Positions 1 to 64,000 of a DNA stretch of 64,000 nucleotides are shown piece by piece; positions within the stretch are counted from its first letter, which is position 1; each line of letters starts with the position of its first letter. A program made the position numbers and the translations under genes. This DNA comes from Cryobacterium lactosi. Its GTDB lineage: Bacteria; Actinomycetota; Actinomycetes; Actinomycetales; Microbacteriaceae. The stretch is from assembly GCF_004403945.1 (NCBI RefSeq), contig NZ_SOHM01000034.1:62001-126000 (forward strand). The letters run 5' to 3'. A model generated the notes under the pieces. That model was not told where the DNA came from. It was given only the letters and a program-made list of their open reading frames with translations, and made no database searches.

Positions 1-77
1 TGGGAGAGATCCGATCTCAGTGCGCGTCGTTCCTCGTGCACTGCCGCCCACACTCTGGCCCATTCCTGAGAAGACAT
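1..77 (-). CDS. N-terminal fragment of a possible maleylpyruvate-isomerase/DinB-like protein
   Basis: Reading frame cut by the window start: ATG at 77 reading leftwards, 25 codons without a stop. The visible peptide starts MSSQEWARVWAAVHEERRAL and continues RSDLS. The pattern W-x3-W-x2-VH-x-ER-x-AL-x2-DL is typical of the N-terminus of the mycothiol-dependent maleylpyruvate isomerase / DinB-like family, where this helix precedes metal-binding histidines. Those histidines lie outside the window, so the family call rests on one short helix. It is divergent from the small gene at 272. A different helical protein is possible. Confidence 0.4.
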   Translation of the reverse strand, partial: MSSQEWARVWAAVHEERRALRSDLS

Positions 78-271
78 GCCGCAACTCAACCACGATCGCA
101 GGGATGACTGCACGCGTCTGCAGTAAATAGGGGCGTGCATCAACGGCGAGCTGTGCCGTGACTAGGTCATTTCACAATGCTTCCAGGTGGCCGGCGCGCA
201 AGCGGGACCTCCAACGGGTACTCGCGCGGAGGCTGGCGCTTCCGACACTCCCAGATTGCGACGGTGCCCGT

Positions 272-469
272 ATGACTGTCCCGACATCAAGCGCGATCCT
301 GAACGTGATTGCCTGGCAAGCCGATGCCCTCATCATCGTGCTCACCGCAGCAGGCGCGCTGACCGTCCTCCACGCAACCGCTGGAGTTGAATCGGCACTG
401 TGGCTAGCCGCCTGCATCGGAGTTGTGGTGGCCCTCGCCGGGCGCCGCATCCGCGCCTTCGCGGTATAA
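272..469 (+). CDS. Small hydrophobic membrane protein (65 aa), copy A
   Basis: Unrecognised. The 65-residue product has two hydrophobic stretches, one around residues 8-30 (AILNVIAWQADALIIVL and onwards) and one around residues 38-58, then a basic tail with RRIR. The ATG at 272 is preferred over an upstream GTG at 158, because similarity to a second copy at 2195-2287 begins just after it and the upstream residues look non-coding. The two copies differ mostly at third codon positions, which argues that the peptide is, or was, translated. No clear ribosome-binding site is visible. Repeat R1 begins 39 bp after the stop, so this could be the last gene of a cassette. Confidence 0.45.
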   Translation: MTVPTSSAILNVIAWQADALIIVLTAAGALTVLHATAGVESALWLAACIGVVVALAGRRIRAFAV

Positions 470-507
470 CGCCCGGCGGACCGTCGACAGGTGCAGGTCT
501 GTGAGTC

Positions 508-551
508 TGTCGCGTATCCCATGGGTGTCGACACACGGAGGTTACGAGACA
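508..551 (+). repeat. R1, 44-bp recombination-site-like repeat
   Basis: Left half-site TGTCGCGTATCCCA, right half-site TGGGTGTCGACACA (centre A/T), 4-bp spacer CGGA, third half-site GGTTACGAGACA. The outer ends form an inverted repeat (TGTCNCGTA with TACGAGACA). It has the same orientation and spacing as R3 to R7. It separates the small gene at 272-469 from the agmatinase. Confidence 0.85.
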
Positions 552-678
552 AGAGCGAAGTGCCGACTGTCGTTATATTCCCCGCAAGAGGAACCCTTTG
601 CGGACGGTGTTAGCCGACTGCACCCATTCTTGCTGCGGGATCGATTCCCGGTGGCCATCCGTTTTCAGAGCCGATTGG

Positions 679-1650
679 TTAGAGGCCGAAATGCTCTTTG
701 TCATATGCCATGAGTGAGAGCACTTCCCAGGCGGTGTGTGCCGCCACTAGTCCTGTCAAAGCTGCGTGGTCGTAGGCTGGCGCCACTTCTACGATGTCCG
801 CACCCAGGATCCCAATGCCAGTCAGCCCTCGAAGGGTGGCGAATAACTCTCGGGTGGAGAGTCCGGCGACTTCCGGTGTGCCGGTAGCTGGCGCATGGGC
901 CGGGTCGAGGACGTCGATATCGATGGAGATGTAGATCGGTCCACCCTCAACACGATTGCGGATGCGCTCGACGATCGTCGCCGCTCCGTCTGTTTCGTAA
1001 TCGTCAGCGCGGATGATCTGGAATCCCAGCACTCCGTCGGCTTCAAGTTCGTCCTTGTCGTAGACACCACCCCGGAGCCCAACGTGGATGCATCTTTCGA
1101 GATCCAGCAGCCCTTCCTCGGCTGCGCGTCTAAACGGCGATCCGTGCCAGATCGGAGCTCCGAAATGCGTGTCCCAGGTGTCTAGGTGGGCATCAAAGTG
1201 GATGACGCCGACAGGCCCGTTCTTCTTGGCAACCGCCCGAAGCAAGGGGAGAGCGATCGTGTGGTCTCCGCCAAGCGTGACCAGTCGAATCCCTTGTTCC
1301 GCGTACTCGTCCGCCGACTTCTCAATCGATGCCACCGCCGCCTCGATGCTGTACGGGGTGACTCCGAGGTCACCGGCGTCAACGACCTGATTTACCTTGA
1401 ACGGGTACACGTCGTGAGTCTGGTGATAAGGGTGAAGTTGCCGGGAGGCTTCGCGAATGTGGTTCGGTCCGAAGCGCGCGCCGGGCCGAAAACTGGTGCC
1501 GGCGTCAAACGGAATGCCCAGTACTGCCACGTCCGCCCGTCGAACGTCTTCGATACGCGGAAGGAGGGCGAACGTCGCGAGACCCGCATAGCGCGGGTAG
1601 TCAGGGATGTCGCGCTGGCCTATGGGAACGCTCTTCGCTGAGTCAGACAT
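679..1650 (-). CDS. speB: Agmatinase / ureohydrolase family
   Basis: Binuclear-manganese ureohydrolase that would hydrolyse agmatine to putrescine and urea in the cytosol. The 323 residues carry the three family signatures: GGDHT (127-131), HFDAHLDT (151-158) and SIDIDVLDP (242-250). These supply the expected metal ligands H130, D153, H155, D157, D244 and D246. The pocket segment GTSFRPGARFGP is also present. Length is normal. The minus-strand start has TAGCGT seven nt upstream, which suggests a leaderless transcript. The gene sits alone between repeats R1 and R2 with small ORFs. Related ureohydrolases act on guanidinobutyrate, guanidine or proclavaminate, so the substrate is inferred. A putrescine-type aminotransferase/dehydrogenase pair lies near 50 kb. 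Confidence 0.85.
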   Translation of the reverse strand: MSDSAKSVPIGQRDIPDYPRYAGLATFALLPRIEDVRRADVAVLGIPFDAGTSFRPGARFGPNHIREASRQLHPYHQTHDVYPFKVNQVVDAGDLGVTPYSIEAAVASIEKSADEYAEQGIRLVTLGGDHTIALPLLRAVAKKNGPVGVIHFDAHLDTWDTHFGAPIWHGSPFRRAAEEGLLDLERCIHVGLRGGVYDKDELEADGVLGFQIIRADDYETDGAATIVERIRNRVEGGPIYISIDIDVLDPAHAPATGTPEVAGLSTRELFATLRGLTGIGILGADIVEVAPAYDHAALTGLVAAHTAWEVLSLMAYDKEHFGL

Positions 1651-1657
1651 GTGGACG

Positions 1658-1663
1658 ACGCTA
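1658..1663 (-). promoter_or_regulatory. Putative -10 of agmatinase gene (leaderless)
   Basis: Minus-strand hexamer TAGCGT, 7 nt before the ATG at 1650. No convincing -35 was found. Confidence 0.3.
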
Positions 1664-1817
1664 CCAACAAGAAGGCGCGTGGGCCCGAATGCCGGAGGGT
1701 GGCAGGTCGTCAGCGGTCGAGCCTGGCGAGACCTTGGGAAGCTACTACCTCATCACGGCGAAGACCTAGATGGGCGACCGGCACTGCGAAGGGAGCCCCT
1801 ATGAACTCCAGAGTCAG

Positions 1818-2033
1818 CTACTGCCTCGATTGCGCTGAGAGCTCTTTCCAGTTCGGTCGAACCTGCCATGCCACGAAGGCACTCGCTGCAAGGAATGCAC
1901 CAAGCGCGGCCGGGATCCAGGGCTGAATGGAGGCATCCGGACCAAGGCTGGCGGGCAGGACCAATATCAGAGTGGCAGCAGATGCAACCACAAGGATGAA
2001 GAAAACAAGAAACCGCGGAACAGATCGTTTCAT
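1818..2033 (-). CDS. Small membrane protein (71 aa)
   Basis: Unrecognised. It starts MKRSVPR, followed by two hydrophobic segments at about residues 8-28 (FLVFFILVVASAATLILVL) and 40-58 (IPAALGAFLAASAFVAW), and ends in a polar tail (RPNWKELSAQSRQ). The positive N-terminus and hairpin topology suggest a two-helix inner-membrane protein. It is codirectional with the agmatinase but 167 bp away, with no shared signal visible. No homologue is known to me. Confidence 0.45.
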   Translation of the reverse strand: MKRSVPRFLVFFILVVASAATLILVLPASLGPDASIQPWIPAALGAFLAASAFVAWQVRPNWKELSAQSRQ

Positions 2034-2149
2034 CGTGCCACCACCCTAGTCGAGCAGCCGATAACGGCTGGGATAGAGACACTACCTACGAGTGCGATCC
2101 CGCCGATGCACGCGGCGCAGACGATAGCGGTCGGAGGCGGATTGGGCCC

Positions 2150-2290
2150 GTGCCGATCGGCCTCCTTGTGCCCATCGTCACACCGGTAGCTGACGTCGCC
2201 ATCTTGAACGTCATCGCCTGGCAGGCGGATGCCCTCATCATCGTGCTCGCTGCGGCGGGCGCGTTGACCGTGCTCCACGCCACCGGCGCA
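2150..2290 (+). pseudogene. Diverged copy B of the small membrane protein at 272
   Basis: The segment around 2195-2287 encodes AILNVIAWQADALIIVL, then AAAGALTVLHAT, almost identical to copy A at protein level. The DNA differs mainly at synonymous positions (for example gtgattgcc against gtcatcgcc). After HAT the similarity stops. The frame runs on into an Arg/Pro-rich stretch without the second hydrophobic helix, so this copy looks truncated or recombined. The upstream part (from a GTG at 2150) also differs from copy A. It is either a remnant or a chimeric small gene. Confidence 0.45.
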
Positions 2291-2536
2291 CAGCCGACCC
2301 GTTCCCCGCGCCCGCCGGCACCTCCCAGCGCGCTGTGCCGCTGGGAGTGCCGGGGCCGCCCCGTCATGGCGGCGCGGACGTGTCTGCCAGGCTGGCGAGC
2401 CCGGTCAAAGTGTGAGCGCGACGGCGCGCGGTTAAGTGTGGCCGGACGGCTCACCGTCAATGCAGGCCGGAGCGTCGCAGCAAAAGGATGAGAGCTGGAA
2501 GCGCCTTAGGAGGCATGGTGAGCTGAGCGTCCTCGC
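2291..2536. other. No gene seen
   Basis: Reading frames here are short, arginine-rich and lack a ribosome-binding site. No repeat of the R family was found. Confidence 0.4.
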
Positions 2537-2857
2537 TCAGACGAGCTTCGCGTTGAAGCGAGCTGCTCTAGCTTCGCGTGCCTGGTGGATTCGACGCCGG
2601 ATCGGGAAGCAAATGACCAGGTCGATGAGCCAGATCAGTGGATGAAACAGGAGGAGAACGACAGTGCCTTGAATCCCAGCATAGGAGTCATCGTTGCCCC
2701 AGCCGGTCGCGTTGAATGGCACACGAGGGGTGAGCGGAGCAACGGTCCTCACGCTAGCCGCAGTCAGCGGGCCGGGCACCCAGGTGCGACGGACCAGGTC
2801 GCGGTGGGCACGCTTCTGTGTGCGGATGTCTCGGCGGATCTGGGGTTGAGTCTTCAT
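2537..2857 (-). CDS. Hypothetical protein with one membrane segment (106 aa)
   Basis: Unrecognised. From the preferred ATG at 2857 it begins MKTQPQIRRDIRTQKRAHRD, a highly basic N-terminus. A hydrophobic segment follows at about residues 63-86 (TVVLLLFHPLIWLIDLV) and then a basic C-terminal helix (RRRIHQAREARAARF). An in-frame ATG at 2887 would add ten residues. Neither start has a strong ribosome-binding site. The charge pattern suggests a membrane-anchored protein with basic flanks. It is the last gene before the R2/R3 pair. Confidence 0.4.
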   Translation of the reverse strand: MKTQPQIRRDIRTQKRAHRDLVRRTWVPGPLTAASVRTVAPLTPRVPFNATGWGNDDSYAGIQGTVVLLLFHPLIWLIDLVICFPIRRRIHQAREARAARFNAKLV

Positions 2858-3059
2858 GTCACTCACATGTGCGTTTAGAGAGCTCATCTTAGTCGGACAA
2901 CCGCCAGCGCTGTCCGGGCTCCGATGACGATGGTGGTGCCCGCCGGCGCCGCAGTGAAGCCCGCCGATCGCATTCGATCCGTGAAGAGCAGGGCCATCAA
3001 GACGGAGGTTCCACGCACCGCACATGAACGCGAGTCAACCGGGAAAAGCGTCTAGCCAC

Positions 3060-3104
3060 CGTCTCGTATCCCGACCGATACGAGACACGGCTGGATGCGA
3101 GACA
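3060..3104 (+). repeat. R2, 45-bp recombination-site-like repeat
   Basis: Palindromic core with arms GTCTCGTATC and GATACGAGAC around CCGACC, then a 5-bp spacer and a third half-site GGATGCGAGACA (3093-3104). The centre is G/A rather than A/T and there is no CCATGG. It lies 39 bp upstream of R3 and may act as the accessory subsite of a composite R2+R3 site. Confidence 0.8.
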
Positions 3105-3143
3105 AGTCGCCCTTCACTTGCTCGTAAACGGGAGAGGTTTCCG

Positions 3144-3187
3144 TGTCTCGTATCCCATGGGATATGAGGCACTTCGGTTACAAGACA
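3144..3187 (+). repeat. R3, 44-bp recombination-site-like repeat
   Basis: The copy closest to the apparent consensus: TGTCTCGTATCCCA, TGGGATATGAGGCA, spacer CTTC, GGTTACAAGACA. It lies 38 bp beyond the stop of the S66 peptidase gene. Confidence 0.88.
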
Positions 3188-3225
3188 CGTTGGAGTGTGG
3201 CTCTCCGCGTGACGGCGGCAGCGGG

Positions 3226-4254
3226 TTATGGCACGAGGTGCTGGGTGATGCGGCCACGTCCTTCGATCAGCTCGATCTCAGCAAGGGCACCGTTGACGAG
3301 CGGCATCTGCGGCGGCTGATGGCCAATATCGAAATCTACGATGATTGGAATGCCCAGATCCCCTAGCGCTCTCTCTATCGCGCCGAGTTGAGTGAGACCG
3401 TCAACTGCGGGGGCGGTCGTGCGTCCAATTAGAACTCCTGTGGCGTGTGTGAACCATCCGGCTAAGCGCAACGACCAGAGCATGCGCAGCACGGTCGAAG
3501 CTTCTGCACCCGCCACTTCAAGGTAAACGATTATGCCCTCGGGGGCATGGCGCTCTGCAAAGGCAGAAACGTCCCCGAAAGGTGAGCCTGCGAGCAGCGA
3601 GACAGTTTCCAGACATCCTCCGATGAGGCGACCACGCATTTGTGACGTGCGGTCATTGTCCAGCGTCCGCCAGTTAGTTGTCGTTTCGTAGGCTGCATCG
3701 CGGGTCAGCGGCTCGTCCGCCCAAGCACCCCACGGCCGTGACCTCCGTCGCGGCGCCGAGAACTGTGTGAAAGACGTCCCCACTGACATGGATGCCACTT
3801 CGGTCCACCGTCGGAATTCTTTTGGCAACTCCCACGGCTCGTCCATCAGGTTTGCCCCGTGGAGGGTCGCGACACCTGTGGTGATCGTGAGTGGCATGAG
3901 CAGCGTGGCAATGTCTGACCAGCCGACGAACCATTTGGGGTCGGCGGCGAGTGCCGACCAGTCAAGATCCTCTACGAGCTCTACCGCCAGCTCGCCGCCC
4001 CACGGAGGAAGTATCGCACGGGCCGGCCCGGCGAACGCAGCGCTCAACTCCGATCGCCGTTCGGTGGCCGGAGCGGGCACGAGACCGCCACGCCGGGCGA
4101 GTTTTCCTACGACCACGGTGAAGCCTCGTGCTTCGAGGTCGTGCGCCCCTCGGTCAAGTCTCGGGTGCATGTCCGCAGGAACCCCCATTGAAGGGGCTGG
4201 CACAGAAATCTGATCGCCAGGTGAGAGAGCACGCGGATATCGCACGTTGGTCAT
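3226..4254 (-). CDS. S66-family serine peptidase (LD-carboxypeptidase / MccF-like)
   Basis: 342 residues, the usual length for peptidase family S66, which includes LD-carboxypeptidases of peptidoglycan recycling and MccF-type microcin C immunity proteins. The nucleophile motif is GWSD with Ser113. The other triad members are probably Glu246 (IIVYLEVAGAE) and His312 (FDIGHQPPQMPLVNG). The N-terminal LSPGDQISVPAPS segment also fits. No signal peptide, so cytoplasmic. Minus-strand TAGAGT lies six nt before the ATG, so the mRNA may be leaderless. It is the only gene between R3 and R4. An MccF-like self-protection role is an inference from the family and cannot be told from cell-wall recycling by sequence alone. 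Confidence 0.85.
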   Translation of the reverse strand: MTNVRYPRALSPGDQISVPAPSMGVPADMHPRLDRGAHDLEARGFTVVVGKLARRGGLVPAPATERRSELSAAFAGPARAILPPWGGELAVELVEDLDWSALAADPKWFVGWSDIATLLMPLTITTGVATLHGANLMDEPWELPKEFRRWTEVASMSVGTSFTQFSAPRRRSRPWGAWADEPLTRDAAYETTTNWRTLDNDRTSQMRGRLIGGCLETVSLLAGSPFGDVSAFAERHAPEGIIVYLEVAGAEASTVLRMLWSLRLAGWFTHATGVLIGRTTAPAVDGLTQLGAIERALGDLGIPIIVDFDIGHQPPQMPLVNGALAEIELIEGRGRITQHLVP

Positions 4255-4260
4255 CGGCCA

Positions 4261-4266
4261 ACTCTA
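4261..4266 (-). promoter_or_regulatory. Putative -10 of the S66 peptidase gene (leaderless)
   Basis: Minus-strand TAGAGT exactly 6 nt before the ATG at 4254. The -35 region is weak. Confidence 0.35.
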
Positions 4267-4386
4267 GCGAGCAGCCGACGTCGCGAAGTCGGGTTGGAGA
4301 GTGAAAGCACTGGCGGGGTGATCGACGGGAATACCTGGTGACTCGCAGCCCTACCGGTCGCGCGCAGGGCCTGCCTCGCGTCTTCG

Positions 4387-4430
4387 CGTCTCGTATCCCA
4401 TCGGTTTCGACACGCTGAGGTTTCGAGACA
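4387..4430 (+). repeat. R4, 44-bp recombination-site-like repeat
   Basis: CGTCTCGTATCCCA, TCGGTTTCGACACG, spacer CTGA, GGTTTCGAGACA. The right half-site is diverged but the spacing is intact. It falls inside the 3' part of a minus-strand frame that begins near 4762, so the repeat marks the break of that frame. Confidence 0.83.
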
Positions 4431-4762
4431 GAGCTCACAAACCAATCGGACCGCACGTGGCGAGCTGGGCTGAAGCCTATCCAGGTGAGCAGTGTGCCTA
4501 TATCTCGAGCCGACTCCCAACACTTCGTAAGCGTCGAAGGGTAAGCGAACGGGGCACGCGGGTGCCTTTTGGCGCTTGGGCGGCGTTCAGTGAACGATAG
4601 TCGGCACCTGTCCCAGGCCGCTCCGAGCGTGGCGCGATCGTCTAGTTCGGCGATGGCTTGGTGGAGTAGAGTTCGTTCCGCCTCACTCATGTCGACCCGA
4701 TCAAAGAAAGGCCTGATATTGGGCGTTGAAGTGAGTGTCGATGACGTCATCCGACTGTTCAA
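4431..4762 (-). pseudogene. Truncated ORF remnant ending in R4
   Basis: A frame starting at 4762 (or at an in-frame ATG at 4690) reads plausible protein for about 75 residues, including FFDRVDMSEAERTLLHQAI and ELDDRATLGAAWDR. It then runs into repeat R4 and continues as arginine- and serine-rich junk overlapping the S66 promoter. The N-terminal part looks helical and acidic, like a real protein. Its original C-terminus is missing, as expected if a recombination event at R4 replaced it. No family recognised. Confidence 0.3.
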
Positions 4763-4791
4763 GGGCGAGGGGAACCTGTCAAGTCAACGCC

Positions 4792-5430
4792 TCAGGAGTC
4801 AGTCTGTTCGAACTTTAGTATCTGGACTGTTGCATCGCCGTTTTTACGTATGCTCGCGACAAGGGCTGCGATGCCAAGCCCGAACGTACCCGCTAGATTA
4901 CCCAGGTATCCCAGCAGGATCACGTAATCGGTAGATGCCGGCAGATCGGCACCGAGTGCAACTCCTAATACACCTTGGAAGAAGTATCCAGCTGCAGCGA
5001 TCGCGAGAACCCAAAGCGGCGCCCATTGCCACGGTTGCGGAACTACTCCGGCGCGTACAATCTGGACCGCGGCGATTGTCGCAGATGCAAGGCGGACAGT
5101 AATGTCAACATTTGCGAAACCGCCTGCACCCATTGGCGCAACAAGTCCGATGAGTTGTATCAAGAGCGGCCAGACGCCAAATACCAGCATCGCGGTCATT
5201 CCGAGAGGCCGGCGATCGACGACGCTGGCTCGGGGGTGCAGGCCGAACGCAAACAAAAGAACTGCGATTAGATATGTGAAGCACGCCAGTGTTTGAAGAA
5301 ATGTCGACGCCCCCAAGAACGCTGATGACAGTAAGCCCAGCACCCCAGTAAGAATGAGGGCAGAGCCTCCCAATATCCAGGTGGTGCGCGTTGCCGTCAT
5401 CTGAGCCGACCGTTCTGAGACGTTGGGCAT
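4792..5430 (-). CDS. Hypothetical polytopic membrane protein (212 aa)
   Basis: Six hydrophobic segments can be drawn, near residues 17-39, 44-64, 76-97, 107-128, 138-162 and 168-192. They include LQTLACFTYLIAVLLFAFGL and VFGVWPLLIQLIGLV. The C-terminal tail is polar. The start at 5430 is supported by AAGGTGG five nt upstream on the minus strand. No catalytic or transport motif is visible, so no function is proposed. It is the only intact gene between R4 and R5, and base use is less GC-biased than in core genes of this window. Confidence 0.6.
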   Translation of the reverse strand: MPNVSERSAQMTATRTTWILGGSALILTGVLGLLSSAFLGASTFLQTLACFTYLIAVLLFAFGLHPRASVVDRRPLGMTAMLVFGVWPLLIQLIGLVAPMGAGGFANVDITVRLASATIAAVQIVRAGVVPQPWQWAPLWVLAIAAAGYFFQGVLGVALGADLPASTDYVILLGYLGNLAGTFGLGIAALVASIRKNGDATVQILKFEQTDS

Positions 5431-5813
5431 TTTTCCACCTTCAAGGCCGGGAGAAGGCTGGCGGGCATCGTTGGCGTTCGAAGCAGGCCCCCAAGGCCTA
5501 ATGCCTGCTGTTCATGAGAACCAAACTGCTCGTCGCCGGGAATGGGTTCGGCAATACCGAGGTTTGCGCCTGGGCGAGCACTTCCGTGTTGATTCTACCC
5601 ACGTACAGCTTCGTCATGCTGGCTCCAGCCTCGAGGTTGGCGATTAATGGAGTCTGGCTCCTCATCGTTCTTACTCACCAACTGAACCTAACTTGGAGCG
5701 ATTCCGCCGCCCACAGGACGCCGATGGACCTGATCAAGGCAGACCTTCGGCGCTTGTCGCACACATGACTAATGACGGTGTTCGCGCTAGGGCAGTGTGC
5801 CTGGAAAACGTGC
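5431..5813. other. No convincing gene
   Basis: Only short frames occur. A 39-codon minus-strand frame (5617 to 5498) and an 84-codon plus frame from 5514 overlap. Neither has codon bias, a good ribosome-binding site or a known family. Confidence 0.4.
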
Positions 5814-5842
5814 GGATGCGAGACAGGTCCAGATACGCGACA
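5814..5842 (+). repeat. Pair of isolated R-type half-sites upstream of R5
   Basis: GGATGCGAGACA (5814-5825) and GATACGCGACA (5832-5842) in tandem, the second ending 40 bp before R5. GGATGCGAGACA is identical to the third half-site of R2, which ends 39 bp before R3. The spacing is thus shared by two loci. Confidence 0.55.
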
Positions 5843-5882
5843 GGTCAACGTGCCGTGCGTTGCGTCAGCGGGCGATTTCTTA

Positions 5883-5926
5883 CGCCTTGTATCCCATGGG
5901 ATACGAGGCATCCCGGTTACGAGACA
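5883..5926 (+). repeat. R5, 44-bp recombination-site-like repeat
   Basis: CGCCTTGTATCCCA, TGGGATACGAGGCA, spacer TCCC, GGTTACGAGACA. It contains the perfect 16-bp palindrome GTATCCCATGGGATAC. It lies upstream of the RidA pseudogene. Confidence 0.87.
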
Positions 5927-6031
5927 CATCCCCAGTCGCGCGCGCATTTCAGCCGGCGGCTTAGTGAGTTTCGACCTGACGCGACTGTTACTAGGTTCAC
6001 CTCTTCGCTGTTCACGCGACGAGTCCTCAAA

Positions 6032-6037
6032 TAGGTT
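6032..6037 (+). promoter_or_regulatory. Putative -10 of the RidA-family pseudogene
   Basis: TAGGTT six nt before the ATG at 6044, the leaderless spacing seen elsewhere in the window. Confidence 0.3.
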
Positions 6038-6043
6038 GAGTGC

Positions 6044-6452
6044 ATGTCCCAAGCAGTGTCCCTTATTCGCTCAGCTGACCTTTCCGACGTTGCACAGTAT
6101 GCCTACGCCGCAACCGCTCCCGCCGAAGCGCGCCTCATCTTCTTGGCCGATGCCTGCCCGCTGGACCTCGATGGCAGCGTGGTCGGAGTCGGAGACTACG
6201 TCGCGCAGGCCGGCAAGGCCATGGAGAACCTCCGTATCGCCCTGAAGGCGGCAGGAGCCCAACTCGATGACGTAGTGAACACCCGTGTCCTCGTGGCATC
6301 CTCGAGGTAAAGTGACCTCGTCGACGCGTGGGCGGTCGTTCGAGAGGCGTTCGGCCAACACGATGTACCGAGCACGCTCATGGGAGTCACCGTACTCGGC
6401 TACACGGATCAGCTTTGTCGAGATCGAAGCTGTGGCCACCGTAATCGACTGA
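6044..6452 (+). pseudogene. RidA/YjgF-family protein, broken by a stop and a frameshift
   Basis: RidA-family proteins are small trimeric enzymes; the best known deaminate reactive enamine/imine intermediates. The frame begins MSQAVSLIRSADLSDVAQYA and contains the family pattern QAGKAMENLRIALKAAGA and DDVVNTRVLVASS. A TAA at 6308-6310 then interrupts it. The same frame continues as SDLVDAWAVVREAFGQHDVP and STLMGVTVLGYTDQL, clearly RidA C-terminal sequence. One extra T near 6415 then shifts the frame; without it the gene would read VEIEAVATVID and stop at 6450-6452. Two independent lesions make this a pseudogene in an otherwise full-length gene. It is the sole gene between R5 and R6. Confidence 0.8.
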
Positions 6453-6488
6453 AGTCGTCCCAAGCGGCACCTGACCACGGCGCAACGC

Positions 6489-6532
6489 AGTCGCATAACT
6501 CATGGGATATGAGGCACATGGGTTTCGAGACA
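6489..6532 (+). repeat. R6, 44-bp recombination-site-like repeat
   Basis: AGTCGCATAACTCA, TGGGATATGAGGCA, spacer CATG, GGTTTCGAGACA. Its left half shares GTCGCATAAC with the half-site upstream of the recombinase gene (9582-9593). Confidence 0.85.
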
Positions 6533-6681
6533 TCCGAAGGACGGAGAGAAACAAAAGCTCACCGTTGGCTTTGGTCGATAGCTCTCACGGCTTTTGAAAG
6601 CGGAGGTTGCACCTCAACTCCAGTTCCATCGACGTCGTCTGCTAGTTTTCTCGCACGAGGCAACGGGGTGGGAGAGCGCTG

Positions 6682-7137
6682 ATGATGAGGCATCAAGGCA
6701 GAACTGGACGAATTTGGATTTCAACAGGACTCGTCCTTCTATCCCTTTTGGCAATGTCGGGTTGTACGACAGATGATGCCACCTCTCAAGTCCGATCGTT
6801 TCTTGCTACAGACGCTGGTCCTGAGGACGCCCTGCCACCGGACGCTGTAGCGGACGGGCTAGATGCGGAATCAAGCCGGCAGGTTGGAACAAAAGGGGAC
6901 GTGACGTATTACGTCGCCGATTTCAAGGACCCGCGAACCGGTGCCGCGGGCGTGTGCATAGTCCTCATCAGTGAGATCGCTCAGTTCTCCAATTCCGCGT
7001 GTGGATCGGCCGTTGGCATGCGAACTACCGGCAGCGAAACCGGGGGTGCAGAGATCGTTCAGAAGGGTGATGAAACACCGGACGGGTGGGTTCGACTAAG
7101 TGATTTCCTCATTGTGAACCCTGACGCCAAGAACTAG
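6682..7137 (+). CDS. Putative lipoprotein (151 aa)
   Basis: A lipoprotein signal peptide is visible: basic N-terminus (MMRHQGRTGRIW), hydrophobic core (TGLVLLSLLAM) and lipobox AMSGC, with the modified Cys near residue 28. The mature part is acidic (TTDDATSQVR), with no recognised domain. The surface-exposed remainder has two cysteines (GVCIVL, NSACGS) that could pair. Two ATG codons in tandem (6682, 6685) follow GGGAGAG at a usable distance. It is upstream of, and separated by a hairpin from, the sigma-factor pair, and shares the R6-R7 cassette with it. Function unknown. Confidence 0.65.
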   Translation: MMRHQGRTGRIWISTGLVLLSLLAMSGCTTDDATSQVRSFLATDAGPEDALPPDAVADGLDAESSRQVGTKGDVTYYVADFKDPRTGAAGVCIVLISEIAQFSNSACGSAVGMRTTGSETGGAEIVQKGDETPDGWVRLSDFLIVNPDAKN

Positions 7138-7169
7138 CCCTTTTCGGGCTTCCAATGCCCCCTTCCTCA

Positions 7170-7204
7170 ACGCCACCGTTCTCGTTAAAGGAACGGAGTG
7201 GCGT
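7170..7204 (+). terminator. Hairpin downstream of the lipoprotein gene
   Basis: Outer arms ACGCCAC/GTGGCGT and inner arms CGTTC/GAACG around a 9-nt loop, with a 2-nt bulge. There is no U-tract, so it may be a weak or bidirectional terminator or an mRNA 3'-end structure. A smaller AGCCC/GGGCT hairpin precedes it at about 7136-7150. Confidence 0.4.
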
Positions 7205-7293
7205 GGGAATGTGCCCCCAGGGCGATTTCCGTGCCTTTGCCCAGATACTTGCGTCGAGCAAGCGGACTAAATTTTGGCGACATACGGCTGTGC

Positions 7294-7305
7294 TGGACAT
7301 GTCCA
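7294..7305 (+). promoter_or_regulatory. Perfect 12-bp palindrome before the sigma-factor operon
   Basis: TGGACATGTCCA, about 20 bp before the AGAGGA ribosome-binding site of the gene at 7337. The position fits an operator or promoter element. No binding protein is known. Confidence 0.35.
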
Positions 7306-7336
7306 TTAGTAAGAGCCTGATCGAGAGGAACTAGCC

Positions 7337-8002
7337 ATGGACAATCTCACCGATGCCGAGCAAGACGCGTTGGATTCGGCGTTAGATCGCTCGAGGGCGA
7401 TGCTTACAGAACCGGACGACCTGCACACTGAGGTCCAGACGATGCTTCACCAGTTGGAGGATCTCCCTCAAGGTCACAGGGCTCGCACTGGTCGGATGCG
7501 CCGCGTGGTCTCGGTCTTCGCGCTGAGCGCCCTACTGGTCGGCGGCGGTGTCAGTGCGGCGGCAGCGTCTGGTCTGTGGTCGTGGTGGGCGGACGACCCA
7601 GATCTCTCATACGAGTTCACCCTTCCTTCTGGCGCCAGCTGCGAAGTCCGCTATGGGCTGATGTCGACCAACCCCGGGACCGCGCCAGTAGACAGCACGA
7701 ATCTCGATGCAGGACTCGCTGAATGGCTGACCACCAACGACGTTCTCTCGCTTGCTGACGTGGCCGGCGCCGTGACGGCGTTAAAGACAGGCGAAGTAGA
7801 GTTCTTCGCCGTGCACTTTGACGACGACGGCACCGTGACCAAGGAAGCTGTGCGTCCCGATGAGAGCCTGGACGCCGACAAGTTTTACGCTACCGCGGTG
7901 GAATACGCTGTCGCCGAGGTAATTAACCTGGAAGTAGCTGCGCGCCATCTACCGGGCATCGCCTACGGCACCGAAAGCGCGTGCGGCGGAGTCATACAGT
8001 GA
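7337..8002 (+). CDS. Membrane protein coupled to an ECF sigma factor; putative anti-sigma partner
   Basis: 221 residues. An acidic, probably cytoplasmic N-terminal part of about 55 residues comes first, then a transmembrane segment near 58-75 (VVSVFALSALLVGGGVSAAA). An extracytoplasmic domain follows with two cysteines (ASCEVRYG and SACGGVIQ). No ZAS zinc motif (HxxxCxxC) is seen. Its stop overlaps the GTG start of the sigma factor gene (GTGA), so translation is coupled. That, and the anti-sigma-like topology, suggests the sigma factor's partner, but the order is the reverse of the usual sigma-first layout. The start is supported by AGAGGA. Anti-sigma function is inferred only from context. 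Confidence 0.6.
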   Translation: MDNLTDAEQDALDSALDRSRAMLTEPDDLHTEVQTMLHQLEDLPQGHRARTGRMRRVVSVFALSALLVGGGVSAAAASGLWSWWADDPDLSYEFTLPSGASCEVRYGLMSTNPGTAPVDSTNLDAGLAEWLTTNDVLSLADVAGAVTALKTGEVEFFAVHFDDDGTVTKEAVRPDESLDADKFYATAVEYAVAEVINLEVAARHLPGIAYGTESACGGVIQ

Positions 8003-8511
8003 CACAGTCTGCTCGACACCTGACCGAAGTTTTAGAGCGAGAGTCGGCAGATTTGCTGCGCTACTTTCGTCGCCGTGTCGCCCTGGAGGACGCTGCTGAC
8101 CTGCTGGCGGAGACCGGTATGACTGCCTGGCGTCGAGCGGATGACCTCCCCTCTGATAGTGAGGGAGCGCGTCGGTGGCTGTTCACTGTCGCACGCAACA
8201 CCTTCCTCAACTATCAGCGTGGGCAGCAACGACGACTGGCGCTCGCTAGCCGTGTACGTGCAGTCCTGACCCGCGCGGATCATGTCTCTCCGTCCGCGGA
8301 TGACGGGATAGAAGTGCGCGACGCGATCAGTCGACTGCCTCCTGAGCTAGCGGAACTCGTCCGACTCATTCATTGGGACGGGTTCACCATCGCTGAAGCT
8401 GCTGAGATCATCGGCATGTCGGATACGACCGCGCGGACGCGATATCAGCGCGCCCGCGCTGAACTGCGCGCGACGCTGTCGGCAACAATCAACACCAAGT
8501 CGTCAATCTGA
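7999..8511 (+). CDS. ECF-type RNA polymerase sigma factor
   Basis: 170 residues from a GTG overlapping the upstream stop, in place of an in-frame ATG at 7981 inside the upstream gene. Region 2 spans about residues 12-80 (LLRYFRRRV, DAADLLAETGMTAWRRADDL, RRWLFTVARNTFLNYQRGQQ). Region 4 spans about 105-157 (AISRLPPELAELVRLIHWDG, then helix-turn-helix FTIAEAAEIIGMSDTTARTR). This is the standard minimal ECF layout: it would guide RNA polymerase to a small regulon, often including its own promoter. Translational coupling to the membrane protein at 7337 points to a membrane-signal-controlled pair. Confidence 0.85.
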   Translation: MTQSARHLTEVLERESADLLRYFRRRVALEDAADLLAETGMTAWRRADDLPSDSEGARRWLFTVARNTFLNYQRGQQRRLALASRVRAVLTRADHVSPSADDGIEVRDAISRLPPELAELVRLIHWDGFTIAEAAEIIGMSDTTARTRYQRARAELRATLSATINTKSSI

Positions 8512-8655
8512 TGCGATTCGGTAGCGGCGACAATTTGAAGGTCGGATGAGGGCTGGTTGGGAGGAAGCGGGCGGATCACCCACACCGCCAGCCCTGGATC
8601 GTCGCGTTCCGGTCTCTACCACCTGCCAGGCGTCGAGTTGGAAGGCGATCTCCTT

Positions 8656-8700
8656 GGCCTCGTATCCCATGGGGGTCTGAGGCACTTCGGTTACAAGGCG
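8656..8700 (+). repeat. R7, 45-bp recombination-site-like repeat
   Basis: GGCCTCGTATCCCA, TGGGGGTCTGAGGCA (one extra base), spacer CTTC, GGTTACAAGGCG. It is the most degenerate third half-site in the set, but the layout is unmistakable. It lies between the convergent sigma-factor and lipoprotein genes. Confidence 0.8.
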
Positions 8701-8756
8701 CGCACGTGGATGGGTGGGTTGCCGCTCCCTACATGAGTGTTCGGAGATGGGCCTTA

Positions 8757-9209
8757 TTAGCCTCGAGGCGGGGTGAGCGTTCGTACCGTGCCAGGACCTA
8801 GATCCACCGTGATGTCTGAGGCAGGATCGAGGCCAGGCGGTGGACGGAGTTCATATGTCTGAGCAGACATGTCTGCCGTGCAGAAGAACCCACCTGTCTG
8901 CTCGATCTCGACCTCAAGCTCTGTTGGTGAAGTGACCTCTACCGACGTCGGCGCATTTGGGCACGAGGAGCTCCCGAAGGTCACCAGGGCTAAGCCCTCG
9001 CCCCTTTCAATCCAATAAATCGCCGGGTCCCAGTCGACAAAGTCACCAGGCCAGACCTCCACGGGGCTGCCTCGATAGGTGGTCTCGTAGACTCTGGTAC
9101 CCGAGCAGGCGACTAGCCCTCCAAGAACAAGCACGAACCCCAGTCCTAAGAACGTCAGGATGGCATGTCTACGAAACGGTCGATCTGGACGGACAGTCTT
9201 CGTTCGCAT
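8757..9209 (-). CDS. Putative lipoprotein (150 aa)
   Basis: From the ATG at 9209 the product starts MRTKTVRPDRPFRRHAILTF. A hydrophobic core (LGLGFVLVLGGL) and a lipobox ending LVAC follow, with the lipid-modified Cys near residue 34. The mature part contains VYETTYRGSPVEVWPGDFVD and FGSSSCPNAPTSVEV, and may form a small beta domain. Another ATG at 9221 would add four residues; GGGG six nt upstream favours 9209. The frame stays open much further upstream, but that part lacks signal-peptide logic. No family recognised. It is the only gene between R7 and R8. Confidence 0.6.
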   Translation of the reverse strand: MRTKTVRPDRPFRRHAILTFLGLGFVLVLGGLVACSGTRVYETTYRGSPVEVWPGDFVDWDPAIYWIERGEGLALVTFGSSSCPNAPTSVEVTSPTELEVEIEQTGGFFCTADMSAQTYELRPPPGLDPASDITVDLGPGTVRTLTPPRG

Positions 9210-9485
9210 CGCTTGCCCCATCCCCTCGGCCCATACGTATTCCGAACCATAACGGGTTCCCTCTAATTTCGACCCGAAGTTGCCGAGATGCCGCCCATCG
9301 CCAACGGCATGGTCCCACGACCGAAGCCGCTCAATCACTGAAAATGTCATTGATAGCCCCGTGGTGCAACCTGCGTAGCCCAGGTGTCCTCCGCGCGGAC
9401 CAGTGCCTTCTTTCAGGTCGCCTGAACAACCGAAATAGAGGGGCACGTCATTCGCTAAGGGCGTCAAGGACGCCTGTCATTCATG
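9210..9485. other. No gene seen
   Basis: The upstream extension of the lipoprotein frame and an opposite-strand frame both read as unstructured Arg/Gly-rich sequence. No R-type repeat until R8. Confidence 0.4.
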
Positions 9486-9529
9486 TGTCTCGAAACCCTA
9501 CGGATATGAGACGTCTCACGGCTGTGACC
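9486..9529 (+). repeat. R8, 28-bp core site next to the recombinase gene
   Basis: TGTCTCGAAACCCT and ACGGATATGAGACG form the 28-bp core (9486-9513, centre T/A). The third half-site position (ACGGCTGTGACC, 9518-9529) is degenerate. Position upstream of a resolvase-type gene matches where res sites usually lie. Confidence 0.75.
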
Positions 9530-9581
9530 GGCAGTTTCTCAGATCCCCGGTGATTTCCCGAGTCAGCGATTCGCACAACTA

Positions 9582-9633
9582 CGTCGCATAACGTTCTTCC
9601 TGGATTACAGTGCGCATCGTTAGTTATGAGACA
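9582..9633 (+). promoter_or_regulatory. Inverted half-sites flanking the recombinase promoter
   Basis: CGTCGCATAACG (9582-9593) and GTTATGAGACA (9623-9633) are inverted copies of the R half-site (TGTCTCGTAAC type). They lie on either side of a promoter-like TACAGT (9607-9612) and end 13 bp before the GTG start. This resembles res subsites II/III, through which resolvases repress their own gene. Confidence 0.6.
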
Positions 9634-9646
9634 ACGGAGGAGTGCC

Positions 9647-10276
9647 GTGATCAAGCTGATCGGCTACGCGCGAATTTCGGTTCGGCAGCAAGCTGCGGAC
9701 GGACAGCGGGCCGAGCTTCTAGCGGCGGGTGTGCGGCGTGACGACCTATATATCGATGAGGGGAGTTCCGGCGCTCGTGCAGGTCGGCCTCAGCTTGACC
9801 TCGCACTCACTGCGCTTGAGCCTGGCGACACATTCGTGATCGCGACCTTGGATCGGCTGGGTCAGTCGACGCAGAACGTTATTGCGCTCGCCGAGAGGCT
9901 TAGCGGCCGCGGCGTTGAACTTCGTGTTCTCGATCTGGGCGGCGGAGAGGTTGACACCGCGACACCGACGGGAGCCATGCTGTTCACGGTTATGGCTGCT
10001 CTCGGGCAGATGGAACACGACATCAAGCGTGAGCGCGTGCTCGACTCGATCGATAGACGCCGAAAGGCCGGCAAGAACCTGGGTGGCCGTCCACGAAGAA
10101 TCACCAACCGACAGATCCGGAACGCCAACAAACTCATTGAAGCCGGAGAACCAACGGCACAGGTTGCACGCGACTTCGGAATGTCCCGCGCTACGTTCTA
10201 CCGCCGGGCCCGCGCGCTGGGACTGATGCCAGATCAAGCTGGTGACGAGACCTCGGAAAGCGAGGGTGCTAGCTGA
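9647..10276 (+). CDS. Small serine recombinase (resolvase/invertase family)
   Basis: 209 residues from a GTG with GGAGGAG just upstream; an earlier ATG at 9626 lies before that ribosome-binding site. The N-terminal catalytic domain has GYARIS with nucleophile Ser11, then IATLDRLGQSTQNV, and the long E-helix region AALGQMEHDIKRERVLDSID. The C-terminal DNA-binding part is GGRPRRITNRQIRNANKLI with the helix-turn-helix VARDFGMSRATFYRRARAL. This is the Tn3/gamma-delta resolvase layout, not a large serine integrase. No transposase gene accompanies it. It lies between R8 and the tRNA-Arg gene, and its promoter is flanked by the same half-sites as R1-R8, so it is the natural candidate to act on those repeats. 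Confidence 0.9.
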   Translation: MIKLIGYARISVRQQAADGQRAELLAAGVRRDDLYIDEGSSGARAGRPQLDLALTALEPGDTFVIATLDRLGQSTQNVIALAERLSGRGVELRVLDLGGGEVDTATPTGAMLFTVMAALGQMEHDIKRERVLDSIDRRRKAGKNLGGRPRRITNRQIRNANKLIEAGEPTAQVARDFGMSRATFYRRARALGLMPDQAGDETSESEGAS

Positions 10277-10335
10277 CGAGCACGGAGCGCGGACAGGGGA
10301 TGGTCCGAACTGGGCGGCAAGAGTCCGGACCAGCG

Positions 10336-10347
10336 TGTCACGTGACA
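10336..10347 (+). other. 12-bp palindrome abutting the tRNA-Arg 3' end
   Basis: TGTCACGTGACA, perfect palindrome, four bases from the tRNA 3' end. Its first four bases match the R half-site. It is at the apparent junction between accessory and core DNA and may be an attachment-site remnant. Confidence 0.3.
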
Positions 10348-10351
10348 AGAG

Positions 10352-10423
10352 TGCCCCCAGGCAGATTCGAACTGCCGCCCCTGCCTCCGGAGGGCAGTGC
10401 TCTATCCCCTGAGCTATGGGGGC
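10352..10423 (-). tRNA. tRNA-Arg (CCG)
   Basis: A 72-nt cloverleaf can be folded by hand. The acceptor stem is GCCCCCA/TGGGGGC with discriminator A, the D stem GCTC/GAGC, and the anticodon stem CTGCC/GGCAG with loop CTCCGGA (anticodon CCG, reading CGG). The variable loop has 4 nt and the T arm is GGCAG-TTCGAAT-CTGCC. CCA is not encoded. The 3' end faces the accessory region, the usual orientation for tRNA-targeted islands. Confidence 0.93.
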
Positions 10424-10498
10424 CCAGGAACCTCTAGGTTAGCATCCCTGGGCGGACGACTTTGCGCCGATGATGGTGCTGGCGTCGAACCGCGTGGG

Positions 10499-11953
10499 TC
10501 AGAACGGGGGAGGAGTGTCGGTGCTGCCTTGCTGCGGTGGGGAGGGTGCCGGGCTGATCGGGGTAGGCGACGTGCTGTCGTAGGTGGTGGGGGCGTTGGC
10601 GGTGGCGGGGTCGTAGGTGGCCGGGTCGGTGTTGGCGGGGGCGGAGGTGTATTTTCTGCTGCTGGGGGTGGTCCAGGTGAGGGTGCCGCCGGGGCCTTGG
10701 TTGGTGGTGAAGCTGGATTGGTGTTTGAGCCGGTGGCAGGGTGTGCAGAGGTGCACGAGGTTGTCCACGTCGGTGGGTCCGCCGGTGTTCCAGGGCCTGG
10801 TGTGGTCGATTTCGCTGAGGGTGGCGCGGCGGGTGCAGCCGATGCCTTGGCAGGTTCGGTCGCGGGCGTCGAGGTAGCGGCGCATGTCCGCCGGCGGGGT
10901 GTATTGCTCGCGGCCCATGCTGAGCCGGCAGCCGGTCTCGGGGTGGGTGAGGATCCGACTCCAGCTGGTCGCGGTGCCGGCGATGCGGCGGGCGGTCTCG
11001 GGGTCGATCGGGCCGTAGCCCTCGAGGATCGCGGGTTCATCGCTGCGACCCAGCAGCGTCAGTGCGGGGACGGTGAGGTGCACGGTGCCGCGGATGCCGT
11101 GTCCGAGCCCGGCCGGGCCGACGCCGTCTAGGAGTAGGTCGCGGTAGGCGTCCGCGCGGCGCTGGTCCTTGGTGCGGGCAGTGCCGCTGCCGGAAGGGCC
11201 GCTGCTGGTCGGGTCAGCGCCGGGTGCCGAGGCCTCGGCGCGCTCGTCGGTGTCGAGGGTGGTGGCGATGCGGCTGAGCCGGTCGTAGATCGCCTGGGCG
11301 TCCTCGGCTTTCAAGTAGGCGTTCAGCCACGCCATGCCGTCGGCGTCGGGCCGCAGTACCAGCCTTCGTGTGACGAAGCCGGCGTCCGCGCGGGTCTGCA
11401 GGGGCACCGGGTGCATCCGCTCCAGGATCCGGCCGGCGACCCGGGCGAACTGGGTGGAGGTGAGTTTCTCCGCTGCGGGCAGCACCTTCGCTTCGAACGC
11501 GGGCAGGATCTCCTCGGGCGCCCCGTCGGTGAGATCGAGCATCTTCAGCGCGTGCCCCCAGGTGATGCTGCCGCGAGCCAACGCGGCGTGGAACTGGGGT
11601 AGTTGGTCGGTGAGGCGGACGGCGTTGAACACCATGATCCCCGCCGTGCTCGCCTTCAACCGCAACGCCCCCGCGGCTTCGGCGGCCATGCACCGGCGGG
11701 CCAATTCCTCGTCGTCCCAGGCGGGGCCGTGCGCGCCGGTATCGGGGTCGTTCCGGCCGGACTCGACCGGGTCACCGCAGAGGCCCGCGATGATCCGCGG
11801 GTCGTGGCCGAGCCGATCCAGCTCGGCCAACAGCCGGGTGCGCTCCGCAAAGCCGGCGGCGATCACCTTCTCGTTGGCGATCAGCGGGTCGATCACCGCA
11901 CCGATCGCCGCCGCTATCGGGTCTACTCCGGGTGTGGCATCTGAGGTGGCCAT
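10499..11953 (-). CDS. DUF222 / HNH endonuclease-signature protein (13E12 repeat family)
   Basis: 484 residues. The DUF222 region covers about 1-330 (ELDRLGHDPRIIAGLCGDPV, ALKMLDLTDGAPEEIL, RADAGFVTRRLVLRPDADGM). The HNH motif follows at about 375-420 (CTRRATLSEIDHTRPWNTGG, DNLVHLCTPCHRLKH). The tail after about 420 is Pro/Thr/Ser-rich and probably disordered. This family is multicopy in many actinobacteria and often linked to mobile DNA. Its biochemical role is unproven; an HNH nuclease activity is plausible since the His and Cys residues are intact. It sits on the core-side edge of the tRNA-Arg gene. Confidence 0.85.
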   Translation of the reverse strand: MATSDATPGVDPIAAAIGAVIDPLIANEKVIAAGFAERTRLLAELDRLGHDPRIIAGLCGDPVESGRNDPDTGAHGPAWDDEELARRCMAAEAAGALRLKASTAGIMVFNAVRLTDQLPQFHAALARGSITWGHALKMLDLTDGAPEEILPAFEAKVLPAAEKLTSTQFARVAGRILERMHPVPLQTRADAGFVTRRLVLRPDADGMAWLNAYLKAEDAQAIYDRLSRIATTLDTDERAEASAPGADPTSSGPSGSGTARTKDQRRADAYRDLLLDGVGPAGLGHGIRGTVHLTVPALTLLGRSDEPAILEGYGPIDPETARRIAGTATSWSRILTHPETGCRLSMGREQYTPPADMRRYLDARDRTCQGIGCTRRATLSEIDHTRPWNTGGPTDVDNLVHLCTPCHRLKHQSSFTTNQGPGGTLTWTTPSSRKYTSAPANTDPATYDPATANAPTTYDSTSPTPISPAPSPPQQGSTDTPPPF

Positions 11954-12026
11954 AGCGACAGTGAATCACCCGCCACCGACATTCCCAGGCCCGAAAAGAC
12001 ACCTGTGGGAAAGCACTTGAATACTC

Positions 12027-12043
12027 GCCTGTGGAGGAGGGGC
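12027..12043 (+). repeat. 17-bp intergenic repeat, copy 1
   Basis: GCCTGTGGAGGAGGGGC, identical to 42256-42272. Both copies are in intergenic DNA. Confidence 0.4.
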
Positions 12044-12061
12044 GCGCCCTTCCGAGTGCCG

Positions 12062-12703
12062 CTACAGGTTGCCGAGAACAGTGCCCATGATGCGCTCGGC
12101 GTCGCCGGGCTCGATCATGGTGGGCGACGTGACGGCCACCCAGTAACCGCCGGTGAAGACCTGGGCGGTTCCGGTGGCGGCGCTGAAGTAGCCCTCCACA
12201 TCGGGAGCGCTGCCGTAGGTCGGCACGATGTCGCCGCTGGCCAGGGCTGCATCCTTCAGAGTGTTGGCGAGAGTGTCGTTCGGCATCGCCAGCGACACCT
12301 CGATGACCTCGCCGCTGGACTGGTTGAGCCAGCCGCACGAGATGCCGTTGTATTCGGTCGCGGTCAGGGCCGCTTCACTAGACGCGGAGTAATCCGGGTC
12401 GACACCCACATTGGGATTGAGGTTGTACACGTCGTCGGCCGTCAGTACCTGGTCGCAGCTCTTGTCCACAGCGGTGCCTTCGGCGACCGGCGCGGGGGTG
12501 GCCGTGGCGGTGGGCTCCGCGGTGGCGGAGGGCTCGGACGTAGCCGTGCCGGAGGGCTTAGCGGTGGCCGACGCGGTGGGCTCGGTGTCGCCAGCCGGTG
12601 CGCATCCAGCCAGGGCCATCAACACGAGCGAAGCGCCCGTGAGGGCGAGAGCGGCGCGCAGTCGGCGGCCGTTGGCGAACGAGGACGAGCTGGAGTGGGT
12701 CAC
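12062..12703 (-). CDS. Putative lipoprotein with Thr/Ala-rich linker
   Basis: 213 residues. Signal peptide: basic start (NGRRLR), hydrophobic core (AALALTGASLVLMAL) and lipobox LAGC (Cys near residue 34). A low-complexity linker rich in Thr, Ala, Ser and Pro (about 38-75) follows. The folded C-terminal domain has a likely disulfide (DKSCDQVL and GISCGWLN). Its layout resembles DUF3558-type actinobacterial lipoproteins, but I cannot confirm that family. The start is GTG at 12703. Minus-strand TAAGGT lies six nt upstream, so the transcript may be leaderless. It is divergent from argS. Confidence 0.7.
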   Translation of the reverse strand: MTHSSSSSFANGRRLRAALALTGASLVLMALAGCAPAGDTEPTASATAKPSGTATSEPSATAEPTATATPAPVAEGTAVDKSCDQVLTADDVYNLNPNVGVDPDYSASSEAALTATEYNGISCGWLNQSSGEVIEVSLAMPNDTLANTLKDAALASGDIVPTYGSAPDVEGYFSAATGTAQVFTGGYWVAVTSPTMIEPGDAERIMGTVLGNL

Positions 12704-12714
12704 GGGTTGACCTT

Positions 12715-12744
12715 ACCAACTGGGACGCCACCAACTGGGACGCC
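12715..12744 (+). repeat. Two perfect 15-bp tandem units in the argS promoter region
   Basis: ACCAACTGGGACGCC is repeated head to tail without a mismatch. It lies between TTGACC (12707-12712) and the argS -10-like TAAGCT, and so lengthens that interval by 15 bp. Confidence 0.85.
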
Positions 12745-12747
12745 GGG

Positions 12748-12753
12748 TAAGCT
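12748..12753 (+). promoter_or_regulatory. Putative -10 of argS (leaderless)
   Basis: TAAGCT eight nt before the GTG at 12762. If it is the -10, the alternative TTG start at 12753 would not be transcribed. Confidence 0.4.
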
Positions 12754-12761
12754 TGTTCGCC

Positions 12762-14438
12762 GTGACCCCTGCCGAACTTTCCCAGTCCCTTCTCGACCTC
12801 GTCAACTCTTTGGTCGAGCGCCGACGTGGCGAGGGCGCGGAGATCGCCGACCTCGGCCTGAGCGTGGCCGATATGTCGCTGGAGCGTCCGCGCAACCGTG
12901 ACCACGGCGACTGGGCTTCGAGCGTCGCCATGAAGATCGCCAAGCCGCTGGGCACCAACCCGCGCGCCGTCGCCGCCGAACTCGCCACGGGCCTCGAGGC
13001 CATGCCCGAGATCGCCTCCGTGGAAATCGCCGGCCCCGGCTTCATCAACATCCGCCTCGAGGCATCCGCCGCTGGAGCCTTGGCGCAGACCATCGTCAAC
13101 GCCGGCCCGGCCTACGGCACCGGCCACATGTACGACGGCATCAAGATCAACCTCGAGTTCGTCTCGGCCAACCCCACCGGCCCCATCCACATGGGCGGCG
13201 TGCGCTGGGCCGCTGTGGGCGACAGCCTCGCCCGCGTGCTCAAGGCCGAGGGCGCGGATGTGACGCGCGAGTACTACTTCAACGACCACGGTTCGCAGAT
13301 CGACAGGTTCGCCCGCAGTGTGCTGGCCGCCTACCTCGGCGAGCCCACCCCCGAGGACGGCTACGGCGGAGCGTACATCGGTGAGATCGCCAACAAGGTT
13401 GTCGAGATCCACGACGGCGACATCGCCAGCCTGCCCCGCGACGAACAGCAGGAGATCTTCCGCTCCATAGGCGTCGACCTCATGTTCACCGAGATCAAAG
13501 AGAAGCTGCACGGCTTCGGCGTCGACTTCGACGTCTTCTTCCACGAAGACTCGCTGCACGAATCCGGCGCCGTCGACCGCGCCATCGCGCGTCTGCGCGA
13601 ACTCGGCCACATCTTCGAAGCGGATGGCGCCATCTGGCTGCGCACCTCCACCTTCGGCGACGACCGCGACCGCGTCATCATCCGTTCCAACGGCGAACCG
13701 GCCTACATCTCCGGCGACCTGGGCTACTACCTCAACAAGCGTGAACGCGGCTTCGACCAGAACCTGATCATGCTCGGCGCCGACCACCACGGTTACATCG
13801 GCCGCATGATGGCCATGGTCGAGGCGTTCGGTGACGTGCCCGGCGTCAACCTGCAGATCCTGATCGGCCAGATGGTCAACCTGCTCAAGGACGGCGAGCC
13901 CGTGCGGATGTCCAAGCGCAACGGCACCATCGTGACCCTCGACGACCTCGTCGACGCCGTCGGCGTGGACGCCGGCCGCTATTCGCTGGTGCGCTCATCG
14001 AGCGACTCGCAGCTGGACATCGACCTGGACCTGCTCGGCAAGCGCACCAACGAGAACCCGGTGTTCTACGTGCAGTACGCGCACGCCCGCACCTGCTCGG
14101 TGAGCCGCAACGCCGTCGACTCCGGCGTGGACCGCAGCGCCTTCGCTCCCGAACTGCTCACCCACGACAGCGAATCCGCCCTGCTGGGCGTGCTGCAGGA
14201 GTACCCGCGCGTGGTGGCCCAGGCCGCGGAACTGCGCGAACCCCACCGCATCGCCCGCTACATCGAAGAGGTCGCCGGCTACTACCACCGCTGGTACGAC
14301 AACTGCCGGGTCATCCCGCTGGGCGAGGAGCCGGTCACCGACCTGCACCGCACCCGCCTGTGGCTGAACGACGCCACCGGCCAGGTCATCCGCAACGGCC
14401 TCGGCCTGCTCGGCGTCTCGGCGCCGGAGCGCATGTAA
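12762..14438 (+). CDS. argS: Arginyl-tRNA synthetase
   Basis: Class I aminoacyl-tRNA synthetase charging tRNA-Arg with arginine; 558 residues, normal for bacterial ArgRS. The HIGH-type signature is [10 protein letters not shown] (from about residue 137) and the KMSKS-type signature is VRMSKRNG (from about residue 381). The C-terminal anticodon-binding domain begins [18 protein letters not shown] and includes the conserved [10 protein letters not shown] region near the end. The GTG start is preferred over TTG at 12753, since a -10-like hexamer overlaps that TTG. The argS-lysA neighbourhood is classic for actinobacteria. Confidence 0.97.
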
Positions 14439-14462
14439 GCAGTCGCCCGCTTGACTGCCACG

Positions 14463-15242
14463 ATGCCGAAACAACGCCGCCCCGCCCGCCGCCTGCTGGT
14501 GGTGGTCGTGGCGGTGCTCGCGCTCGTGGGCATCTACTTCGCCGTCGATGCGGGGCTCCGCAGCTACGCGCAGAACCGCATCGCGAGCGAGATCAACACC
14601 AAGCTGCCCGAGGGCGTCACGGGCGACGTGAACGTGGCCATCGGCGGAAGTTCGGTCATCTTCCAGTACCTCACCGGCAGTTTCGAACTGGTGCAGCTGA
14701 CCGCGCCGGAGCTGGCCGTGAACGGCGTGCCGGCATCCGTGTCGATTCAGGCCACGGATGTGCCCACCGACACGAGCCGGCCCATCGGCCACGTCGACGG
14801 AGCCATCGAGCTCGACCAGGACGCCCTCAACGCGCTGCTGCAGACCGCGCTGGCCGATGCGGATGCCGACCCTGCCGCGCGGAACGCCGAACTCACGCTC
14901 GGCACCGATGAGATCAGCTACACCGGGGAACTGAGCGTCTTCGGGCTGCCGATCGGCTACCAGGCCACGGCGAACCCCAGCGTCACCGACGATTCCCTCG
15001 TGCTCACCCCCACCGACGCGCAGGTCACCTCGGGAGCTGGCAGCCTCGATGTGAGCGGCCTGGTCGACCTGGTTCTCGGCAGTGCGCCGATCAGCCTGTG
15101 CGTGGCCGGCTACCTGCCCCAGGGCGTCACACTCAGCGATGTGCAGACCACACCGGAGCGCGCACGCATTACGCTGGAGTCGAGCACATTGACGCTCACC
15201 GAACAGTCGCTCACCACCCTGGGCAGCTGCTCGACCGCTTGA
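14463..15242 (+). CDS. DUF2993 / LmeA-like lipid-binding protein
   Basis: 259 residues with an N-terminal membrane anchor or signal segment (residues 9-30, LLVVVVAVLALVGIYFAVDA). The DUF2993 pattern follows: RIASEINTKLPEGVTGDVNV, SSVIFQYLTGSFELVQLTAP and a GAIELDQDALNALLQ stretch. The founding mycobacterial member, LmeA, binds phospholipids and works in lipomannan maturation; in other actinobacteria the role is not established. ATG at 14463 is used; a TTG twelve bases upstream is possible. It lies 24 bp after argS, so it is probably cotranscribed with it. Expected location: outer face of the membrane. Confidence 0.75.
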   Translation: MPKQRRPARRLLVVVVAVLALVGIYFAVDAGLRSYAQNRIASEINTKLPEGVTGDVNVAIGGSSVIFQYLTGSFELVQLTAPELAVNGVPASVSIQATDVPTDTSRPIGHVDGAIELDQDALNALLQTALADADADPAARNAELTLGTDEISYTGELSVFGLPIGYQATANPSVTDDSLVLTPTDAQVTSGAGSLDVSGLVDLVLGSAPISLCVAGYLPQGVTLSDVQTTPERARITLESSTLTLTEQSLTTLGSCSTA

Positions 15243-15387
15243 TTCGGCGCGCGCAACTCGCAGTCGCTAGAATTCCGGTAGATTCCCGCGCCTCTTTCGG
15301 CGCGTCTCTTCGCTGGCTTCAGGGACCAATCCGGGTTCGCTCGCCACTTCGTGAGACACCCACTTGACTCCTGTGAGGTTTTCACCC

Positions 15388-16857
15388 GTGGCCCATAACC
15401 CACTCGCCCCCGAGTGGCTCAGCTCTCCAGCTGATGCCAACACGCTCGACGCCGCACTCTGGCCGTCTTCGGCGCAGCGCTCCGACACCGGCGCGATCAC
15501 CATCGGCGGCGTCAGCGCCCCCGACCTCGCGGCCCGATTCGGCACCCCGCTCTACGTCATCGACGAGACGGATGCCCGCACCCGGGCCACCGAGCTCCGC
15601 GCCGCGTTCGACACCGAGTTCGCCCGCATCGGCACCACGGTCAAGGTGTACTACGCCGCCAAAGCCTTCCTCTCTACAGAGGTCGCCCGCTGGATGGTGG
15701 ACGCCGGCCTGAACATCGACGTCTGCAGCGGCGGCGAACTCGCCGTGGCCCTGGCCGCCGGTGTCGCGCCCGCCCGGATCGGCTTCCACGGCAACAACAA
15801 GTCACGCACCGAGATCGACGAGGCCACCCGGGTGGGCGTCGGCACGATCATCATCGACAGCCCGATCGAGATCGTGCGCGTCGCCGAAGCGGCCACGCGC
15901 AACGGCGTCGTGCAGAACGTGCGCCTGCGGGTGAACAGCGGAGTGCACGCGCACACCCACGAGTTCCTGGCCACCTCGCACGAAGACCAGAAGTTCGGCG
16001 TGGTCTTCGAGGACGCCCCGGCCCTGGTCGCCGCGATCCGTGCAGAGCCCAGCCTCAACTTCCTCGGCCTGCACTGCCACATCGGCTCGCAGATCTTCGG
16101 CGTCGACGGTTTCGCCGAGTCGGCGTCCCGCTTGCTCAGCCTGCACGCCGAGCTGCTCGCCGGCGGCCCGGTGCCCGAGCTCAACCTCGGCGGCGGCTTC
16201 GGTATCGCCTACACCAGCGCCGACGACCCCAGCCCGATCACCGACCTGGCCGCCGGCCTCGCCGACATCGTCTCCGCCGAGTGCGCGCGCCGCGGTATCC
16301 CGCTGCCCGTGATCGCCATCGAACCGGGCCGGGTCATCATCGGACCGGCCGGCGTGACGCTCTATGAAGTGGGCACCATCAAGCCCGTGCGGATCGGCGA
16401 GAACACCCGGCTCTACGTGAGCATCGACGGCGGCATGAGCGACAACGCCCGCCCCGCGCTCTACGGCGCCGAGTTCTCGGTGCGCCTGGCCGACAGGGTC
16501 ACGGATGCCGCGCCCGCTCTGGTGCGCATCGCCGGCAAGCACTGCGAAAGCGGCGACATCGTCGTGGACGCCGACTACCTGCCTAGCGATGTGGCCCCGG
16601 GCGACCTGGTGATGGTGCCGGCGACCGGCGCCTACTGCTGGTCGCTGGCCAGCAACTACAACTATTTGGGACGGCCCGCTGTTGTGGCGGTCGTCGACGG
16701 CGAAGCCAGGGTCATCGTGCGCGGGGAGACGATTGACGATTTGCTGGCGCGGGATGCGGGGGTCTACTTCGACAAGCTCAGCACGGCGTCGACGAGCTCG
16801 ACCAACGGAACTGGGGCGACAAGATCGACCGACGAAATGAAGGAAACAACCCGATGA
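15388..16857 (+). CDS. lysA: Diaminopimelate decarboxylase
   Basis: PLP enzyme (fold type III) making L-lysine from meso-diaminopimelate, the last lysine-pathway step. 489 residues from a GTG with GAGG nine nt upstream; a TTG at 15364 is the alternative. The PLP lysine is K92 in VYYAAKAFLS. GGGFGIAYTSAD (from about 268) and AIEPGRVIIGPAG bind the cofactor phosphate. HCESGDIVVDADYLP near the C-terminus holds the conserved Cys of the active site at the dimer interface. The C-terminal tail (STASTSSTNGTGATRSTDE) is a dispensable-looking extension. The stop overlaps the hom start by ATGA. Confidence 0.96.
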   Translation: MAHNPLAPEWLSSPADANTLDAALWPSSAQRSDTGAITIGGVSAPDLAARFGTPLYVIDETDARTRATELRAAFDTEFARIGTTVKVYYAAKAFLSTEVARWMVDAGLNIDVCSGGELAVALAAGVAPARIGFHGNNKSRTEIDEATRVGVGTIIIDSPIEIVRVAEAATRNGVVQNVRLRVNSGVHAHTHEFLATSHEDQKFGVVFEDAPALVAAIRAEPSLNFLGLHCHIGSQIFGVDGFAESASRLLSLHAELLAGGPVPELNLGGGFGIAYTSADDPSPITDLAAGLADIVSAECARRGIPLPVIAIEPGRVIIGPAGVTLYEVGTIKPVRIGENTRLYVSIDGGMSDNARPALYGAEFSVRLADRVTDAAPALVRIAGKHCESGDIVVDADYLPSDVAPGDLVMVPATGAYCWSLASNYNYLGRPAVVAVVDGEARVIVRGETIDDLLARDAGVYFDKLSTASTSSTNGTGATRSTDEMKETTR

Positions 16858-18191
16858 TCGAATACCGCAATCTGCGCGTCGCCCTGCTCGGCGGTGGTTC
16901 GGTCGGTGCCCAGGTGGCCCGCCTGCTGCTCGAGCACAGCGACGAACTCGCCAACCGGGTGGGCGCGAGCCTCGAGCTCGTCGGCATCCTGGTGCGCGAC
17001 CTCGACGCCCCGCGCACCGTCGACCTACCCCGCGAACTGCTCACCACCGACGCCGACTCGCTGATCCTCGGCGCCGACATCGTCATCGAACTGATGGGCG
17101 GCATCGAGCCGGCCCGCAGCTACATCCTCACGGCGATCAACTCTGGGGCCGACGTCGTGACCGCCAACAAGGCGCTGCTCGCCCAGCACGGCGCCGAGCT
17201 TTTCGAAGCCGCCGACCAGGTGGGCGCCCAGCTCAACTACGAGGCGGCCGTGGCCGGCGCGATCCCCATCGTTCGCCCCCTGCGCGACAGCCTCGCCGGT
17301 GACACCGTCAACCGCATCCTCGGCATCGTCAACGGCACCACCAACTTCATCCTCGACCGGATGGACACCGCGGGCGACACCCTCGAAGAGGCCCTCGCCA
17401 CCGCCACCGCGCTCGGCTACGCCGAAGCCGACCCCACCGCTGACATCGAAGGCTACGACGCCGCGCAGAAGGCCGCCCTGCTGGCCAGCCTGGCGTTCCA
17501 CACCAACGTTCCGCTCGAGAAGGTCTACCGGGAGGGCATCACGCAGGTCACCCCGCAGCAGATCGAGTCGGCACGCAAGGCCGGTTATGTCGTCAAGCTG
17601 CTCGCCATCTGCGAACGCCTCACCGACCCCGAGACCGGCGAGCAGGGCGTTTCGGCCCGGGTCTACCCCGCCATGGTGCACCGGGGCCACCCGCTCGCCG
17701 CCGTGCACGGAGCGAATAACGCCGTCTTCGTCGAGGCCGAGGCCGCCGGACCGCTGATGTTCTACGGAGCCGGAGCCGGGGGAGTGCAGACAGCCTCAGC
17801 CGTGCTCGGCGACCTGGTCTCGGTGGCCCGCCGGCACGTCATGGGAGGCCCCGGCTACGCGGCCTCCAGCCACGCCGACCTGCCGATTCTCGACATCGGC
17901 AAGGTCACCACTCGCTACGCCGTGACCCTCGAGGTGACGGATGAGCCTGGCGTGCTCTCCACGATCGCCGGAGTGTTCAGCAAAAACCACGTTTCGCTCG
18001 CTCAGGTCGAACAGTCCATGACGCTCGAAACGCCCGGAACCACCAGTCACGAGCCCGTGTCGGGCACAGCTACCCTAGTCATTGGAACGCACGAGGCCAC
18101 GGAGGCTGCGCTTGCCGCGACCGTGAACGACCTTGCCGCCAACAGTGTCGTCACCAATGTCGCATCCGTTTTGAGAGTTGAAGGAGTCTGA
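16854..18191 (+). CDS. hom: Homoserine dehydrogenase
   Basis: NAD(P)-dependent reduction of aspartate semialdehyde to homoserine, the branch toward threonine and methionine. 445 residues: Rossmann motif VALLGGGSVGAQVARLL (from about residue 9), then catalytic-domain segments VTANKALLAQHG, NYEAAVAGAIPIVRP and ILGIVNGTTNFILDRM. A C-terminal ACT domain from about residue 353 (YAVTLEVTDEPGVLSTIAGV) is the usual site of threonine feedback inhibition. It begins within the lysA stop (ATGA) and its own stop overlaps thrC (TGATG), so the chain lysA-hom-thrC-thrB is translationally coupled. Confidence 0.97.
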   Translation: MIEYRNLRVALLGGGSVGAQVARLLLEHSDELANRVGASLELVGILVRDLDAPRTVDLPRELLTTDADSLILGADIVIELMGGIEPARSYILTAINSGADVVTANKALLAQHGAELFEAADQVGAQLNYEAAVAGAIPIVRPLRDSLAGDTVNRILGIVNGTTNFILDRMDTAGDTLEEALATATALGYAEADPTADIEGYDAAQKAALLASLAFHTNVPLEKVYREGITQVTPQQIESARKAGYVVKLLAICERLTDPETGEQGVSARVYPAMVHRGHPLAAVHGANNAVFVEAEAAGPLMFYGAGAGGVQTASAVLGDLVSVARRHVMGGPGYAASSHADLPILDIGKVTTRYAVTLEVTDEPGVLSTIAGVFSKNHVSLAQVEQSMTLETPGTTSHEPVSGTATLVIGTHEATEAALAATVNDLAANSVVTNVASVLRVEGV

Positions 18192-19309
18192 TGTCCAGCG
18201 AAGAGACCGGTCAGCACCAGTTGGTCAAGACCCAGTCCCGTCAGTGGCGCGGTGTGCTGCGCGAGTACGCCGACCGGCTGAACGTCACAGACGCCACCCC
18301 GATCATCACCCTCGGCGAGGGCGGCACGCCGCTGATCCCCGCCGCCGCGCTGTCCGCTCGCACCGGTGCCAAGGTCTGGGTCAAGTACGAGGGCATGAAC
18401 CCCACCGGGTCGTTCAAGGACCGCGGCATGACGATGGCGATCTCCAAGGCCGTCGAAGACGGCGCCAAGGCCGTCATCTGCGCCTCCACCGGCAACACGT
18501 CGGCATCCGCCGCTGCTTACGCCACCCACGCCGGCATCAAGGCCGTCGTGCTGGTGCCAGAGGGCAAGATCGCCATGGGCAAGCTGAGCCAGGCCATCGC
18601 GCACAACGCCCAGCTGCTGCAGGTGCAGGGCAACTTCGACGACTGCCTCGATATCGCCCGTGACCTCGCCGCGAACTACGCCGTGCACCTGGTCAACTCG
18701 GTCAACCCCGACCGCATCGAGGGCCAGAAGACCGCCGCGTTCGAGGTCGTCGAGGTGCTCGAAGATGCGCCTGACTTCCACATCGTTCCGGTCGGCAACG
18801 CGGGCAATTACACCGCGTACTTCCGCGGCTACAGCGAAGAACTCGCTCGCGGCGCCACCACGAAACTGCCCCGGATGTTCGGCTTCCAGGCCGCCGGCAG
18901 CGCCCCGATCGTGCTCGGTCACCGGGTGGAGAACCCGGAGACCATCGCCAGCGCCATCCGCATCGGCAACCCGGCCTCGTGGGACCTCGCGCTGAACGCC
19001 CGTGAGGTGAGCGACGGATACTTCGGCGCCATCAGTGACGAGAAGATCCTCGAGGCCTACCGCATCCTCTCCGCCGAGGTGGGCATCTTCGTGGAGCCCG
19101 CCTCCGCGATCAGCGTCGCCGGCCTGCTCGAACGCGCCGACGCCGGCAAGATCCCCGCCGGCGCCACCGTGGTGCTCACCGTCACCGGCCACGGCCTGAA
19201 GGACCCGCAGTGGGCACTGCGCACCGCAGATGGCAGCGACGTGAAGCCCACGATCGTGCCCGTCGACACCGCCGCGATCGCCGAGCTGCTGGGTCTGGGC
19301 CAGAAATGA
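18191..19309 (+). CDS. thrC: Threonine synthase
   Basis: PLP-dependent conversion of O-phosphohomoserine to threonine. 372 residues, the short (class II) form found in actinobacteria. The PLP lysine is K76 in NPTGSFKDRGM. The asparagine loop is STGNTSASAAAYA, and the phosphate-binding glycine loop is VPVGNAGNYTAYFRG. It starts inside the hom stop codon and ends overlapping thrB (ATGA), making both pathway steps coupled. The last residues (IAELLGLGQK) are normal for the family. Confidence 0.96.
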   Translation: MSSEETGQHQLVKTQSRQWRGVLREYADRLNVTDATPIITLGEGGTPLIPAAALSARTGAKVWVKYEGMNPTGSFKDRGMTMAISKAVEDGAKAVICASTGNTSASAAAYATHAGIKAVVLVPEGKIAMGKLSQAIAHNAQLLQVQGNFDDCLDIARDLAANYAVHLVNSVNPDRIEGQKTAAFEVVEVLEDAPDFHIVPVGNAGNYTAYFRGYSEELARGATTKLPRMFGFQAAGSAPIVLGHRVENPETIASAIRIGNPASWDLALNAREVSDGYFGAISDEKILEAYRILSAEVGIFVEPASAISVAGLLERADAGKIPAGATVVLTVTGHGLKDPQWALRTADGSDVKPTIVPVDTAAIAELLGLGQK

Positions 19310-20259
19310 CCACGGCGCTCCCCGTGGTGGGACGCAACGCACTGGCCGGCCGCTCGGTCGTCGTGAAGGTTCCGGCCACCACCGCGAACCTCGGCCCGGG
19401 ATTCGACACCCTCGGGCTGGCCCTCGCCCACTACGACCACCTGCAGGTGGAAGTGCTGGACGAGGCCGGCGTCTTCGTCGAGGTGCACGGCATCGGCGCG
19501 GGTGAGGTGCCCACCGACGAGACCAACCTCGTGGTGCGCGCCATCGCGCACACCTTCGCCGCCTACGGGATCCCGTTGCCTGGGCTCAAGCTGGTCGCCG
19601 AGAACGTGATCCCGCACGGCCGCGGCATGGGCTCATCCGGTGCCGCGATCGTCTCGGGCATCATGGCCGCCAAAGGCCTGCTCGAGGGAATCGTCGAGAT
19701 CGACTCCGACGCGCTGCTGGTGCTCGCCACCGAGATGGAGGGGCACCCGGACAACGTGGCGCCAGCCCTGTTCGGCGGCCTGACCATCGCGTGGATGACC
19801 CCGGAGGGCCCCAAGCACAAGAAGCTGATGGTGCACCGCGGCGTCTCTCCGCTGGTCTTCGTGCCCGTGCACGCCATGTCCACGGCCCTGGCACGCAGCC
19901 TTCAACCCGAATCGGTGCCGCACGAAGACGCCGTCTTCAACCTGTCCCGCTCCGCACTGCTGATCGCCGCGCTCATCCAGAGCCCTGAGCTGCTGCTCGC
20001 CGCCACCGAGGACAAGCTGCACCAGAGCTACCGCGCCGCGGCCATGCCGGAGACCAACCGGCTGATCACCCTGCTGCGCGAGCAGGGCTTCGCGGCCGTG
20101 GTCTCCGGCGCCGGCCCGTCGATCCTGGTGCTCGCCAGCGACCCCGGGCAGCGCCTGGTGGCCGCCGAACTGGTGGCCCAGACCAGCGAGACGCCCTGGC
20201 AGACACTGATGCTGGCCGTCGACTTCAAGGGCGCCACGGTCATCCGCACCGACGCCTGA
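19306..20259 (+). CDS. thrB: Homoserine kinase
   Basis: GHMP-superfamily kinase that phosphorylates homoserine for ThrC. 317 residues from the ATG overlapping the thrC stop; an upstream in-frame ATG at 19210 lies inside thrC and is rejected. The start region VKVPATTANLGPGFDTLGLA is diagnostic. The ATP loop is HGRGMGSSGAAIVSG (about 105-119). The C-terminal GHMP motif is AAVVSGAGPSILVL. A terminator follows directly, so thrB ends the lysA-thrB operon. Confidence 0.96.
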   Translation: MTTALPVVGRNALAGRSVVVKVPATTANLGPGFDTLGLALAHYDHLQVEVLDEAGVFVEVHGIGAGEVPTDETNLVVRAIAHTFAAYGIPLPGLKLVAENVIPHGRGMGSSGAAIVSGIMAAKGLLEGIVEIDSDALLVLATEMEGHPDNVAPALFGGLTIAWMTPEGPKHKKLMVHRGVSPLVFVPVHAMSTALARSLQPESVPHEDAVFNLSRSALLIAALIQSPELLLAATEDKLHQSYRAAAMPETNRLITLLREQGFAAVVSGAGPSILVLASDPGQRLVAAELVAQTSETPWQTLMLAVDFKGATVIRTDA

Positions 20260-20274
20260 CTCTCGAGTCGCCGT

Positions 20275-20309
20275 AGAGCCCTTCCCCTTTGAACGGGGCG
20301 GGGCTCTTT
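20275..20309 (+). terminator. Intrinsic terminator after thrB
   Basis: AGAGCC at the left and GGGGCTCT at the right close a hairpin through CCCC/GGGG, followed by a short T run (ctctttc). Confidence 0.7.
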
Positions 20310-20556
20310 CTGCGTGTCGGCGAATGTGCGCTGCCGGGCGAACCTGCTAGAGTGGTTGCGCACCCGATAGAAACCGCCTCAGCGTGGATCTGTTCTCTGG
20401 TGTATTCCCTGTAACTCACTGCTATCGCGTATTCCTGCGTGGCTGTGTGTGTTCACTCCAATCCGCCTCTGCGTGGGACTGGATCACCCGCAGCTACCTG
20501 CGCTGCAACATCTTCTCTGGCCAATTCGTAAGAGCCAGGGGAAAGGACAAGACTCC
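20310..20556 (+). promoter_or_regulatory. rho promoter region and long 5' leader
   Basis: A -10-like TAGAGT (20348-20353) lies 17 bp after TGTGCG (20325-20330). A start near 20360 would give a leader of about 200 nt rich in short C- and T-containing tracts, ending in AGGGGAAAGG before the GTG. Rho genes are often autoregulated through their leaders; here that is only an inference. Confidence 0.4.
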
Positions 20557-23186
<2,630 letters not shown>

Positions 23187-23187
<1 letters not shown>

Positions 23188-24266
23188 TGTTCGAGTCTGT
23201 CCTGACTCTGCAGGCTGAGCACGACGAGCTGCAGTCCCAGTTGGCGGACCCGGAGTTGCACGCGAACCCCGCCCGTTCCAAGAAGGTCAACCGTCGTTAC
23301 GCCGAGCTCAGTCGCATCATCGCCGCGTGGAACGAGTGGAAAGAGATTGGCGACAATCTCGAAGCCGCTCGTGAACTCGCCGACGAGGATGAGTCCTTCG
23401 CCGACGAGATCCCCGGGCTCGTGGACCAGCTGGAGGACGCAGCCGAAAAGCTGCGCCGCCTGCTGATCCCGCGCGACCCGCTGGACGCCCGCGACGTGAT
23501 CATGGAGATCAAGATGGGGGAGGGCGGTGCGGAGTCCGCACTGTTCGCCGCCGACCTCCTGCGAATGTACCTGCACTACGCGGAGTCCAAGCGCTGGAAA
23601 ACCGAGATCATCGAGCAGACCACGAGCGACCTCGGCGGCATCAAGGACATCCAGTTAGCCATCAAGGGCAACTCGGCTGACCCCGCCGAGGGCGTCTGGG
23701 CGCACCTCAAGTACGAGGGTGGTGTGCACCGCGTCCAGCGGGTGCCGGCCACCGAGTCGCAGGGACGCATCCACACCTCGGCGGCGGGCGTTCTCGTCTT
23801 CCCCGAAGTGGATGAGCCCGAAGAGGTCGAGCTGCACCCGAACGACCTCAAGATCGACGTGTACCGCTCCAGCGGGCCCGGCGGCCAGTCGGTCAACACC
23901 ACCGACTCTGCCGTGCGTATCACCCACCTTCCCACCGGGATCGTGGTGGCGATGCAGAACGAGAAGAGCCAGCTGCAGAACAAGGAAGCGGGTATGCGGG
24001 TGCTCCGCGCCCGCGTCCTCGCCCGGCAGCAGGAAGAGATCGACGAGGCTGCCTCGTTGGTGCGCAAGGGCCAGATCCGCACGATGGACCGGTCAGAGCG
24101 CATCCGCACGTACAACTTCCCGGAGAACCGGATCGCGGACCACCGCACCGGCTACAAGGCGTACAACCTGGACACCGTGATGAACGGTGCCCTGGATGCC
24201 GTCATCGACTCGTGCATCACCGCCGACGAGGCCACCCGCCTCGCCGAGATCGGTGACCACGACTAG
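23187..24266 (+). CDS. prfA: Peptide chain release factor 1
   Basis: Class I release factor for UAA and UAG stops, acting in the ribosomal A site. 359 residues, normal length. The GGQ motif lies near residue 232 in [18 protein letters not shown], the loop whose glutamine is methylated by PrmC (encoded about 4 kb downstream). [20 protein letters not shown] and [20 protein letters not shown] are further family blocks. It starts inside the rho stop codon, so the two genes are coupled. A strong terminator follows. Confidence 0.97.
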
Positions 24267-24283
24267 CTCCTGCTCCACCTGAG

Positions 24284-24316
24284 AAGGCGCTCCGGCTTCG
24301 GCCGGGGCGCCTTTTT
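24284..24316 (+). terminator. Intrinsic terminator after prfA
   Basis: Stem AGGCGCTCCGGC/GCCGGGGCGCCT (one G-T pair) with TTCG loop, then TTTTT. Confidence 0.9.
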
Positions 24317-24325
24317 CTGTGCCGC

Positions 24326-24331
24326 TAGGAT
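24326..24331 (+). promoter_or_regulatory. Putative -10 of the GNAT gene (leaderless)
   Basis: TAGGAT seven nt before the ATG at 24339, immediately after the prfA terminator. Confidence 0.4.
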
Positions 24332-24338
24332 TTCAACC

Positions 24339-24821
24339 ATGCCCGGGCTCACCTTTGTCACCACCGACCCGGGCTCGCCCGCCGCAGCCGTCGTGTTGCG
24401 GGCCTACTATGACGACATCGTCGGCCGGTACTGGGGCCGGGCCGCCTGGCCCGCCGAGGTCGACTCCGCGATGGCGGATGAGCCGAGCGACGACCTGCAG
24501 GGTGACACCGGCGTGCTCGTGGTCGGGATGCTGGACGACGAGCCCGTGGCGTGCGGCGGGGTGCGCTTCGTCGGCGCAAGGCTCGGCGAGCTGACTCGTG
24601 TCTACGTGGCCGCTGGAGCCCGGGGGACCGGCGCCGGTACCGGGCTGCTGGCCCACCTCGAGGCACTCGCGGCAGACGCCGGCATCACCCGGTTGAGGCT
24701 CACCGTGCGCAGCGACCTCGTCGAGGCCCGCCGGCTGTACGCCCGCTCGGGCTACCTGGAGGTCGACCCGTTCAACACCGAACCCTATGCCGAGCACTGG
24801 CTCGCGAAGGAGCTGCACTGA
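24339..24821 (+). CDS. GNAT-family N-acetyltransferase
   Basis: 160 residues with the GNAT core. Motif A is LTRVYVAAGARGTGAGTGLL (about 87-106; the R/Q-x2-G-x-G/A signature appears as ARGTGAG). It is followed by a motif-B-like segment GITRLRLTVRSDLVEARRLY and YARSGYLEVD. Acetyl-CoA is therefore the likely donor; the acceptor is unknown. It is followed two bases later by a LysE-type exporter gene, so the pair is probably one operon. A joint role in modifying and exporting an amino-acid-like compound would be speculation. Confidence 0.8.
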   Translation: MPGLTFVTTDPGSPAAAVVLRAYYDDIVGRYWGRAAWPAEVDSAMADEPSDDLQGDTGVLVVGMLDDEPVACGGVRFVGARLGELTRVYVAAGARGTGAGTGLLAHLEALAADAGITRLRLTVRSDLVEARRLYARSGYLEVDPFNTEPYAEHWLAKELH

Positions 24822-24823
24822 GA

Positions 24824-25465
24824 ATGGTCACTCTTCCCGCCGTCATCGGCATGGCCCTCGTCGCCCTGGGCATGGTGCTCACCCCCGGCCCCAACATGAT
24901 CTACCTGGTCTCCCGCAGCATCGGGCAGGGCTGGCGCGCCGGCATGGTCTCACTGGCGGGCACCCTGGTGGGCTTCCTGGTGTACATGACCATGGCCAAT
25001 GTGGGGCTCGCCGCGGTGTTCCTGCTGGTGCCCTGGCTCTACACGGCTGTCAAGATCGCCGGTGCGGCCTATCTGCTCTACCTGGCCTGGAAGACCCTCA
25101 AGCCCGGCGGACTGTCGCTGTTCGAAGCCAGGGACTTGCCGGGGGATTCCCGGGCGAAGCTGTTCCGCATGGGATTGGTGACCAACCTGCTCAACCCCAA
25201 GGCCGCGATCATGTACCTGGCGTTGATCCCGCAGTTCGTGACCCCGGCGACCGGCAACGTGATGCTGCAGGGCTTCATCCTGGGCGGGGTGCAGATCACC
25301 GTGAGCATGCTCGTGAACGCCGCGATCGTGCTGGCCGCCGGCGGTATCGCCGTGTTCCTGCGCAGCCGGCCCACCTGGCTGGTCGTGCAGCGCTGGATCA
25401 CCGGCACCCTGCTGGGCGCGGTGGGCATCAAGCTCGCGATCGACGCCCCCGCACCCGCAGGCTGA
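24824..25465 (+). CDS. LysE/RhtB-family exporter
   Basis: 213 residues and six predicted membrane segments, the standard size of the family exporting amino acids and related small molecules. The N-terminal signature GMVLTPGPNMIYLVSRSIGQ (residues 16-35) is diagnostic. WRAGMVSLAGTLVGFLVYM and GLVTNLLNPKAAIMYLALIP are the other conserved stretches. Substrate not predictable. It is codirectional with the GNAT gene (2 bp gap) and convergent with the oxygenase gene, leaving only three bases between stops. Confidence 0.88.
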   Translation: MVTLPAVIGMALVALGMVLTPGPNMIYLVSRSIGQGWRAGMVSLAGTLVGFLVYMTMANVGLAAVFLLVPWLYTAVKIAGAAYLLYLAWKTLKPGGLSLFEARDLPGDSRAKLFRMGLVTNLLNPKAAIMYLALIPQFVTPATGNVMLQGFILGGVQITVSMLVNAAIVLAAGGIAVFLRSRPTWLVVQRWITGTLLGAVGIKLAIDAPAPAG

Positions 25466-25468
25466 GGG

Positions 25469-26494
25469 CTACTTGAGCAGGTCGGCGTGGTGGATGGCTG
25501 CCACGTCCGGGTGCGCGCGCATCCGGCTCTTGAGCGAGTTCTCGCCGTAGGTGGTGAAGATCGGGTTCTCCAGGTCCACGGTGATGCCGGGGGCATCCAG
25601 TTCGTCCGGCAGCGTGAGCACCGGGATGGTGGCATCCAGTGCTGGGCTGTAGAAGAACGGGATCGAGATGCGGTCGGTGCCGATCAGCGGGGAGATCACT
25701 CGGTGCACGGTGGCCTTGAGGTAACCATCCGTGGCCACTTCGAGAAGTTCACCGATGTTCACCACGAAGGCGCCGTCGAGCGGGGGAGCATCGATCCACT
25801 CGCCGTCCTTCTCCACCTGGAGGCCGCCCTTGCCGGGCTCGACGAACAGCAGCGTGAGCACACCGGAGTCCTTGTGTGCGCCGACGCCCTGCTTGGGCGT
25901 GGGGTCTGACTTGCCGGGGTAGCGCACGATCTTGATCAGGGTCGACGGCTTCTCGGCGAACGCAGCGTCGAAGACGTGCTGGTCGGCGCCGAGCGACAGG
26001 GCCCAGGCTTGCATCAGGCGGAGGGCGACGTTGTTGAGCTCCTCACGCCAGGAGGTCATCACCTCTTCCAACGCGGGCAGGTTCACCGGCCACTGGTTGG
26101 GGCCCTCGAGGCGCAGGTAGTCCGCGCTCTCCGGGGTGAGGTCAAGGGCGGGGCGTTCCGGACCGATGTCGATCTGCTCGCGCCAGTCCACCTTGCCCTG
26201 GGTGAGCTCGCCGCCCACCCGGGTGTAGCCGCGAAAGTGCGGGCTCTTGAGGTTCTCGATGGCCATCTTGTCGGCCTCTGGCAGGTTGAAGAAGGCCCGC
26301 GAGGTGGCCATCACCCGCTCGATCAGGTCGGCGGGCACACCGTGCCCGGTGAGGTAGAAGAAGCCGTATTCGTGGGTCACCTCTCGCAACTGGGCACGGA
26401 AGGCCTCGGCGTCCTCCGGCCCGGCATCCAGACGAGACAGGTCGAGGATCGGGAGCGACGGGGCAGCGGTTTCGGCGGCGGTTGAGGTTGTCAT
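25469..26494 (-). CDS. 2-oxoglutarate/Fe(II) dioxygenase, isopenicillin N synthase family
   Basis: 341 residues from an ATG at 26494 (upstream in-frame codons do not look coding). The N-terminal DIOX_N segment has PILDLSRLDAG and HEYGFFYLTGHGVP. The catalytic jelly-roll has iron ligands H207 and D209 (VGAHKDSGVLTLLF) and H264 (ATVHRVIS), and the 2OG-binding R275-x-S277 (DRISIPFF). All ligands are intact, so it should be active. Family members oxidise very diverse small molecules; the substrate is not inferable. A short palindrome sits just upstream of its start. Confidence 0.85.
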   Translation of the reverse strand: MTTSTAAETAAPSLPILDLSRLDAGPEDAEAFRAQLREVTHEYGFFYLTGHGVPADLIERVMATSRAFFNLPEADKMAIENLKSPHFRGYTRVGGELTQGKVDWREQIDIGPERPALDLTPESADYLRLEGPNQWPVNLPALEEVMTSWREELNNVALRLMQAWALSLGADQHVFDAAFAEKPSTLIKIVRYPGKSDPTPKQGVGAHKDSGVLTLLFVEPGKGGLQVEKDGEWIDAPPLDGAFVVNIGELLEVATDGYLKATVHRVISPLIGTDRISIPFFYSPALDATIPVLTLPDELDAPGITVDLENPIFTTYGENSLKSRMRAHPDVAAIHHADLLK

Positions 26495-26515
26495 GACAAC
26501 TATTCTGCCAACAAT

Positions 26516-26526
26516 CAAACGGTTTG
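26516..26526 (-). promoter_or_regulatory. Possible operator before the oxygenase gene
   Basis: CAAACGGTTTG, a perfect inverted repeat with one central base, 22 bp upstream of the oxygenase start. It has the symmetry of a TetR- or LacI-type operator half, but no regulator gene is adjacent. Confidence 0.3.
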
Positions 26527-26612
26527 TTGCCGGTGTTACAGCGAATTGCCGCGGTCGAAGATCCTGCGAGTGAGCATCGTCGATGATGCGCTCTCTCGCA
26601 GAAAACGCCGGT

Positions 26613-27209
26613 CTACCCGGTTCGGCTGTCGGATTTGAGCAGGCAGCGCGCCGCCTTGATCTCCTCGGCCGTGCCCGGCTGAGCGCGGGCGGGGATTCCG
26701 AGCAGGATCGACCGGGCCGGGGCATCCTTGGTGACGACGGCATTGGCGCCCACGGTGCTCCACTCGCCCAGCGTGATGGGACCGAGGATCTTGGCGCCGG
26801 CGCCCACGGTGACGCCGTCGAGCAGGTGGGGGTGGCGCCGGGTGCCTGGCACGTTGCCGTGCCGGCTCTTCCCGCCCAGAGTGACCCCGTGGTAGAGCAT
26901 CACGTCGTCGCCGACCACGGCGGTCTCGCCGATCACCACGCCCATGCCGTGGTCGATGAACAGGCGCCGGCCGATGGTGGCGCCGGGGTGGATCTCCACA
27001 CCGGTGAGGAACCTGGTGAACTGCGAGAGCAGCCGGGCCGGCAGGCGCAGGCCTACCAGCCACAGCCGGTGCGTGACACGGTAGGCCCACACTGCGTGCA
27101 CGCCGCTGTAGGCGAGCACGACCTCCGCCTTGCTGTGCGCGGCAGGGTCGTGCCTCTGCGCCATCGCGATGTCCTCGCGAACGCGTGCGAACACTCCCAT
27201 GCCGGGCAC
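26613..27209 (-). CDS. cysE: Serine O-acetyltransferase
   Basis: First step of cysteine synthesis: acetyl-CoA plus serine to O-acetylserine. 198 residues, the short actinobacterial form without the long N-terminal helical domain of E. coli CysE. The left-handed beta-helix is clear: VEIHPGATIGRRLFIDHGMG, VVIGETAVVGDDVMLYHGVT, then DGVTVGAGAKILGPITLGEW. The catalytic His-Asp pair is in FIDHGMG. The start may be the first ATG or a second one (MGVFARV). It lies one base from the cysK stop, so cysK-cysE form an operon and feed each other. Confidence 0.95.
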   Translation of the reverse strand: MPGMGVFARVREDIAMAQRHDPAAHSKAEVVLAYSGVHAVWAYRVTHRLWLVGLRLPARLLSQFTRFLTGVEIHPGATIGRRLFIDHGMGVVIGETAVVGDDVMLYHGVTLGGKSRHGNVPGTRRHPHLLDGVTVGAGAKILGPITLGEWSTVGANAVVTKDAPARSILLGIPARAQPGTAEEIKAARCLLKSDSRTG

Positions 27210-27210
27210 C

Positions 27211-28146
27211 CTAGACGAGATCTTCGTAGAGCACGGTGCTGATGTACCGTTCGCCGAAGCCGGGCACGATCACGACGATGGTCTTGCCGGCGTTCTCGGG
27301 CAGTTTGGCCTGCTCCAGGGCGGCCCAGACCGCGGCGCCGCCGGAGATGCCGGCGAGAATGCCCTCTTCGGTGGCCAGTGCGCGGGCCGTGGCAACCGAG
27401 TCGGCGAGGGTCACGTCGGTGACCTCGTCGTAGACGTGGGTGTCCAGCACGCTCGGCACGAAGTTGGCGCCGATGCCCTGGATCTTGTGCGGGCCAGGCG
27501 CGCCGCCGTTGAGGATGGGGGAGTCCTTGGGCTCAACGCCGATGACGCGCACGGACGGCTTCCGCTCCTTGAGCAGCTGGCCGGTGCCGGTGATGGTGCC
27601 GCCGGTGCCGATGCCGGCCACAAGCAGGTCCACGGCGCCATCGGTGTCGTCCCAGATCTCCACCCCGGTGGTGGCCTTGTGGATCGCGGGGTTGGCCGGG
27701 TTGTCGAACTGGCGCGCCCAGATCGCGCCCGGTGTGGCCGCGACGATCTCCTGAGCCTGTTCGACCGCGCCGCGCATGCCGGCGGAACCCGGGGTCAGCA
27801 CGAGCTCCGCGCCGTACGCACGCAGCAGGATCTTGCGCTCCTTGCTCATGGTCTCCGGCATTGCCAGGATCACCTTGTAACCACGGGCGGCGCCGACCAT
27901 GGCCAGGGCGATGCCGGTGTTGCCGCTGGTGCCTTCGACGATGGTGCCGCCGGGCTTGAGCTCGCCCGACGCCTCGGCGGCATCCACGATGGCGATGCCG
28001 ATGCGGTCCTTGACGCTGCTGGACGGGTTGTAGAACTCGAGCTTGGCCAGCACCGTCGCGCTGGAGGTGCCGGGCAGCCGGTTCAGTTTCACCAGCGGGG
28101 TACCGCCGACGGTTTCGGTAATGTCTGAGTAGATCCGTGCGGACAT
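27211..28146 (-). CDS. cysK: Cysteine synthase (O-acetylserine sulfhydrylase)
   Basis: PLP enzyme (fold type II) making cysteine from O-acetylserine and sulfide. 311 residues. The PLP lysine is K46 in NPSSSVKDRIG. The substrate loop is EGTSGNTGIALA, and the phosphate-binding loop is GIGTGGTITGTGQLL. The C-terminal GISGGAAVWAALE stretch is also typical. AAGG before the ATG supports the start. It is transcribed together with cysE and divergent from prmC across 151 bp. Confidence 0.97.
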   Translation of the reverse strand: MSARIYSDITETVGGTPLVKLNRLPGTSSATVLAKLEFYNPSSSVKDRIGIAIVDAAEASGELKPGGTIVEGTSGNTGIALAMVGAARGYKVILAMPETMSKERKILLRAYGAELVLTPGSAGMRGAVEQAQEIVAATPGAIWARQFDNPANPAIHKATTGVEIWDDTDGAVDLLVAGIGTGGTITGTGQLLKERKPSVRVIGVEPKDSPILNGGAPGPHKIQGIGANFVPSVLDTHVYDEVTDVTLADSVATARALATEEGILAGISGGAAVWAALEQAKLPENAGKTIVVIVPGFGERYISTVLYEDLV

Positions 28147-28283
28147 CGATAGACCTTTCCTGAGGGCTCACCAGGGAGCCTTGTGTTTCTGCGGACGAGC
28201 CGCCGGGTGGGTGACGCCGTAACGGGGTGCTCTACAGCCGACCTCGTTCAGCCTAGAGCCCCGACGATACTCAGGGAGGTGCG

Positions 28284-28289
28284 TAAGAT
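28284..28289 (+). promoter_or_regulatory. Putative -10 of prmC (leaderless)
   Basis: TAAGAT eight nt before the GTG at 28298. GGGAGGT further upstream is too far to serve as ribosome-binding site. Confidence 0.4.
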
Positions 28290-28297
28290 TTCTCTTT

Positions 28298-29200
28298 GTG
28301 ACAGCTCCCAGCAACAACCCAGCTCCGTCTTCTCCAACGCCGACCACTGTCGACCGGGCTCGGGCCTATGCGGCCGCCACCCTCGCCCGGGCCGGCATCG
28401 ACGACGCCGAGGTGGATGCCGACCTCCTGATCGGGCACGTCCTCGGTCAGAGCAGGGGCCAGGTGCAGGCCGCCGCGATCATGGGCACCACGCTGACCGA
28501 GACCGACGCGGCCGCCATCGCCGCCCTCGTCGAGCGCCGGGCCAGGCGTGAACCCCTGCAGCACATCACCGGCCGGGCGCCGTTCCGGTCCATGGAGCTG
28601 AACGTGGGCCCCGGCGTCTTCGTGCCGCGCCCCGAAACCGAAGGCGTCGCCCAGATCGCCATCGACGCCCTGCGCTCGATGGCCGACCCCGAACCCGTCG
28701 GCGTTGACTTGGGCACCGGTAGCGGCGCCATCGCCCTGGCCCTGGCCACCGAGGTGCCGCACGCCAGGGTGTTCGCCTGCGAGAACTCCCCGGATGCCTT
28801 CCCCTGGACCAGCCGCAACTTCGCCGAAGTGGGCGCCGAGAACGCCACCCTGGTGTTCGCCGACCTGGCCGACGCGTTCCCCGAACTCGACGGCACCGTG
28901 GCCGTGGTGGTCTCGAACCCGCCCTATATCCCGGCAGACGCCATCCCGCGCGACCCCGAGGTGCGCCTGTTCGACCCCGCCCACGCCCTGTACGGCGGAC
29001 CGGACGGCCTCGACGTGGTGCGGCTGGTCTCGCAGACGGGCCTGCGCCTGCTGCGCGCCGGGGGAGTGCTCGCGATCGAGCACGGCGAGCTGCAGGGGGC
29101 CGAGATCCGCGCGCTGCTCGACGCCGACGGCTGGCGGGCGACCGCCACCCACCGCGACCTGACCACCCGCGACCGCACCACAACGGCGCTGCGCCCGTGA
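28298..29200 (+). CDS. prmC: Release factor glutamine methyltransferase
   Basis: SAM-dependent N5-methylation of the GGQ glutamine of RF1 and RF2. 300 residues from GTG. An N-terminal helical domain (ARAYAAATLARAGIDDAEVD) recognises the release factor. The Rossmann methyltransferase has FVPRPETEGVAQIA, the SAM loop GVDLGTGSGAIALALA, and the catalytic VVSNPPYIP near residue 207. The C-terminal FDPAHALYGGPDGLDVVRL is typical. Its substrate gene prfA lies upstream, separated here by five genes. Its stop overlaps the next gene (GTGA). Confidence 0.95.
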   Translation: MTAPSNNPAPSSPTPTTVDRARAYAAATLARAGIDDAEVDADLLIGHVLGQSRGQVQAAAIMGTTLTETDAAAIAALVERRARREPLQHITGRAPFRSMELNVGPGVFVPRPETEGVAQIAIDALRSMADPEPVGVDLGTGSGAIALALATEVPHARVFACENSPDAFPWTSRNFAEVGAENATLVFADLADAFPELDGTVAVVVSNPPYIPADAIPRDPEVRLFDPAHALYGGPDGLDVVRLVSQTGLRLLRAGGVLAIEHGELQGAEIRALLDADGWRATATHRDLTTRDRTTTALRP

Positions 29201-29676
29201 CCGCCGGACTCCGCCCGCTCGGAGAGACCGAACTCGCCGCGTGGCTGGTGTCCAGCGTCGCCGACTATACCGACGACCTCGAGGCCGCCGGGCTCAGCCG
29301 GGCCGCCGCCGAGAACAAGGCCGCCGAAGCCACCCGGCGCGAGTTCCCGCAGGGCCGCCCCGCTCCCGGGCAGCGCGTCTATTCGATCAGGGTCGCCGAC
29401 GAGCATGTCGGTGTGCTCTGGCTCTCCGCTGGTCCGGCCGACGATCCCACCAACTGGTGGATCCTCGACATCGTGGTGTTCGAAGAGTTCAGGGGCCGCG
29501 GTCACGGCCGCCTGGCGATGTTGCTCGCCGAGGCCGAAGCCGCCCGACTGGGCGCCGCCAAACTCACCCTGAACGTCTTCGCCCGCAACGCCGTGGCCCG
29601 CGCCCTGTACGCATCCCTCGACTACGAGCCCACCAAGATCGTGATGGAGAAAACCCTCGCCCCTTCCGCGAACTGA
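29197..29676 (+). CDS. GNAT-family N-acetyltransferase
   Basis: 159 residues, translationally coupled to prmC (GTGA). The acetyl-CoA motif is VFEEFRGRGHGRLAMLLAEA (about 99-118), followed by LGAAKLTLNVFARNAVARAL and YASLDYEPTKIVMEKTL. The first 60 residues are helical and more variable. The position after prmC recalls genes acting on translation proteins, but the acceptor is not known. The stop codon lies inside a 61-bp palindrome (29667-29727), so the last codons are shared with that repeat. Confidence 0.8.
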   Translation: MTAGLRPLGETELAAWLVSSVADYTDDLEAAGLSRAAAENKAAEATRREFPQGRPAPGQRVYSIRVADEHVGVLWLSAGPADDPTNWWILDIVVFEEFRGRGHGRLAMLLAEAEAARLGAAKLTLNVFARNAVARALYASLDYEPTKIVMEKTLAPSAN

Positions 29677-29727
29677 GAGAAAAGCACCGAAAACGCGCGT
29701 TTTCAGGGGCTTAGCTCACAGTTCGCG
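29667..29727 (+). terminator. 61-bp palindrome, copy 1 (imperfect)
   Basis: Two 28-nt arms around a 5-nt loop (GCGCG). The outer ends are CGCGAACTG/CAGTTCGCG and the middle parts match imperfectly. Length and outer sequence are the same as the perfect copy at 46975-47035. It overlaps the end of the GNAT gene and probably acts as a terminator. Confidence 0.65.
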
Positions 29728-29763
29728 GGCCGTGGTCGCCGGGGCCTCACAGGCGGGCTGCAC

Positions 29764-29769
29764 TAGAAT
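29764..29769 (+). promoter_or_regulatory. Putative -10 of tsaC (leaderless)
   Basis: TAGAAT, a near-consensus -10, eight nt before the ATG at 29778. Confidence 0.4.
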
Positions 29770-29777
29770 CGTGCCCG

Positions 29778-30476
29778 ATGACACGTATCTATGATTGCTC
29801 GGTCGACGAGGAACGCTCGACCGGCATGCGACTGGCACGCTCGGCGATAGGCCGCGGCGCGCTCGTTGTCATCCCCACCGACACCGTCTACGGCGTGGCC
29901 GCGGACGCGTTCAACCCCGAGGCCGTGCAGCGGCTTCTGGATGCCAAGGGCCGCGACCGCACCTCGCCGCCACCCGTGCTCATCCCGGGGATCCCCACCC
30001 TCGATGCGCTCGCCCAGGATGTGCCGGAGCCCGTGCGCGCCCTCGTCGCCGAATTCTGGCCCGGCGGCCTCACGGTGGTGCTCACCGCGCAGCCGTCCCT
30101 GGTCTGGGACCTCGGCGACACCCGCGGCACCGTCGCGCTGCGGATGCCCCGCAACCAGGTGGCCCTTGACCTGCTGGCCGAGACCGGCCCTCTCGCCGTC
30201 TCGAGCGCAAACACCAGCGGCCTGCCCTCCGCCATCGACGTCATCGGCGCCGAAGAGATGCTCGGCGTGAGCGTCGCGGTCTACCTCGACGGCGGAGTGG
30301 CCGGACTGGACTACGAACCGATCGGCGACCGCGCCGGAGACACCTCCTCCACAATCGTGGATGCGACGGGGTTCGACACCAACGGCGGCAAACTCGTGAT
30401 CGTGCGGAACGGTGTGATCTCCCGGGCCGCCATCGAGGCCGTCATCGGCGACGCGCTTGCACCGGTGGCCGAGTAA
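29778..30476 (+). CDS. tsaC: L-threonylcarbamoyladenylate synthase (Sua5/YciO/YrdC family)
   Basis: Makes threonylcarbamoyl-AMP from threonine, bicarbonate and ATP for t6A37 modification of ANN-decoding tRNAs. 232 residues, between short TsaC (about 190) and long Sua5 (about 350) forms. Family blocks: GALVVIPTDTVYGVAADAFN (substrate entrance), KGRDRTSPPPVLIPG, FWPGGLTVVL, VALRMPRNQVALDLL and LAVSSANTSGLPSAIDV. It ends overlapping wecA (TAATG). The order prmC-tsaC-wecA-atpI-atp is conserved in actinobacteria. Confidence 0.93.
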   Translation: MTRIYDCSVDEERSTGMRLARSAIGRGALVVIPTDTVYGVAADAFNPEAVQRLLDAKGRDRTSPPPVLIPGIPTLDALAQDVPEPVRALVAEFWPGGLTVVLTAQPSLVWDLGDTRGTVALRMPRNQVALDLLAETGPLAVSSANTSGLPSAIDVIGAEEMLGVSVAVYLDGGVAGLDYEPIGDRAGDTSSTIVDATGFDTNGGKLVIVRNGVISRAAIEAVIGDALAPVAE

Positions 30477-31702
30477 TGACTCTTTTTGTCCTCTTGGCGC
30501 TCGTGTCGGCGGTCGTGACTTTCCTCATGTCGATCGTCGTGCTCAAGCTGACCCACAAGTACCGGCTCTACCCCAAGATCCGCGAACGCGATGTGCACAC
30601 CAGGCCCACGCCCCGGCTGGGCGGCATCGCAATGTTCTTCGGCATCCTGGTGGCCTTCGGGGTGTCCTACCTGGTGGCCTCCCAGTTCGCCCCCCTGCGG
30701 TTGATCTTCGCCGACCCGCACCAGATCATGGCCATCCTCGGCGCCGCCCTGCTGATCGTGCTGCTCGGTGTGGCCGACGACATCTGGGACCTCGACTGGA
30801 TGACCAAACTGCTGGGCCAGTTCATCGCCGCGGGGCTGGTGGCCTGGCAGGGCGTGCAGATCTTCTCGCTGCCCATCGGTGGACTCACCGTGGGATCGTC
30901 CTGGATGTCGGTCGTGATCACGGTCATGGCCATCGTCATCGTGATGAACATGATCAACTTCATCGACGGCCTGGACGGCCTGGTGGCCGGGGTCGCCCTG
31001 ATCGCCAACGGTGTGTTCTTCATCTACAGCTACCTCTTGGTGCGCGACACGTCACCCACCAATTACTTCAACCTCGCCTCGCTCATCGCCGCAATCCTCG
31101 TCGGCGCCTGCGTGGGCTTCCTGCCGGTGAACTGGCACCCCGCCAAGATGTTCATGGGTGACGCCGGCGCCCTCCTGGTCGGCCTCCTGATGGCCACGTC
31201 GGCCATCGCGATCACCGGTCAGGTCGACCCGACGGCGGTCAACCGGTCCCAGCTGTTCCCGGCCTTCATCCCGCTGATCCTGCCGGTGGCGATCCTGATC
31301 ATCCCGCTTCTCGACTTCGGCCTGGCGGTGTTCCGGCGGGTGCGAGCCGGAAAGTCACCGTTCAGCGCCGACCGCAAGCATCTGCACCACCGATTGTTGG
31401 ACATGGGGCACTCCCACCTGCACGCCGTGCTGATCTTCTATGGCTGGACCGCCGCCGCGTCGGTCGGCTGCCTGCTCTACTACGTGCTGCCGGTGTTCTT
31501 CGGGCTGCCCACCTGGTGGGCCACCTTCTTCCTGGTGAGCGCCCTGGTCATCTGCACAGTCGTGACCCTCGCCCCGCTGAGCCGCCGCAAGGCCATCGAG
31601 GCCGCCAGCCAGCTCGCGCCCGCGACCGGCGCCATCGGCCTCCCGACCATTGCCCGGCTTGATCCCCTCGACGAGGCGTCTGACGCCAAGGAGCCCGTAT
31701 GA
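30476..31702 (+). CDS. wecA: Undecaprenyl-phosphate sugar-1-phosphate transferase (WecA/MraY superfamily)
   Basis: Membrane enzyme that starts lipid-linked glycan synthesis by moving a GlcNAc-1-phosphate-type group onto a polyprenyl phosphate. 408 residues, about eleven membrane helices. Superfamily motifs: VADDIWDLDW, MINFIDGLDGLVAG (near 158), AKMFMGDAGAL (near 225) and DRKHLHHRLLDMGHSH (near 303). The HHR motif places it with WecA/TagO rather than MraY. The start overlaps the tsaC stop; the stop overlaps the next gene (ATGA). The exact sugar is not provable from sequence. Confidence 0.9.
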   Translation: MTLFVLLALVSAVVTFLMSIVVLKLTHKYRLYPKIRERDVHTRPTPRLGGIAMFFGILVAFGVSYLVASQFAPLRLIFADPHQIMAILGAALLIVLLGVADDIWDLDWMTKLLGQFIAAGLVAWQGVQIFSLPIGGLTVGSSWMSVVITVMAIVIVMNMINFIDGLDGLVAGVALIANGVFFIYSYLLVRDTSPTNYFNLASLIAAILVGACVGFLPVNWHPAKMFMGDAGALLVGLLMATSAIAITGQVDPTAVNRSQLFPAFIPLILPVAILIIPLLDFGLAVFRRVRAGKSPFSADRKHLHHRLLDMGHSHLHAVLIFYGWTAAASVGCLLYYVLPVFFGLPTWWATFFLVSALVICTVVTLAPLSRRKAIEAASQLAPATGAIGLPTIARLDPLDEASDAKEPV

Positions 31703-32190
31703 CCCCCGCCCCTGTTTCCCCCGACGTGCCCACGACCGGGCCCCGGATCGTCCCCGTGGACGCCAAGAAGATCCTCACCGAGGTGCTCAAGTACACCGGC
31801 CTGCTGGCGATCGCGATCGCCGTCATCGGCGGTGGGCTCGGTTACCTGTTCGCCGGCACGAACGGCCTCATCAGCGCGCTCATCGGAACACTCCTGGCGG
31901 TGCTGTTCGCCTCGATCACAGCCGGCAGCATCATCGGTGCCATGCGCTTCGACATCGCCGCGTTCTTCGGAATCGTGATGGGTGCCTGGCTGCTGAAGAT
32001 CGTGGTCTTCATTGTGATCCTGGCGCTGCTCCGGGATGCGCCCTTCGTGCAGACCATGGTGCTCTTCCTCACCGTGATCGCCGGGGCGGTGGGCACCATG
32101 CTCATCGACGTGATCGTCGTTTTCCGCTCCCGTTTGGGTTACGCGAGCAATGTCTCCCTGCCGAGCGAAACTGACGACACCACGCCCTGA
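31699..32190 (+). CDS. AtpI-like membrane protein
   Basis: 163 residues with four hydrophobic segments: near 36-55 (TGLLAIAIAVIGGGLGYLFA), 60-82, 88-115 (FGIVMGAWLLKIVVFIVILA) and 120-145. Position, directly before the ATP synthase genes, and size fit the ATP synthase protein I / hypothetical membrane protein seen at this locus in actinobacteria. AtpI is thought to help assemble the c-ring or move Mg2+, but sequence similarity here is weak, so the name rests on context. Start coupled to wecA by ATGA. Confidence 0.7.
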   Translation: MTPAPVSPDVPTTGPRIVPVDAKKILTEVLKYTGLLAIAIAVIGGGLGYLFAGTNGLISALIGTLLAVLFASITAGSIIGAMRFDIAAFFGIVMGAWLLKIVVFIVILALLRDAPFVQTMVLFLTVIAGAVGTMLIDVIVVFRSRLGYASNVSLPSETDDTTP

Positions 32191-32207
32191 CGGCGCGGTG
32201 ATCTCGA

Positions 32208-32237
32208 TTAGTCACAGCGAACGATTGTTGATAAAGT
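32208..32237 (+). promoter_or_regulatory. Possible promoter of the atp operon
   Basis: TTAGTC, 18-bp spacer, TAAAGT, in the 146-bp gap before atpB. The -35 is weak. The leader would be about 90 nt. Confidence 0.35.
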
Positions 32238-32336
32238 GAAAACACTCTCAGGTGGCAGTGTGCGCCCCCGAGCCGCTGACCGATATTCCCCCACTGTCGC
32301 CTTTGTGCGTCCGCACAGAAACAGGAGATTGCGCTG

Positions 32337-33152
32337 TTGCTTACCGCTGCGAACTTGCTGATTTCGATGGCTTCCGAGGAAGGCGAGTTCCACGCTCCTG
32401 GAATCAGTGAGTTCCTTGGACTCCCCGCGCTTTTCTTCGAAGGCACGCCGTTCGAGATCAACCGAATCATCCTGGTGCGCCTCGTGGCCATCGGCCTCAT
32501 GCTGCTCCTCTTCTGGATCGCTCTTCGGAAGCCGTCCCGGGTTCCCGGCCGTAACCAGAGCATCGCCGAACTGGCGCTCGGTTTCGTGCAGGTCCAGATC
32601 GCCGACCAGATCCTGGGCAAGGAAATGGGCCGTCGCTACCTGCCGCTGCTCGCCGGGCTCTTCTTCGGCATCCTGGCCATGAACATCACCGGTGTGGTGC
32701 CGTTCATGAACATCTCGGGAACATCGATCATCGCGATGCCGCTTCTGCTCGGCCTCGTCGCCTACGTCGTGTTCATCTACGCCGGCATCAAGGCGCTGGG
32801 CCCGGGCAAGTTCTTCAAGAACTCGCTCTTCCCCGCCGGTGTGCCGTGGCCGATCTACATCCTGCTCGCGCCGATCGAGTTCATCAACATCTTCATCGTG
32901 CGGCCGCTCTCGCTCGCCCTGCGACTCCTGCTCAATATGATGGTCGGGCACCTCTTGCTCGTGCTGTGTTTCAGCGCCACGAACTTCTTCTTCTTCACCG
33001 CCGGTGGATGGGTCGGACTCTTCGGCGTGGGAACACTCGCGTTCGGGTTCATCTTCACCTTCGTTGAATTCGCCGTCTACATCCTCCAGGCGTACATCTT
33101 CACCCTTCTGACCGCCGTGTACGTGCAACAAGCCGTGGCTGAAGAGCACTGA
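32337..33152 (+). CDS. atpB: ATP synthase subunit a
   Basis: Fo stator subunit forming the two proton half-channels against the c-ring. 271 residues. The TTG start is supported by AGGAGA eight nt upstream, and no better ATG or GTG occurs before the first helix. The essential arginine is about R196 in PLSLALRLLLNMMVGHLL. Other family blocks are GRRYLPLLAGLFFGILAMNI, and the last helix FIFTFVEFAVYILQAYIFTL. Five to six membrane helices. First gene of the complete atpBEFHAGDC operon. Confidence 0.96.
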   Translation: MLTAANLLISMASEEGEFHAPGISEFLGLPALFFEGTPFEINRIILVRLVAIGLMLLLFWIALRKPSRVPGRNQSIAELALGFVQVQIADQILGKEMGRRYLPLLAGLFFGILAMNITGVVPFMNISGTSIIAMPLLLGLVAYVVFIYAGIKALGPGKFFKNSLFPAGVPWPIYILLAPIEFINIFIVRPLSLALRLLLNMMVGHLLLVLCFSATNFFFFTAGGWVGLFGVGTLAFGFIFTFVEFAVYILQAYIFTLLTAVYVQQAVAEEH

Positions 33153-33161
33153 CACAACTGA

Positions 33162-33440
<279 letters not shown>

Positions 33441-33451
33441 GGATTACCACA

Positions 33452-34009
33452 ATGCCTGAGCTTGTTCTCGCAGCGGAAGCGGAAACCAACCCGTTTCTTC
33501 CTGCCATCTACGACATCACCTGGTCGCTTGTCGTCCTCCTGGTTGTCATGGTCTTCTTTGTACGCTTCGCGATCCCGCGTTTCCGTCAGATCCTTGACGA
33601 CCGTGCGGAGGCCATCGAAGGGAACATCGCCAAGGCAGACGACGCCCAGCGCAAGGCCGAAGCTGCTCTTGAGCAGTACACCGCCCAGCTGGCTGTCGCA
33701 CGCGTCGAAGCCGGCCAGATCCGCGAGCAGGCACGTGCCGACGGTCAGCGCATCCTCGCCGAACTGCGGGAACAGGCCACTTCTGAGGCCAACCGCATCA
33801 CGGCAACCGCGAAAGCACAGATCGAGGCCGAACGTCAGGCCGCCGTTCTGTCGCTGCGCAGTGAAGTCGGCAGCCTGGCCATCGACCTCGCCTCCGGTGT
33901 CATCGGCGAGAGCCTGAACGACGATGCGCGTGCAAGCGCCATGGTCGAGCGGTTCCTCGCAGACATCGAAGCCACCGAGAACACGGCCCCTTCGGCCGGA
34001 AAGAACTAA
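33452..34009 (+). CDS. atpF: ATP synthase subunit b
   Basis: Peripheral stalk subunit linking Fo to F1. 185 residues: a short N-terminal part, one membrane helix (about 20-42, WSLVVLLVVMVFFVRFAIPR), then a long charged helix (QILDDRAEAIEGNIAKADDA, RKAEAALEQYTAQLAVARVE) that dimerises, and a C-terminal portion that contacts delta. A typical single b subunit; no b' gene follows. 11 bp from atpE. Confidence 0.95.
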   Translation: MPELVLAAEAETNPFLPAIYDITWSLVVLLVVMVFFVRFAIPRFRQILDDRAEAIEGNIAKADDAQRKAEAALEQYTAQLAVARVEAGQIREQARADGQRILAELREQATSEANRITATAKAQIEAERQAAVLSLRSEVGSLAIDLASGVIGESLNDDARASAMVERFLADIEATENTAPSAGKN

Positions 34010-34014
34010 GACAC

Positions 34015-34812
34015 ATGGGAAGCGCCACCAGAGAAGCCTTGGCCACGTCGCGGGCGGCCCTCGCCGCCCACGCTGACTGGGCTGACCTGGCGACGGGTGA
34101 GAACCTGTTCGACGCCGGCCGAGTCATCGGTGACTCTTCGCAGTTGCTCGCCGCACTCAGCGACGCGTCCGCGGAAACGTCCCACAAGGTTGCGCTCGTT
34201 CGCGCGGTCTTCGGTGCCACGCTCACGCCCGCCGCTCTCGAGCTGCTGCTGTCGGTCGCGGCCGGCCGGTGGTCAAGCCAGCAGGACCTGCTGGCCGCCA
34301 TCGAGGAGCTCGCGTTGCGCGTGACGGCTGACTCGGCAGAGGCGGACGTGTCGATTCGATCCGAACTGTTCCTCTTCGGTGCGGCGGTGTCCTCGGACGC
34401 CGAACTCGAATTGGCGCTGACCAGCAAGCTGGGTAAGTCCTCAGCCAAGGTCGGTCTCATCCAGGCGCTCCTGGCCGGCAAGGTGTCTCCCCAGACCCTG
34501 GTCATCATCCGGCACCTGGTGCAGCAGCCTCGCGGCCGCCGCATCGGCGAACTGCTCACGGATGCGGCGACGATCGTCGCCGATCAGGCCGACAGCATCA
34601 TCGCAACGGTCACCGTGGCGGCAGCGCTGCAGCCGGGGCAGCGGGACCGCCTCGCGGCGACGCTCTCGACCCGTTACGGACGCAACGTCGCCCTCAACGA
34701 GGTCGTCGACGCATCCGTCGTCGGTGGCCTGAAAGTACAGATCGGCGACGACGTCATCGACGGCAGCGTCGCCACTCGTCTCAAGGACTTGAGACTGCAG
34801 CTTGCTGGGTAA
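34015..34812 (+). CDS. atpH: ATP synthase subunit delta
   Basis: Connects the b stalk to the top of F1. 265 residues, longer than the 177 of E. coli but normal for Microbacteriaceae-type delta. The N-terminal helical bundle covers about 1-115. The C-terminal family block is GRNVALNEVVDASVVGGLKV and then IGDDVIDGSVATRLKDLRLQ. The stop lies inside a perfect hairpin (34805-34828) ahead of atpA. Confidence 0.93.
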   Translation: MGSATREALATSRAALAAHADWADLATGENLFDAGRVIGDSSQLLAALSDASAETSHKVALVRAVFGATLTPAALELLLSVAAGRWSSQQDLLAAIEELALRVTADSAEADVSIRSELFLFGAAVSSDAELELALTSKLGKSSAKVGLIQALLAGKVSPQTLVIIRHLVQQPRGRRIGELLTDAATIVADQADSIIATVTVAAALQPGQRDRLAATLSTRYGRNVALNEVVDASVVGGLKVQIGDDVIDGSVATRLKDLRLQLAG

Positions 34813-34828
34813 CCTCCGGGTTACCCAG
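34805..34828 (+). other. Perfect hairpin between atpH and atpA
   Basis: CTGGGTAACC, loop TCCG, GGTTACCCAG; ten perfect base pairs covering the atpH stop. There is no T-run, so mRNA processing or stability is more likely than termination. Confidence 0.65.
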
Positions 34829-34897
34829 AACACACAAACCTCGAGACGGTAACGTGTCGAAAAGACAAAGCCTGTACTGCTGTACAGAAAAGGGAAG

Positions 34898-36538
34898 ATG
34901 ATGGCAGAACTAACGATCAGCCCCGATGAGATCCGTAACGCTCTCCAGGACTTCGTGAAGTCCTATGAGCCGAACAAGGCCGCTACGACCGAGGTCGGCT
35001 ACGTCAGCACCGCGGGCGATGGCATCGCCCACGTGCAGGGTCTCCCCGGCGTGATGGCCAACGAGCTCATCAAGTTCGCGGATGGCACCCTGGGCCTCGC
35101 GCTGAACCTTGACGAAGACGAGATCGGTGTTGTCGTCCTCGGCGAGTTCGCCGGCATCGTCGAAGGCATGGAGGTGTACCGCACCGGCGAGGTCCTCTCC
35201 GTTCCCGTGGGCGACGGCTACCTGGGACGCGTTGTCGACCCCCTCGGTGCCCCGATCGACGGTCTCGGTGAGATCGCGACCGACGGCCGTCGTGCCCTCG
35301 AGCTGCAGGCGCCCGGCGTCATGCACCGCAAGAGCGTGCACGAGCCGATGCAGACCGGCATCAAGGCCATCGACGCCATGATCCCGATCGGCCGCGGCCA
35401 GCGCCAGCTGATCATCGGTGACCGCCAGACCGGCAAGACCGCCATCGCGGTGGACACCATCATCAACCAGAAGGCCAACTGGGAGTCCGGCGACTCCAAC
35501 AAGCAGGTTCGCTGCATCTACGTCGCCATCGGCCAGAAGGGCTCCACCATCGCTTCGGTGAAGGGTGCCCTCGAGGACGCAGGAGCGATGGAGTACACGA
35601 CCATCGTCGCCGCCCCAGCCTCCGACCCGGCCGGCTTCAAGTACCTCGCCCCGTACACCGGCTCGGCCATCGGCCAGCACTGGATGTACGCCGGCAAGCA
35701 CGTCCTCATCATCTTCGACGACCTGTCCAAGCAGGCCGAGGCCTACCGTGCAGTGTCGCTCTTGCTGCGTCGCCCGCCGGGACGCGAAGCGTACCCCGGC
35801 GACGTGTTCTACCTACACTCCCGTCTGCTCGAGCGTTGTGCCAAGCTCTCCGACGAGCTCGGCGCCGGATCGATGACCGGCCTGCCGATCATCGAGACCA
35901 AGGCGAACGACGTCGCCGCGTACATCCCGACCAACGTGATCTCGATCACCGACGGCCAGATCTTCCTGCAGTCCGACCTCTTCAACGCCAACCAGCGCCC
36001 CGCTGTCGACGTGGGAATCTCGGTCTCCCGAGTCGGTGGTGACGCCCAGGTCAAGTCGATCAAGAAGGTCTCCGGTACCCTCAAGCTCGAACTGGCCCAG
36101 TACCGCTCGCTCGAGGCATTCTCGATGTTCGCGTCGGACCTCGACCCGGCCAGCCGTCGCCAGCTTGCTCGTGGCGCCCGCCTGACCGAGCTGCTCAAGC
36201 AGCCGCAGTACTCGCCGTACCCGGTCGAAGACCAGGTCGTCTCGATCTGGGCCGGCACCAACGGCAAGCTCGACGAGGTTCCCCTCGAAGACATCCTGCG
36301 TTTCGAGCGCGAACTGCTCGACTTCCTCGGACGCACCACCGGCATCCTCACGACCCTGCGAGAGACCAACGTGCTCAGCGACGACACCGTCGCCGAGTTG
36401 ACCACCGCGGTCGACACCTTCAAGCGTGAATTCCAGACCGGTGAGGGCAAGCCCCTCGCCTCCGTCGGTCGCGAAGAGTTCGTCGCGACCAAGGAAGAAG
36501 ACGTCAACCAGGAAAAGATCGTCAAGCACAAGCGCTAA
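34898..36538 (+). CDS. atpA: ATP synthase subunit alpha
   Basis: Non-catalytic nucleotide-binding subunit of F1 (three per enzyme). 546 residues. N-terminal beta barrel ([20 protein letters not shown]), Walker [16 protein letters not shown], the downstream [11 protein letters not shown]-like segment [20 protein letters not shown], and the alpha-signature [20 protein letters not shown]. The start has two ATGs in tandem (34898, 34901) after AAAAGGGAAG. The C-terminal acidic and basic extension ([15 protein letters not shown]) is normal for actinobacteria. Flanked on both sides by strong intercistronic hairpins. Confidence 0.98.
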
Positions 36539-36545
36539 CCGCGCC

Positions 36546-36580
36546 CTGCGGTTCGCGGCGCCCGGCGGCGCGAACCGCAG
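36546..36580 (+). other. Perfect hairpin between atpA and atpG
   Basis: Arms CTGCGGTTCGCG and CGCGAACCGCAG, twelve perfect pairs around an 11-nt GC-rich loop, with no T-run. Counterpart of the hairpin before atpA. Confidence 0.7.
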
Positions 36581-36625
36581 CTCTGACACTCATCGACACA
36601 ATATCTAAGCAAGCACAGGAGACAC

Positions 36626-37525
36626 ATGGGAGCGCAACTTCGGGTCTACCGGCAGAAGATCAAGTCTGCCCAGACGACCAAGAAGATCACTCGGGCCATG
36701 GAGCTGATCTCCGCTTCGCGCATCCAGAAGGCGCAGGCGCGGGTTGCGGCTTCCACCCCGTATTCGCGTGCGATCACGCAAGCGGTTTCGGCGGTCGCCA
36801 CCTACTCGAACGTCGAGCACGTGCTGACCACGGAGCCCGAGGTCATCAACCGCGCCGCGGTCGTCATCTTCGCCTCCGACCGCGGACTCGCGGGAGCATT
36901 CAGCTCCCAGGTGCTGCGGGAGGCCGAGCAGCTCAGCGAACTGCTGCGCAGCCAGGGTAAGGACGTCGTCTACTACCTGGTCGGACGGAAGGCGCTGGCG
37001 TACTTCAGCTTCCGCCGACGTGTCTCCGAGCAGTCCTGGACCGGCGGCACCGACCGTCCGGAGTTCGACACCGCCCAGGAAATCGGCGATGCGCTCCTGT
37101 CGGCGTTCCTTCGCGATGCCGATGACGGTGGCGTCGACGAGATCCACATCGTCTACAACCGTTTCGTGAGCATGGTCACCCAGGTTCCCCAGGTCGTTCG
37201 CCTGCTGCCGCTGGAGGTCGTCGAGGGTGAAGCCAGCGACGTCCCCTCCACGTTGCCGCTGTACGAATTCGAGCCTGACCCTGAGACCGTGCTCGACGCG
37301 TTGCTGCCCGTGTACATCGAAAGCCGCATCTTCAACGCCATGTTGCAGTCGGCCGCTTCGGAGCACGCCAGCCGTCAGAAGGCCATGAAGTCGGCCAGCG
37401 ACAACGCAGACAAGCTCATCAAGGACTTCACGCGCCTGTCGAACAACGCGCGCCAGACCGAGATCACGCAGCAGATTTCCGAGATCGTGGGTGGAGCCGA
37501 CGCGCTCTCATCCGCCAAGAACTAA
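36626..37525 (+). CDS. atpG: ATP synthase subunit gamma
   Basis: Central rotor shaft. 299 residues. The N-terminal helix [20 protein letters not shown] and [14 protein letters not shown] are diagnostic, as is the C-terminal helix region [20 protein letters not shown] ending in [25 protein letters not shown] before the ATG. A Rossmann-like middle domain contains [20 protein letters not shown]. Confidence 0.97.
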
Positions 37526-39007
<1,482 letters not shown>

Positions 39008-39009
39008 GC

Positions 39010-39276
39010 ATGGCTTCGGCTTCGCTTACCGTGAGTCTCGTCTCGGCGGACCAGCAGGTCTGGTCCGGCGAGGCGTCCATGGTCGTCGCGCGCACGGTGG
39101 AAGGCGAGATCGGTATTCTCGTCGGCCACGAGCCGTTGCTGGCCATCCTCTCCAGCGGTGAGGTTCGCATCACCCTGGTCGACGGCAGCAAGGTCGTCGC
39201 CGAGGCTGACGACGGCTTCCTGTCGGTGGACAACGACGTCATTTCCGTCGTCGCCCGTCGCGCCGCCCTCGTGTAG
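39010..39276 (+). CDS. atpC: ATP synthase subunit epsilon, short form
   Basis: 88 residues from the ATG three bases after the atpD stop region. The N-terminal beta-sandwich is complete: TVSLVSADQQVWSGEASMVV, EIGILVGHEPLLAILSSGEV, DGFLSVDNDVISVVARRA. The C-terminal two-helix domain that inhibits ATP hydrolysis in E. coli (about 130 residues total) is absent, because the stop follows the beta domain directly. The gene appears intact and not frameshifted. Regulation of the reverse reaction must then depend on other elements. Last gene of the operon. Confidence 0.92.
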   Translation: MASASLTVSLVSADQQVWSGEASMVVARTVEGEIGILVGHEPLLAILSSGEVRITLVDGSKVVAEADDGFLSVDNDVISVVARRAALV

Positions 39277-39299
39277 GCGCCGCCTCATTTAGGACACTC

Positions 39300-40055
39300 T
39301 TGTTTGTATTGTTACCGCCGTCGGAGACGAAACGCTCCGGCGGCGTTTTCATGCCCTTGGCGCTCGACTCCCTGGCCTTCCCCGCCCTGACCGAGCGCCG
39401 TCGGGTGCTCGCCGGTGCCCTTTCGGCGCTGGCCGCCGACCAGGACGCCACTGTGCGGGCGCTCAAACTCGGCCGCACCCAGCTGGCCGAGATCGACCGC
39501 AACGCCGCCCTGATGTCCTCGCCGACGACCCCGGTCATCGACCGGTACACCGGCGTGCTCTACGACGCACTGGATGCCCAGACCCTGACGCCGGCCGCCC
39601 GCGCCTTCGCCGGCCGGCACCTGCTGGTGCACTCCGCGCTGCTCGGCCCGGTCGGCGGGCTCGACCTCGTGCCCGCCTACAGGCTCTCGCACGACTCCCG
39701 GCTGCCGGGGCTGGGGCTGAAGAAGCACTGGGCTGCGGACGTGTCCGCGGTGCTCGAGGCCGCGCCAGGGCTGCTGCTCGACCTCCGGTCGGAGGGTTAC
39801 GTGTCCCTCGGGCCGGCGGCCGCGCATCCGGACCGGTGGTTCCTGCGCGTGGTGACCGAGAGCAGCGACGGCCACATCCGCGCCCTCAACCACTTCAACA
39901 AGAAGGCCAAGGGCGTTCTCACCCGGGCGCTGCTGCACACGGGCCAGGACTTCGACACTGTCGACGGCCTGTTGGACTGGGCGCCGACGGCCGGGCTGAC
40001 CCTGCGTCCCGGCGTCGCCGGGGAACTCCAGCTCGTGGTCGACGGGCACCTCTAG
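39300..40055 (+). CDS. yaaA: YaaA-family peroxide stress protein
   Basis: 251 residues from TTG: the family start [ML]xLLPPSETK is encoded immediately (MFVLLPPSETKRSGG), so the TTG must be the start. Other family blocks: VYDALDAQTLTP-like LYDALDAQTLTPAARAFA, RLPGLGLKKHWAADV, and the C-terminal NHFNKKAKGVLTRAL. E. coli YaaA lowers free iron and DNA damage under H2O2 stress, and binds DNA; the actinobacterial role is inferred. A terminator-like hairpin lies inside its first codons. Its TAG stop is part of the mdh -10-like hexamer. Confidence 0.85.
   Translation: MFVLLPPSETKRSGGVFMPLALDSLAFPALTERRRVLAGALSALAADQDATVRALKLGRTQLAEIDRNAALMSSPTTPVIDRYTGVLYDALDAQTLTPAARAFAGRHLLVHSALLGPVGGLDLVPAYRLSHDSRLPGLGLKKHWAADVSAVLEAAPGLLLDLRSEGYVSLGPAAAHPDRWFLRVVTESSDGHIRALNHFNKKAKGVLTRALLHTGQDFDTVDGLLDWAPTAGLTLRPGVAGELQLVVDGHL
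39316..39349 (+). terminator. Terminator-like hairpin inside the 5' end of yaaA
   Basis: CGCCGTCGGAG and CTCCGGCGGCG pair with one G-T over an 8-nt loop, followed by TTTTC. It is the only candidate terminator for the atp operon, yet it codes for the conserved PPSETKRSGG residues of YaaA. Confidence 0.55.
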
Positions 40056-40058
40056 TAT
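40053..40058 (+). promoter_or_regulatory. Putative -10 of mdh (leaderless)
   Basis: TAGTAT six nt before the GTG at 40065; its TAG is the yaaA stop codon. Confidence 0.4.
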
Positions 40059-40064
40059 GAACTC

Positions 40065-41066
40065 GTGCAGAGACAACGAGTAAACGTCACCGTCACCGGC
40101 GCCGGGGGCAATATCGGTTACGCACTGATGTTCCGCATCGCCTCCGGCCAGCTTCTCGGGCTCAACGTGCCCGTCGCCCTTCGCCTGCTGGAGATCCCCA
40201 GCGGGATCCAGGCCGCTGAGGGCAGCGCGTTCGAGCTGCAGGACAGTGCCTTCCCGCTGCTGCGCGACGTGGTCGTCACCGATGACCCCGTGCGGGCCTT
40301 CGATGGCGCGAACGTGGCCATCCTGGTGGGTTCACGGCCCCGCGGGCCCGGCCAGCAGCGTGCGGACCTACTCGAGGGCAACGCCAGGATCTTCGGACCG
40401 CAGGGTGCTGCGATCAACGCCGGCGCCGCCGACGACATCCGCGTGGTCGTCGTGGGCAACCCGGCCAACACCAACGCCCTCGTGGCCGCCAGCCACGCAC
40501 CGGATGTTCCCACCGACCGGTTCACCGCCCTCACCCGGCTGGACCACAACCGCGCAGTCGCCCAAATCGCCGCGCACCTGTCGGTGCCGGTCACCTCGGT
40601 GAACGGCGTGGCGATCTGGGGCAACCACTCCGCCCTGCAGTACCCCGACGTGTCGCACGCCACCGTCGACGGCCGCCCGGTCCGGGACCTCATCGACGAG
40701 GCCTGGCTGGTGAACGAGTTCATCCCGCGGGTGGCCAACCGTGGCGCCGAGATCATAAAGGTGCGCGGGGCGTCGTCGATGGGGTCGGCCGCCAGCGCCA
40801 CCGTCGACCACGTCTACGACTGGGTGAACGGTACCGGAGACGACTGGACCAGCGCCGGGGTGGTCTCAGACGGCTCCTACGGGGTGCCGGCCGGTCTGGT
40901 GTCCTCCTACCCGGTGCGTTCCCTCGGCGGCCGCTGGGCGATTGAGCCCGGGCTGGCCATCGACGCCTTCTCCCGTGCCCGCATCGACCTGTCCATCGCC
41001 GACCTGGAGGCGGAACGGGCCGCGGTCAGCGAGCTCGGGCTTCTCGGTCCCCGGGAAGCCGCCTAG
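40065..41066 (+). CDS. mdh: Malate dehydrogenase
   Basis: NAD-dependent malate/oxaloacetate interconversion (TCA cycle). 333 residues, MDH type 2 (cytosolic-like) family. Rossmann loop [20 protein letters not shown]; substrate arginine region [25 protein letters not shown]; catalytic [13 protein letters not shown] and [15 protein letters not shown] (His of the Asp-His pair). Start GTG, probably leaderless. Three genes stand between it and the ABC exporter. The end overlaps the convergent tag gene by four bases. Confidence 0.95.
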
Positions 41067-41662
41067 ACCGGCGCCAAGTGGCAACCGGTCACGTGATCGT
41101 TCACGAGGCCGCTGGATTGCATCAGCGCGTACATCGTGGTGGGGCCCACAAACTTGTAGCCGCGCGCCCGGAGCGCCTTGCTGAGCGCGGTGGACTCCGG
41201 CGTGATCGCCGGCACCTCGGCCAGGTCACGCAGGGGAGCGGGCCGCGGCGTCGGCGCGAAGCCCCAGATCAGCTCGGCCAGGCTTCCGTCCAGCGCCAGT
41301 GTGGTGCGGGCGTTGTCGATGGCGGCGGTGATCTTGCCCCGGTGCCGGATGATGCGCTCGTCACCGAGCAGTCGCTCGACATCCGCTTCGGTGAACGCGG
41401 CCACGGCGTCGACGTCGAAGCCGGCGAATGCAGTACGGAACGCCGGCCGGCGCCGCAGGATCGTGATCCAGGACAGCCCGGCCTGGAAACCCTCCAGACA
41501 GAGCTTCTCGAACAGGCGCTGCTCGTCGTGCAACGGCCGGCCCCACTCCTCGTCGTGGTAGCGCCGGTACTCCGCGTCGTTCGCAGCCCAGCCGCACCGC
41601 GCCACACCGTCGTCGCCGATGACCACTGACGCCCGGGTCACCGGAGCCGGTTCTGCGCTCAT
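41063..41662 (-). CDS. tag: DNA-3-methyladenine glycosylase I
   Basis: Base-excision enzyme removing 3-methyladenine. 199 residues from the ATG at 41662 that overlaps the ogt stop (ATGA). Family blocks: [20 protein letters not shown] (zinc Cys and His), [39 protein letters not shown], and the C-terminal [11 protein letters not shown] with the other zinc ligands. Translationally coupled to ogt, giving a two-gene alkylation-repair operon. Confidence 0.93.
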
Positions 41663-42183
41663 CCGACGTACTCGATGCCCTCGTGCCGCAGCAGCCACTG
41701 CTTGGTGGGGATGCCCTCACCGGCGCTGAACCCGGTGATGCGGCCGTTGGAGGCGAGCACCCGGTGGCAACCCACCAGGATCGGCGCCGGGTTCGCGCCC
41801 ACGGCGCCCCCGATGGCCCGGCCCGCACCGCTCTTGCCGATGGAACGACCCAGTTCGCCGTAGGAGAGATGATCGCCGAAGGGGATCGCGGCCAGGCCCC
41901 GCCAGACGCTTCGCTGGAACTCGGTGCCGCGGCTCAGCCGCACGGGAACGTCGAAGGTCACCCGGGTGCCGGCGAAGTACTCGCCGAGCTGGGTGGCCGC
42001 ACGCTCGAGCACGGCGTTGGGAGCCTCGGCCAGGCCCTCCAGCGGCAGGTGGCCGCCGCGGACGATGGCCAGCGACCAGACCTCATCGTCGTCGCCGGTG
42101 AGTTCAAGGTCGCCGAGCGGGCTCTGGACGCGAACCAGGTTCGGGGGAGTGGGGGCTGGGCTGTTCAGACTGTGGCTGTTCAT
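41659..42183 (-). CDS. ogt: Methylated-DNA--protein-cysteine methyltransferase
   Basis: Suicide repair of O6-alkylguanine by transfer to its own cysteine. 174 residues. The acceptor is C139 in ILVGCHRVLASNG, which has G where most family members have P (PCHR). The other parts are canonical: TEFQRSVWRGLAAIPFGDHL (helix-turn-helix approach) and GAVGANPAPI. ATG at 42183. Coupled to tag by ATGA. The VGCHR variant is seen in some family members, so activity is still expected. Confidence 0.92.
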   Translation of the reverse strand: MNSHSLNSPAPTPPNLVRVQSPLGDLELTGDDDEVWSLAIVRGGHLPLEGLAEAPNAVLERAATQLGEYFAGTRVTFDVPVRLSRGTEFQRSVWRGLAAIPFGDHLSYGELGRSIGKSGAGRAIGGAVGANPAPILVGCHRVLASNGRITGFSAGEGIPTKQWLLRHEGIEYVG

Positions 42184-42255
42184 AGTGCGACTGTAGTCGG
42201 CGGTGCGCCCGGGCTCCGGCGGGAATCGGACACGGGAATATGCGGCCGAATCGTG

Positions 42256-42272
42256 GCCTGTGGAGGAGGGGC
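42256..42272 (+). repeat. 17-bp intergenic repeat, copy 2
   Basis: Same 17 bases as 12027-12043, in the ogt / aldo-keto reductase divergent region. Confidence 0.4.
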
Positions 42273-42279
42273 CAGAACA

Positions 42280-42310
42280 TGGTCAAACCAAGGCCGCACA
42301 GGAATAGTCT
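42280..42310 (+). promoter_or_regulatory. Possible promoter of the aldo/keto reductase operon
   Basis: TGGTCA, 19-bp spacer, TAGTCT; the ATG follows six nt later, suggesting a leaderless mRNA. Confidence 0.35.
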
Positions 42311-42316
42311 GTAACA

Positions 42317-43279
42317 ATGGCTCAGATCGATTATCGTACTCTTGGCAACTCCGGGCTCGTCGTCTCGACGATCGGGCTGGGCTGCAACAACTTCGGCCGG
42401 AACGGCACCAGCACCGAATCCCAGGCCGGCACCTCCCTGGTGATCGATGCGGCCATCGACACCGGCGTCACCCTCTTCGACACCGCCGACATCTACGGGG
42501 CTGAGCGGGGACTGAGCGAGACCCTGATGGGCCACGCCCTCCGCGGCAAGCGCGACCAGATCGTGCTCGCCACGAAGTTCGGCATGGACATGGGCGGCGC
42601 GAACGGTCCCGATTGGGACGCCCGCGGCTCCCGCCGGTACATCCGTCTGGCCGTCGAAGCGTCGCTCACCCGGCTGCAGACCGACTGGATCGACCTTTAC
42701 CAGCTGCACCGGCCGGACGCGAACACCCCCATCGAGGAAACCCTCGACACCCTGGACGACCTCATCCGGGAGGGCAAGATCCGCTACATCGGCCACTCGA
42801 ACCTGGCCGGCTGGCAAATCGCGGAGGCCGAATTCACGGCCAGGATCGGGCACCATCCGGCGTTCATCTCGGCGCAGAACGAGTACAGCCTGCTCGTGCG
42901 CGAGGCCGAGGAAGAGGTGCTGCCGGCCGTGAACGCCTACGGACTGGGCTTCCTGCCGTTCTTCCCGCTCTACAACGGCCTGTTCACCGGCAAGTTCAGC
43001 CGCGACGGCGGCCCGGCCGACAGCCGGATCATGACGATTCGCCGGCACCTGCTCGATGACGCACCCTGGGACACCATCGAGCGTTACCAGCAGTTCTGCG
43101 ACGAGCGCGGTGTGAGCATGCTCGCCGCGACCCTCGCCTGGCTCCTGGCCCAGCCCGGGCTCACCAGCGTCATCGCCGGGGCCACCAAACCGGAACAGAT
43201 CGTACAGAACGCCCAGGCCGCCACCACCTGGCGGCCCACCGCCGAGGACATCGCCTATATCTCGGCCCTGTTCGCCTGA
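42317..43279 (+). CDS. Aldo/keto reductase
   Basis: 320 residues, NADPH-dependent TIM-barrel oxidoreductase. N-terminal VVSTIGLGCNNFGRNG, catalytic Asp/Tyr segment TLFDTADIYGAERGLSETLM (D and Y of the tetrad), lysine in VLATKFGMDM, and histidine in WIDLYQLHRPDANTP. The C-terminal cofactor loop is TSVIAGATKPEQIVQNAQA. All four catalytic residues are present. Substrate unknown. It is the first gene of a three-gene operon with two ABC exporter halves (TGATG overlap), so its substrate may be linked to the exported compound. Confidence 0.9.
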   Translation: MAQIDYRTLGNSGLVVSTIGLGCNNFGRNGTSTESQAGTSLVIDAAIDTGVTLFDTADIYGAERGLSETLMGHALRGKRDQIVLATKFGMDMGGANGPDWDARGSRRYIRLAVEASLTRLQTDWIDLYQLHRPDANTPIEETLDTLDDLIREGKIRYIGHSNLAGWQIAEAEFTARIGHHPAFISAQNEYSLLVREAEEEVLPAVNAYGLGFLPFFPLYNGLFTGKFSRDGGPADSRIMTIRRHLLDDAPWDTIERYQQFCDERGVSMLAATLAWLLAQPGLTSVIAGATKPEQIVQNAQAATTWRPTAEDIAYISALFA

Positions 43280-45012
43280 TGCTCTGGACACTGCTCGTAC
43301 GCTATCTCCGGCCGCACTGGCGGCTGCTCGTGGCCGTCGTCGTCTTCCAGCTGGCGCAGTCGGTCGCGTCGCTCTACCTGCCGTCGTTGAACGCCGACAT
43401 CATCGACGAGGGCGTGGCCACGGGCGACACCGGCTACATCCTCCGCGTGGGCGGCATCATGCTGCTGATCACCCTCGGCCAGATCGTCTGCGCAATCATC
43501 GCCGTCTACTTCGGTGCCAAGGCGGCCATGGCCCTTGGCCGTGACCTGCGCGGAGCGGTTTTCACCAGGGTGGGGGAGTTCTCCGAACAGGAGGTCAGCC
43601 GGTTCGGGGCCCCGTCGCTCATCACCCGGTCCACCAACGACGTACAACAGGTGCAGATGCTCGTGCTGACCACCTGCACCCTGCTGGTCTCCGCGCCGAT
43701 CCTGTGCGTCGGCGGCATCATCATGGCCATGCGACAGGACCTCGAACTGTCCTGGCTGATCGCCGTGAGCGTGCCCGTGCTGCTTGTGGCCGTCGGGCTG
43801 ATCATTGTGCGCATGGTCCCGCTGTTCCGGGTCATGCAGGTGCGCATCGACACCGTCAACCGGGTGCTGCGCGAGCAGCTCACCGGCATCCGCGTGATTC
43901 GCGCCTTCGTGCGGGAAGACGTGGAGACCCGCCGCTTCGGCCAGGCCAACACCGACGTCACCCAGACGGCCCTGCAGGCCGGCCGGTTGATGGCGCTGAT
44001 GTTCCCCGTGGTGATGCTGGTACTCAACGTCTCCAGCGTCGCCGTGATCTGGTTCGGCGCGTTCCGCATCGAGGACGGCTCGATGCAGGTGGGCACCCTG
44101 ATCGCCTTCCTCAGCTACCTGATGCAGATCCTGATGGCCGTGATGATGGCCACCTTCATGGCCGTGATGATCCCGCGGGCCACGGTCTCGGCCGACCGGA
44201 TCGGTGAGGTGCTCGACACCGCGTCCAGCGTGCGCCCGCCGGTGAACCCGGTGAACGCGACCCACGGCCACGGCGAACTGGAGCTTCGGGGTGTGAGCTT
44301 CGCCTACCCCGGTGCCGAACAGCCCGTGCTCAGCGACATCAGCTTCGTGGCCAGGCCCGGCTACACCACCGCCATCATCGGCAGCACAGGGTCGGGCAAG
44401 ACCACCCTGGTCAACCTGATGCCGAGACTGTTCGACGCCACCAGCGGCACCGTGCTCTTCGGCGGCGTCGACGTGCGCGAACTGAACCCCGACCTGCTCT
44501 GGGGCCACATCGGCCTGGTGCCGCAGAAGCCGTACCTGTTCTCCGGCACCGTGCGCAGCAACCTGCTCTACGGCAAGCCGGATGCCACCGAGGCGGAGAT
44601 CTGGCAGGCGCTGGACACCGCGCAGGCCCGCGACTTCGTCGAGCGGCTCGACGGCGTCCTCGACGCGCCCATCTCCCAGGGCGGCACCAACGTCTCGGGC
44701 GGGCAGCGGCAACGCCTCGCGATCGCGAGGGCGCTGGTGAAACGGCCCGAGCTGTACATCTTCGACGACTCGTTCTCGGCCCTGGACCTGGCCACGGATG
44801 CCCGGCTGCGGGCGGCCCTCGCCGCCGACGTCACCGACGCGACCATGATCATCGTGGCCCAGCGGGTGTCCACGATCATCGACGCCGACCAGATCCTCGT
44901 CGTCGAGGACGGCCGGATCGTGGCCAGTGGAACCCACGAGGAGCTTCTTGAATCCTCGACCACGTACCAGGAAATTGCGGCATCCCAGCTGGCAGCGGAG
45001 GCCACCTCATGA
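43279..45012 (+). CDS. ABC exporter half, degenerate-site subunit
   Basis: 577 residues: six membrane helices (about 1-310), then an ATPase domain. Walker A IIGSTGSGKTTLVNLMP, signature NVSGGQRQRLAIARAL, and Walker B LYIFDDSFSALD with aspartate where the catalytic glutamate is expected. Heterodimeric exporters (TM287/288, BmrCD type) pair such a subunit with a normal one, here the next gene. The transported compound is unknown; drugs, lipids and peptides are all possible. Start overlaps the reductase stop. Confidence 0.93.
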   Translation: MLWTLLVRYLRPHWRLLVAVVVFQLAQSVASLYLPSLNADIIDEGVATGDTGYILRVGGIMLLITLGQIVCAIIAVYFGAKAAMALGRDLRGAVFTRVGEFSEQEVSRFGAPSLITRSTNDVQQVQMLVLTTCTLLVSAPILCVGGIIMAMRQDLELSWLIAVSVPVLLVAVGLIIVRMVPLFRVMQVRIDTVNRVLREQLTGIRVIRAFVREDVETRRFGQANTDVTQTALQAGRLMALMFPVVMLVLNVSSVAVIWFGAFRIEDGSMQVGTLIAFLSYLMQILMAVMMATFMAVMIPRATVSADRIGEVLDTASSVRPPVNPVNATHGHGELELRGVSFAYPGAEQPVLSDISFVARPGYTTAIIGSTGSGKTTLVNLMPRLFDATSGTVLFGGVDVRELNPDLLWGHIGLVPQKPYLFSGTVRSNLLYGKPDATEAEIWQALDTAQARDFVERLDGVLDAPISQGGTNVSGGQRQRLAIARALVKRPELYIFDDSFSALDLATDARLRAALAADVTDATMIIVAQRVSTIIDADQILVVEDGRIVASGTHEELLESSTTYQEIAASQLAAEATS

Positions 45013-46967
45013 GCGACAGCCCCGACGACGACGCGAAGGTTCCCGCCAGGCCCCCGCGCGGCGGCGGTCCGTTCGGCGGCATGAACATGCCGGCCGAGAA
45101 GGCCATGAACTTCGGTCCGAGCGCCAAACGCCTGATCGGCACGCTGCGCCCCGAGCGGGTGTGGCTGGCCCTAGTGCTGGTGCTCGCGGTGATCAGCGTG
45201 ACGTTCTCGGTGATCGGCCCGCGGCTGCTCGGCGAGGGCACCAACCTGATCTTCTCCGGCATCGTGTCGAAGACCCTGCCGGCCGGAGCCACCCAAGCCG
45301 AGGTGATCGCGGGCCTCAGGGCATCCGGCAACACCGCCCAGGCCGACATGCTCAGCGCGATGACCCTCACCCCGGGCCTCGGTATCGACTTCGCGGCGCT
45401 GTCTGCCGTGCTGTTCTGGGTGCTGGCGCTCTACATCCTGGCCTCGGTGTTCAGCTGGCTACAGGCCCTGGTGCTCAACGCCGTCGTGCAGCGCACCGTG
45501 TACCGGCTGCGCGAGGAGATCGAGGCGAAGATCAACCGGCTGCCGCTGGGCTACTTCGACACCGTCAAGCGCGGCGAACTGCTCAGCCGGGTGACCAACG
45601 ACGTCGACAACATCTCGCAGAGCCTGCAGCAGTCGCTCAGCCAGGTGGTCACGTCGCTGCTCACCGTGGTGGGCGTCATCGTGATGATGCTGCTGCTCTC
45701 GCCGCTGCTCGCCGTGATCGCGCTGGTCACCGTGCCGCTGACCCTGGTGACCACGGTCATGATCGCCAAGCGGTCACAGAAGCTCTTCGTGGCGCAGTGG
45801 GCGCACACCGGTGAGCTCAACGGCCAGATCGAGGAGACCTTCTCCGGGCACGCCCTCGTGAAGGTCTTCGGCCGGCAGAAGGAGGTGGAGCAGCGCTTCG
45901 CCACGAAGAACGACGAACTCTACGCAGCCAGCTTCGGCGCCCAGTTCGTGAGCGGCATGATCATGCCCGCGATGACCTTCATCGGCAACCTCGTCTACGT
46001 GGCCATCGCCGTCGTCGGCGGGCTGCAGGTGGCCTCAGGGGCCATGCAGCTCGGTGATGTGCAGGCGTTCATCCAGTACTCCAGGCAGTTCACCCAGCCG
46101 CTTGCCCAGTTGGGCTCGATGGCCAACCTGTTGCAGTCCGGCGTCGCCAGCGCCGAGCGGGTCTTCGAGCTGCTGGATGCCGACGAGCAGACCCTGGACG
46201 CCGACCCGGCCGAGACCCCAGCAGAGACCCACGGCCGGCTGGTGTTCGAGAACGTGTCGTTCAGCTACAGCCCGGACAAGCCGCTGATCGAGAATCTCAA
46301 CCTGGTGGCCGAACCCGGCCAGACCGTGGCGATCGTGGGCCCGACCGGGGCCGGCAAGACCACCCTGGTGAACCTGATGATGCGCTTCTACGAGCTCGAC
46401 AGGGGCCGGATCACCCTGGACGGCGTCGACATCTCCACGATGACCCGCAACGACCTGCGCGGCCGGATGGGCATGGTGTTGCAGGACACCTGGCTCTTCG
46501 GCGGCAGCATCCGCGACAACATCGCCTACGGCCGGCCGGACGCCACCGAGGAGCAGATCCTGGAGGCCGCGCAGGCCACCTACGTGGACAGGTTCGTGCA
46601 TTCGCTGCCCGACGGCTACGACACGGTGCTCGACGACGAGGGCGGCAACGTCAGTGCGGGGGAGAAGCAGCTGCTCACGATCGCGCGGGCGTTCCTGGCC
46701 CGGCCGAGCGTGCTGATCCTCGACGAGGCCACCAGCTCGGTCGACACCCGCACCGAGGTGCTCGTGCAGCACGCCATGAAGGCGCTTCGCGCCGACCGCA
46801 CCAGCTTCGTGATCGCGCACCGCCTATCGACGATCCGGGATGCCGACCTGATCCTGGTGATGGAGGCCGGCAAGATCGTGGAGCAGGGCAGCCACGCCGA
46901 GCTGCTCCTGGCCGACGGCGCCTACCGAGCCCTCTACGACTCCCAATTCGCCGCCGCGATCGAGTAA
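45009..46967 (+). CDS. ABC exporter half, catalytic subunit
   Basis: 652 residues. An N-terminal cytoplasmic extension of about 45 residues (PPRGGGPFGGMNMPAEKAMN) precedes the first helix; six membrane helices follow. Walker A VGPTGAGKTTLVNLMM, Walker B VLILDEATSSVD with the normal glutamate. The signature is altered to NVSAGEKQLLTIARAF (canonical LSGGQ). In the dimer, the intact LSGGQ-like signature of the partner faces this subunit's Walker motifs, giving one complete site and one degenerate site. Start ATGA with the first subunit. A long palindromic terminator follows. Confidence 0.93.
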   Translation: MSDSPDDDAKVPARPPRGGGPFGGMNMPAEKAMNFGPSAKRLIGTLRPERVWLALVLVLAVISVTFSVIGPRLLGEGTNLIFSGIVSKTLPAGATQAEVIAGLRASGNTAQADMLSAMTLTPGLGIDFAALSAVLFWVLALYILASVFSWLQALVLNAVVQRTVYRLREEIEAKINRLPLGYFDTVKRGELLSRVTNDVDNISQSLQQSLSQVVTSLLTVVGVIVMMLLLSPLLAVIALVTVPLTLVTTVMIAKRSQKLFVAQWAHTGELNGQIEETFSGHALVKVFGRQKEVEQRFATKNDELYAASFGAQFVSGMIMPAMTFIGNLVYVAIAVVGGLQVASGAMQLGDVQAFIQYSRQFTQPLAQLGSMANLLQSGVASAERVFELLDADEQTLDADPAETPAETHGRLVFENVSFSYSPDKPLIENLNLVAEPGQTVAIVGPTGAGKTTLVNLMMRFYELDRGRITLDGVDISTMTRNDLRGRMGMVLQDTWLFGGSIRDNIAYGRPDATEEQILEAAQATYVDRFVHSLPDGYDTVLDDEGGNVSAGEKQLLTIARAFLARPSVLILDEATSSVDTRTEVLVQHAMKALRADRTSFVIAHRLSTIRDADLILVMEAGKIVEQGSHAELLLADGAYRALYDSQFAAAIE

Positions 46968-46974
46968 CCCCCCT

Positions 46975-47035
46975 CGCGAACTGTGAGAAAAGCCCCAAAA
47001 ACTTGACGTTTTTGGGGCTTTTCTCACAGTTCGCG
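46975..47035 (+). terminator. 61-bp perfect palindrome, copy 2 (bidirectional terminator)
   Basis: Two perfect 28-nt arms and a 5-nt loop (TTGAC), ends CGCGAACTGTGAG/CTCACAGTTCGCG, with runs of A on one side and T on the other. It lies between convergent genes, eight bases from one stop and three from the other. Same length and outer sequence as copy 1 at 29667. Confidence 0.9.
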
Positions 47036-47037
47036 GA

Positions 47038-47682
47038 TTATTTGGCGGGCCAGACGGGGAGCGAGGTGCGCGGGGACGTGGAGTTGTACACCACGGCGAA
47101 GGAGCCGTACCAGGCCAGCAGCGCGGTGAGGATGCCGAACCAGCCGCCGAGCTGGTGGATCGCGGTGATGCCGGTGTACGCGCCGATCGCGAGCAGGGCA
47201 AAGGTGATCGACAGGGCGACGAAGACAATGAAGATCGACCCGTTGGTGTTCTTGGCGGCAACGGTCATGTAGACGGTGAAGATCGTCCAGGCGAGCAGGA
47301 AGGTGCCCATGCCGGCGGCGCCGGCCGCCACGTTGCCGCCGGTGCTCTCCAGGTACCAGAAGGCCAGCCAGAACGCGCCGAACGAGGTGAACGCCGTGGC
47401 GCCGAAGGTGTTGCCGTTGCGCAGCTCCCAGATGCCGGCGATGACCTGGGCGATTCCGCCGTAGAACAGGGCCAGGCCGAGCACGGCGACGCTGGAGGGC
47501 ACGATGCCGGTGTTGGACATGCTGAGCACGAAGGTGGTGAGCGCGAATGCTCCCAGGCCCAGGGCGCCGGGATCGGCAAGGGCGCTGTGCGAAGCGGCGG
47601 CGGGGGATGCGGAAACGGGTGCGGAGGGTGCTGTCGCGGGGGCCACAGAGACCTCCGGATTAGTCGTATTAATCTGATTCAT
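47038..47682 (-). CDS. Acetate uptake transporter family (GPR1/FUN34/YaaH)
   Basis: 214 residues from the ATG at 47682. After a Pro/Ala-rich N-terminus the family signature follows: LADPGALGLGAFALTTFVLS (NPxPxGL-type position), then LFYGGIAQVIAGIWELRNGN and FGATAFTSFGAFWLAFWYL. Six membrane helices. Members include E. coli SatP (acetate/succinate). Substrate is inferred from the family. It is convergent with the ABC operon and divergent from the DUF4192 gene across 128 bp. Confidence 0.85.
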   Translation of the reverse strand: MNQINTTNPEVSVAPATAPSAPVSASPAAASHSALADPGALGLGAFALTTFVLSMSNTGIVPSSVAVLGLALFYGGIAQVIAGIWELRNGNTFGATAFTSFGAFWLAFWYLESTGGNVAAGAAGMGTFLLAWTIFTVYMTVAAKNTNGSIFIVFVALSITFALLAIGAYTGITAIHQLGGWFGILTALLAWYGSFAVVYNSTSPRTSLPVWPAK

Positions 47683-47810
47683 TTGTTCTGAGATTATCAG
47701 CCCGGCCGGGCGCTCCCTGGTGCGTTGTGCACAGGCGGCCGGCCCGCCCGGTTCTGCACAACTCGGTCGGCGCCCGGCCCTGCGAGCCGGTTCCGGCGCA
47801 GAGTCGGCGC

Positions 47811-49046
47811 ATGGAAAAGACAATCGTGAAAACCCCGACTCCCCAGGATTTCCTCGCCCTCGTGCCCCAGCTCGTGGGCTTCCTCCCCGCCCAGAGTGTG
47901 GTGCTCGTCGCCTTCCGCGGCAACCGCACCTGCGGCGCCCTCCGGTTCAACCTTGCCGACCCCGACGCCGGCCCGCAGGAACTGCGGCGCATCGCCGGAG
48001 CCCTGCTCGGCACCCTGTGCAAGATCCCCGGCGTCGACGCCCTCGTGCCGGTGGCCTACACCGACGAATCAATCGGCGACGACCCTGCCGCCGACATCGC
48101 CGACCTGCCCCATGGTGCCTTCCTGCGGGCGATCCTCACCCGGGCCGACCAGTCCGGCTTCCTCGTGCGGGACGCGCTCTGTGTGGCCGCTGACGGCTGG
48201 GTGTCGTACCTGGCCGCCCCGCCCGCCACGGGCCGGCCCCGTTCCGCGCGGCTCAAGCATCCGCTCAGCGAGATAGCGGAATCCACCGTGAATGAGGGCA
48301 TCCCCCGCGATGCCCGCCGGGAACTCGGCCGGTTGCATACCGGCGCCGAGCTGCCCAGGGTGGACCTGGGGACCCGGGAACGCTTCGCTAGGCGGCTGGC
48401 CCGCTACCAGAGGCTCGGCCCCGACATGGGGCCGATCCCCGAGCTCATCGAAATGGTCGGCGACATGCTCGACCCTGTGGGCACCGCCGAGACCGCGCTC
48501 GGCGTGAATCCCGCCGAGCTCAGCATCGACGAGGCCGCTGCGCTGCTGTTCCTGATGCAAGGCCCCGCCACCCGGGACCAGATGATGTTGCAGTTTGCCT
48601 TCGGTGAAGCCGAAGGGCACCGCAGTCTGGCCCTGAACCGGCACTATGCCCAGCGGCAGCGCGAGACCGGTCTCAGCATGGACGAGGTCGTCGAAGCCGA
48701 TATGGCCGCCGGCCGGGCCCTGCAGGAAACCTCGCCCACCACCGGTGACTTGATGCTCGGCATGAGCTTGGACCGGCCGGACCCGGAGCGGATCGAGCGG
48801 GGAATCAGACTGCTCAAGCTGCTCGTGGCGATGGCGCCCCGCACGGCCAGGCCGGCACCGCTGTGCATGCTGGCCTGGCTGAGCTGGGCGCTCGGGCAGG
48901 GGTCGGTCGCCGGCATCTACCTCGACACGGCCGTGGATATCGACGCCGGGTACCCCATGGCGCTGTTATTGCTGCAGATGATCGGTAGCGGGCACCTGCC
49001 GGAGTGGGCGTTCGCGGTGCCCGACGACGCAACCATCGTGCCGTGA
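47811..49046 (+). CDS. DUF4192-domain protein
   Basis: 411 residues from an ATG at 47811; an in-frame GTG lies five codons later. Begins TPTPQDFLALVPQLVGFLPA and QSVVLVAFRG, typical of DUF4192. The C-terminal third is helical and includes FAFGEAEGHRSLALNRHYAQ and ARPAPLCMLAWLSWALGQGS, VAGIYLDTAVDIDAGYPMAL. DUF4192 is widespread in actinobacteria and has no established function. Cytoplasmic, no signal peptide. The gene ends 18 bp before the convergent aminotransferase stop. Confidence 0.8.
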   Translation: MEKTIVKTPTPQDFLALVPQLVGFLPAQSVVLVAFRGNRTCGALRFNLADPDAGPQELRRIAGALLGTLCKIPGVDALVPVAYTDESIGDDPAADIADLPHGAFLRAILTRADQSGFLVRDALCVAADGWVSYLAAPPATGRPRSARLKHPLSEIAESTVNEGIPRDARRELGRLHTGAELPRVDLGTRERFARRLARYQRLGPDMGPIPELIEMVGDMLDPVGTAETALGVNPAELSIDEAAALLFLMQGPATRDQMMLQFAFGEAEGHRSLALNRHYAQRQRETGLSMDEVVEADMAAGRALQETSPTTGDLMLGMSLDRPDPERIERGIRLLKLLVAMAPRTARPAPLCMLAWLSWALGQGSVAGIYLDTAVDIDAGYPMALLLLQMIGSGHLPEWAFAVPDDATIVP

Positions 49047-49064
49047 CGGTGTTCGAGTCGACGG

Positions 49065-50498
49065 CTACAGGTGCTTCGGCGCTTCCGACAGCACGCCGTA
49101 CAGGATGTCGCCGATCTCCCGGATCTCCGCCGGGCCGATGGTCAACGGCGGTGCGAGCTGCACGACCGGGTCGCCCCGGTCATCCGCCCGGCAGTACAGC
49201 CCGGCACCGAAGAGCGCACCGGACAGGTAGCCGCGCAGCAACCGCTCGGACTCGTCGTCGTTGAAGGTCTCCTTGGTGGCCTTGTCCTTGACCAGCTCGA
49301 TGCCGAAGAAGTAGCCCTCGCCGCGCACGTCACCCACGATCGGCAGGGCGAGCAGCTTCTCCAGCTCTGCCCTGAACACCGGCGAGTTCTCCCGCACGTT
49401 CTCGTTGAGCTTCTCCTCGTCGAAGATGTCGAGGTTGGCCAGCGCCACCGCGGCGGAGACCGGATGGCCGCCGAAGGTGTAGCCGTGGTAGAACGCCGTG
49501 TCGCCGTGTTTGAACGGCTCATAGATGCGGTCGCTGATGATGGTCGCGCCGATCGGTGAGTAGCCGCTGGTCATGCCCTTGGCGCAGGTGATCATGTCGG
49601 GCTCGATGCCGAACGTGGTCGACGCGAACATGTTGCCGATCCGGCCGAACGCGGTGATCACCTCGTCGGCCACCAACAGCACGTCGTACTGGTCGCAGAT
49701 CTCGCGCACCCGCTTGAAGTAGCCGGGCGGCGGCGGGAAGCAGCCGCCGGAGTTCTGCACGGGCTCCAGGAACACCGCGGCCACGGTCTCCGGGCCCTCG
49801 AACTGGATCATCTCCTCGATGCGGTTCGCCGCCCACAGGCCGAACGCCTCGACATCGTCGCCGTGCCCGGAGCCCATCTCGTCGGCCCGGTAGAAGTTGG
49901 TGTTGGGCACCCGGAAGCCGCCGGGGGTGACCGGCTCGAACATCTCCTTGAGTGCGGGGATGCCCGTGATCGCCAGGGCGCCCTGGGTGGTGCCGTGATA
50001 GGCGACGGAGCGGGAGATCACCTTGTGCTTGGTGGGGCGGCCCTGCAGCTTCCAGTAGTACTTGGCCAGCTTGAACGCCGTCTCGACGGCCTCGCCGCCG
50101 CCGGTGGAGAAGAACACCCGGTTCAGGTCGCCCGGCGCGTGCTCGGCCAACCGGTCGGCGAGCTCGATGGCGCTGGGGTGCGCGTAGGACCAGAGCGGGA
50201 AGAACGCGAGCTCCTCCGCCTGCTTCGCGGCGGCCTGGGCGAGACGCTTGCGGCCGTGCCCGGCGTTCACCACGAACAGTCCGCTCAGGCCGTCGATGTA
50301 CTTCTTGCCGGTGGAGTCCCAGATGTGGTGGCCGAGTCCCTTGGTGATCACCGGCACGCCGGTACCGGATTCCAGCACGGACTGACGGGCGAAGTGCATC
50401 CAGAGATGGTCCTTGGCCTTCTGCTGCAGGTCGGCGTTCTCGGCGTCGCTATAGACGCGCGGGCCGGTGGTGGATGCTGTTGGCTCTGTCATGGTCAT
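49065..50498 (-). CDS. Class III omega-aminotransferase
   Basis: PLP-dependent, 477 residues. Substrate-side segment FFPLWSYAHPSAIELADRLA; RVFFSTGGGEAVETAFKLAK; metal/PLP Asp in DVLLVADEVITAFGRIGNMF; PLP lysine in DMITCAKGMTSGYSPIGATI. Family members transaminate omega-amines such as putrescine, GABA, beta-alanine or cadaverine to pyruvate or 2-oxoglutarate. The neighbouring Lrp regulator (five bases away, same strand) and the divergent aminobutyraldehyde-type dehydrogenase favour a putrescine or GABA substrate. Confidence 0.9.
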   Translation of the reverse strand: MTMTEPTASTTGPRVYSDAENADLQQKAKDHLWMHFARQSVLESGTGVPVITKGLGHHIWDSTGKKYIDGLSGLFVVNAGHGRKRLAQAAAKQAEELAFFPLWSYAHPSAIELADRLAEHAPGDLNRVFFSTGGGEAVETAFKLAKYYWKLQGRPTKHKVISRSVAYHGTTQGALAITGIPALKEMFEPVTPGGFRVPNTNFYRADEMGSGHGDDVEAFGLWAANRIEEMIQFEGPETVAAVFLEPVQNSGGCFPPPPGYFKRVREICDQYDVLLVADEVITAFGRIGNMFASTTFGIEPDMITCAKGMTSGYSPIGATIISDRIYEPFKHGDTAFYHGYTFGGHPVSAAVALANLDIFDEEKLNENVRENSPVFRAELEKLLALPIVGDVRGEGYFFGIELVKDKATKETFNDDESERLLRGYLSGALFGAGLYCRADDRGDPVVQLAPPLTIGPAEIREIGDILYGVLSEAPKHL

Positions 50499-50503
50499 CT
50501 CGG

Positions 50504-50989
50504 TTACCGTGTTCCCCAGTTGTACAACTGTTTGTGAAGCTTGAGATAGACGAACGTCTCGGTCGAGGCGACCCCCTCAAGCGCGCGGATCTGTGAATTG
50601 AGCAGTGCGATCAGTTCGTCGTCGTCCTCGCAGACGACTTCGGCCAGGATGTCGAAGGAACCCGCGGTGAGTACGACATAGTCGACCGCCGGGATCTCGG
50701 CGAGCTTGTCGGCCAGGATGCGGGTGTCGCCGGTGGCGCGGATGCCGATCATGGCCTGCCGGTAGAAACCCAGCTGCATCGGGTCGGTCACCGCGACGAC
50801 CTGCATGACCCCGGCCTCGGTGAGCTTTTGCACCCGCTGGCGCACCGCGGCCTCGCTCAGGCCGACGGCTTTGCCGATCTCGGCATAGGACCGTCGACCG
50901 TCGACCTGCAGCTGCTCGATGATCTTCTTCGACACATCGTCCAGTTGGGCTGGTCGACCCGCGTTGCCGCGTCCGTTGCTACTCATCAC
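50504..50989 (-). CDS. Lrp/AsnC-family transcriptional regulator
   Basis: 161 residues: helix-turn-helix SYAEIGKAVGLSEAAVRQRV (about 34-53), then the RAM/ligand-binding domain (IGIRATGDTRILADKLAEIP, SFDILAEVVCEDDDELIALL). It would bind the divergent intergenic region and control the aminotransferase and the dehydrogenase. The ATG pair at 50989/50986 gives two possible starts. It is codirectional with the aminotransferase five bases downstream. Confidence 0.93.
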   Translation of the reverse strand: MMSSNGRGNAGRPAQLDDVSKKIIEQLQVDGRRSYAEIGKAVGLSEAAVRQRVQKLTEAGVMQVVAVTDPMQLGFYRQAMIGIRATGDTRILADKLAEIPAVDYVVLTAGSFDILAEVVCEDDDELIALLNSQIRALEGVASTETFVYLKLHKQLYNWGTR

Positions 50990-51032
50990 CCGATTGTGAC
51001 AGCGAAGGTGCCATGCGGCAAGCGAATCCGTC

Positions 51033-51050
51033 GTGAAACAAGAGTTTCAC
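51033..51050 (+). promoter_or_regulatory. Candidate operator in the Lrp/dehydrogenase divergent region
   Basis: GTGAAACAAGAGTTTCAC: perfect 7-bp arms, 4-bp spacer, 47 bp before the -10-like hexamer of the dehydrogenase gene. Lrp-type proteins bind such short dyads. Confidence 0.5.
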
Positions 51051-51096
51051 AACGAATTCCCATGGCTTCGCGGTGGTCTGACAGATTCCGGGCAGC

Positions 51097-51102
51097 TAGG
51101 CT
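51097..51102 (+). promoter_or_regulatory. Putative -10 of the dehydrogenase gene (leaderless)
   Basis: TAGGCT seven nt before the ATG at 51110. Confidence 0.35.
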
Positions 51103-51109
51103 GACGCGC

Positions 51110-52537
51110 ATGAGCGCGCTACGCAACTTCATCAACGGCGACCACGTCGAGTCCACCTCAGAGACCACCATCGACCTCATCGACCCGGCCACGGAGCAGA
51201 GTTACGGCACCAGCCCGGTGTCGACCGCGGCCGATGTCGATTCCGCCTATCGAGCCGCCGTGGCCGCGTTCGAGGGCTGGGGCGAGTCCACCCCGTCCGA
51301 ACGCCAGCTGGCCCTGTTCCGCATCGCCGACGCCGTCGAGGCGCGCGCTGAGGAATTCGCCGACGCGGAGTCCCGCGACACCGGCAAGCCGCGCAGCACG
51401 CTCGTCGACGACGAGATCCTGCTGTCGGTCGACCAGATCCGTTTCTTCGCCGGCGCCGCCAGGGTGCTCGAGGGCAGGAGCGGTGGCGAGTACCTGAAAG
51501 ACCACACCTCCTTCATCCGTCGCGAACCCATCGGCGTCGTCGGACAGGTGACCCCGTGGAACTACCCCCTGAACATGGCCGTCTGGAAGTTCGCACCGGC
51601 GCTCGCGGCCGGCAACACCACTGTGCTCAAGCCCTCTGACACCACCCCGAGCGCGACCCTGCTGCTGGCGGAGGTGGCCGCGGAGTTCCTGCCGCCGGGG
51701 GTGCTCAACGTGGTGATGGGCGACCGCAGCACCGGGGCCGCGATGATCGACCACGCCACTCCGCAGCTGGTTTCGATCACAGGTTCGGTGCGCGCGGGCA
51801 TGGAGGTGGCCAAGGCCGCAGCGACCGACCTCAAGCGGGTGCACCTCGAGCTCGGCGGCAAGGCGCCGGTGATCGTCTTCGACGACGCGGACATCGAGCA
51901 GGCCGTCGCGGGAATCAGCGCGGCGGGCTTCTTCAACGCCGGCCAGGACTGCACGGCCGCCACCCGGGTTCTCGTGCAGGAGGGCATCCACGATGAGTTC
52001 GTGGCGGCGCTCGCCGCATATGCTGCCCGGAACGCTCGAACCGGCCCGCCGAACGAGGAAGGCATCCTGTTCGGCCCGGTGAACAACCAGAACCAGCTCG
52101 CCCAGGTGACCGGTTTCATCGACCGGCTGCCCGACCATGCCGTACTCGAGCTCGGCGGACACCGGCAGGGCAGCACCGGCTACTTCCACGAGGCCACAGT
52201 GGTCAGCGGCCTGCGGCAGGCCGACGAGGCCGTGCAGCGGGAGATCTTCGGCCCTGTCATCACCGTGCAGCGCTTCGCCGACGAGGCCCAGGCCCTGACC
52301 TGGGCCAACGACGTGCAGTACGGGCTGGCCTCATCGGTGTGGACCACGAACCACGGGCGTGCCATGCGAATGGCCAAACGGCTTGACTTCGGCTGTGTGT
52401 GGATCAACACCCACATCCCGATCGTCGCCGAGATGCCGCACGGCGGGTTCAAGCACTCCGGTTACGGCAAAGACCTGTCGATGTACGGATTCGAGGATTA
52501 CACCCGGATCAAGCACGTGATGAGCTACATCGGCTGA
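51110..52537 (+). CDS. Aldehyde dehydrogenase, aminobutyraldehyde-type
   Basis: 475 residues. NAD(P)+-linked ALDH: GQVTPWNYPLNMAVWKFAPA (catalytic Asn), SITGSVRAGMEVAKAAATD, KRVHLELGGKAPVIVFDDAD (general-base Glu), and the nucleophile Cys in FFNAGQDCTAATRVLV. The FNAGQDCTA spelling is typical of gamma-aminobutyraldehyde dehydrogenases (PatD/PuuC group), which oxidise 4-aminobutanal to GABA. With the aminotransferase across the divergent promoter it would form putrescine to GABA. The ATG at 51110 is preferred; longer upstream frames read the intergenic region. Confidence 0.9.
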   Translation: MSALRNFINGDHVESTSETTIDLIDPATEQSYGTSPVSTAADVDSAYRAAVAAFEGWGESTPSERQLALFRIADAVEARAEEFADAESRDTGKPRSTLVDDEILLSVDQIRFFAGAARVLEGRSGGEYLKDHTSFIRREPIGVVGQVTPWNYPLNMAVWKFAPALAAGNTTVLKPSDTTPSATLLLAEVAAEFLPPGVLNVVMGDRSTGAAMIDHATPQLVSITGSVRAGMEVAKAAATDLKRVHLELGGKAPVIVFDDADIEQAVAGISAAGFFNAGQDCTAATRVLVQEGIHDEFVAALAAYAARNARTGPPNEEGILFGPVNNQNQLAQVTGFIDRLPDHAVLELGGHRQGSTGYFHEATVVSGLRQADEAVQREIFGPVITVQRFADEAQALTWANDVQYGLASSVWTTNHGRAMRMAKRLDFGCVWINTHIPIVAEMPHGGFKHSGYGKDLSMYGFEDYTRIKHVMSYIG

Positions 52538-52570
52538 GCCAGGTCTAGCATCGAAGGAACAAGGAGGCAG

Positions 52571-53587
52571 ATGCAACTGGGTCGGGTCGGCAGCGAGACC
52601 GCGCCGCTGGAGAACGCCGAATGGACGTTCGTGGTGGGCCGGGGGTTCCTGGCCGTGCTCCCGGCGACCACCGGGACCCCGGTCGTGGCGGCCCTGCACG
52701 CACTGGCCGCTGACACCGTCGTGGCGCTGGAGACTCTCGTGGCGCTGATCCCGCTTGGCGGGCCGGGCGACGCCGACTCGTTCGCGGTGATAGTGCCCGG
52801 CATCCCTCGTGACGGCGACGATGACGGCATCCCGCTGCACGCGGTCGTGCGCGGGGCCATCGCCGTCGACGTCTTCTCAATCGGGGGATCCCGCCGATTC
52901 ACCGACCGCAACATCCGGCCCTGGCTGCTGGCCGAGTTCCAGGCCGTGACCGGGCTCGTCGTCGGGTCACCGCTGGCAGCCGTCGCGGGTGCCGACAGAC
53001 TCGCGGACGGCCGCGTGCTCAGCACCGGGATCGACAGCGGTGACACCCTGTTCTGGTCGGTCACCGGGCAGCCGGCCGACGTCGCCGACACTGTGTTGCG
53101 CCCCAGGCGGATCGTGGACGACACCGTTGTGCTCGATCGGAGGAGGCTGCAGCGCCTGGACCCGGCCGCGCCGGCCACCGAGACTGCCGCGGAGCCTGCC
53201 GCGGAATCCGCCGCCGAGACCGTCGAGGACACCCTCGCCGCACCGATCCGGTACCGGTTCCGGCTGGCGACCGGAGAGGAGCTTCTGCTGGACAGGGTGT
53301 ACCGGATCGGGCGCAGCCCCCGTCCACGGCGCGTCCAGGCCGGCGAGTTGGTGGAACTGGTCGAGGTGACGTCAGCGGCGTCGATCGTGTCTGCCAGCCA
53401 CCTCGAAATCCGTCAGGACGGCGATGCCGTCGTCGTCACCGACCTCGGCTCCACGAACGGCACCATGGTCCATTTTGCGCTCGGCCGCAGCCAACGGTTG
53501 CGCTCCGACGCCTCCCTCACGGTGCTGCCCGGTACGACGGTGGACATCGGGGACGGTAACCTGATCGAGATCCTGCCAGCGGACTGA
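52571..53587 (+). CDS. FHA-domain protein
   Basis: 338 residues, start ATG with AAGGAGG. An N-terminal domain of about 200 residues is unrecognised, with VVAALHALAADTVVALETLV as a helical stretch. An Ala/Glu/Thr-rich linker follows (ATETAAEPAAESAAETVED). The FHA domain is at about 245-335: YRIGRSPRPRR, the SASHLEIRQDGDAVVVTDLG stretch, then GSTNGTMV. The phosphothreonine-binding Arg, Ser and Asn residues are in place. No signal peptide. First of the cluster FHA-PP2C-kinase-surface protein-MoxR-DUF58; it probably reads phosphothreonines made by the kinase. Confidence 0.9.
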   Translation: MQLGRVGSETAPLENAEWTFVVGRGFLAVLPATTGTPVVAALHALAADTVVALETLVALIPLGGPGDADSFAVIVPGIPRDGDDDGIPLHAVVRGAIAVDVFSIGGSRRFTDRNIRPWLLAEFQAVTGLVVGSPLAAVAGADRLADGRVLSTGIDSGDTLFWSVTGQPADVADTVLRPRRIVDDTVVLDRRRLQRLDPAAPATETAAEPAAESAAETVEDTLAAPIRYRFRLATGEELLLDRVYRIGRSPRPRRVQAGELVELVEVTSAASIVSASHLEIRQDGDAVVVTDLGSTNGTMVHFALGRSQRLRSDASLTVLPGTTVDIGDGNLIEILPAD

Positions 53588-53633
53588 CCGTCGTCTGCTG
53601 CTGCCGCACGTTCGTATTCGGAAGGCACCACCC

Positions 53634-54449
53634 GTGACCCAGATAGGTCAAGGCTCACCCAGCCACACGATCGCGCTCCCCTCGGTGAAGAAATCCGTCA
53701 CCCTGGCCTGGGCCGCGCTCACCGATGTTGGTCACCGCCGCGAAGTCAATGAAGACAGCCTGGTAACCCAATCACCCGTGTTCGCGGTGGCGGACGGCAT
53801 GGGCGGCCACTCCGCGGGTGACGTCGCCAGCAAGGCCGTGGTGACCCGGCTCGCCGAACTCGGCGACAACACACCGACAACAGCCGAGGCGATCAACGTC
53901 GCCCTCGCCCAGGCCGTGGACGACATGAAGGCCGGTGAAGGCGTCACCGATCTGGGCACCGGCACCACAGTCACCGGCGTGGCGGTGGCGATCGTCTCGG
54001 ATGCGCCGCAATTCATCGCCTACAACATCGGCGACTCGCGGGTCTACCAGCTCACCTCCGGGGTGTTGGAACAGGTGACCATCGACCATTCCGTCGTACA
54101 GGAGCTTGTCGACGCCGGCCGGATCACTCGTGAGGAAGCCGATGTGCATCCGCACGGAAACGTGATCACCCGGGCCGTCGGATTCCACGAACCGCCCGTG
54201 CCCGACTACCGGGTCCTGCCGCTGACGCCGGGCCTGCGCATCCTGGTCTGCTCTGACGGGCTCACCAAAGAGCTGACGGCATACGGGATCCGGCACTTTC
54301 TGATGTCGAACCCCAAGGCTGACGACGCCGTAGCGGCGCTGGTGACCGCGGCGCTGGAGAACGGCGGCCGCGACAATGTGACCGCGATCGTGCTGGATGT
54401 GCTGAGCGTCGACGATCTTGACGTGGCCGAGGACGCTGCGGAGGACTGA
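53634..54449 (+). CDS. PP2C-family Ser/Thr phosphatase
   Basis: 271 residues; start GTG. All motifs of the soluble PPM/PP2C fold are present: DVGHRREVNEDS, VADGMGGHSAGDVASKA, GTGTTVTGVAVAI, NIGDSRVYQLTSG, TRAVGFHEPPV, VCSDGLTKELT and GGRDNVTAIVLDV, with the Asp residues that bind two metal ions. No membrane segment, unlike mycobacterial PstP. It should reverse phosphorylation by the kinase encoded next. Intercistronic gaps are 46 and 132 bp. Confidence 0.93.
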   Translation: MTQIGQGSPSHTIALPSVKKSVTLAWAALTDVGHRREVNEDSLVTQSPVFAVADGMGGHSAGDVASKAVVTRLAELGDNTPTTAEAINVALAQAVDDMKAGEGVTDLGTGTTVTGVAVAIVSDAPQFIAYNIGDSRVYQLTSGVLEQVTIDHSVVQELVDAGRITREEADVHPHGNVITRAVGFHEPPVPDYRVLPLTPGLRILVCSDGLTKELTAYGIRHFLMSNPKADDAVAALVTAALENGGRDNVTAIVLDVLSVDDLDVAEDAAED

Positions 54450-54461
54450 CGCTCAGCAGCC

Positions 54462-54467
54462 ATAGAA
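54462..54467 (+). promoter_or_regulatory. Possible internal promoter before the kinase gene
   Basis: TAGAAT just after the phosphatase stop (54447-54449). A start near 54475 gives a leader of about 105 nt before the ATG at 54582. Confidence 0.35.
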
Positions 54468-54581
54468 TTGGGCTGGATCGTCGATACCCGTGAAAGCGAT
54501 CTCTACCTGCGGTTTGGCAGGCGTTCAGGCAGGCAATCCGGTGCCTTTTCCGACCGGGCGAGACGATACACGGGAGGCGCC

Positions 54582-56048
54582 ATGGCGGTACGACTGCCGT
54601 CGACGCCGCCGGCCCTGCCGGGATTCTCCTACCTGAGGCCGTTGGGTTCCGGCGGTTTCGCCGACGTGTTCCTCTACGAACAGAACCTGCCGCGGCGTCA
54701 GGTGGCTATCAAGGTACTGCTCGCCGCGGTGGTGAGCGACCCGGTTCGGCGCCTGTTCCAGGCCGAAGCGAACCTGATGGCGCAGTTGTCCGCGCACCCG
54801 TCGGTGCTCACTGTCTTCCAGGCCGGGGTATCCGCCGACGGCCGCCCTTACCTCGTGATGGAGTACTGCTCAAACGCCCTCGACCAGCGTTACCGGTCCG
54901 GGCGCCTCCCGGTCTCCGAGTTGCTCCGGATCGGGGTGACAATCGCCAGTGCCGTGGAGACCGCCCATCGGGCCGGCGTCCTGCACCGTGATATCAAGCC
55001 GTCGAACATCCTGATCACCGCGTACGGACACCCGGTCCTGGCTGACTTCGGCATCGCCGCCACCCTCGGCGAGGCGGAGGAAACCGACCAGGTCGGACTT
55101 TCGATCCCGTGGTCGGCACCCGAGGTGCTGTTCGACGAGAGCCCCGGCTCCGTGGCCGCGGAGGTCTGGTCGCTCGGGGCGACCCTGTACACGCTGTTGG
55201 CCGGCCGGTCGCCGTTCGAACTGCCCGGCGACCGCAACAGCCCCGCCCAGCTGATGGCCCGCATCCAGAAAACGGCCCTGCCGGCCATCGGGCGGCCCGA
55301 CGTACCGGAGCGGCTGGAGCTGCTGCTGGCCCGGGCCCTCTCCAAACGACCCGAGCGTCGCCAGGCCAGCGCGCTCGACCTGATCCGGGAGCTCCAGGCC
55401 GTCGAGGCCGAGCTCGGGCTCGCCCAGACCCCGGTCGAACTCGCGACGGCCGAGTGGGAGGCCCAAACGGCCGGGGATGCCGCCGACCGCACCCGGATCA
55501 ACGGCGTGGTCACCGTGGCGGCCCAGCCGGCGCGCCGGCAGCGCCGGGAACCGGGCGCCGACCGTGCCCGCACGGCCCGCACGAGCACGGGCCGCACGAG
55601 CACGGGCCGCACCAGCACGGCCGGCACGAGCACGGCCCGGCCCGGCTGGGTCCTACGCCGCGGCACTCTGGCTGCTGTCGCGGCCGGCGGTCTGCTCATG
55701 GGCGGGCTCGGCGTCGCTGCCGGCGCCCTGCTGGTCGGTCTGGCGCTCTCCGGCGCTCCGGCGAGCATCGGGACCGCCGCGATCCCCAGAGTCAGCGACG
55801 TTGCCGGCCGCACCGGCGACGGCACCGTGGTGTTCAGCTGGGCCGACCCCGGCGTCGCTGTCGACGACAGCTACCTCGTCAGCCTGAGCAGCGGCGAAAG
55901 CAGCCTTCAGCGCGGCACCGAGTTCATCGTGCAGACCGGCAGCAGCACCGACACCCCGGTCTGCATCACGGTGAGCGTCAGCCGTGACGGTCGCACCGGC
56001 GCCGAGAGCACCGAGAAGTGCGTCGACCCGGCCCCGGGAATGCCGTGA
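54582..56048 (+). CDS. Transmembrane Ser/Thr protein kinase (PASTA-less)
   Basis: 488 residues from the ATG after GGGAGG. The kinase domain is at about 14-285: glycine loop LGSGGFADVF, K44 in VAIKVL, HRDIKPSN near 134, ADFGIAA near 154, and APEVLF. A basic Pro-free linker with RTSTG tandem repeats follows (near 335-350). One membrane helix lies at about 360-386 (GTLAAVAAGGLLMGGLGVAA), then a short external domain of about 100 residues ending at CVDPAPGMP, FN3-like, with two Cys. It lacks PASTA repeats, so it is not a PknB orthologue. The stop overlaps the next gene's GTG (GTGA). Confidence 0.92.
   Translation: MAVRLPSTPPALPGFSYLRPLGSGGFADVFLYEQNLPRRQVAIKVLLAAVVSDPVRRLFQAEANLMAQLSAHPSVLTVFQAGVSADGRPYLVMEYCSNALDQRYRSGRLPVSELLRIGVTIASAVETAHRAGVLHRDIKPSNILITAYGHPVLADFGIAATLGEAEETDQVGLSIPWSAPEVLFDESPGSVAAEVWSLGATLYTLLAGRSPFELPGDRNSPAQLMARIQKTALPAIGRPDVPERLELLLARALSKRPERRQASALDLIRELQAVEAELGLAQTPVELATAEWEAQTAGDAADRTRINGVVTVAAQPARRQRREPGADRARTARTSTGRTSTGRTSTAGTSTARPGWVLRRGTLAAVAAGGLLMGGLGVAAGALLVGLALSGAPASIGTAAIPRVSDVAGRTGDGTVVFSWADPGVAVDDSYLVSLSSGESSLQRGTEFIVQTGSSTDTPVCITVSVSRDGRTGAESTEKCVDPAPGMP
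55571..55640 (+). repeat. 15-bp tandem repeat in the kinase linker
   Basis: About four copies of GCACGAGCACGGGCC-type units, encoding RTSTG repeats with small changes. In-frame units could change linker length between strains. Confidence 0.75.
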
Positions 56049-59000
56049 TCCGCCGCTGGCTGGCCACACACCGTTCGGTCGTCGCCTCCATCACCGGCGG
56101 AACCCTGGTCACCGCACTCGTGGTCACCGTCGCGGTGGTCTCCGGCGGCTACACCGCGCAGAAAGTCGATCTGGGCGACGCCGCCGTCTGGGTGGCCAGC
56201 GAAACCCGGCAGCTGGTGGGCCGGGTCAACACCGAGCTCGCCGAGCTGAACACCGTCGTCCCGGTCGAATCCGGGCGCACCTCGGTGGTACAGGACGGCA
56301 GCACGGTGCTCGTTGTCGACGGCGGCAACGGCACCCTCGACATCCTCGACCCCGCCACCGCGACGCTCACCGACAGCGTGGCGCTGCCGCCGGATGCCCC
56401 CGAGGTGAGATTGGCGGGCGGCCTCGCCGCGATCTCGGCCGACGGCGACCTCTGGACGGCGGACACCGCCGACCTGGCCGCCTTCGACAGCACCGTTGAC
56501 CCCGCCCTCGCGCTGGGCGCCGGCACCCTGTTCAGCCTCGACGCCGCCGGCGTACTGTTCGCGTTCACCCCGGCCACGCAGGCCCTGACGCGCATCGACC
56601 CGGAGCGCCCCGGTACAGTGGAGGAGACGACGACGGTGCCGGCCGGAGAGCCTGCCGACGGCTACCAGCTCAGCCAGGTGAACGGCAGCTGGGCCCTGCT
56701 CAACACGACCACCGGCATCCTGCACCTGCCCGACAGGGCCGTCGACCTCTCGGCCGGCCCGATGGAGCTGCCCCGCCTGCAGGAACCGGCCGTGTCCGGC
56801 GACAGGGTCCTGATCGCCCACAGCACCGGCCTGCTCGGTGTGCCCCTGGGTGGCGGCGCACCCACCGAACTCGTCGACGCCGGCGCTGCCACCGGCGCCC
56901 CGGCCGCTCCCAGCCAGAACGGTCGCTGCGCCTACGCGGCATGGGCGGACGGCACCGCCTGGCAGGCCTGCGGCATCGGCTCGCCGGCCGGCAGCACCGC
57001 AACCCTCGTCGGGGTCGCGGGCGACGCCCGCCTGGAGTACCGGCAGAACGGCGCCCGGCTGCTGCTCAACGACGCCCACAACGGCACCGCCTGGAATGTG
57101 CAGCAGGGCAACGAACTCATCGACAACTGGGACGACCTCATCGACCCGGTCTCCGACCAGCAGGAAACGACGACCACCACCGACGACACCCCGCCGGACT
57201 ACGAAGACACCCAGGTGCCTCCGGTCGCTGTCGACGACGAGTTCGGTGCCCGACCCGGTCGGACGGTCACCCTGCCGGTACTGCTGAACGACTACGACCT
57301 CAACGACGATGTCCTGGTGATCGACTCGGCCGACCCGCCGCCGGTCGGCCAGGGCCGGATCGACCTGGTCTCCGGCAACCAGCAGCTGCAGCTCACCCTC
57401 ACCCCGGAGGCCGCCGGCAGCTTCAGCTTCGGCTATTCGATCAGCGACGGCCGCGGCGGCACCGCCGACGCCACTGTCACCGTGACCATCCGCAGTCCGG
57501 ACGAGAACGCCGCCCCGGAACAGGTGCGCCAGACCCGCGCCACCGTCGCGGCAGGGGGCAGCGTGGCCAGTCAGGTGCTCGGCGACTGGATCGACCCGGA
57601 CGGCGACCCGTTCTACCTCACCACCGCTACCGCCGCCGCACCGGACACCGCCACGTCCACCCCGGCCGGGGCCGTGCTGTTCACGGATGCCGGCGACGGC
57701 GGCGACACCGCCCAGGTGGGCCTCACCGTCTCGGACGGCAGCCTCGCCGGAACCGGCACCCTGGACATCACAGTGCGACCGGCCGGTAGCGTGCCCATCG
57801 TCGCCGACGGTTTCGCGGTGCGCACCACGGCGGGCAGCGAGGTCACCGTCGCGCCGCTGGAGCATGCCCGCGGCGGCACCGGGCCGCTCCGCCTCGGCGC
57901 TGTCCCTGACAAGCCCGGCGTGAGAATCGCGGCAGACTTCGCCGGCGGAACCTTCAGGTTCTCCAGCGACACCGTCGGTGTGCACTACCTGGACTATGCG
58001 GTGACCGACGGGGTGAGCACCGTGACCGGGCGGATCCGGGTCGACGTCGACCCGGCCCCAGACAGTCCGGGCCGCCCCATCACGGTGCCACACACGGCCT
58101 TCCTGCGTTCCCAGCAGCCCACCGTCATCGACGTGCTCGCCACCGACATCGATCCGGCCGGGGGAGTGCTTCTGGTCACCGGAAGCTCCAATGTGCCCGC
58201 CGGCAGCGGACTGACCGTCGAGATCCTCGACCAGCACCTCATCAGGGTCACCCTGACCCGGCCGTTGGAGTCGGGCACCACCAGCTTCGACTACACGGTG
58301 AGCAACGGGCTGGCCTCGGCCACCGGGACCGTCACCGTTATCGAGATCCCCGCGGCGACCACCAGGCAACCGCCCGTCGCGGCACCGGACTCGGTGTCGG
58401 TACGGGTCGGCGACACCATCGACATCCCGGTGCTCGCCAACGACGAACACCCGGACGGTGACCCGCTCACCCTGGACCCGGTGCTGTCGACCCCGCTGCC
58501 CGCCGGCGCCGGACTGCTCTTCGCCTCCGGCCGGGTGCTGCGTTACCTCGCGCCGGCCGGCACCGGCAACTTCACCGCCGTGTACAGGGTGAACGCCCCG
58601 GACGGCCAGTTCGCCAACGCCGAGGTGCGCATCTCGGTGCGGGAGACCGACGCCGCCACGAACAACCCGCCGCTGCCGCCGACGGTGACCGCCCGGGTGC
58701 TGGCGGGGGACACCGTGCGCATCCAGATCCCCCTCACCGGGATCGATCCTGACGGCGACTCCGTGCAGCTGCTCGGTCAGGAGACCAACCCCGACAAGGG
58801 CGCCGTCACCGCCGTCGACGCCGACTCGCTCAGCTACCGGGCCGGCGACTACTCAGCAGGCACCGACACCTTCACCTACGCCGTCATCGATGCCCTCGGC
58901 GCCCGCGCCACCGGCACTGTGCGAGTAGGTATCAGCCCCCGCCCCGACGGCGCCCGCAACCCCGTCGCCGTACCCGACGAAGTGACGGTGCGGCCCGACT

Positions 59001-61966
59001 CGAGGGTGTCGGTGCGGGTGCTCGGCAACGACTCCGACCCCGACGGCGGCACGCTGAGCCTCACCGCGGTCGAGGCGACCGGTGCCGGCGGTGCCGGCGA
59101 CGGCGCATCCGGCACCGCCGTGATCGACGACAACATGATCGTCGTGCGCGCCCCGAACGCCGCCGGCCGGTACGGCTTCGTGTACGAGGTCCAGAACGAC
59201 CGGGGCGGCACAGGTTCGGCCTTCCTCACCGTTGTCGTGGACGCCGACGCACCCCTGGCCCGCCCGGAGGCCGCCGACACCCGGCTGAGACTCTCGGATG
59301 TGCTCGGCCGGAAAACCGTCGACGTGGACGTCCTCGCCAGGGTGTTCTTCGCCGAAGGGTCGGCGCGGGCGTTGACCCCGGCCGTGCTGCCCGGTTACGA
59401 CGGCACCGCGACCGTCACCGATTCCGCCCGCATCCGTGTCACCGTCACCAAGACCAGCCAGATCATCCCGTTCAGCGTCACCCACCCCCGCGACCCCGAC
59501 ATCGTCGGATACGCCTTCGTGTGGGTGCCGGGAACCGACGACGCCCTCCCGCAACTGCGGGCCGGCGCCGCCAAGCTCGTCGTGGCCAGTGAGGCCACCC
59601 TCGACATCGACATCAACGACTACGTCGTGGCTGTCGGCGACAAGACCGTGCAACTCACCGACCGCAACACCGTGCGCGCCACCCACGCCAACGGCGCCGA
59701 GCTCGTAACGGGAGCCAGAACCCTCGCCTTCACCAGCGCTGACCAATACTTCGGGCCCGCGTCGATCTCGTTCGAGGTGACCGACGGTGCGACCGCGACC
59801 GACCCAGCGGGACGCACCGCCACGATCGTGCTGCCGATCACCGTGACCCCGCGGGAGAATCAGCCGCCCGCCTTCGACGGAGCGGTGATCGACTTCGAAC
59901 CCGGCCAGAGCAAGGTCATCGACCTGGCCAAGCTCACCTCGTACCCGTACCCTGAGGACCGCGACGAACTCGCCTTCACCGTGCTGGACCCGCAGCCGAC
60001 CGGGTTCGGGCAGACGCTGAACGGCAGTCTGCTCACCGTGAACGCGCTCGAGGGCACACCGAAGGGCAGCACCAGCTCGCTGACCATCGGGGTGCGCGAC
60101 GACCTCAGCACCGGCAAGGCCGGGCGCATCGAACTGCGCGTCGTGGCCTCCACCAGACCCCTCGCCCTGCCGGCGACGGATGCGGCCATCGCTCCCCGCG
60201 GGCGCAGCACTGTCATCGATGTGCTCGCCAACGACGGCGCCACCAACCCGTTCCCCGCCGTCGACCTGCGGGTGCTCGCGGTCCGCGGGCTCGACGCGGC
60301 AGGGCTGCCCGCCGGGGTGTCGATCACGCCCAGCGCTGACAACAGCCGGCTCACCGTGCGGGTGTCCGCCGACGCGCAGCCCACCGACACCACCCTGCAA
60401 TACCAGGTGGCCGATGCCACCAACGACCCCGACCGGTACACCTGGGGCACCGTGCGGGTGTCGGTGCAGGACATTCCCGACGCCGTCACCGGGCTGCGCG
60501 CCACAGGCTTCGCCGACGGCCGCATCACCGTGGCCTTCAATCCCGGCGCCGCCAACAACTCGCCGATCACCGGCTACCAGCTGACCCTCACCGACGCCGC
60601 CTCCGGCCGCCAGCTCGGCAGCACGGTGTGCGAGGCCACCTCCTGCGCCCTCGCCACCGCGGGGAACGGCCAGGCCAACGCCGTGCGGGTGAGCGTCGCC
60701 GCGCAGAACGGCATCGGAGCGGCGACGGCCGCAACCCTCGCCGCGCCGGTCTGGTCCGACGTGATCCCCACGGCGCCGACCGGACTGACCGCCGTACCCG
60801 AAGACGGCGCCCTGCTGCTCGGCTGGAACGTCGTCCAACCGACGGGCGGCGGCACCGGCATCCGTGGATACCAGGTCAACGTGGGCGGGGTCGCCCAACG
60901 CGAAGTGAGCGCGACCGGTGCGGCCTGCGACGCCACCCGGTGCACCCTGCGGGTGGACGGCCTGGCCAACGGGTCCAGCGTGGGCTACACGGTCAGCGCC
61001 CGCAACGACGCCTACCCCGCCCTGTCGACCTGGAACTCCGCCGCCGCCGCCGGAACACCGTACGGCGCGGCGCAGGCCGGCGGGATCACGGCCACGGCGA
61101 CCAACGCCAGCGGCGCCGTCACCGTGAGCTGGGACGGCTTCGCCGACCGCGGTGACACCATCGGGGGCTACTTCGTGCAGCGGATCAGCGGCGGCTCCGT
61201 ACCCACCGGCGCGCAGGCCTGTTCGGTGTCGACGCCCGCACCCGGCACCCTCACCGCACCGGCCACCGGCGGGGTGGTCCTCGACCAGAAGACCGTTCCG
61301 GCCGGCGGTCGCAGCGCCGTCTTCGACGGTCTGCTCGCCGACGACGGCAGCTACTCCTTCGTGGTCTGGGGCTACAACCGGGCCGGCTGCGCGGCGACCG
61401 CCGTGACCACGGTCCTGGTGCGCCCGGCGCCCGGCGCGATCAGCCAGGTTCAGGGCGCGATGGAGCAGCAGGGTGAGACCTGGGACTACCACCTGACCGG
61501 TGTGAGCCCATCTGCCGGCGTCGACCACTACAACATCCGCGCCGCCGACGGCTCCGGTTCGGTGCAACGCTTCGGCAGCAGCGCCTGGCCGCGGGAGCTG
61601 CTCGGACTGCCGTTCGGTTCCGCCGTCGCGTTCCAATTGCAGGCGTGCACGGTCTGGGGTTCCTGCGGCCCCTGGTCGGGCACCACCACCGCGCCGGAGC
61701 CATCCGTCATTTTCACCGTGACCGGTCTGGCCTACGACGGTGCTGCCGGGCGGTTCTCCTGGACCGACGCACCCCGCAACGGGTCGCTCCCGGCGACCTT
61801 CGCGTGCTCGGTCGCCGGCCAGGCCGAGACCCCCGCCGACAGCGCGACCACCTGCACCCTGCCCGGCCCGCTGCCCGACTCCGGCACCGTGCTGCTCACC
61901 GTCACGGTGAACGAGCGCACCTTCGACTTCTCCCGCCCGATCCCGACGAAAGCGATCACCCCATGA
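56045..61966 (+). CDS. Giant Ig-like/cadherin-like and FN3 surface protein (1973 aa)
   Basis: From the GTG in the kinase stop. A short basic stretch and one membrane helix (about 8-36, VVASITGGTLVTALVVTVAV) anchor it. Residues about 40-350 resemble a beta-propeller or repeat domain (VVQDGSTVLVVDGGNGTLDI). From about 393 to 1478 there are roughly eleven Ig/cadherin-like units with the theme VxVxDxxxxxxG...VLxNDxDPDGDxL (VAVDDEFGARPGRTVTLPVL, PVLANDEHPDGDPLTLDPV, VRVLGNDSDPDGGTLSLTAV). About 1479-1750 are fibronectin type III units (VTGLRATGFADGRITVAF, APTGLTAVPEDGALLLGWNV). The rest is Cys-containing beta-rich sequence. There is no LPXTG or C-terminal helix, so the N-terminal helix is the only anchor. 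Confidence 0.85.
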   Translation: MIRRWLATHRSVVASITGGTLVTALVVTVAVVSGGYTAQKVDLGDAAVWVASETRQLVGRVNTELAELNTVVPVESGRTSVVQDGSTVLVVDGGNGTLDILDPATATLTDSVALPPDAPEVRLAGGLAAISADGDLWTADTADLAAFDSTVDPALALGAGTLFSLDAAGVLFAFTPATQALTRIDPERPGTVEETTTVPAGEPADGYQLSQVNGSWALLNTTTGILHLPDRAVDLSAGPMELPRLQEPAVSGDRVLIAHSTGLLGVPLGGGAPTELVDAGAATGAPAAPSQNGRCAYAAWADGTAWQACGIGSPAGSTATLVGVAGDARLEYRQNGARLLLNDAHNGTAWNVQQGNELIDNWDDLIDPVSDQQETTTTTDDTPPDYEDTQVPPVAVDDEFGARPGRTVTLPVLLNDYDLNDDVLVIDSADPPPVGQGRIDLVSGNQQLQLTLTPEAAGSFSFGYSISDGRGGTADATVTVTIRSPDENAAPEQVRQTRATVAAGGSVASQVLGDWIDPDGDPFYLTTATAAAPDTATSTPAGAVLFTDAGDGGDTAQVGLTVSDGSLAGTGTLDITVRPAGSVPIVADGFAVRTTAGSEVTVAPLEHARGGTGPLRLGAVPDKPGVRIAADFAGGTFRFSSDTVGVHYLDYAVTDGVSTVTGRIRVDVDPAPDSPGRPITVPHTAFLRSQQPTVIDVLATDIDPAGGVLLVTGSSNVPAGSGLTVEILDQHLIRVTLTRPLESGTTSFDYTVSNGLASATGTVTVIEIPAATTRQPPVAAPDSVSVRVGDTIDIPVLANDEHPDGDPLTLDPVLSTPLPAGAGLLFASGRVLRYLAPAGTGNFTAVYRVNAPDGQFANAEVRISVRETDAATNNPPLPPTVTARVLAGDTVRIQIPLTGIDPDGDSVQLLGQETNPDKGAVTAVDADSLSYRAGDYSAGTDTFTYAVIDALGARATGTVRVGISPRPDGARNPVAVPDEVTVRPDSRVSVRVLGNDSDPDGGTLSLTAVEATGAGGAGDGASGTAVIDDNMIVVRAPNAAGRYGFVYEVQNDRGGTGSAFLTVVVDADAPLARPEAADTRLRLSDVLGRKTVDVDVLARVFFAEGSARALTPAVLPGYDGTATVTDSARIRVTVTKTSQIIPFSVTHPRDPDIVGYAFVWVPGTDDALPQLRAGAAKLVVASEATLDIDINDYVVAVGDKTVQLTDRNTVRATHANGAELVTGARTLAFTSADQYFGPASISFEVTDGATATDPAGRTATIVLPITVTPRENQPPAFDGAVIDFEPGQSKVIDLAKLTSYPYPEDRDELAFTVLDPQPTGFGQTLNGSLLTVNALEGTPKGSTSSLTIGVRDDLSTGKAGRIELRVVASTRPLALPATDAAIAPRGRSTVIDVLANDGATNPFPAVDLRVLAVRGLDAAGLPAGVSITPSADNSRLTVRVSADAQPTDTTLQYQVADATNDPDRYTWGTVRVSVQDIPDAVTGLRATGFADGRITVAFNPGAANNSPITGYQLTLTDAASGRQLGSTVCEATSCALATAGNGQANAVRVSVAAQNGIGAATAATLAAPVWSDVIPTAPTGLTAVPEDGALLLGWNVVQPTGGGTGIRGYQVNVGGVAQREVSATGAACDATRCTLRVDGLANGSSVGYTVSARNDAYPALSTWNSAAAAGTPYGAAQAGGITATATNASGAVTVSWDGFADRGDTIGGYFVQRISGGSVPTGAQACSVSTPAPGTLTAPATGGVVLDQKTVPAGGRSAVFDGLLADDGSYSFVVWGYNRAGCAATAVTTVLVRPAPGAISQVQGAMEQQGETWDYHLTGVSPSAGVDHYNIRAADGSGSVQRFGSSAWPRELLGLPFGSAVAFQLQACTVWGSCGPWSGTTTAPEPSVIFTVTGLAYDGAAGRFSWTDAPRNGSLPATFACSVAGQAETPADSATTCTLPGPLPDSGTVLLTVTVNERTFDFSRPIPTKAITP

Positions 61967-63006
61967 CACTGACCCCCGATCGCGTGAGCCCCGGTCAGCC
62001 CGGCGCGCGACGCGACGCCGACCTGATGAGCATCGAAGAGGCCGGCCAGTTCGCGACCCTGTTCGACCGGCTGGTGCGCGGCGTCGAGGAGGTCGTCCTC
62101 GGCAAACAGCACGTGATCAGGTTGGCGTTCACCGCCCTGTTCAGCCAGGGCCACCTGCTCCTGGAGGATGTGCCCGGCACCGGGAAGACCTCGCTGGCCC
62201 GCGCGATCGCACAGAGCGTGCGCGGCACCAACAACCGGGTGCAATTCACCCCGGACCTGCTGCCCGGCGACATCACCGGTGTGAGCATCTTCGACCAGCG
62301 CACCGCGACCTTCGAATTCCACCGCGGGCCGGTGTTCGCCAACATCGTGCTGGCCGATGAGATCAACCGCGCCAGCCCCAAGACTCAGGCGGCGCTGCTG
62401 GAGGTCATGGAGGAGGGCCAGGTCACCGCCGACGGCGTCACCCACAAGGTCGCCGGCCCGTTCATGGTGATCGCCACCCAGAACCCGATCGAGCAGGCCG
62501 GCACCTACAGGCTGCCGGAGGCCCAACTGGACAGGTTCCTGATGAAGACGTCGATCGGGTACCCGGACCAGGCCGCCACCGTGCGGATACTGGAGGGCGC
62601 CGGCCGGCGGGCCCACGACAGCACGGTGGCGGCGGTGCTCTCGGCCGAGTCCGTCGTCGAGGTAGCGGCGCTGGCCCGCACCGTGTTCGTCGACGCGACC
62701 ATCAACGACTACGTCGCAAGGCTCGTGGATGCCACCCGCAACAGCCCCGAGGTGCGCCTGGGCGCCAGCGTGCGCGGCGCCCTCGCGCTCATCCGCACGG
62801 CCAAGACCTATGCGGCATCCCAGGGCCGTCACTACGTCACCCCCGACGACGTGAAGGCCCTCGCCGAGCCCGTGCTCGCGCACCGGCTGCTGCTGGACGC
62901 CGAAGCCGAATTCGACGGGGTCAGCGCCTCGAGCGTGATCGGCCGAATCCTGGTCGAGACGCCGCCGCCGCGGAGCGGACAGGACCAGCGGGCGGATGTC
63001 CTCTAG
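61963..63006 (+). CDS. MoxR-family AAA+ ATPase
   Basis: 347 residues; ATGA overlap with the giant gene. Walker A EDVPGTGKTSLARAIA (GTGKT at 72-76), sensor and pore region TPDLLPGDITGVSIFDQR, Walker B NIVLADEINRASPKTQAALL, and sensor 1 VIATQNPIEQAGTYRLPEAQ. The C-terminal lid has LGASVRGALALIRTAK. MoxR ATPases act as chaperone-like remodellers for client proteins, often paired with VWA or DUF58 partners; the DUF58 gene starts 10 bases before its stop. Confidence 0.95.
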   Translation: MTLTPDRVSPGQPGARRDADLMSIEEAGQFATLFDRLVRGVEEVVLGKQHVIRLAFTALFSQGHLLLEDVPGTGKTSLARAIAQSVRGTNNRVQFTPDLLPGDITGVSIFDQRTATFEFHRGPVFANIVLADEINRASPKTQAALLEVMEEGQVTADGVTHKVAGPFMVIATQNPIEQAGTYRLPEAQLDRFLMKTSIGYPDQAATVRILEGAGRRAHDSTVAAVLSAESVVEVAALARTVFVDATINDYVARLVDATRNSPEVRLGASVRGALALIRTAKTYAASQGRHYVTPDDVKALAEPVLAHRLLLDAEAEFDGVSASSVIGRILVETPPPRSGQDQRADVL

Positions 63007-64000
63007 ACGACCCCGGCTGCTCCAAGCGGTGACACCGCTGGGCTGGAGCGTGGCCGGATGCGCAGCGGCGTTGCTCGGCGCCGGCTACGGCCTGGGCTGG
63101 GCCGAACTCACGGCGATCGGCTGGGCCGCCGCCGTCCTGGTGCTCGGCGCGCTCGCGCACCTGTTCGGCCGGAGTGCCCATGACATCACGTTGAGCCTGC
63201 CCGTCGACAGGGTCGTCGCGGGGGAGCGGGTGCCCGGCCAGGTCGACGTAAGGAACCCGACCGGCCGACGCCTGGCCGCCGTGACCGTCCAGGTGCCGGT
63301 GGGCGCCGGGCTGGCCGAGTTCCCGATGCCGTCGCTCGCCGCGCACAGTGGAATCGACGAGGTGTTCGTGGTGCCCACCGAACGCCGAGGCATCATTCCG
63401 ATCGGGCCGGTGCATACGGTACGGGCCGATCCGGTGGGGCTGGTGCGCCTGGAGACCGTGCTCACCCAGCAGGTCGAACTGTACGTGCACCCGCGCACCA
63501 TCGCCATCCCGAGCATGAGCCAGGGCTTCGTGCGCGACCTCGAGGGGCAACCCACCCGCGACCTCACCGCCAGCGACGTGGCGTTCCACGCGCTGCGCGA
63601 GTATCAGAGCGGTGACGAGAGGCGCAGCATCCATTGGAAGAGCACCGCCAAAACCGGCCGGCTGATGGTGCGCCAGTTCGAGCAGACCCGGCGCAGCCAC
63701 CTGCTTGTGGCCCTGAGCCTGGCCACCGGCGATTTCGCTGACGAGGAGGAATTCGAGCTCGCCGTCAGCGCGGCCGGCTCCCTGGGTGTCCGAGCGATCC
63801 GTGATGCGCGCACGGTGTCGGTGCTGACGAGCTCCGGGCCGCTCAGCACCCTCACCGGCACGCGGCTGTTGGATGGACTGAGCGGCGTGGACCTGGCAGC
63901 CGGCATGACGGACCTGCGCGGACTATCCAGGCAAGCCGCCGCCGGGGTCGCCGGGCTGTCCGTGGCATTCCTGCTCTGCGGGTCGTCAACACCGTTGGCC
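62996..64000 (+). CDS. DUF58-domain protein (cut by window end)
   Basis: ATG at 62996, overlapping the MoxR gene by eleven bases; 335 codons without a stop before the window ends. Two N-terminal membrane helices (about 11-55, VTPLGWSVAGCAAALLGAG and AIGWAAAVLVLGALAHLF), then an Ig-like/VWA-like region with the DUF58 hallmark HALREYQSGDERRSIHWKST and GRLMVRQFEQTR. DUF58 proteins are regular partners of MoxR. The terminal part (LSRQAAAGVAGLSVAFLLCG) is cut. Confidence 0.9.
   Translation, partial: MSSRRPRLLQAVTPLGWSVAGCAAALLGAGYGLGWAELTAIGWAAAVLVLGALAHLFGRSAHDITLSLPVDRVVAGERVPGQVDVRNPTGRRLAAVTVQVPVGAGLAEFPMPSLAAHSGIDEVFVVPTERRGIIPIGPVHTVRADPVGLVRLETVLTQQVELYVHPRTIAIPSMSQGFVRDLEGQPTRDLTASDVAFHALREYQSGDERRSIHWKSTAKTGRLMVRQFEQTRRSHLLVALSLATGDFADEEEFELAVSAAGSLGVRAIRDARTVSVLTSSGPLSTLTGTRLLDGLSGVDLAAGMTDLRGLSRQAAAGVAGLSVAFLLCGSSTPLA

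Follow-up and report, generated by a model that had tools for sequence, protein, structure and literature searches.

Array layout and types of site

The window, a stretch of 64,000 nucleotides from Cryobacterium lactosi, carries a row of short dyad-containing elements interspersed with accessory genes, followed by the gene of a small serine recombinase and a tRNA-Arg gene (Table 1). A sequence-only reading of this DNA had listed eight such elements, R1 to R8, with a third half-site on seven of them, and their coordinates, orientation and half-site count were all verified. One element, a degenerate type B site, had been overlooked. The reading had also placed one to four genes between successive copies, but R2 and R3 are a paired B and A site with no gene between them. 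R8, previously taken for an ordinary copy, is instead the platform dyad ahead of the recombinase gene, and it is the one that lacks an adjacent third half-site. The array extends leftward beyond the window, with a further A site approximately 2.25 kb before base 1 (L009:11745-11789).

Table 1. Features of the cassette array and its platform, in positions of the window.
Feature	Position	Strand	Remarks
R1, type A site	508..551	+	dyad centre AT, 4-nt spacer, third half-site
Arginase/agmatinase-family gene, cargo R1-R2	679..1650	-	Pfam PF00491 5.5e-90
R2, type B site	3060..3104	+	84 bp between its centre and that of its partner R3; centre GA, normally TA
R3, type A site	3144..3187	+	
S66 peptidase cassette, R3 centre to R4 centre	3158..4401	+	gene 3226-4254 (minus strand), Pfam
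R4, type A site	4387..4430	+	
Membrane-protein gene, cargo R4-R5	4792..5430	-	ORF; no Pfam match above cut-off
Degenerate type B site	5798..5842	+	centre 85 bp upstream of R5 centre
R5, type A site	5883..5926	+	
RidA cassette, R5 centre to R6 centre	5897..6503	+	RidA-type ORF 6044-6310
R6, type A site	6489..6532	+	
Lipoprotein cassette	6503..7236	+	ORF 6682-7137; right-hand site absent in window
Hypothetical protein 7337-8002 and ECF sigma factor 7981-8511, cargo R6-R7	7337..8511	+	
R7, type A site	8656..8700	+	1-nt insertion in right half
Putative lipoprotein-like ORF, cargo R7-platform	8757..9467	-	ORF; no Pfam match
R8, platform dyad P, centre TA	9486..9513	+	alignment with related loci
Two head-to-tail platform accessory half-sites	9569..9593	+	about +70 and +84 from P centre; alignment
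Inverted platform accessory half-site	9622..9633	+	alignment
Small serine recombinase	9647..10276	+	Pfam Resolvase 1.4e-30, HTH_7; homologues; probable start GTG 9647
tRNA-Arg(CCG), conserved-locus marker	10351..10423	-	

Three types of site are present among the eight elements. Type A (R1 and R3-R7) is a 28-bp dyad with centre AT and a third half-site, type B is represented by R2, 84 bp upstream of an A site, and type P by R8. Where sites are paired, the centre is TA in 22 of 25 upstream members and AT in 24 of 25 downstream members. Scored with a matrix derived from the elements themselves, the 28-bp cores reach 20-41 bits, whereas the best score in five shuffled windows of 64 kb was 15.0. 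A second matrix, refined from related loci, gave no site above 20 bits when 569,322 bases were shuffled once. Dyad length and centre agree with those of Tn3 res site I, and just one of 20,000 shuffled versions of it scored equally well. The sequence-only reading would have been refuted by a repeat spread through intergenic regions genome-wide; this case is rejected, as full sites are confined to four clusters, outside which there are two weak partial matches (150 of 628 candidates scored in this genome).

Among the cargo are ECF sigma factors, a CBASS-like nucleotidyltransferase and numerous genes whose function is unknown; of 30 cargo proteins compared with Pfam at 1e-4, 12 gave no match. The RidA ORF (88 aa) is truncated by a stop, and DNA homology continues to 6452. 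In the G007 array, the segments between sites range from 183 to 11,844 bp and hold mostly unrelated genes, and some cassettes occur in duplicate within G007. Any tendency of B sites towards the platform was judged visually in the G007 array alone, and no claim is made for it. Transposon, IS or MITE ends were considered and rejected, since the segments between sites are not constant and carry mostly unrelated genes.

Homology breaks between cassettes

Alignments across species show that cassettes have been joined at dyad centres. Of the pairs of homologous cassettes whose identity begins or ends at such a centre, 15 are right-shared and 10 left-shared, and some genes are common to different species from one dyad centre to another. 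The S66 peptidase cassette has relatives on a Cryobacterium plasmid (93%) and in G015 (88%), with identity beginning at the dyad; the RidA cassette is flanked by sites on both sides in G002 (89%) and by one on the left in G459 (87%); and a 93% relative of the lipoprotein cassette lies between two A sites in G467. One three-way joint shows a site that is recombinant between two others and changes over within the 8-bp CCCATGGG; joints can be resolved only to about 8-10 bp. Across arrays, 46 of 181 alignment ends lie at most 20 bp from a site centre (2000 shifts gave a mean of 6.9 and a maximum of 20), and the other 135 ends of homologous segments fall away from sites.

These joints bear on two other explanations. 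Ordinary homologous recombination between short dispersed repeats could have moved the genes, as the sites are repeated and related and some G007 cassettes are doubled. However, the repeats of approximately 44 bp are diverged (76% mean column identity), and the switch, both on average and in the clearest joint, coincides with the dyad centre instead of falling randomly within the repeat, so that this explanation is very unlikely. The dyads could also be operators or other regulatory binding sites, which the earlier reading had named as a refuting case: intergenic dyads are typical of regulators, and autoregulation of the recombinase may be a further role of the half-sites in the platform. This alternative is contradicted by homology breaking at dyad centres, by the clustering of sites in arrays, and by the single direction shared by 70 of 72 sites in eight arrays with a recombinase-bearing platform, and we regard it as barely tenable.

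The recombinase and its distribution

The product of the platform gene belongs to the serine resolvase family (PF00239, catalytic, 1.4e-30; PF02796, C-terminal HTH, 1.5e-8), and its relatives of solved structure are a DNA-invertase, gamma-delta, Tn3 and Sin. Its start is probably GTG 9647 and not ATG 9626, because the conserved part of its homologues begins there. A search of this genome for the integron integrase IntI (TIGR02249) gave eight matches, none of them above the cut-off. A phage origin is unsupported, as all 109 phage records have less than 60% identity (34-39% among the 15 matches listed). Plasmid-borne relatives of the same subfamily, with 60-80% identity, occur in Arthrobacter, Kocuria, Clavibacter, Sinomonas and others, and a platform-like dyad lies ahead of the gene in seven of the eight regions examined.

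The platform precedes the recombinase gene in related loci as well as in plasmid relatives. The P dyad was aligned in 16 loci, three of them near-identical; its left flank is variable, and two P-left flanks match B-left flanks found elsewhere. A comparison of arrays at the tRNA-Arg locus, as the sequence-only reading had proposed, gave the same picture across species: the platform is kept and its left flank changes. In the platform stretch of G031, both sites face away from the recombinase.

In a comparison of 57 Cryobacterium genomes, one per species, site number follows the recombinase clade. A close recombinase is present in 10 genomes, which hold 7-38 sites, and the 47 genomes without one hold 0-5. 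It is the array-clade gene, not the type with Arg71, whose presence accompanies at least seven sites. The biggest array is approximately 56 kb long; arrays are also found elsewhere, and G207 has an orphan array without a recombinase. In G459, a recombinase of the Arg71 type (74%) terminates a four-site array, and the link to the clade is therefore not exclusive.

The dyads could instead be sites of the Xer tyrosine recombinases, and the arrays would then be dif-type modules as in Acinetobacter. An 11-6-11 reading of a 28-bp site is possible, and dif-type modules likewise flank single adaptive genes (PMC6449649). Nevertheless, short of a comparison with the host dif, Xer is highly improbable as the explanation in view of the third half-sites, the dyad ahead of a serine recombinase gene, the likeness to Tn3 res site I and a site number that follows a serine recombinase, whereas Xer is expected in all genomes.

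The array clade retains the active-site residues Ser10, Arg8, Asp67 and Arg68, but Arg71 is replaced by Gln, Lys or Met in all 10 aligned array-clade sequences, while it is retained in all 23 others. Since array-type enzymes lack Arg71, their present activity is left open. An ancestor may have done the shuffling, or the Arg71-keeping relatives may do it now, and the array-clade protein may be weakened or act only as a site-binding repressor. The Arg71 pattern is in favour of this, as is the co-occurrence of Arg71-type copies in the same genomes as the array-clade enzyme, including the one that ends the four-site array. However, dN/dS values of 0.10-0.38 show purifying selection on the genes of the array clade, Ser10, Arg8 and Arg68 are kept, and large site numbers go with the array clade, and thus such fossil or borrowed activity remains possible but is rather unlikely.

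A putative cassette platform and its relation to known systems

Overall, the locus is very probably a chromosomal, integron-like cassette platform run by a small serine recombinase, although no recombination has been observed. In the soil bacterium Cryobacterium, rows of swappable accessory genes seem to have been cut and joined by this enzyme at short repeats, which would make the arrays an independent counterpart of integrons. The cassette interpretation of the sequence-only reading is supported, by dyad-bounded sharing across species and by the relation of site number to recombinase clade; it passed most of those of its own checks that could be carried out, and it is extended by three site classes, the platform and arrays elsewhere. 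Against the platform interpretation, recombination, binding and circles are all unobserved, and the evidence is comparative only; the recombinase as agent, circles as the mobile form, entry at P and present activity are merely inferred. The replaced Arg71, the sites facing the wrong way in G031, the Arg71-type enzyme beside the G459 array, the up to five sites in genomes without the close recombinase, the alignment ends lying away from sites and the limited resolution of the joints count against it too.

In the proposed mechanism, the recombinase gene near the tRNA-Arg gene lies behind its own res-like platform, made up of P (centre TA) and accessory half-sites, and cassettes are stacked on the opposite side of P. 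A cassette comprises one or a few genes and a site, namely a type A dyad (centre AT) with its third half-site; often there is also a type B dyad, with centre TA, at a distance of eight helical turns upstream. Cutting by the enzyme is inferred to fall on the 2-bp centre of dyads that pair AT with AT or TA with TA. It would release a cassette or link it to P or to a further A or B site. New cassettes may enter at P, and circles may be the mobile form.

A broader reading, which we favour only slightly, is that integrons evolved a second time, independently. A resolvase of plasmid type, together with its res site, would have become a chromosomal cassette-capturing platform, the two-dyad sites would provide AT and TA as separate channels (cassette-cassette and cassette-platform), and the recombinase would have lost its active-site arginine, perhaps to slow excision and keep large arrays stable. 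Integrons are the textbook machine for gene capture and reshuffling. If the reading is true, cassette platforms can arise more than once and on an unrelated enzyme, actinobacteria own a gene-capture system, and a compact serine-recombinase cassette tool is on offer. As the sequence-only reading had supposed, no serine-recombinase cassette system was found among the matches listed in the literature searched (titles and abstract openings, mostly excluding subscription journals and preprints).

Like the locus described here, chromosomal integrons have a single recombinase gene with an array of varied cassettes next to it that all face one way, an exchange site in each cassette, cassettes shared between arrays, orphan arrays that lack the enzyme (here G207), and a platform site that is conserved on the recombinase side and variable on the cassette side. 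In contrast, the enzyme here is a serine rather than a tyrosine recombinase, cargo genes run in both directions, and the sites are, by their likeness to Tn3 site I, double-stranded resolvase-type dyads, whereas attC sites recombine as folded single strands. Functional integrons are defined by a tyrosine integrase (PMC8618304). The dif/pdif modules of Acinetobacter (XerC/XerD) similarly have single adaptive genes between 28-bp recombinase sites, but their tyrosine enzymes are encoded elsewhere and the site serves dimer resolution, whereas Cryobacterium has a dedicated serine recombinase, its own platform and long one-way arrays. Plasmid-borne relatives differ in having no cassette array in the eight regions examined and in retaining Arg71 where aligned. 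Sin and the Tn3/gamma-delta resolvases with res share the enzyme family and the 28-bp dyad, and the head-to-tail accessory half-sites of the platform resemble Sin site II (PMC2428073). However, the known role of these resolvases is dimer or cointegrate resolution at one site, while in Cryobacterium tens of dyads separate cargo genes.

Repeat elements and their site classes

All eight repeats (R1-R8) that the sequence-only reading had placed in the window were recovered at the same positions. On a matrix of their own, the 28-bp cores reach 20-41 bits, against a maximum of 15.0 in five shuffled 64-kb windows. Type A sites consist of a dyad (consensus CGTCTCGTATCCCATGGGTTATGAGGCA, centre AT), a 4-nt spacer and a third half-site, GGTTACGAGACA, while type B sites, which lie upstream of an A, consist of a dyad TGTCTCGTAACCCTACCGATGCGAGACA (centre TA), a 5-nt spacer and the third half-site AGATGCGAGACA. 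The platform dyad before the recombinase gene, P, has the centre TA in 16/16 loci; three of these are near-identical, and the pattern used to place seven of them favours TA.

Site classes in the window array and its recombinase gene
Feature	Position in window	Class
R1, R3-R7		type A
R2		type B
R8		platform dyad P
Degenerate site	5798	type B
Small serine recombinase gene	9647-10276 +	

Comparison sites were gathered from 26 fetched stretches with a refined matrix, which gave no match above 20 bits when 569,322 bases were shuffled once. Centre spacing in 25 B-A pairs (searched at 60-110 bp) is 80-86 bp in 23, or about eight helical turns, and 91 and 93 bp in the other two. When paired sites were classed by position alone (78-95 bp), TA was found in 22/25 upstream and AT in 24/25 downstream members. 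Serine recombinases require matching site centres; the AT and TA classes of the arrays fit this rule, which is applied to them by analogy only. Control by the central dinucleotide in serine integrases is cited in PMC3783163.

Within the 4.66-Mb genome, a sequence model made from 23 sites detected full sites on contigs C29 (the window array), C22, C41 and the end of C36, and only weak partial matches on C44 and C43. This search scored 150 of 628 candidates, and 23 of the sites found had built the model.

Joints at dyad centres and the window's cassettes

Among 109 type A sites, a right flank is common to 15 pairs (11 cassette families). Over the dyad's right half, mean identity in these pairs is 0.90-0.94, and from +30 to +60 it is 0.85. 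The left half (0.69-0.73) and the sequence further left (0.28) are both at the values given by 1500 random site pairs (0.72-0.76 and 0.28). The pattern is reversed in the 10 pairs (8 families) that have a left flank in common, with 0.82-0.89 in the left half, 0.82 in the left flank, 0.63-0.70 in the right half and 0.30 far to the right. Three more pairs share the junction on both sides and were excluded, and some pairs have a site in common. One site of genome G031 is a recombinant: on the left it matches G024 (flank 30/31, dyad half 14/14), and on the right it matches C41, a contig of the window's genome (dyad half 14/14, flank 35/36), with the switch inside CCCATGGG, which is common to both. 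Three further joints of the three-way kind are concordant and less sharp. Of 181 alignment ends in arrays, 46 are no more than 20 bp from the centre of a site and 135 lie elsewhere; 6.9 near centres were expected, and the maximum in 2000 circular shifts was 20. Some of the 47 alignments are not independent of each other, and joints are resolved to about 8-10 bp only. Joints at TA dyads number two: the left flank of P matches that of a B in G004 (94%) for the second locus of N22, and that of a B in G024 (83%) for Cryobacterium sp. 1639. Cassettes are inferred to enter at P.

The RidA cassette (R5-R6) is bounded by sites on both sides in G002 and on the left in G459, with different neighbours. 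Three RidA relatives without sites (L124-L126), out of many relatives found, align with the gene alone, suggesting that a chromosomal gene was captured. A stop truncates the RidA-type ORF (6044-6452 region) and DNA homology runs on; the gene in this cassette may be broken. The lipoprotein segment at 6501-7236 shares 93% identity with a G467 cassette between two A sites, and its right-hand site is absent from the window. A short coding-like fragment flanks the agmatinase gene on both sides (292-380 and 2197-2285; 85%) and also occurs beside a cassette site in G467 (L120:2291-2395).

The S66 gene has relatives on a plasmid of Cryobacterium sp. LW097 (93%) and in G015 (88%), where an IS-like end replaces the left half of the dyad. 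Next to the S66 gene such ends sit exactly at the centre of the dyad (L107:5840-7200, L113). They resemble the end of an annotated IS30-family element in L108 (L108:6756-7995), where an IS30-family gene replaces the P dyad. IS30 elements have a target preference, and IS30-like elements may target these palindromes.

The recombinase and its platform

Ten of 57 Cryobacterium genomes carry a recombinase close to that of the window (81% or more). Their site numbers (E<=1e-5) are 26, 25, 8, 7, 11, 38, 9, 17, 10 and 19, versus 0-5 in each of the other 47 (rank test, p=2e-7), all lower bounds because of stricter search filters. Some relative at E<=1e-40 is present in 33/57. The evidence on the enzyme is comparative and not biochemical. 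An exclusive link to the close clade is contradicted by G459 (L146), in which a four-site array ends in a P dyad and a recombinase retaining Arg71 (74%).

Solved relatives of the enzyme are DNA-invertase (4m6f, 3uj3), gamma-delta, Tn3 and Sin. Active-site Arg71, proposed to contact the scissile phosphate (PMC4499144), is Gln, Lys or Met in 10/10 aligned array-clade sequences (N22's broken second copy included), and 23 others have Arg. The array-clade recombinases have lost this residue while under purifying selection (dN/dS 0.10-0.38; 36 pairs, nine genes). The array dyad shares its length and its AT centre with Tn3 res site I (PMC4499144), and of 20,000 shuffled versions of that site one reached its score on the dyad matrix.

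The P dyad lies ~127 bp upstream of an in-frame ATG (9626). After it, in an alignment of related loci, come two half-sites in head-to-tail order, near +70 and +84, then an inverted half-site adjoining the gene. The platform is similar to Sin-type res, in which site I is cut at its centre and site II is head-to-tail (PMC2428073). The window belongs to a Cryobacterium genome, as relatives of its recombinase at 80-86% occur in named Cryobacterium scaffolds. In each of ten loci with the close recombinase (the window, L056, L057, L059, L060, L062 and L073-L076), tRNA-Arg(CCG) lies downstream on the opposite strand, at 29-87 bp in six and 1.6-4.4 kb in four. The L060 recombinase has a stop near its C-terminal end, and no P dyad was recognised at L062. 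The right side of P is conserved and its left flank varies between species; the ruanii, gelidum and Y82 loci are near-identical throughout. A second platform (L010:9558-9709) ends the C22 array, with no recombinase ORF behind it, and several more recombinase copies (65-77% identity, some with stops) lie on contigs C19, C41 and C44.

Recombinase relatives at 60-80% were found in 27 plasmid records, the best 20 of which were inspected. A platform-like dyad precedes the gene in 7/8 fetched plasmid regions; in the eighth, from Arthrobacter alpinus, the place of the dyad is taken by the end of a gene annotated as an IS30-family transposase. None of the eight holds a cassette array, and 3/8 have one or two A-like sites. 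From these findings, a plasmid res system is a plausible ancestor.

Extent of the arrays and comparison with known systems

The G007 array is the largest: within a 76-kb stretch it extends from 9,286 to the P dyad at 65,250, and its 24 A sites all point towards the recombinase. Across eight arrays with a recombinase-bearing platform, 70/72 sites (R2 included) do so; both sites of the G031 platform stretch, outside that count, are oriented oppositely. Cargo genes lie in both directions. Sites matched at E<=1e-5 in 28 of a 60-genome sample (27/37 in the genus, 1/23 outside), and at E<=1e-7 in at least 23/398 genomes (10/85 genera) of a family survey that scored only 15 candidates per genome. G207, which belongs to a different genus, carries eight A sites that all point the same way and a whole platform, behind which no recombinase was matched; it is an orphan array.

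Pfam matched 18 of 30 scanned G007 cargo proteins and not the other 12. The matches include ECF sigma factors, a CD-NTase (SMODS), a possible nucleotidyltransferase beside an HTH protein, a GntR regulator, hydrolases, a PadR/ABC set and several transposases. Of the PADLOC models run over 48 cargo proteins, those for a cyclase match one at 5e-102, and mad2 and mad3 match one each. The CD-NTase-like gene (CBASS-type) lies at L054:4496-5476. A 1,269-bp segment occurs twice in this array at 100% identity (L053:14628-15896, L055:17892-19160), and in both copies one end lies 13 bp from the centre of a TA dyad; it is perhaps a recent IS copy.

Functional integrons recombine attC with attI by the tyrosine recombinase IntI (PMC8618304). 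The array does not meet this enzyme criterion, and no IntI exceeded the cut-off in the window's genome. On sequence evidence, without experiment, excised circle or within-species polymorphism, the array appears to work like an integron and is not one. No serine-recombinase cassette array was found in the literature, which was only partly covered. The nearest other cassette-like system is that of the dif modules of Acinetobacter (PMC6449649).
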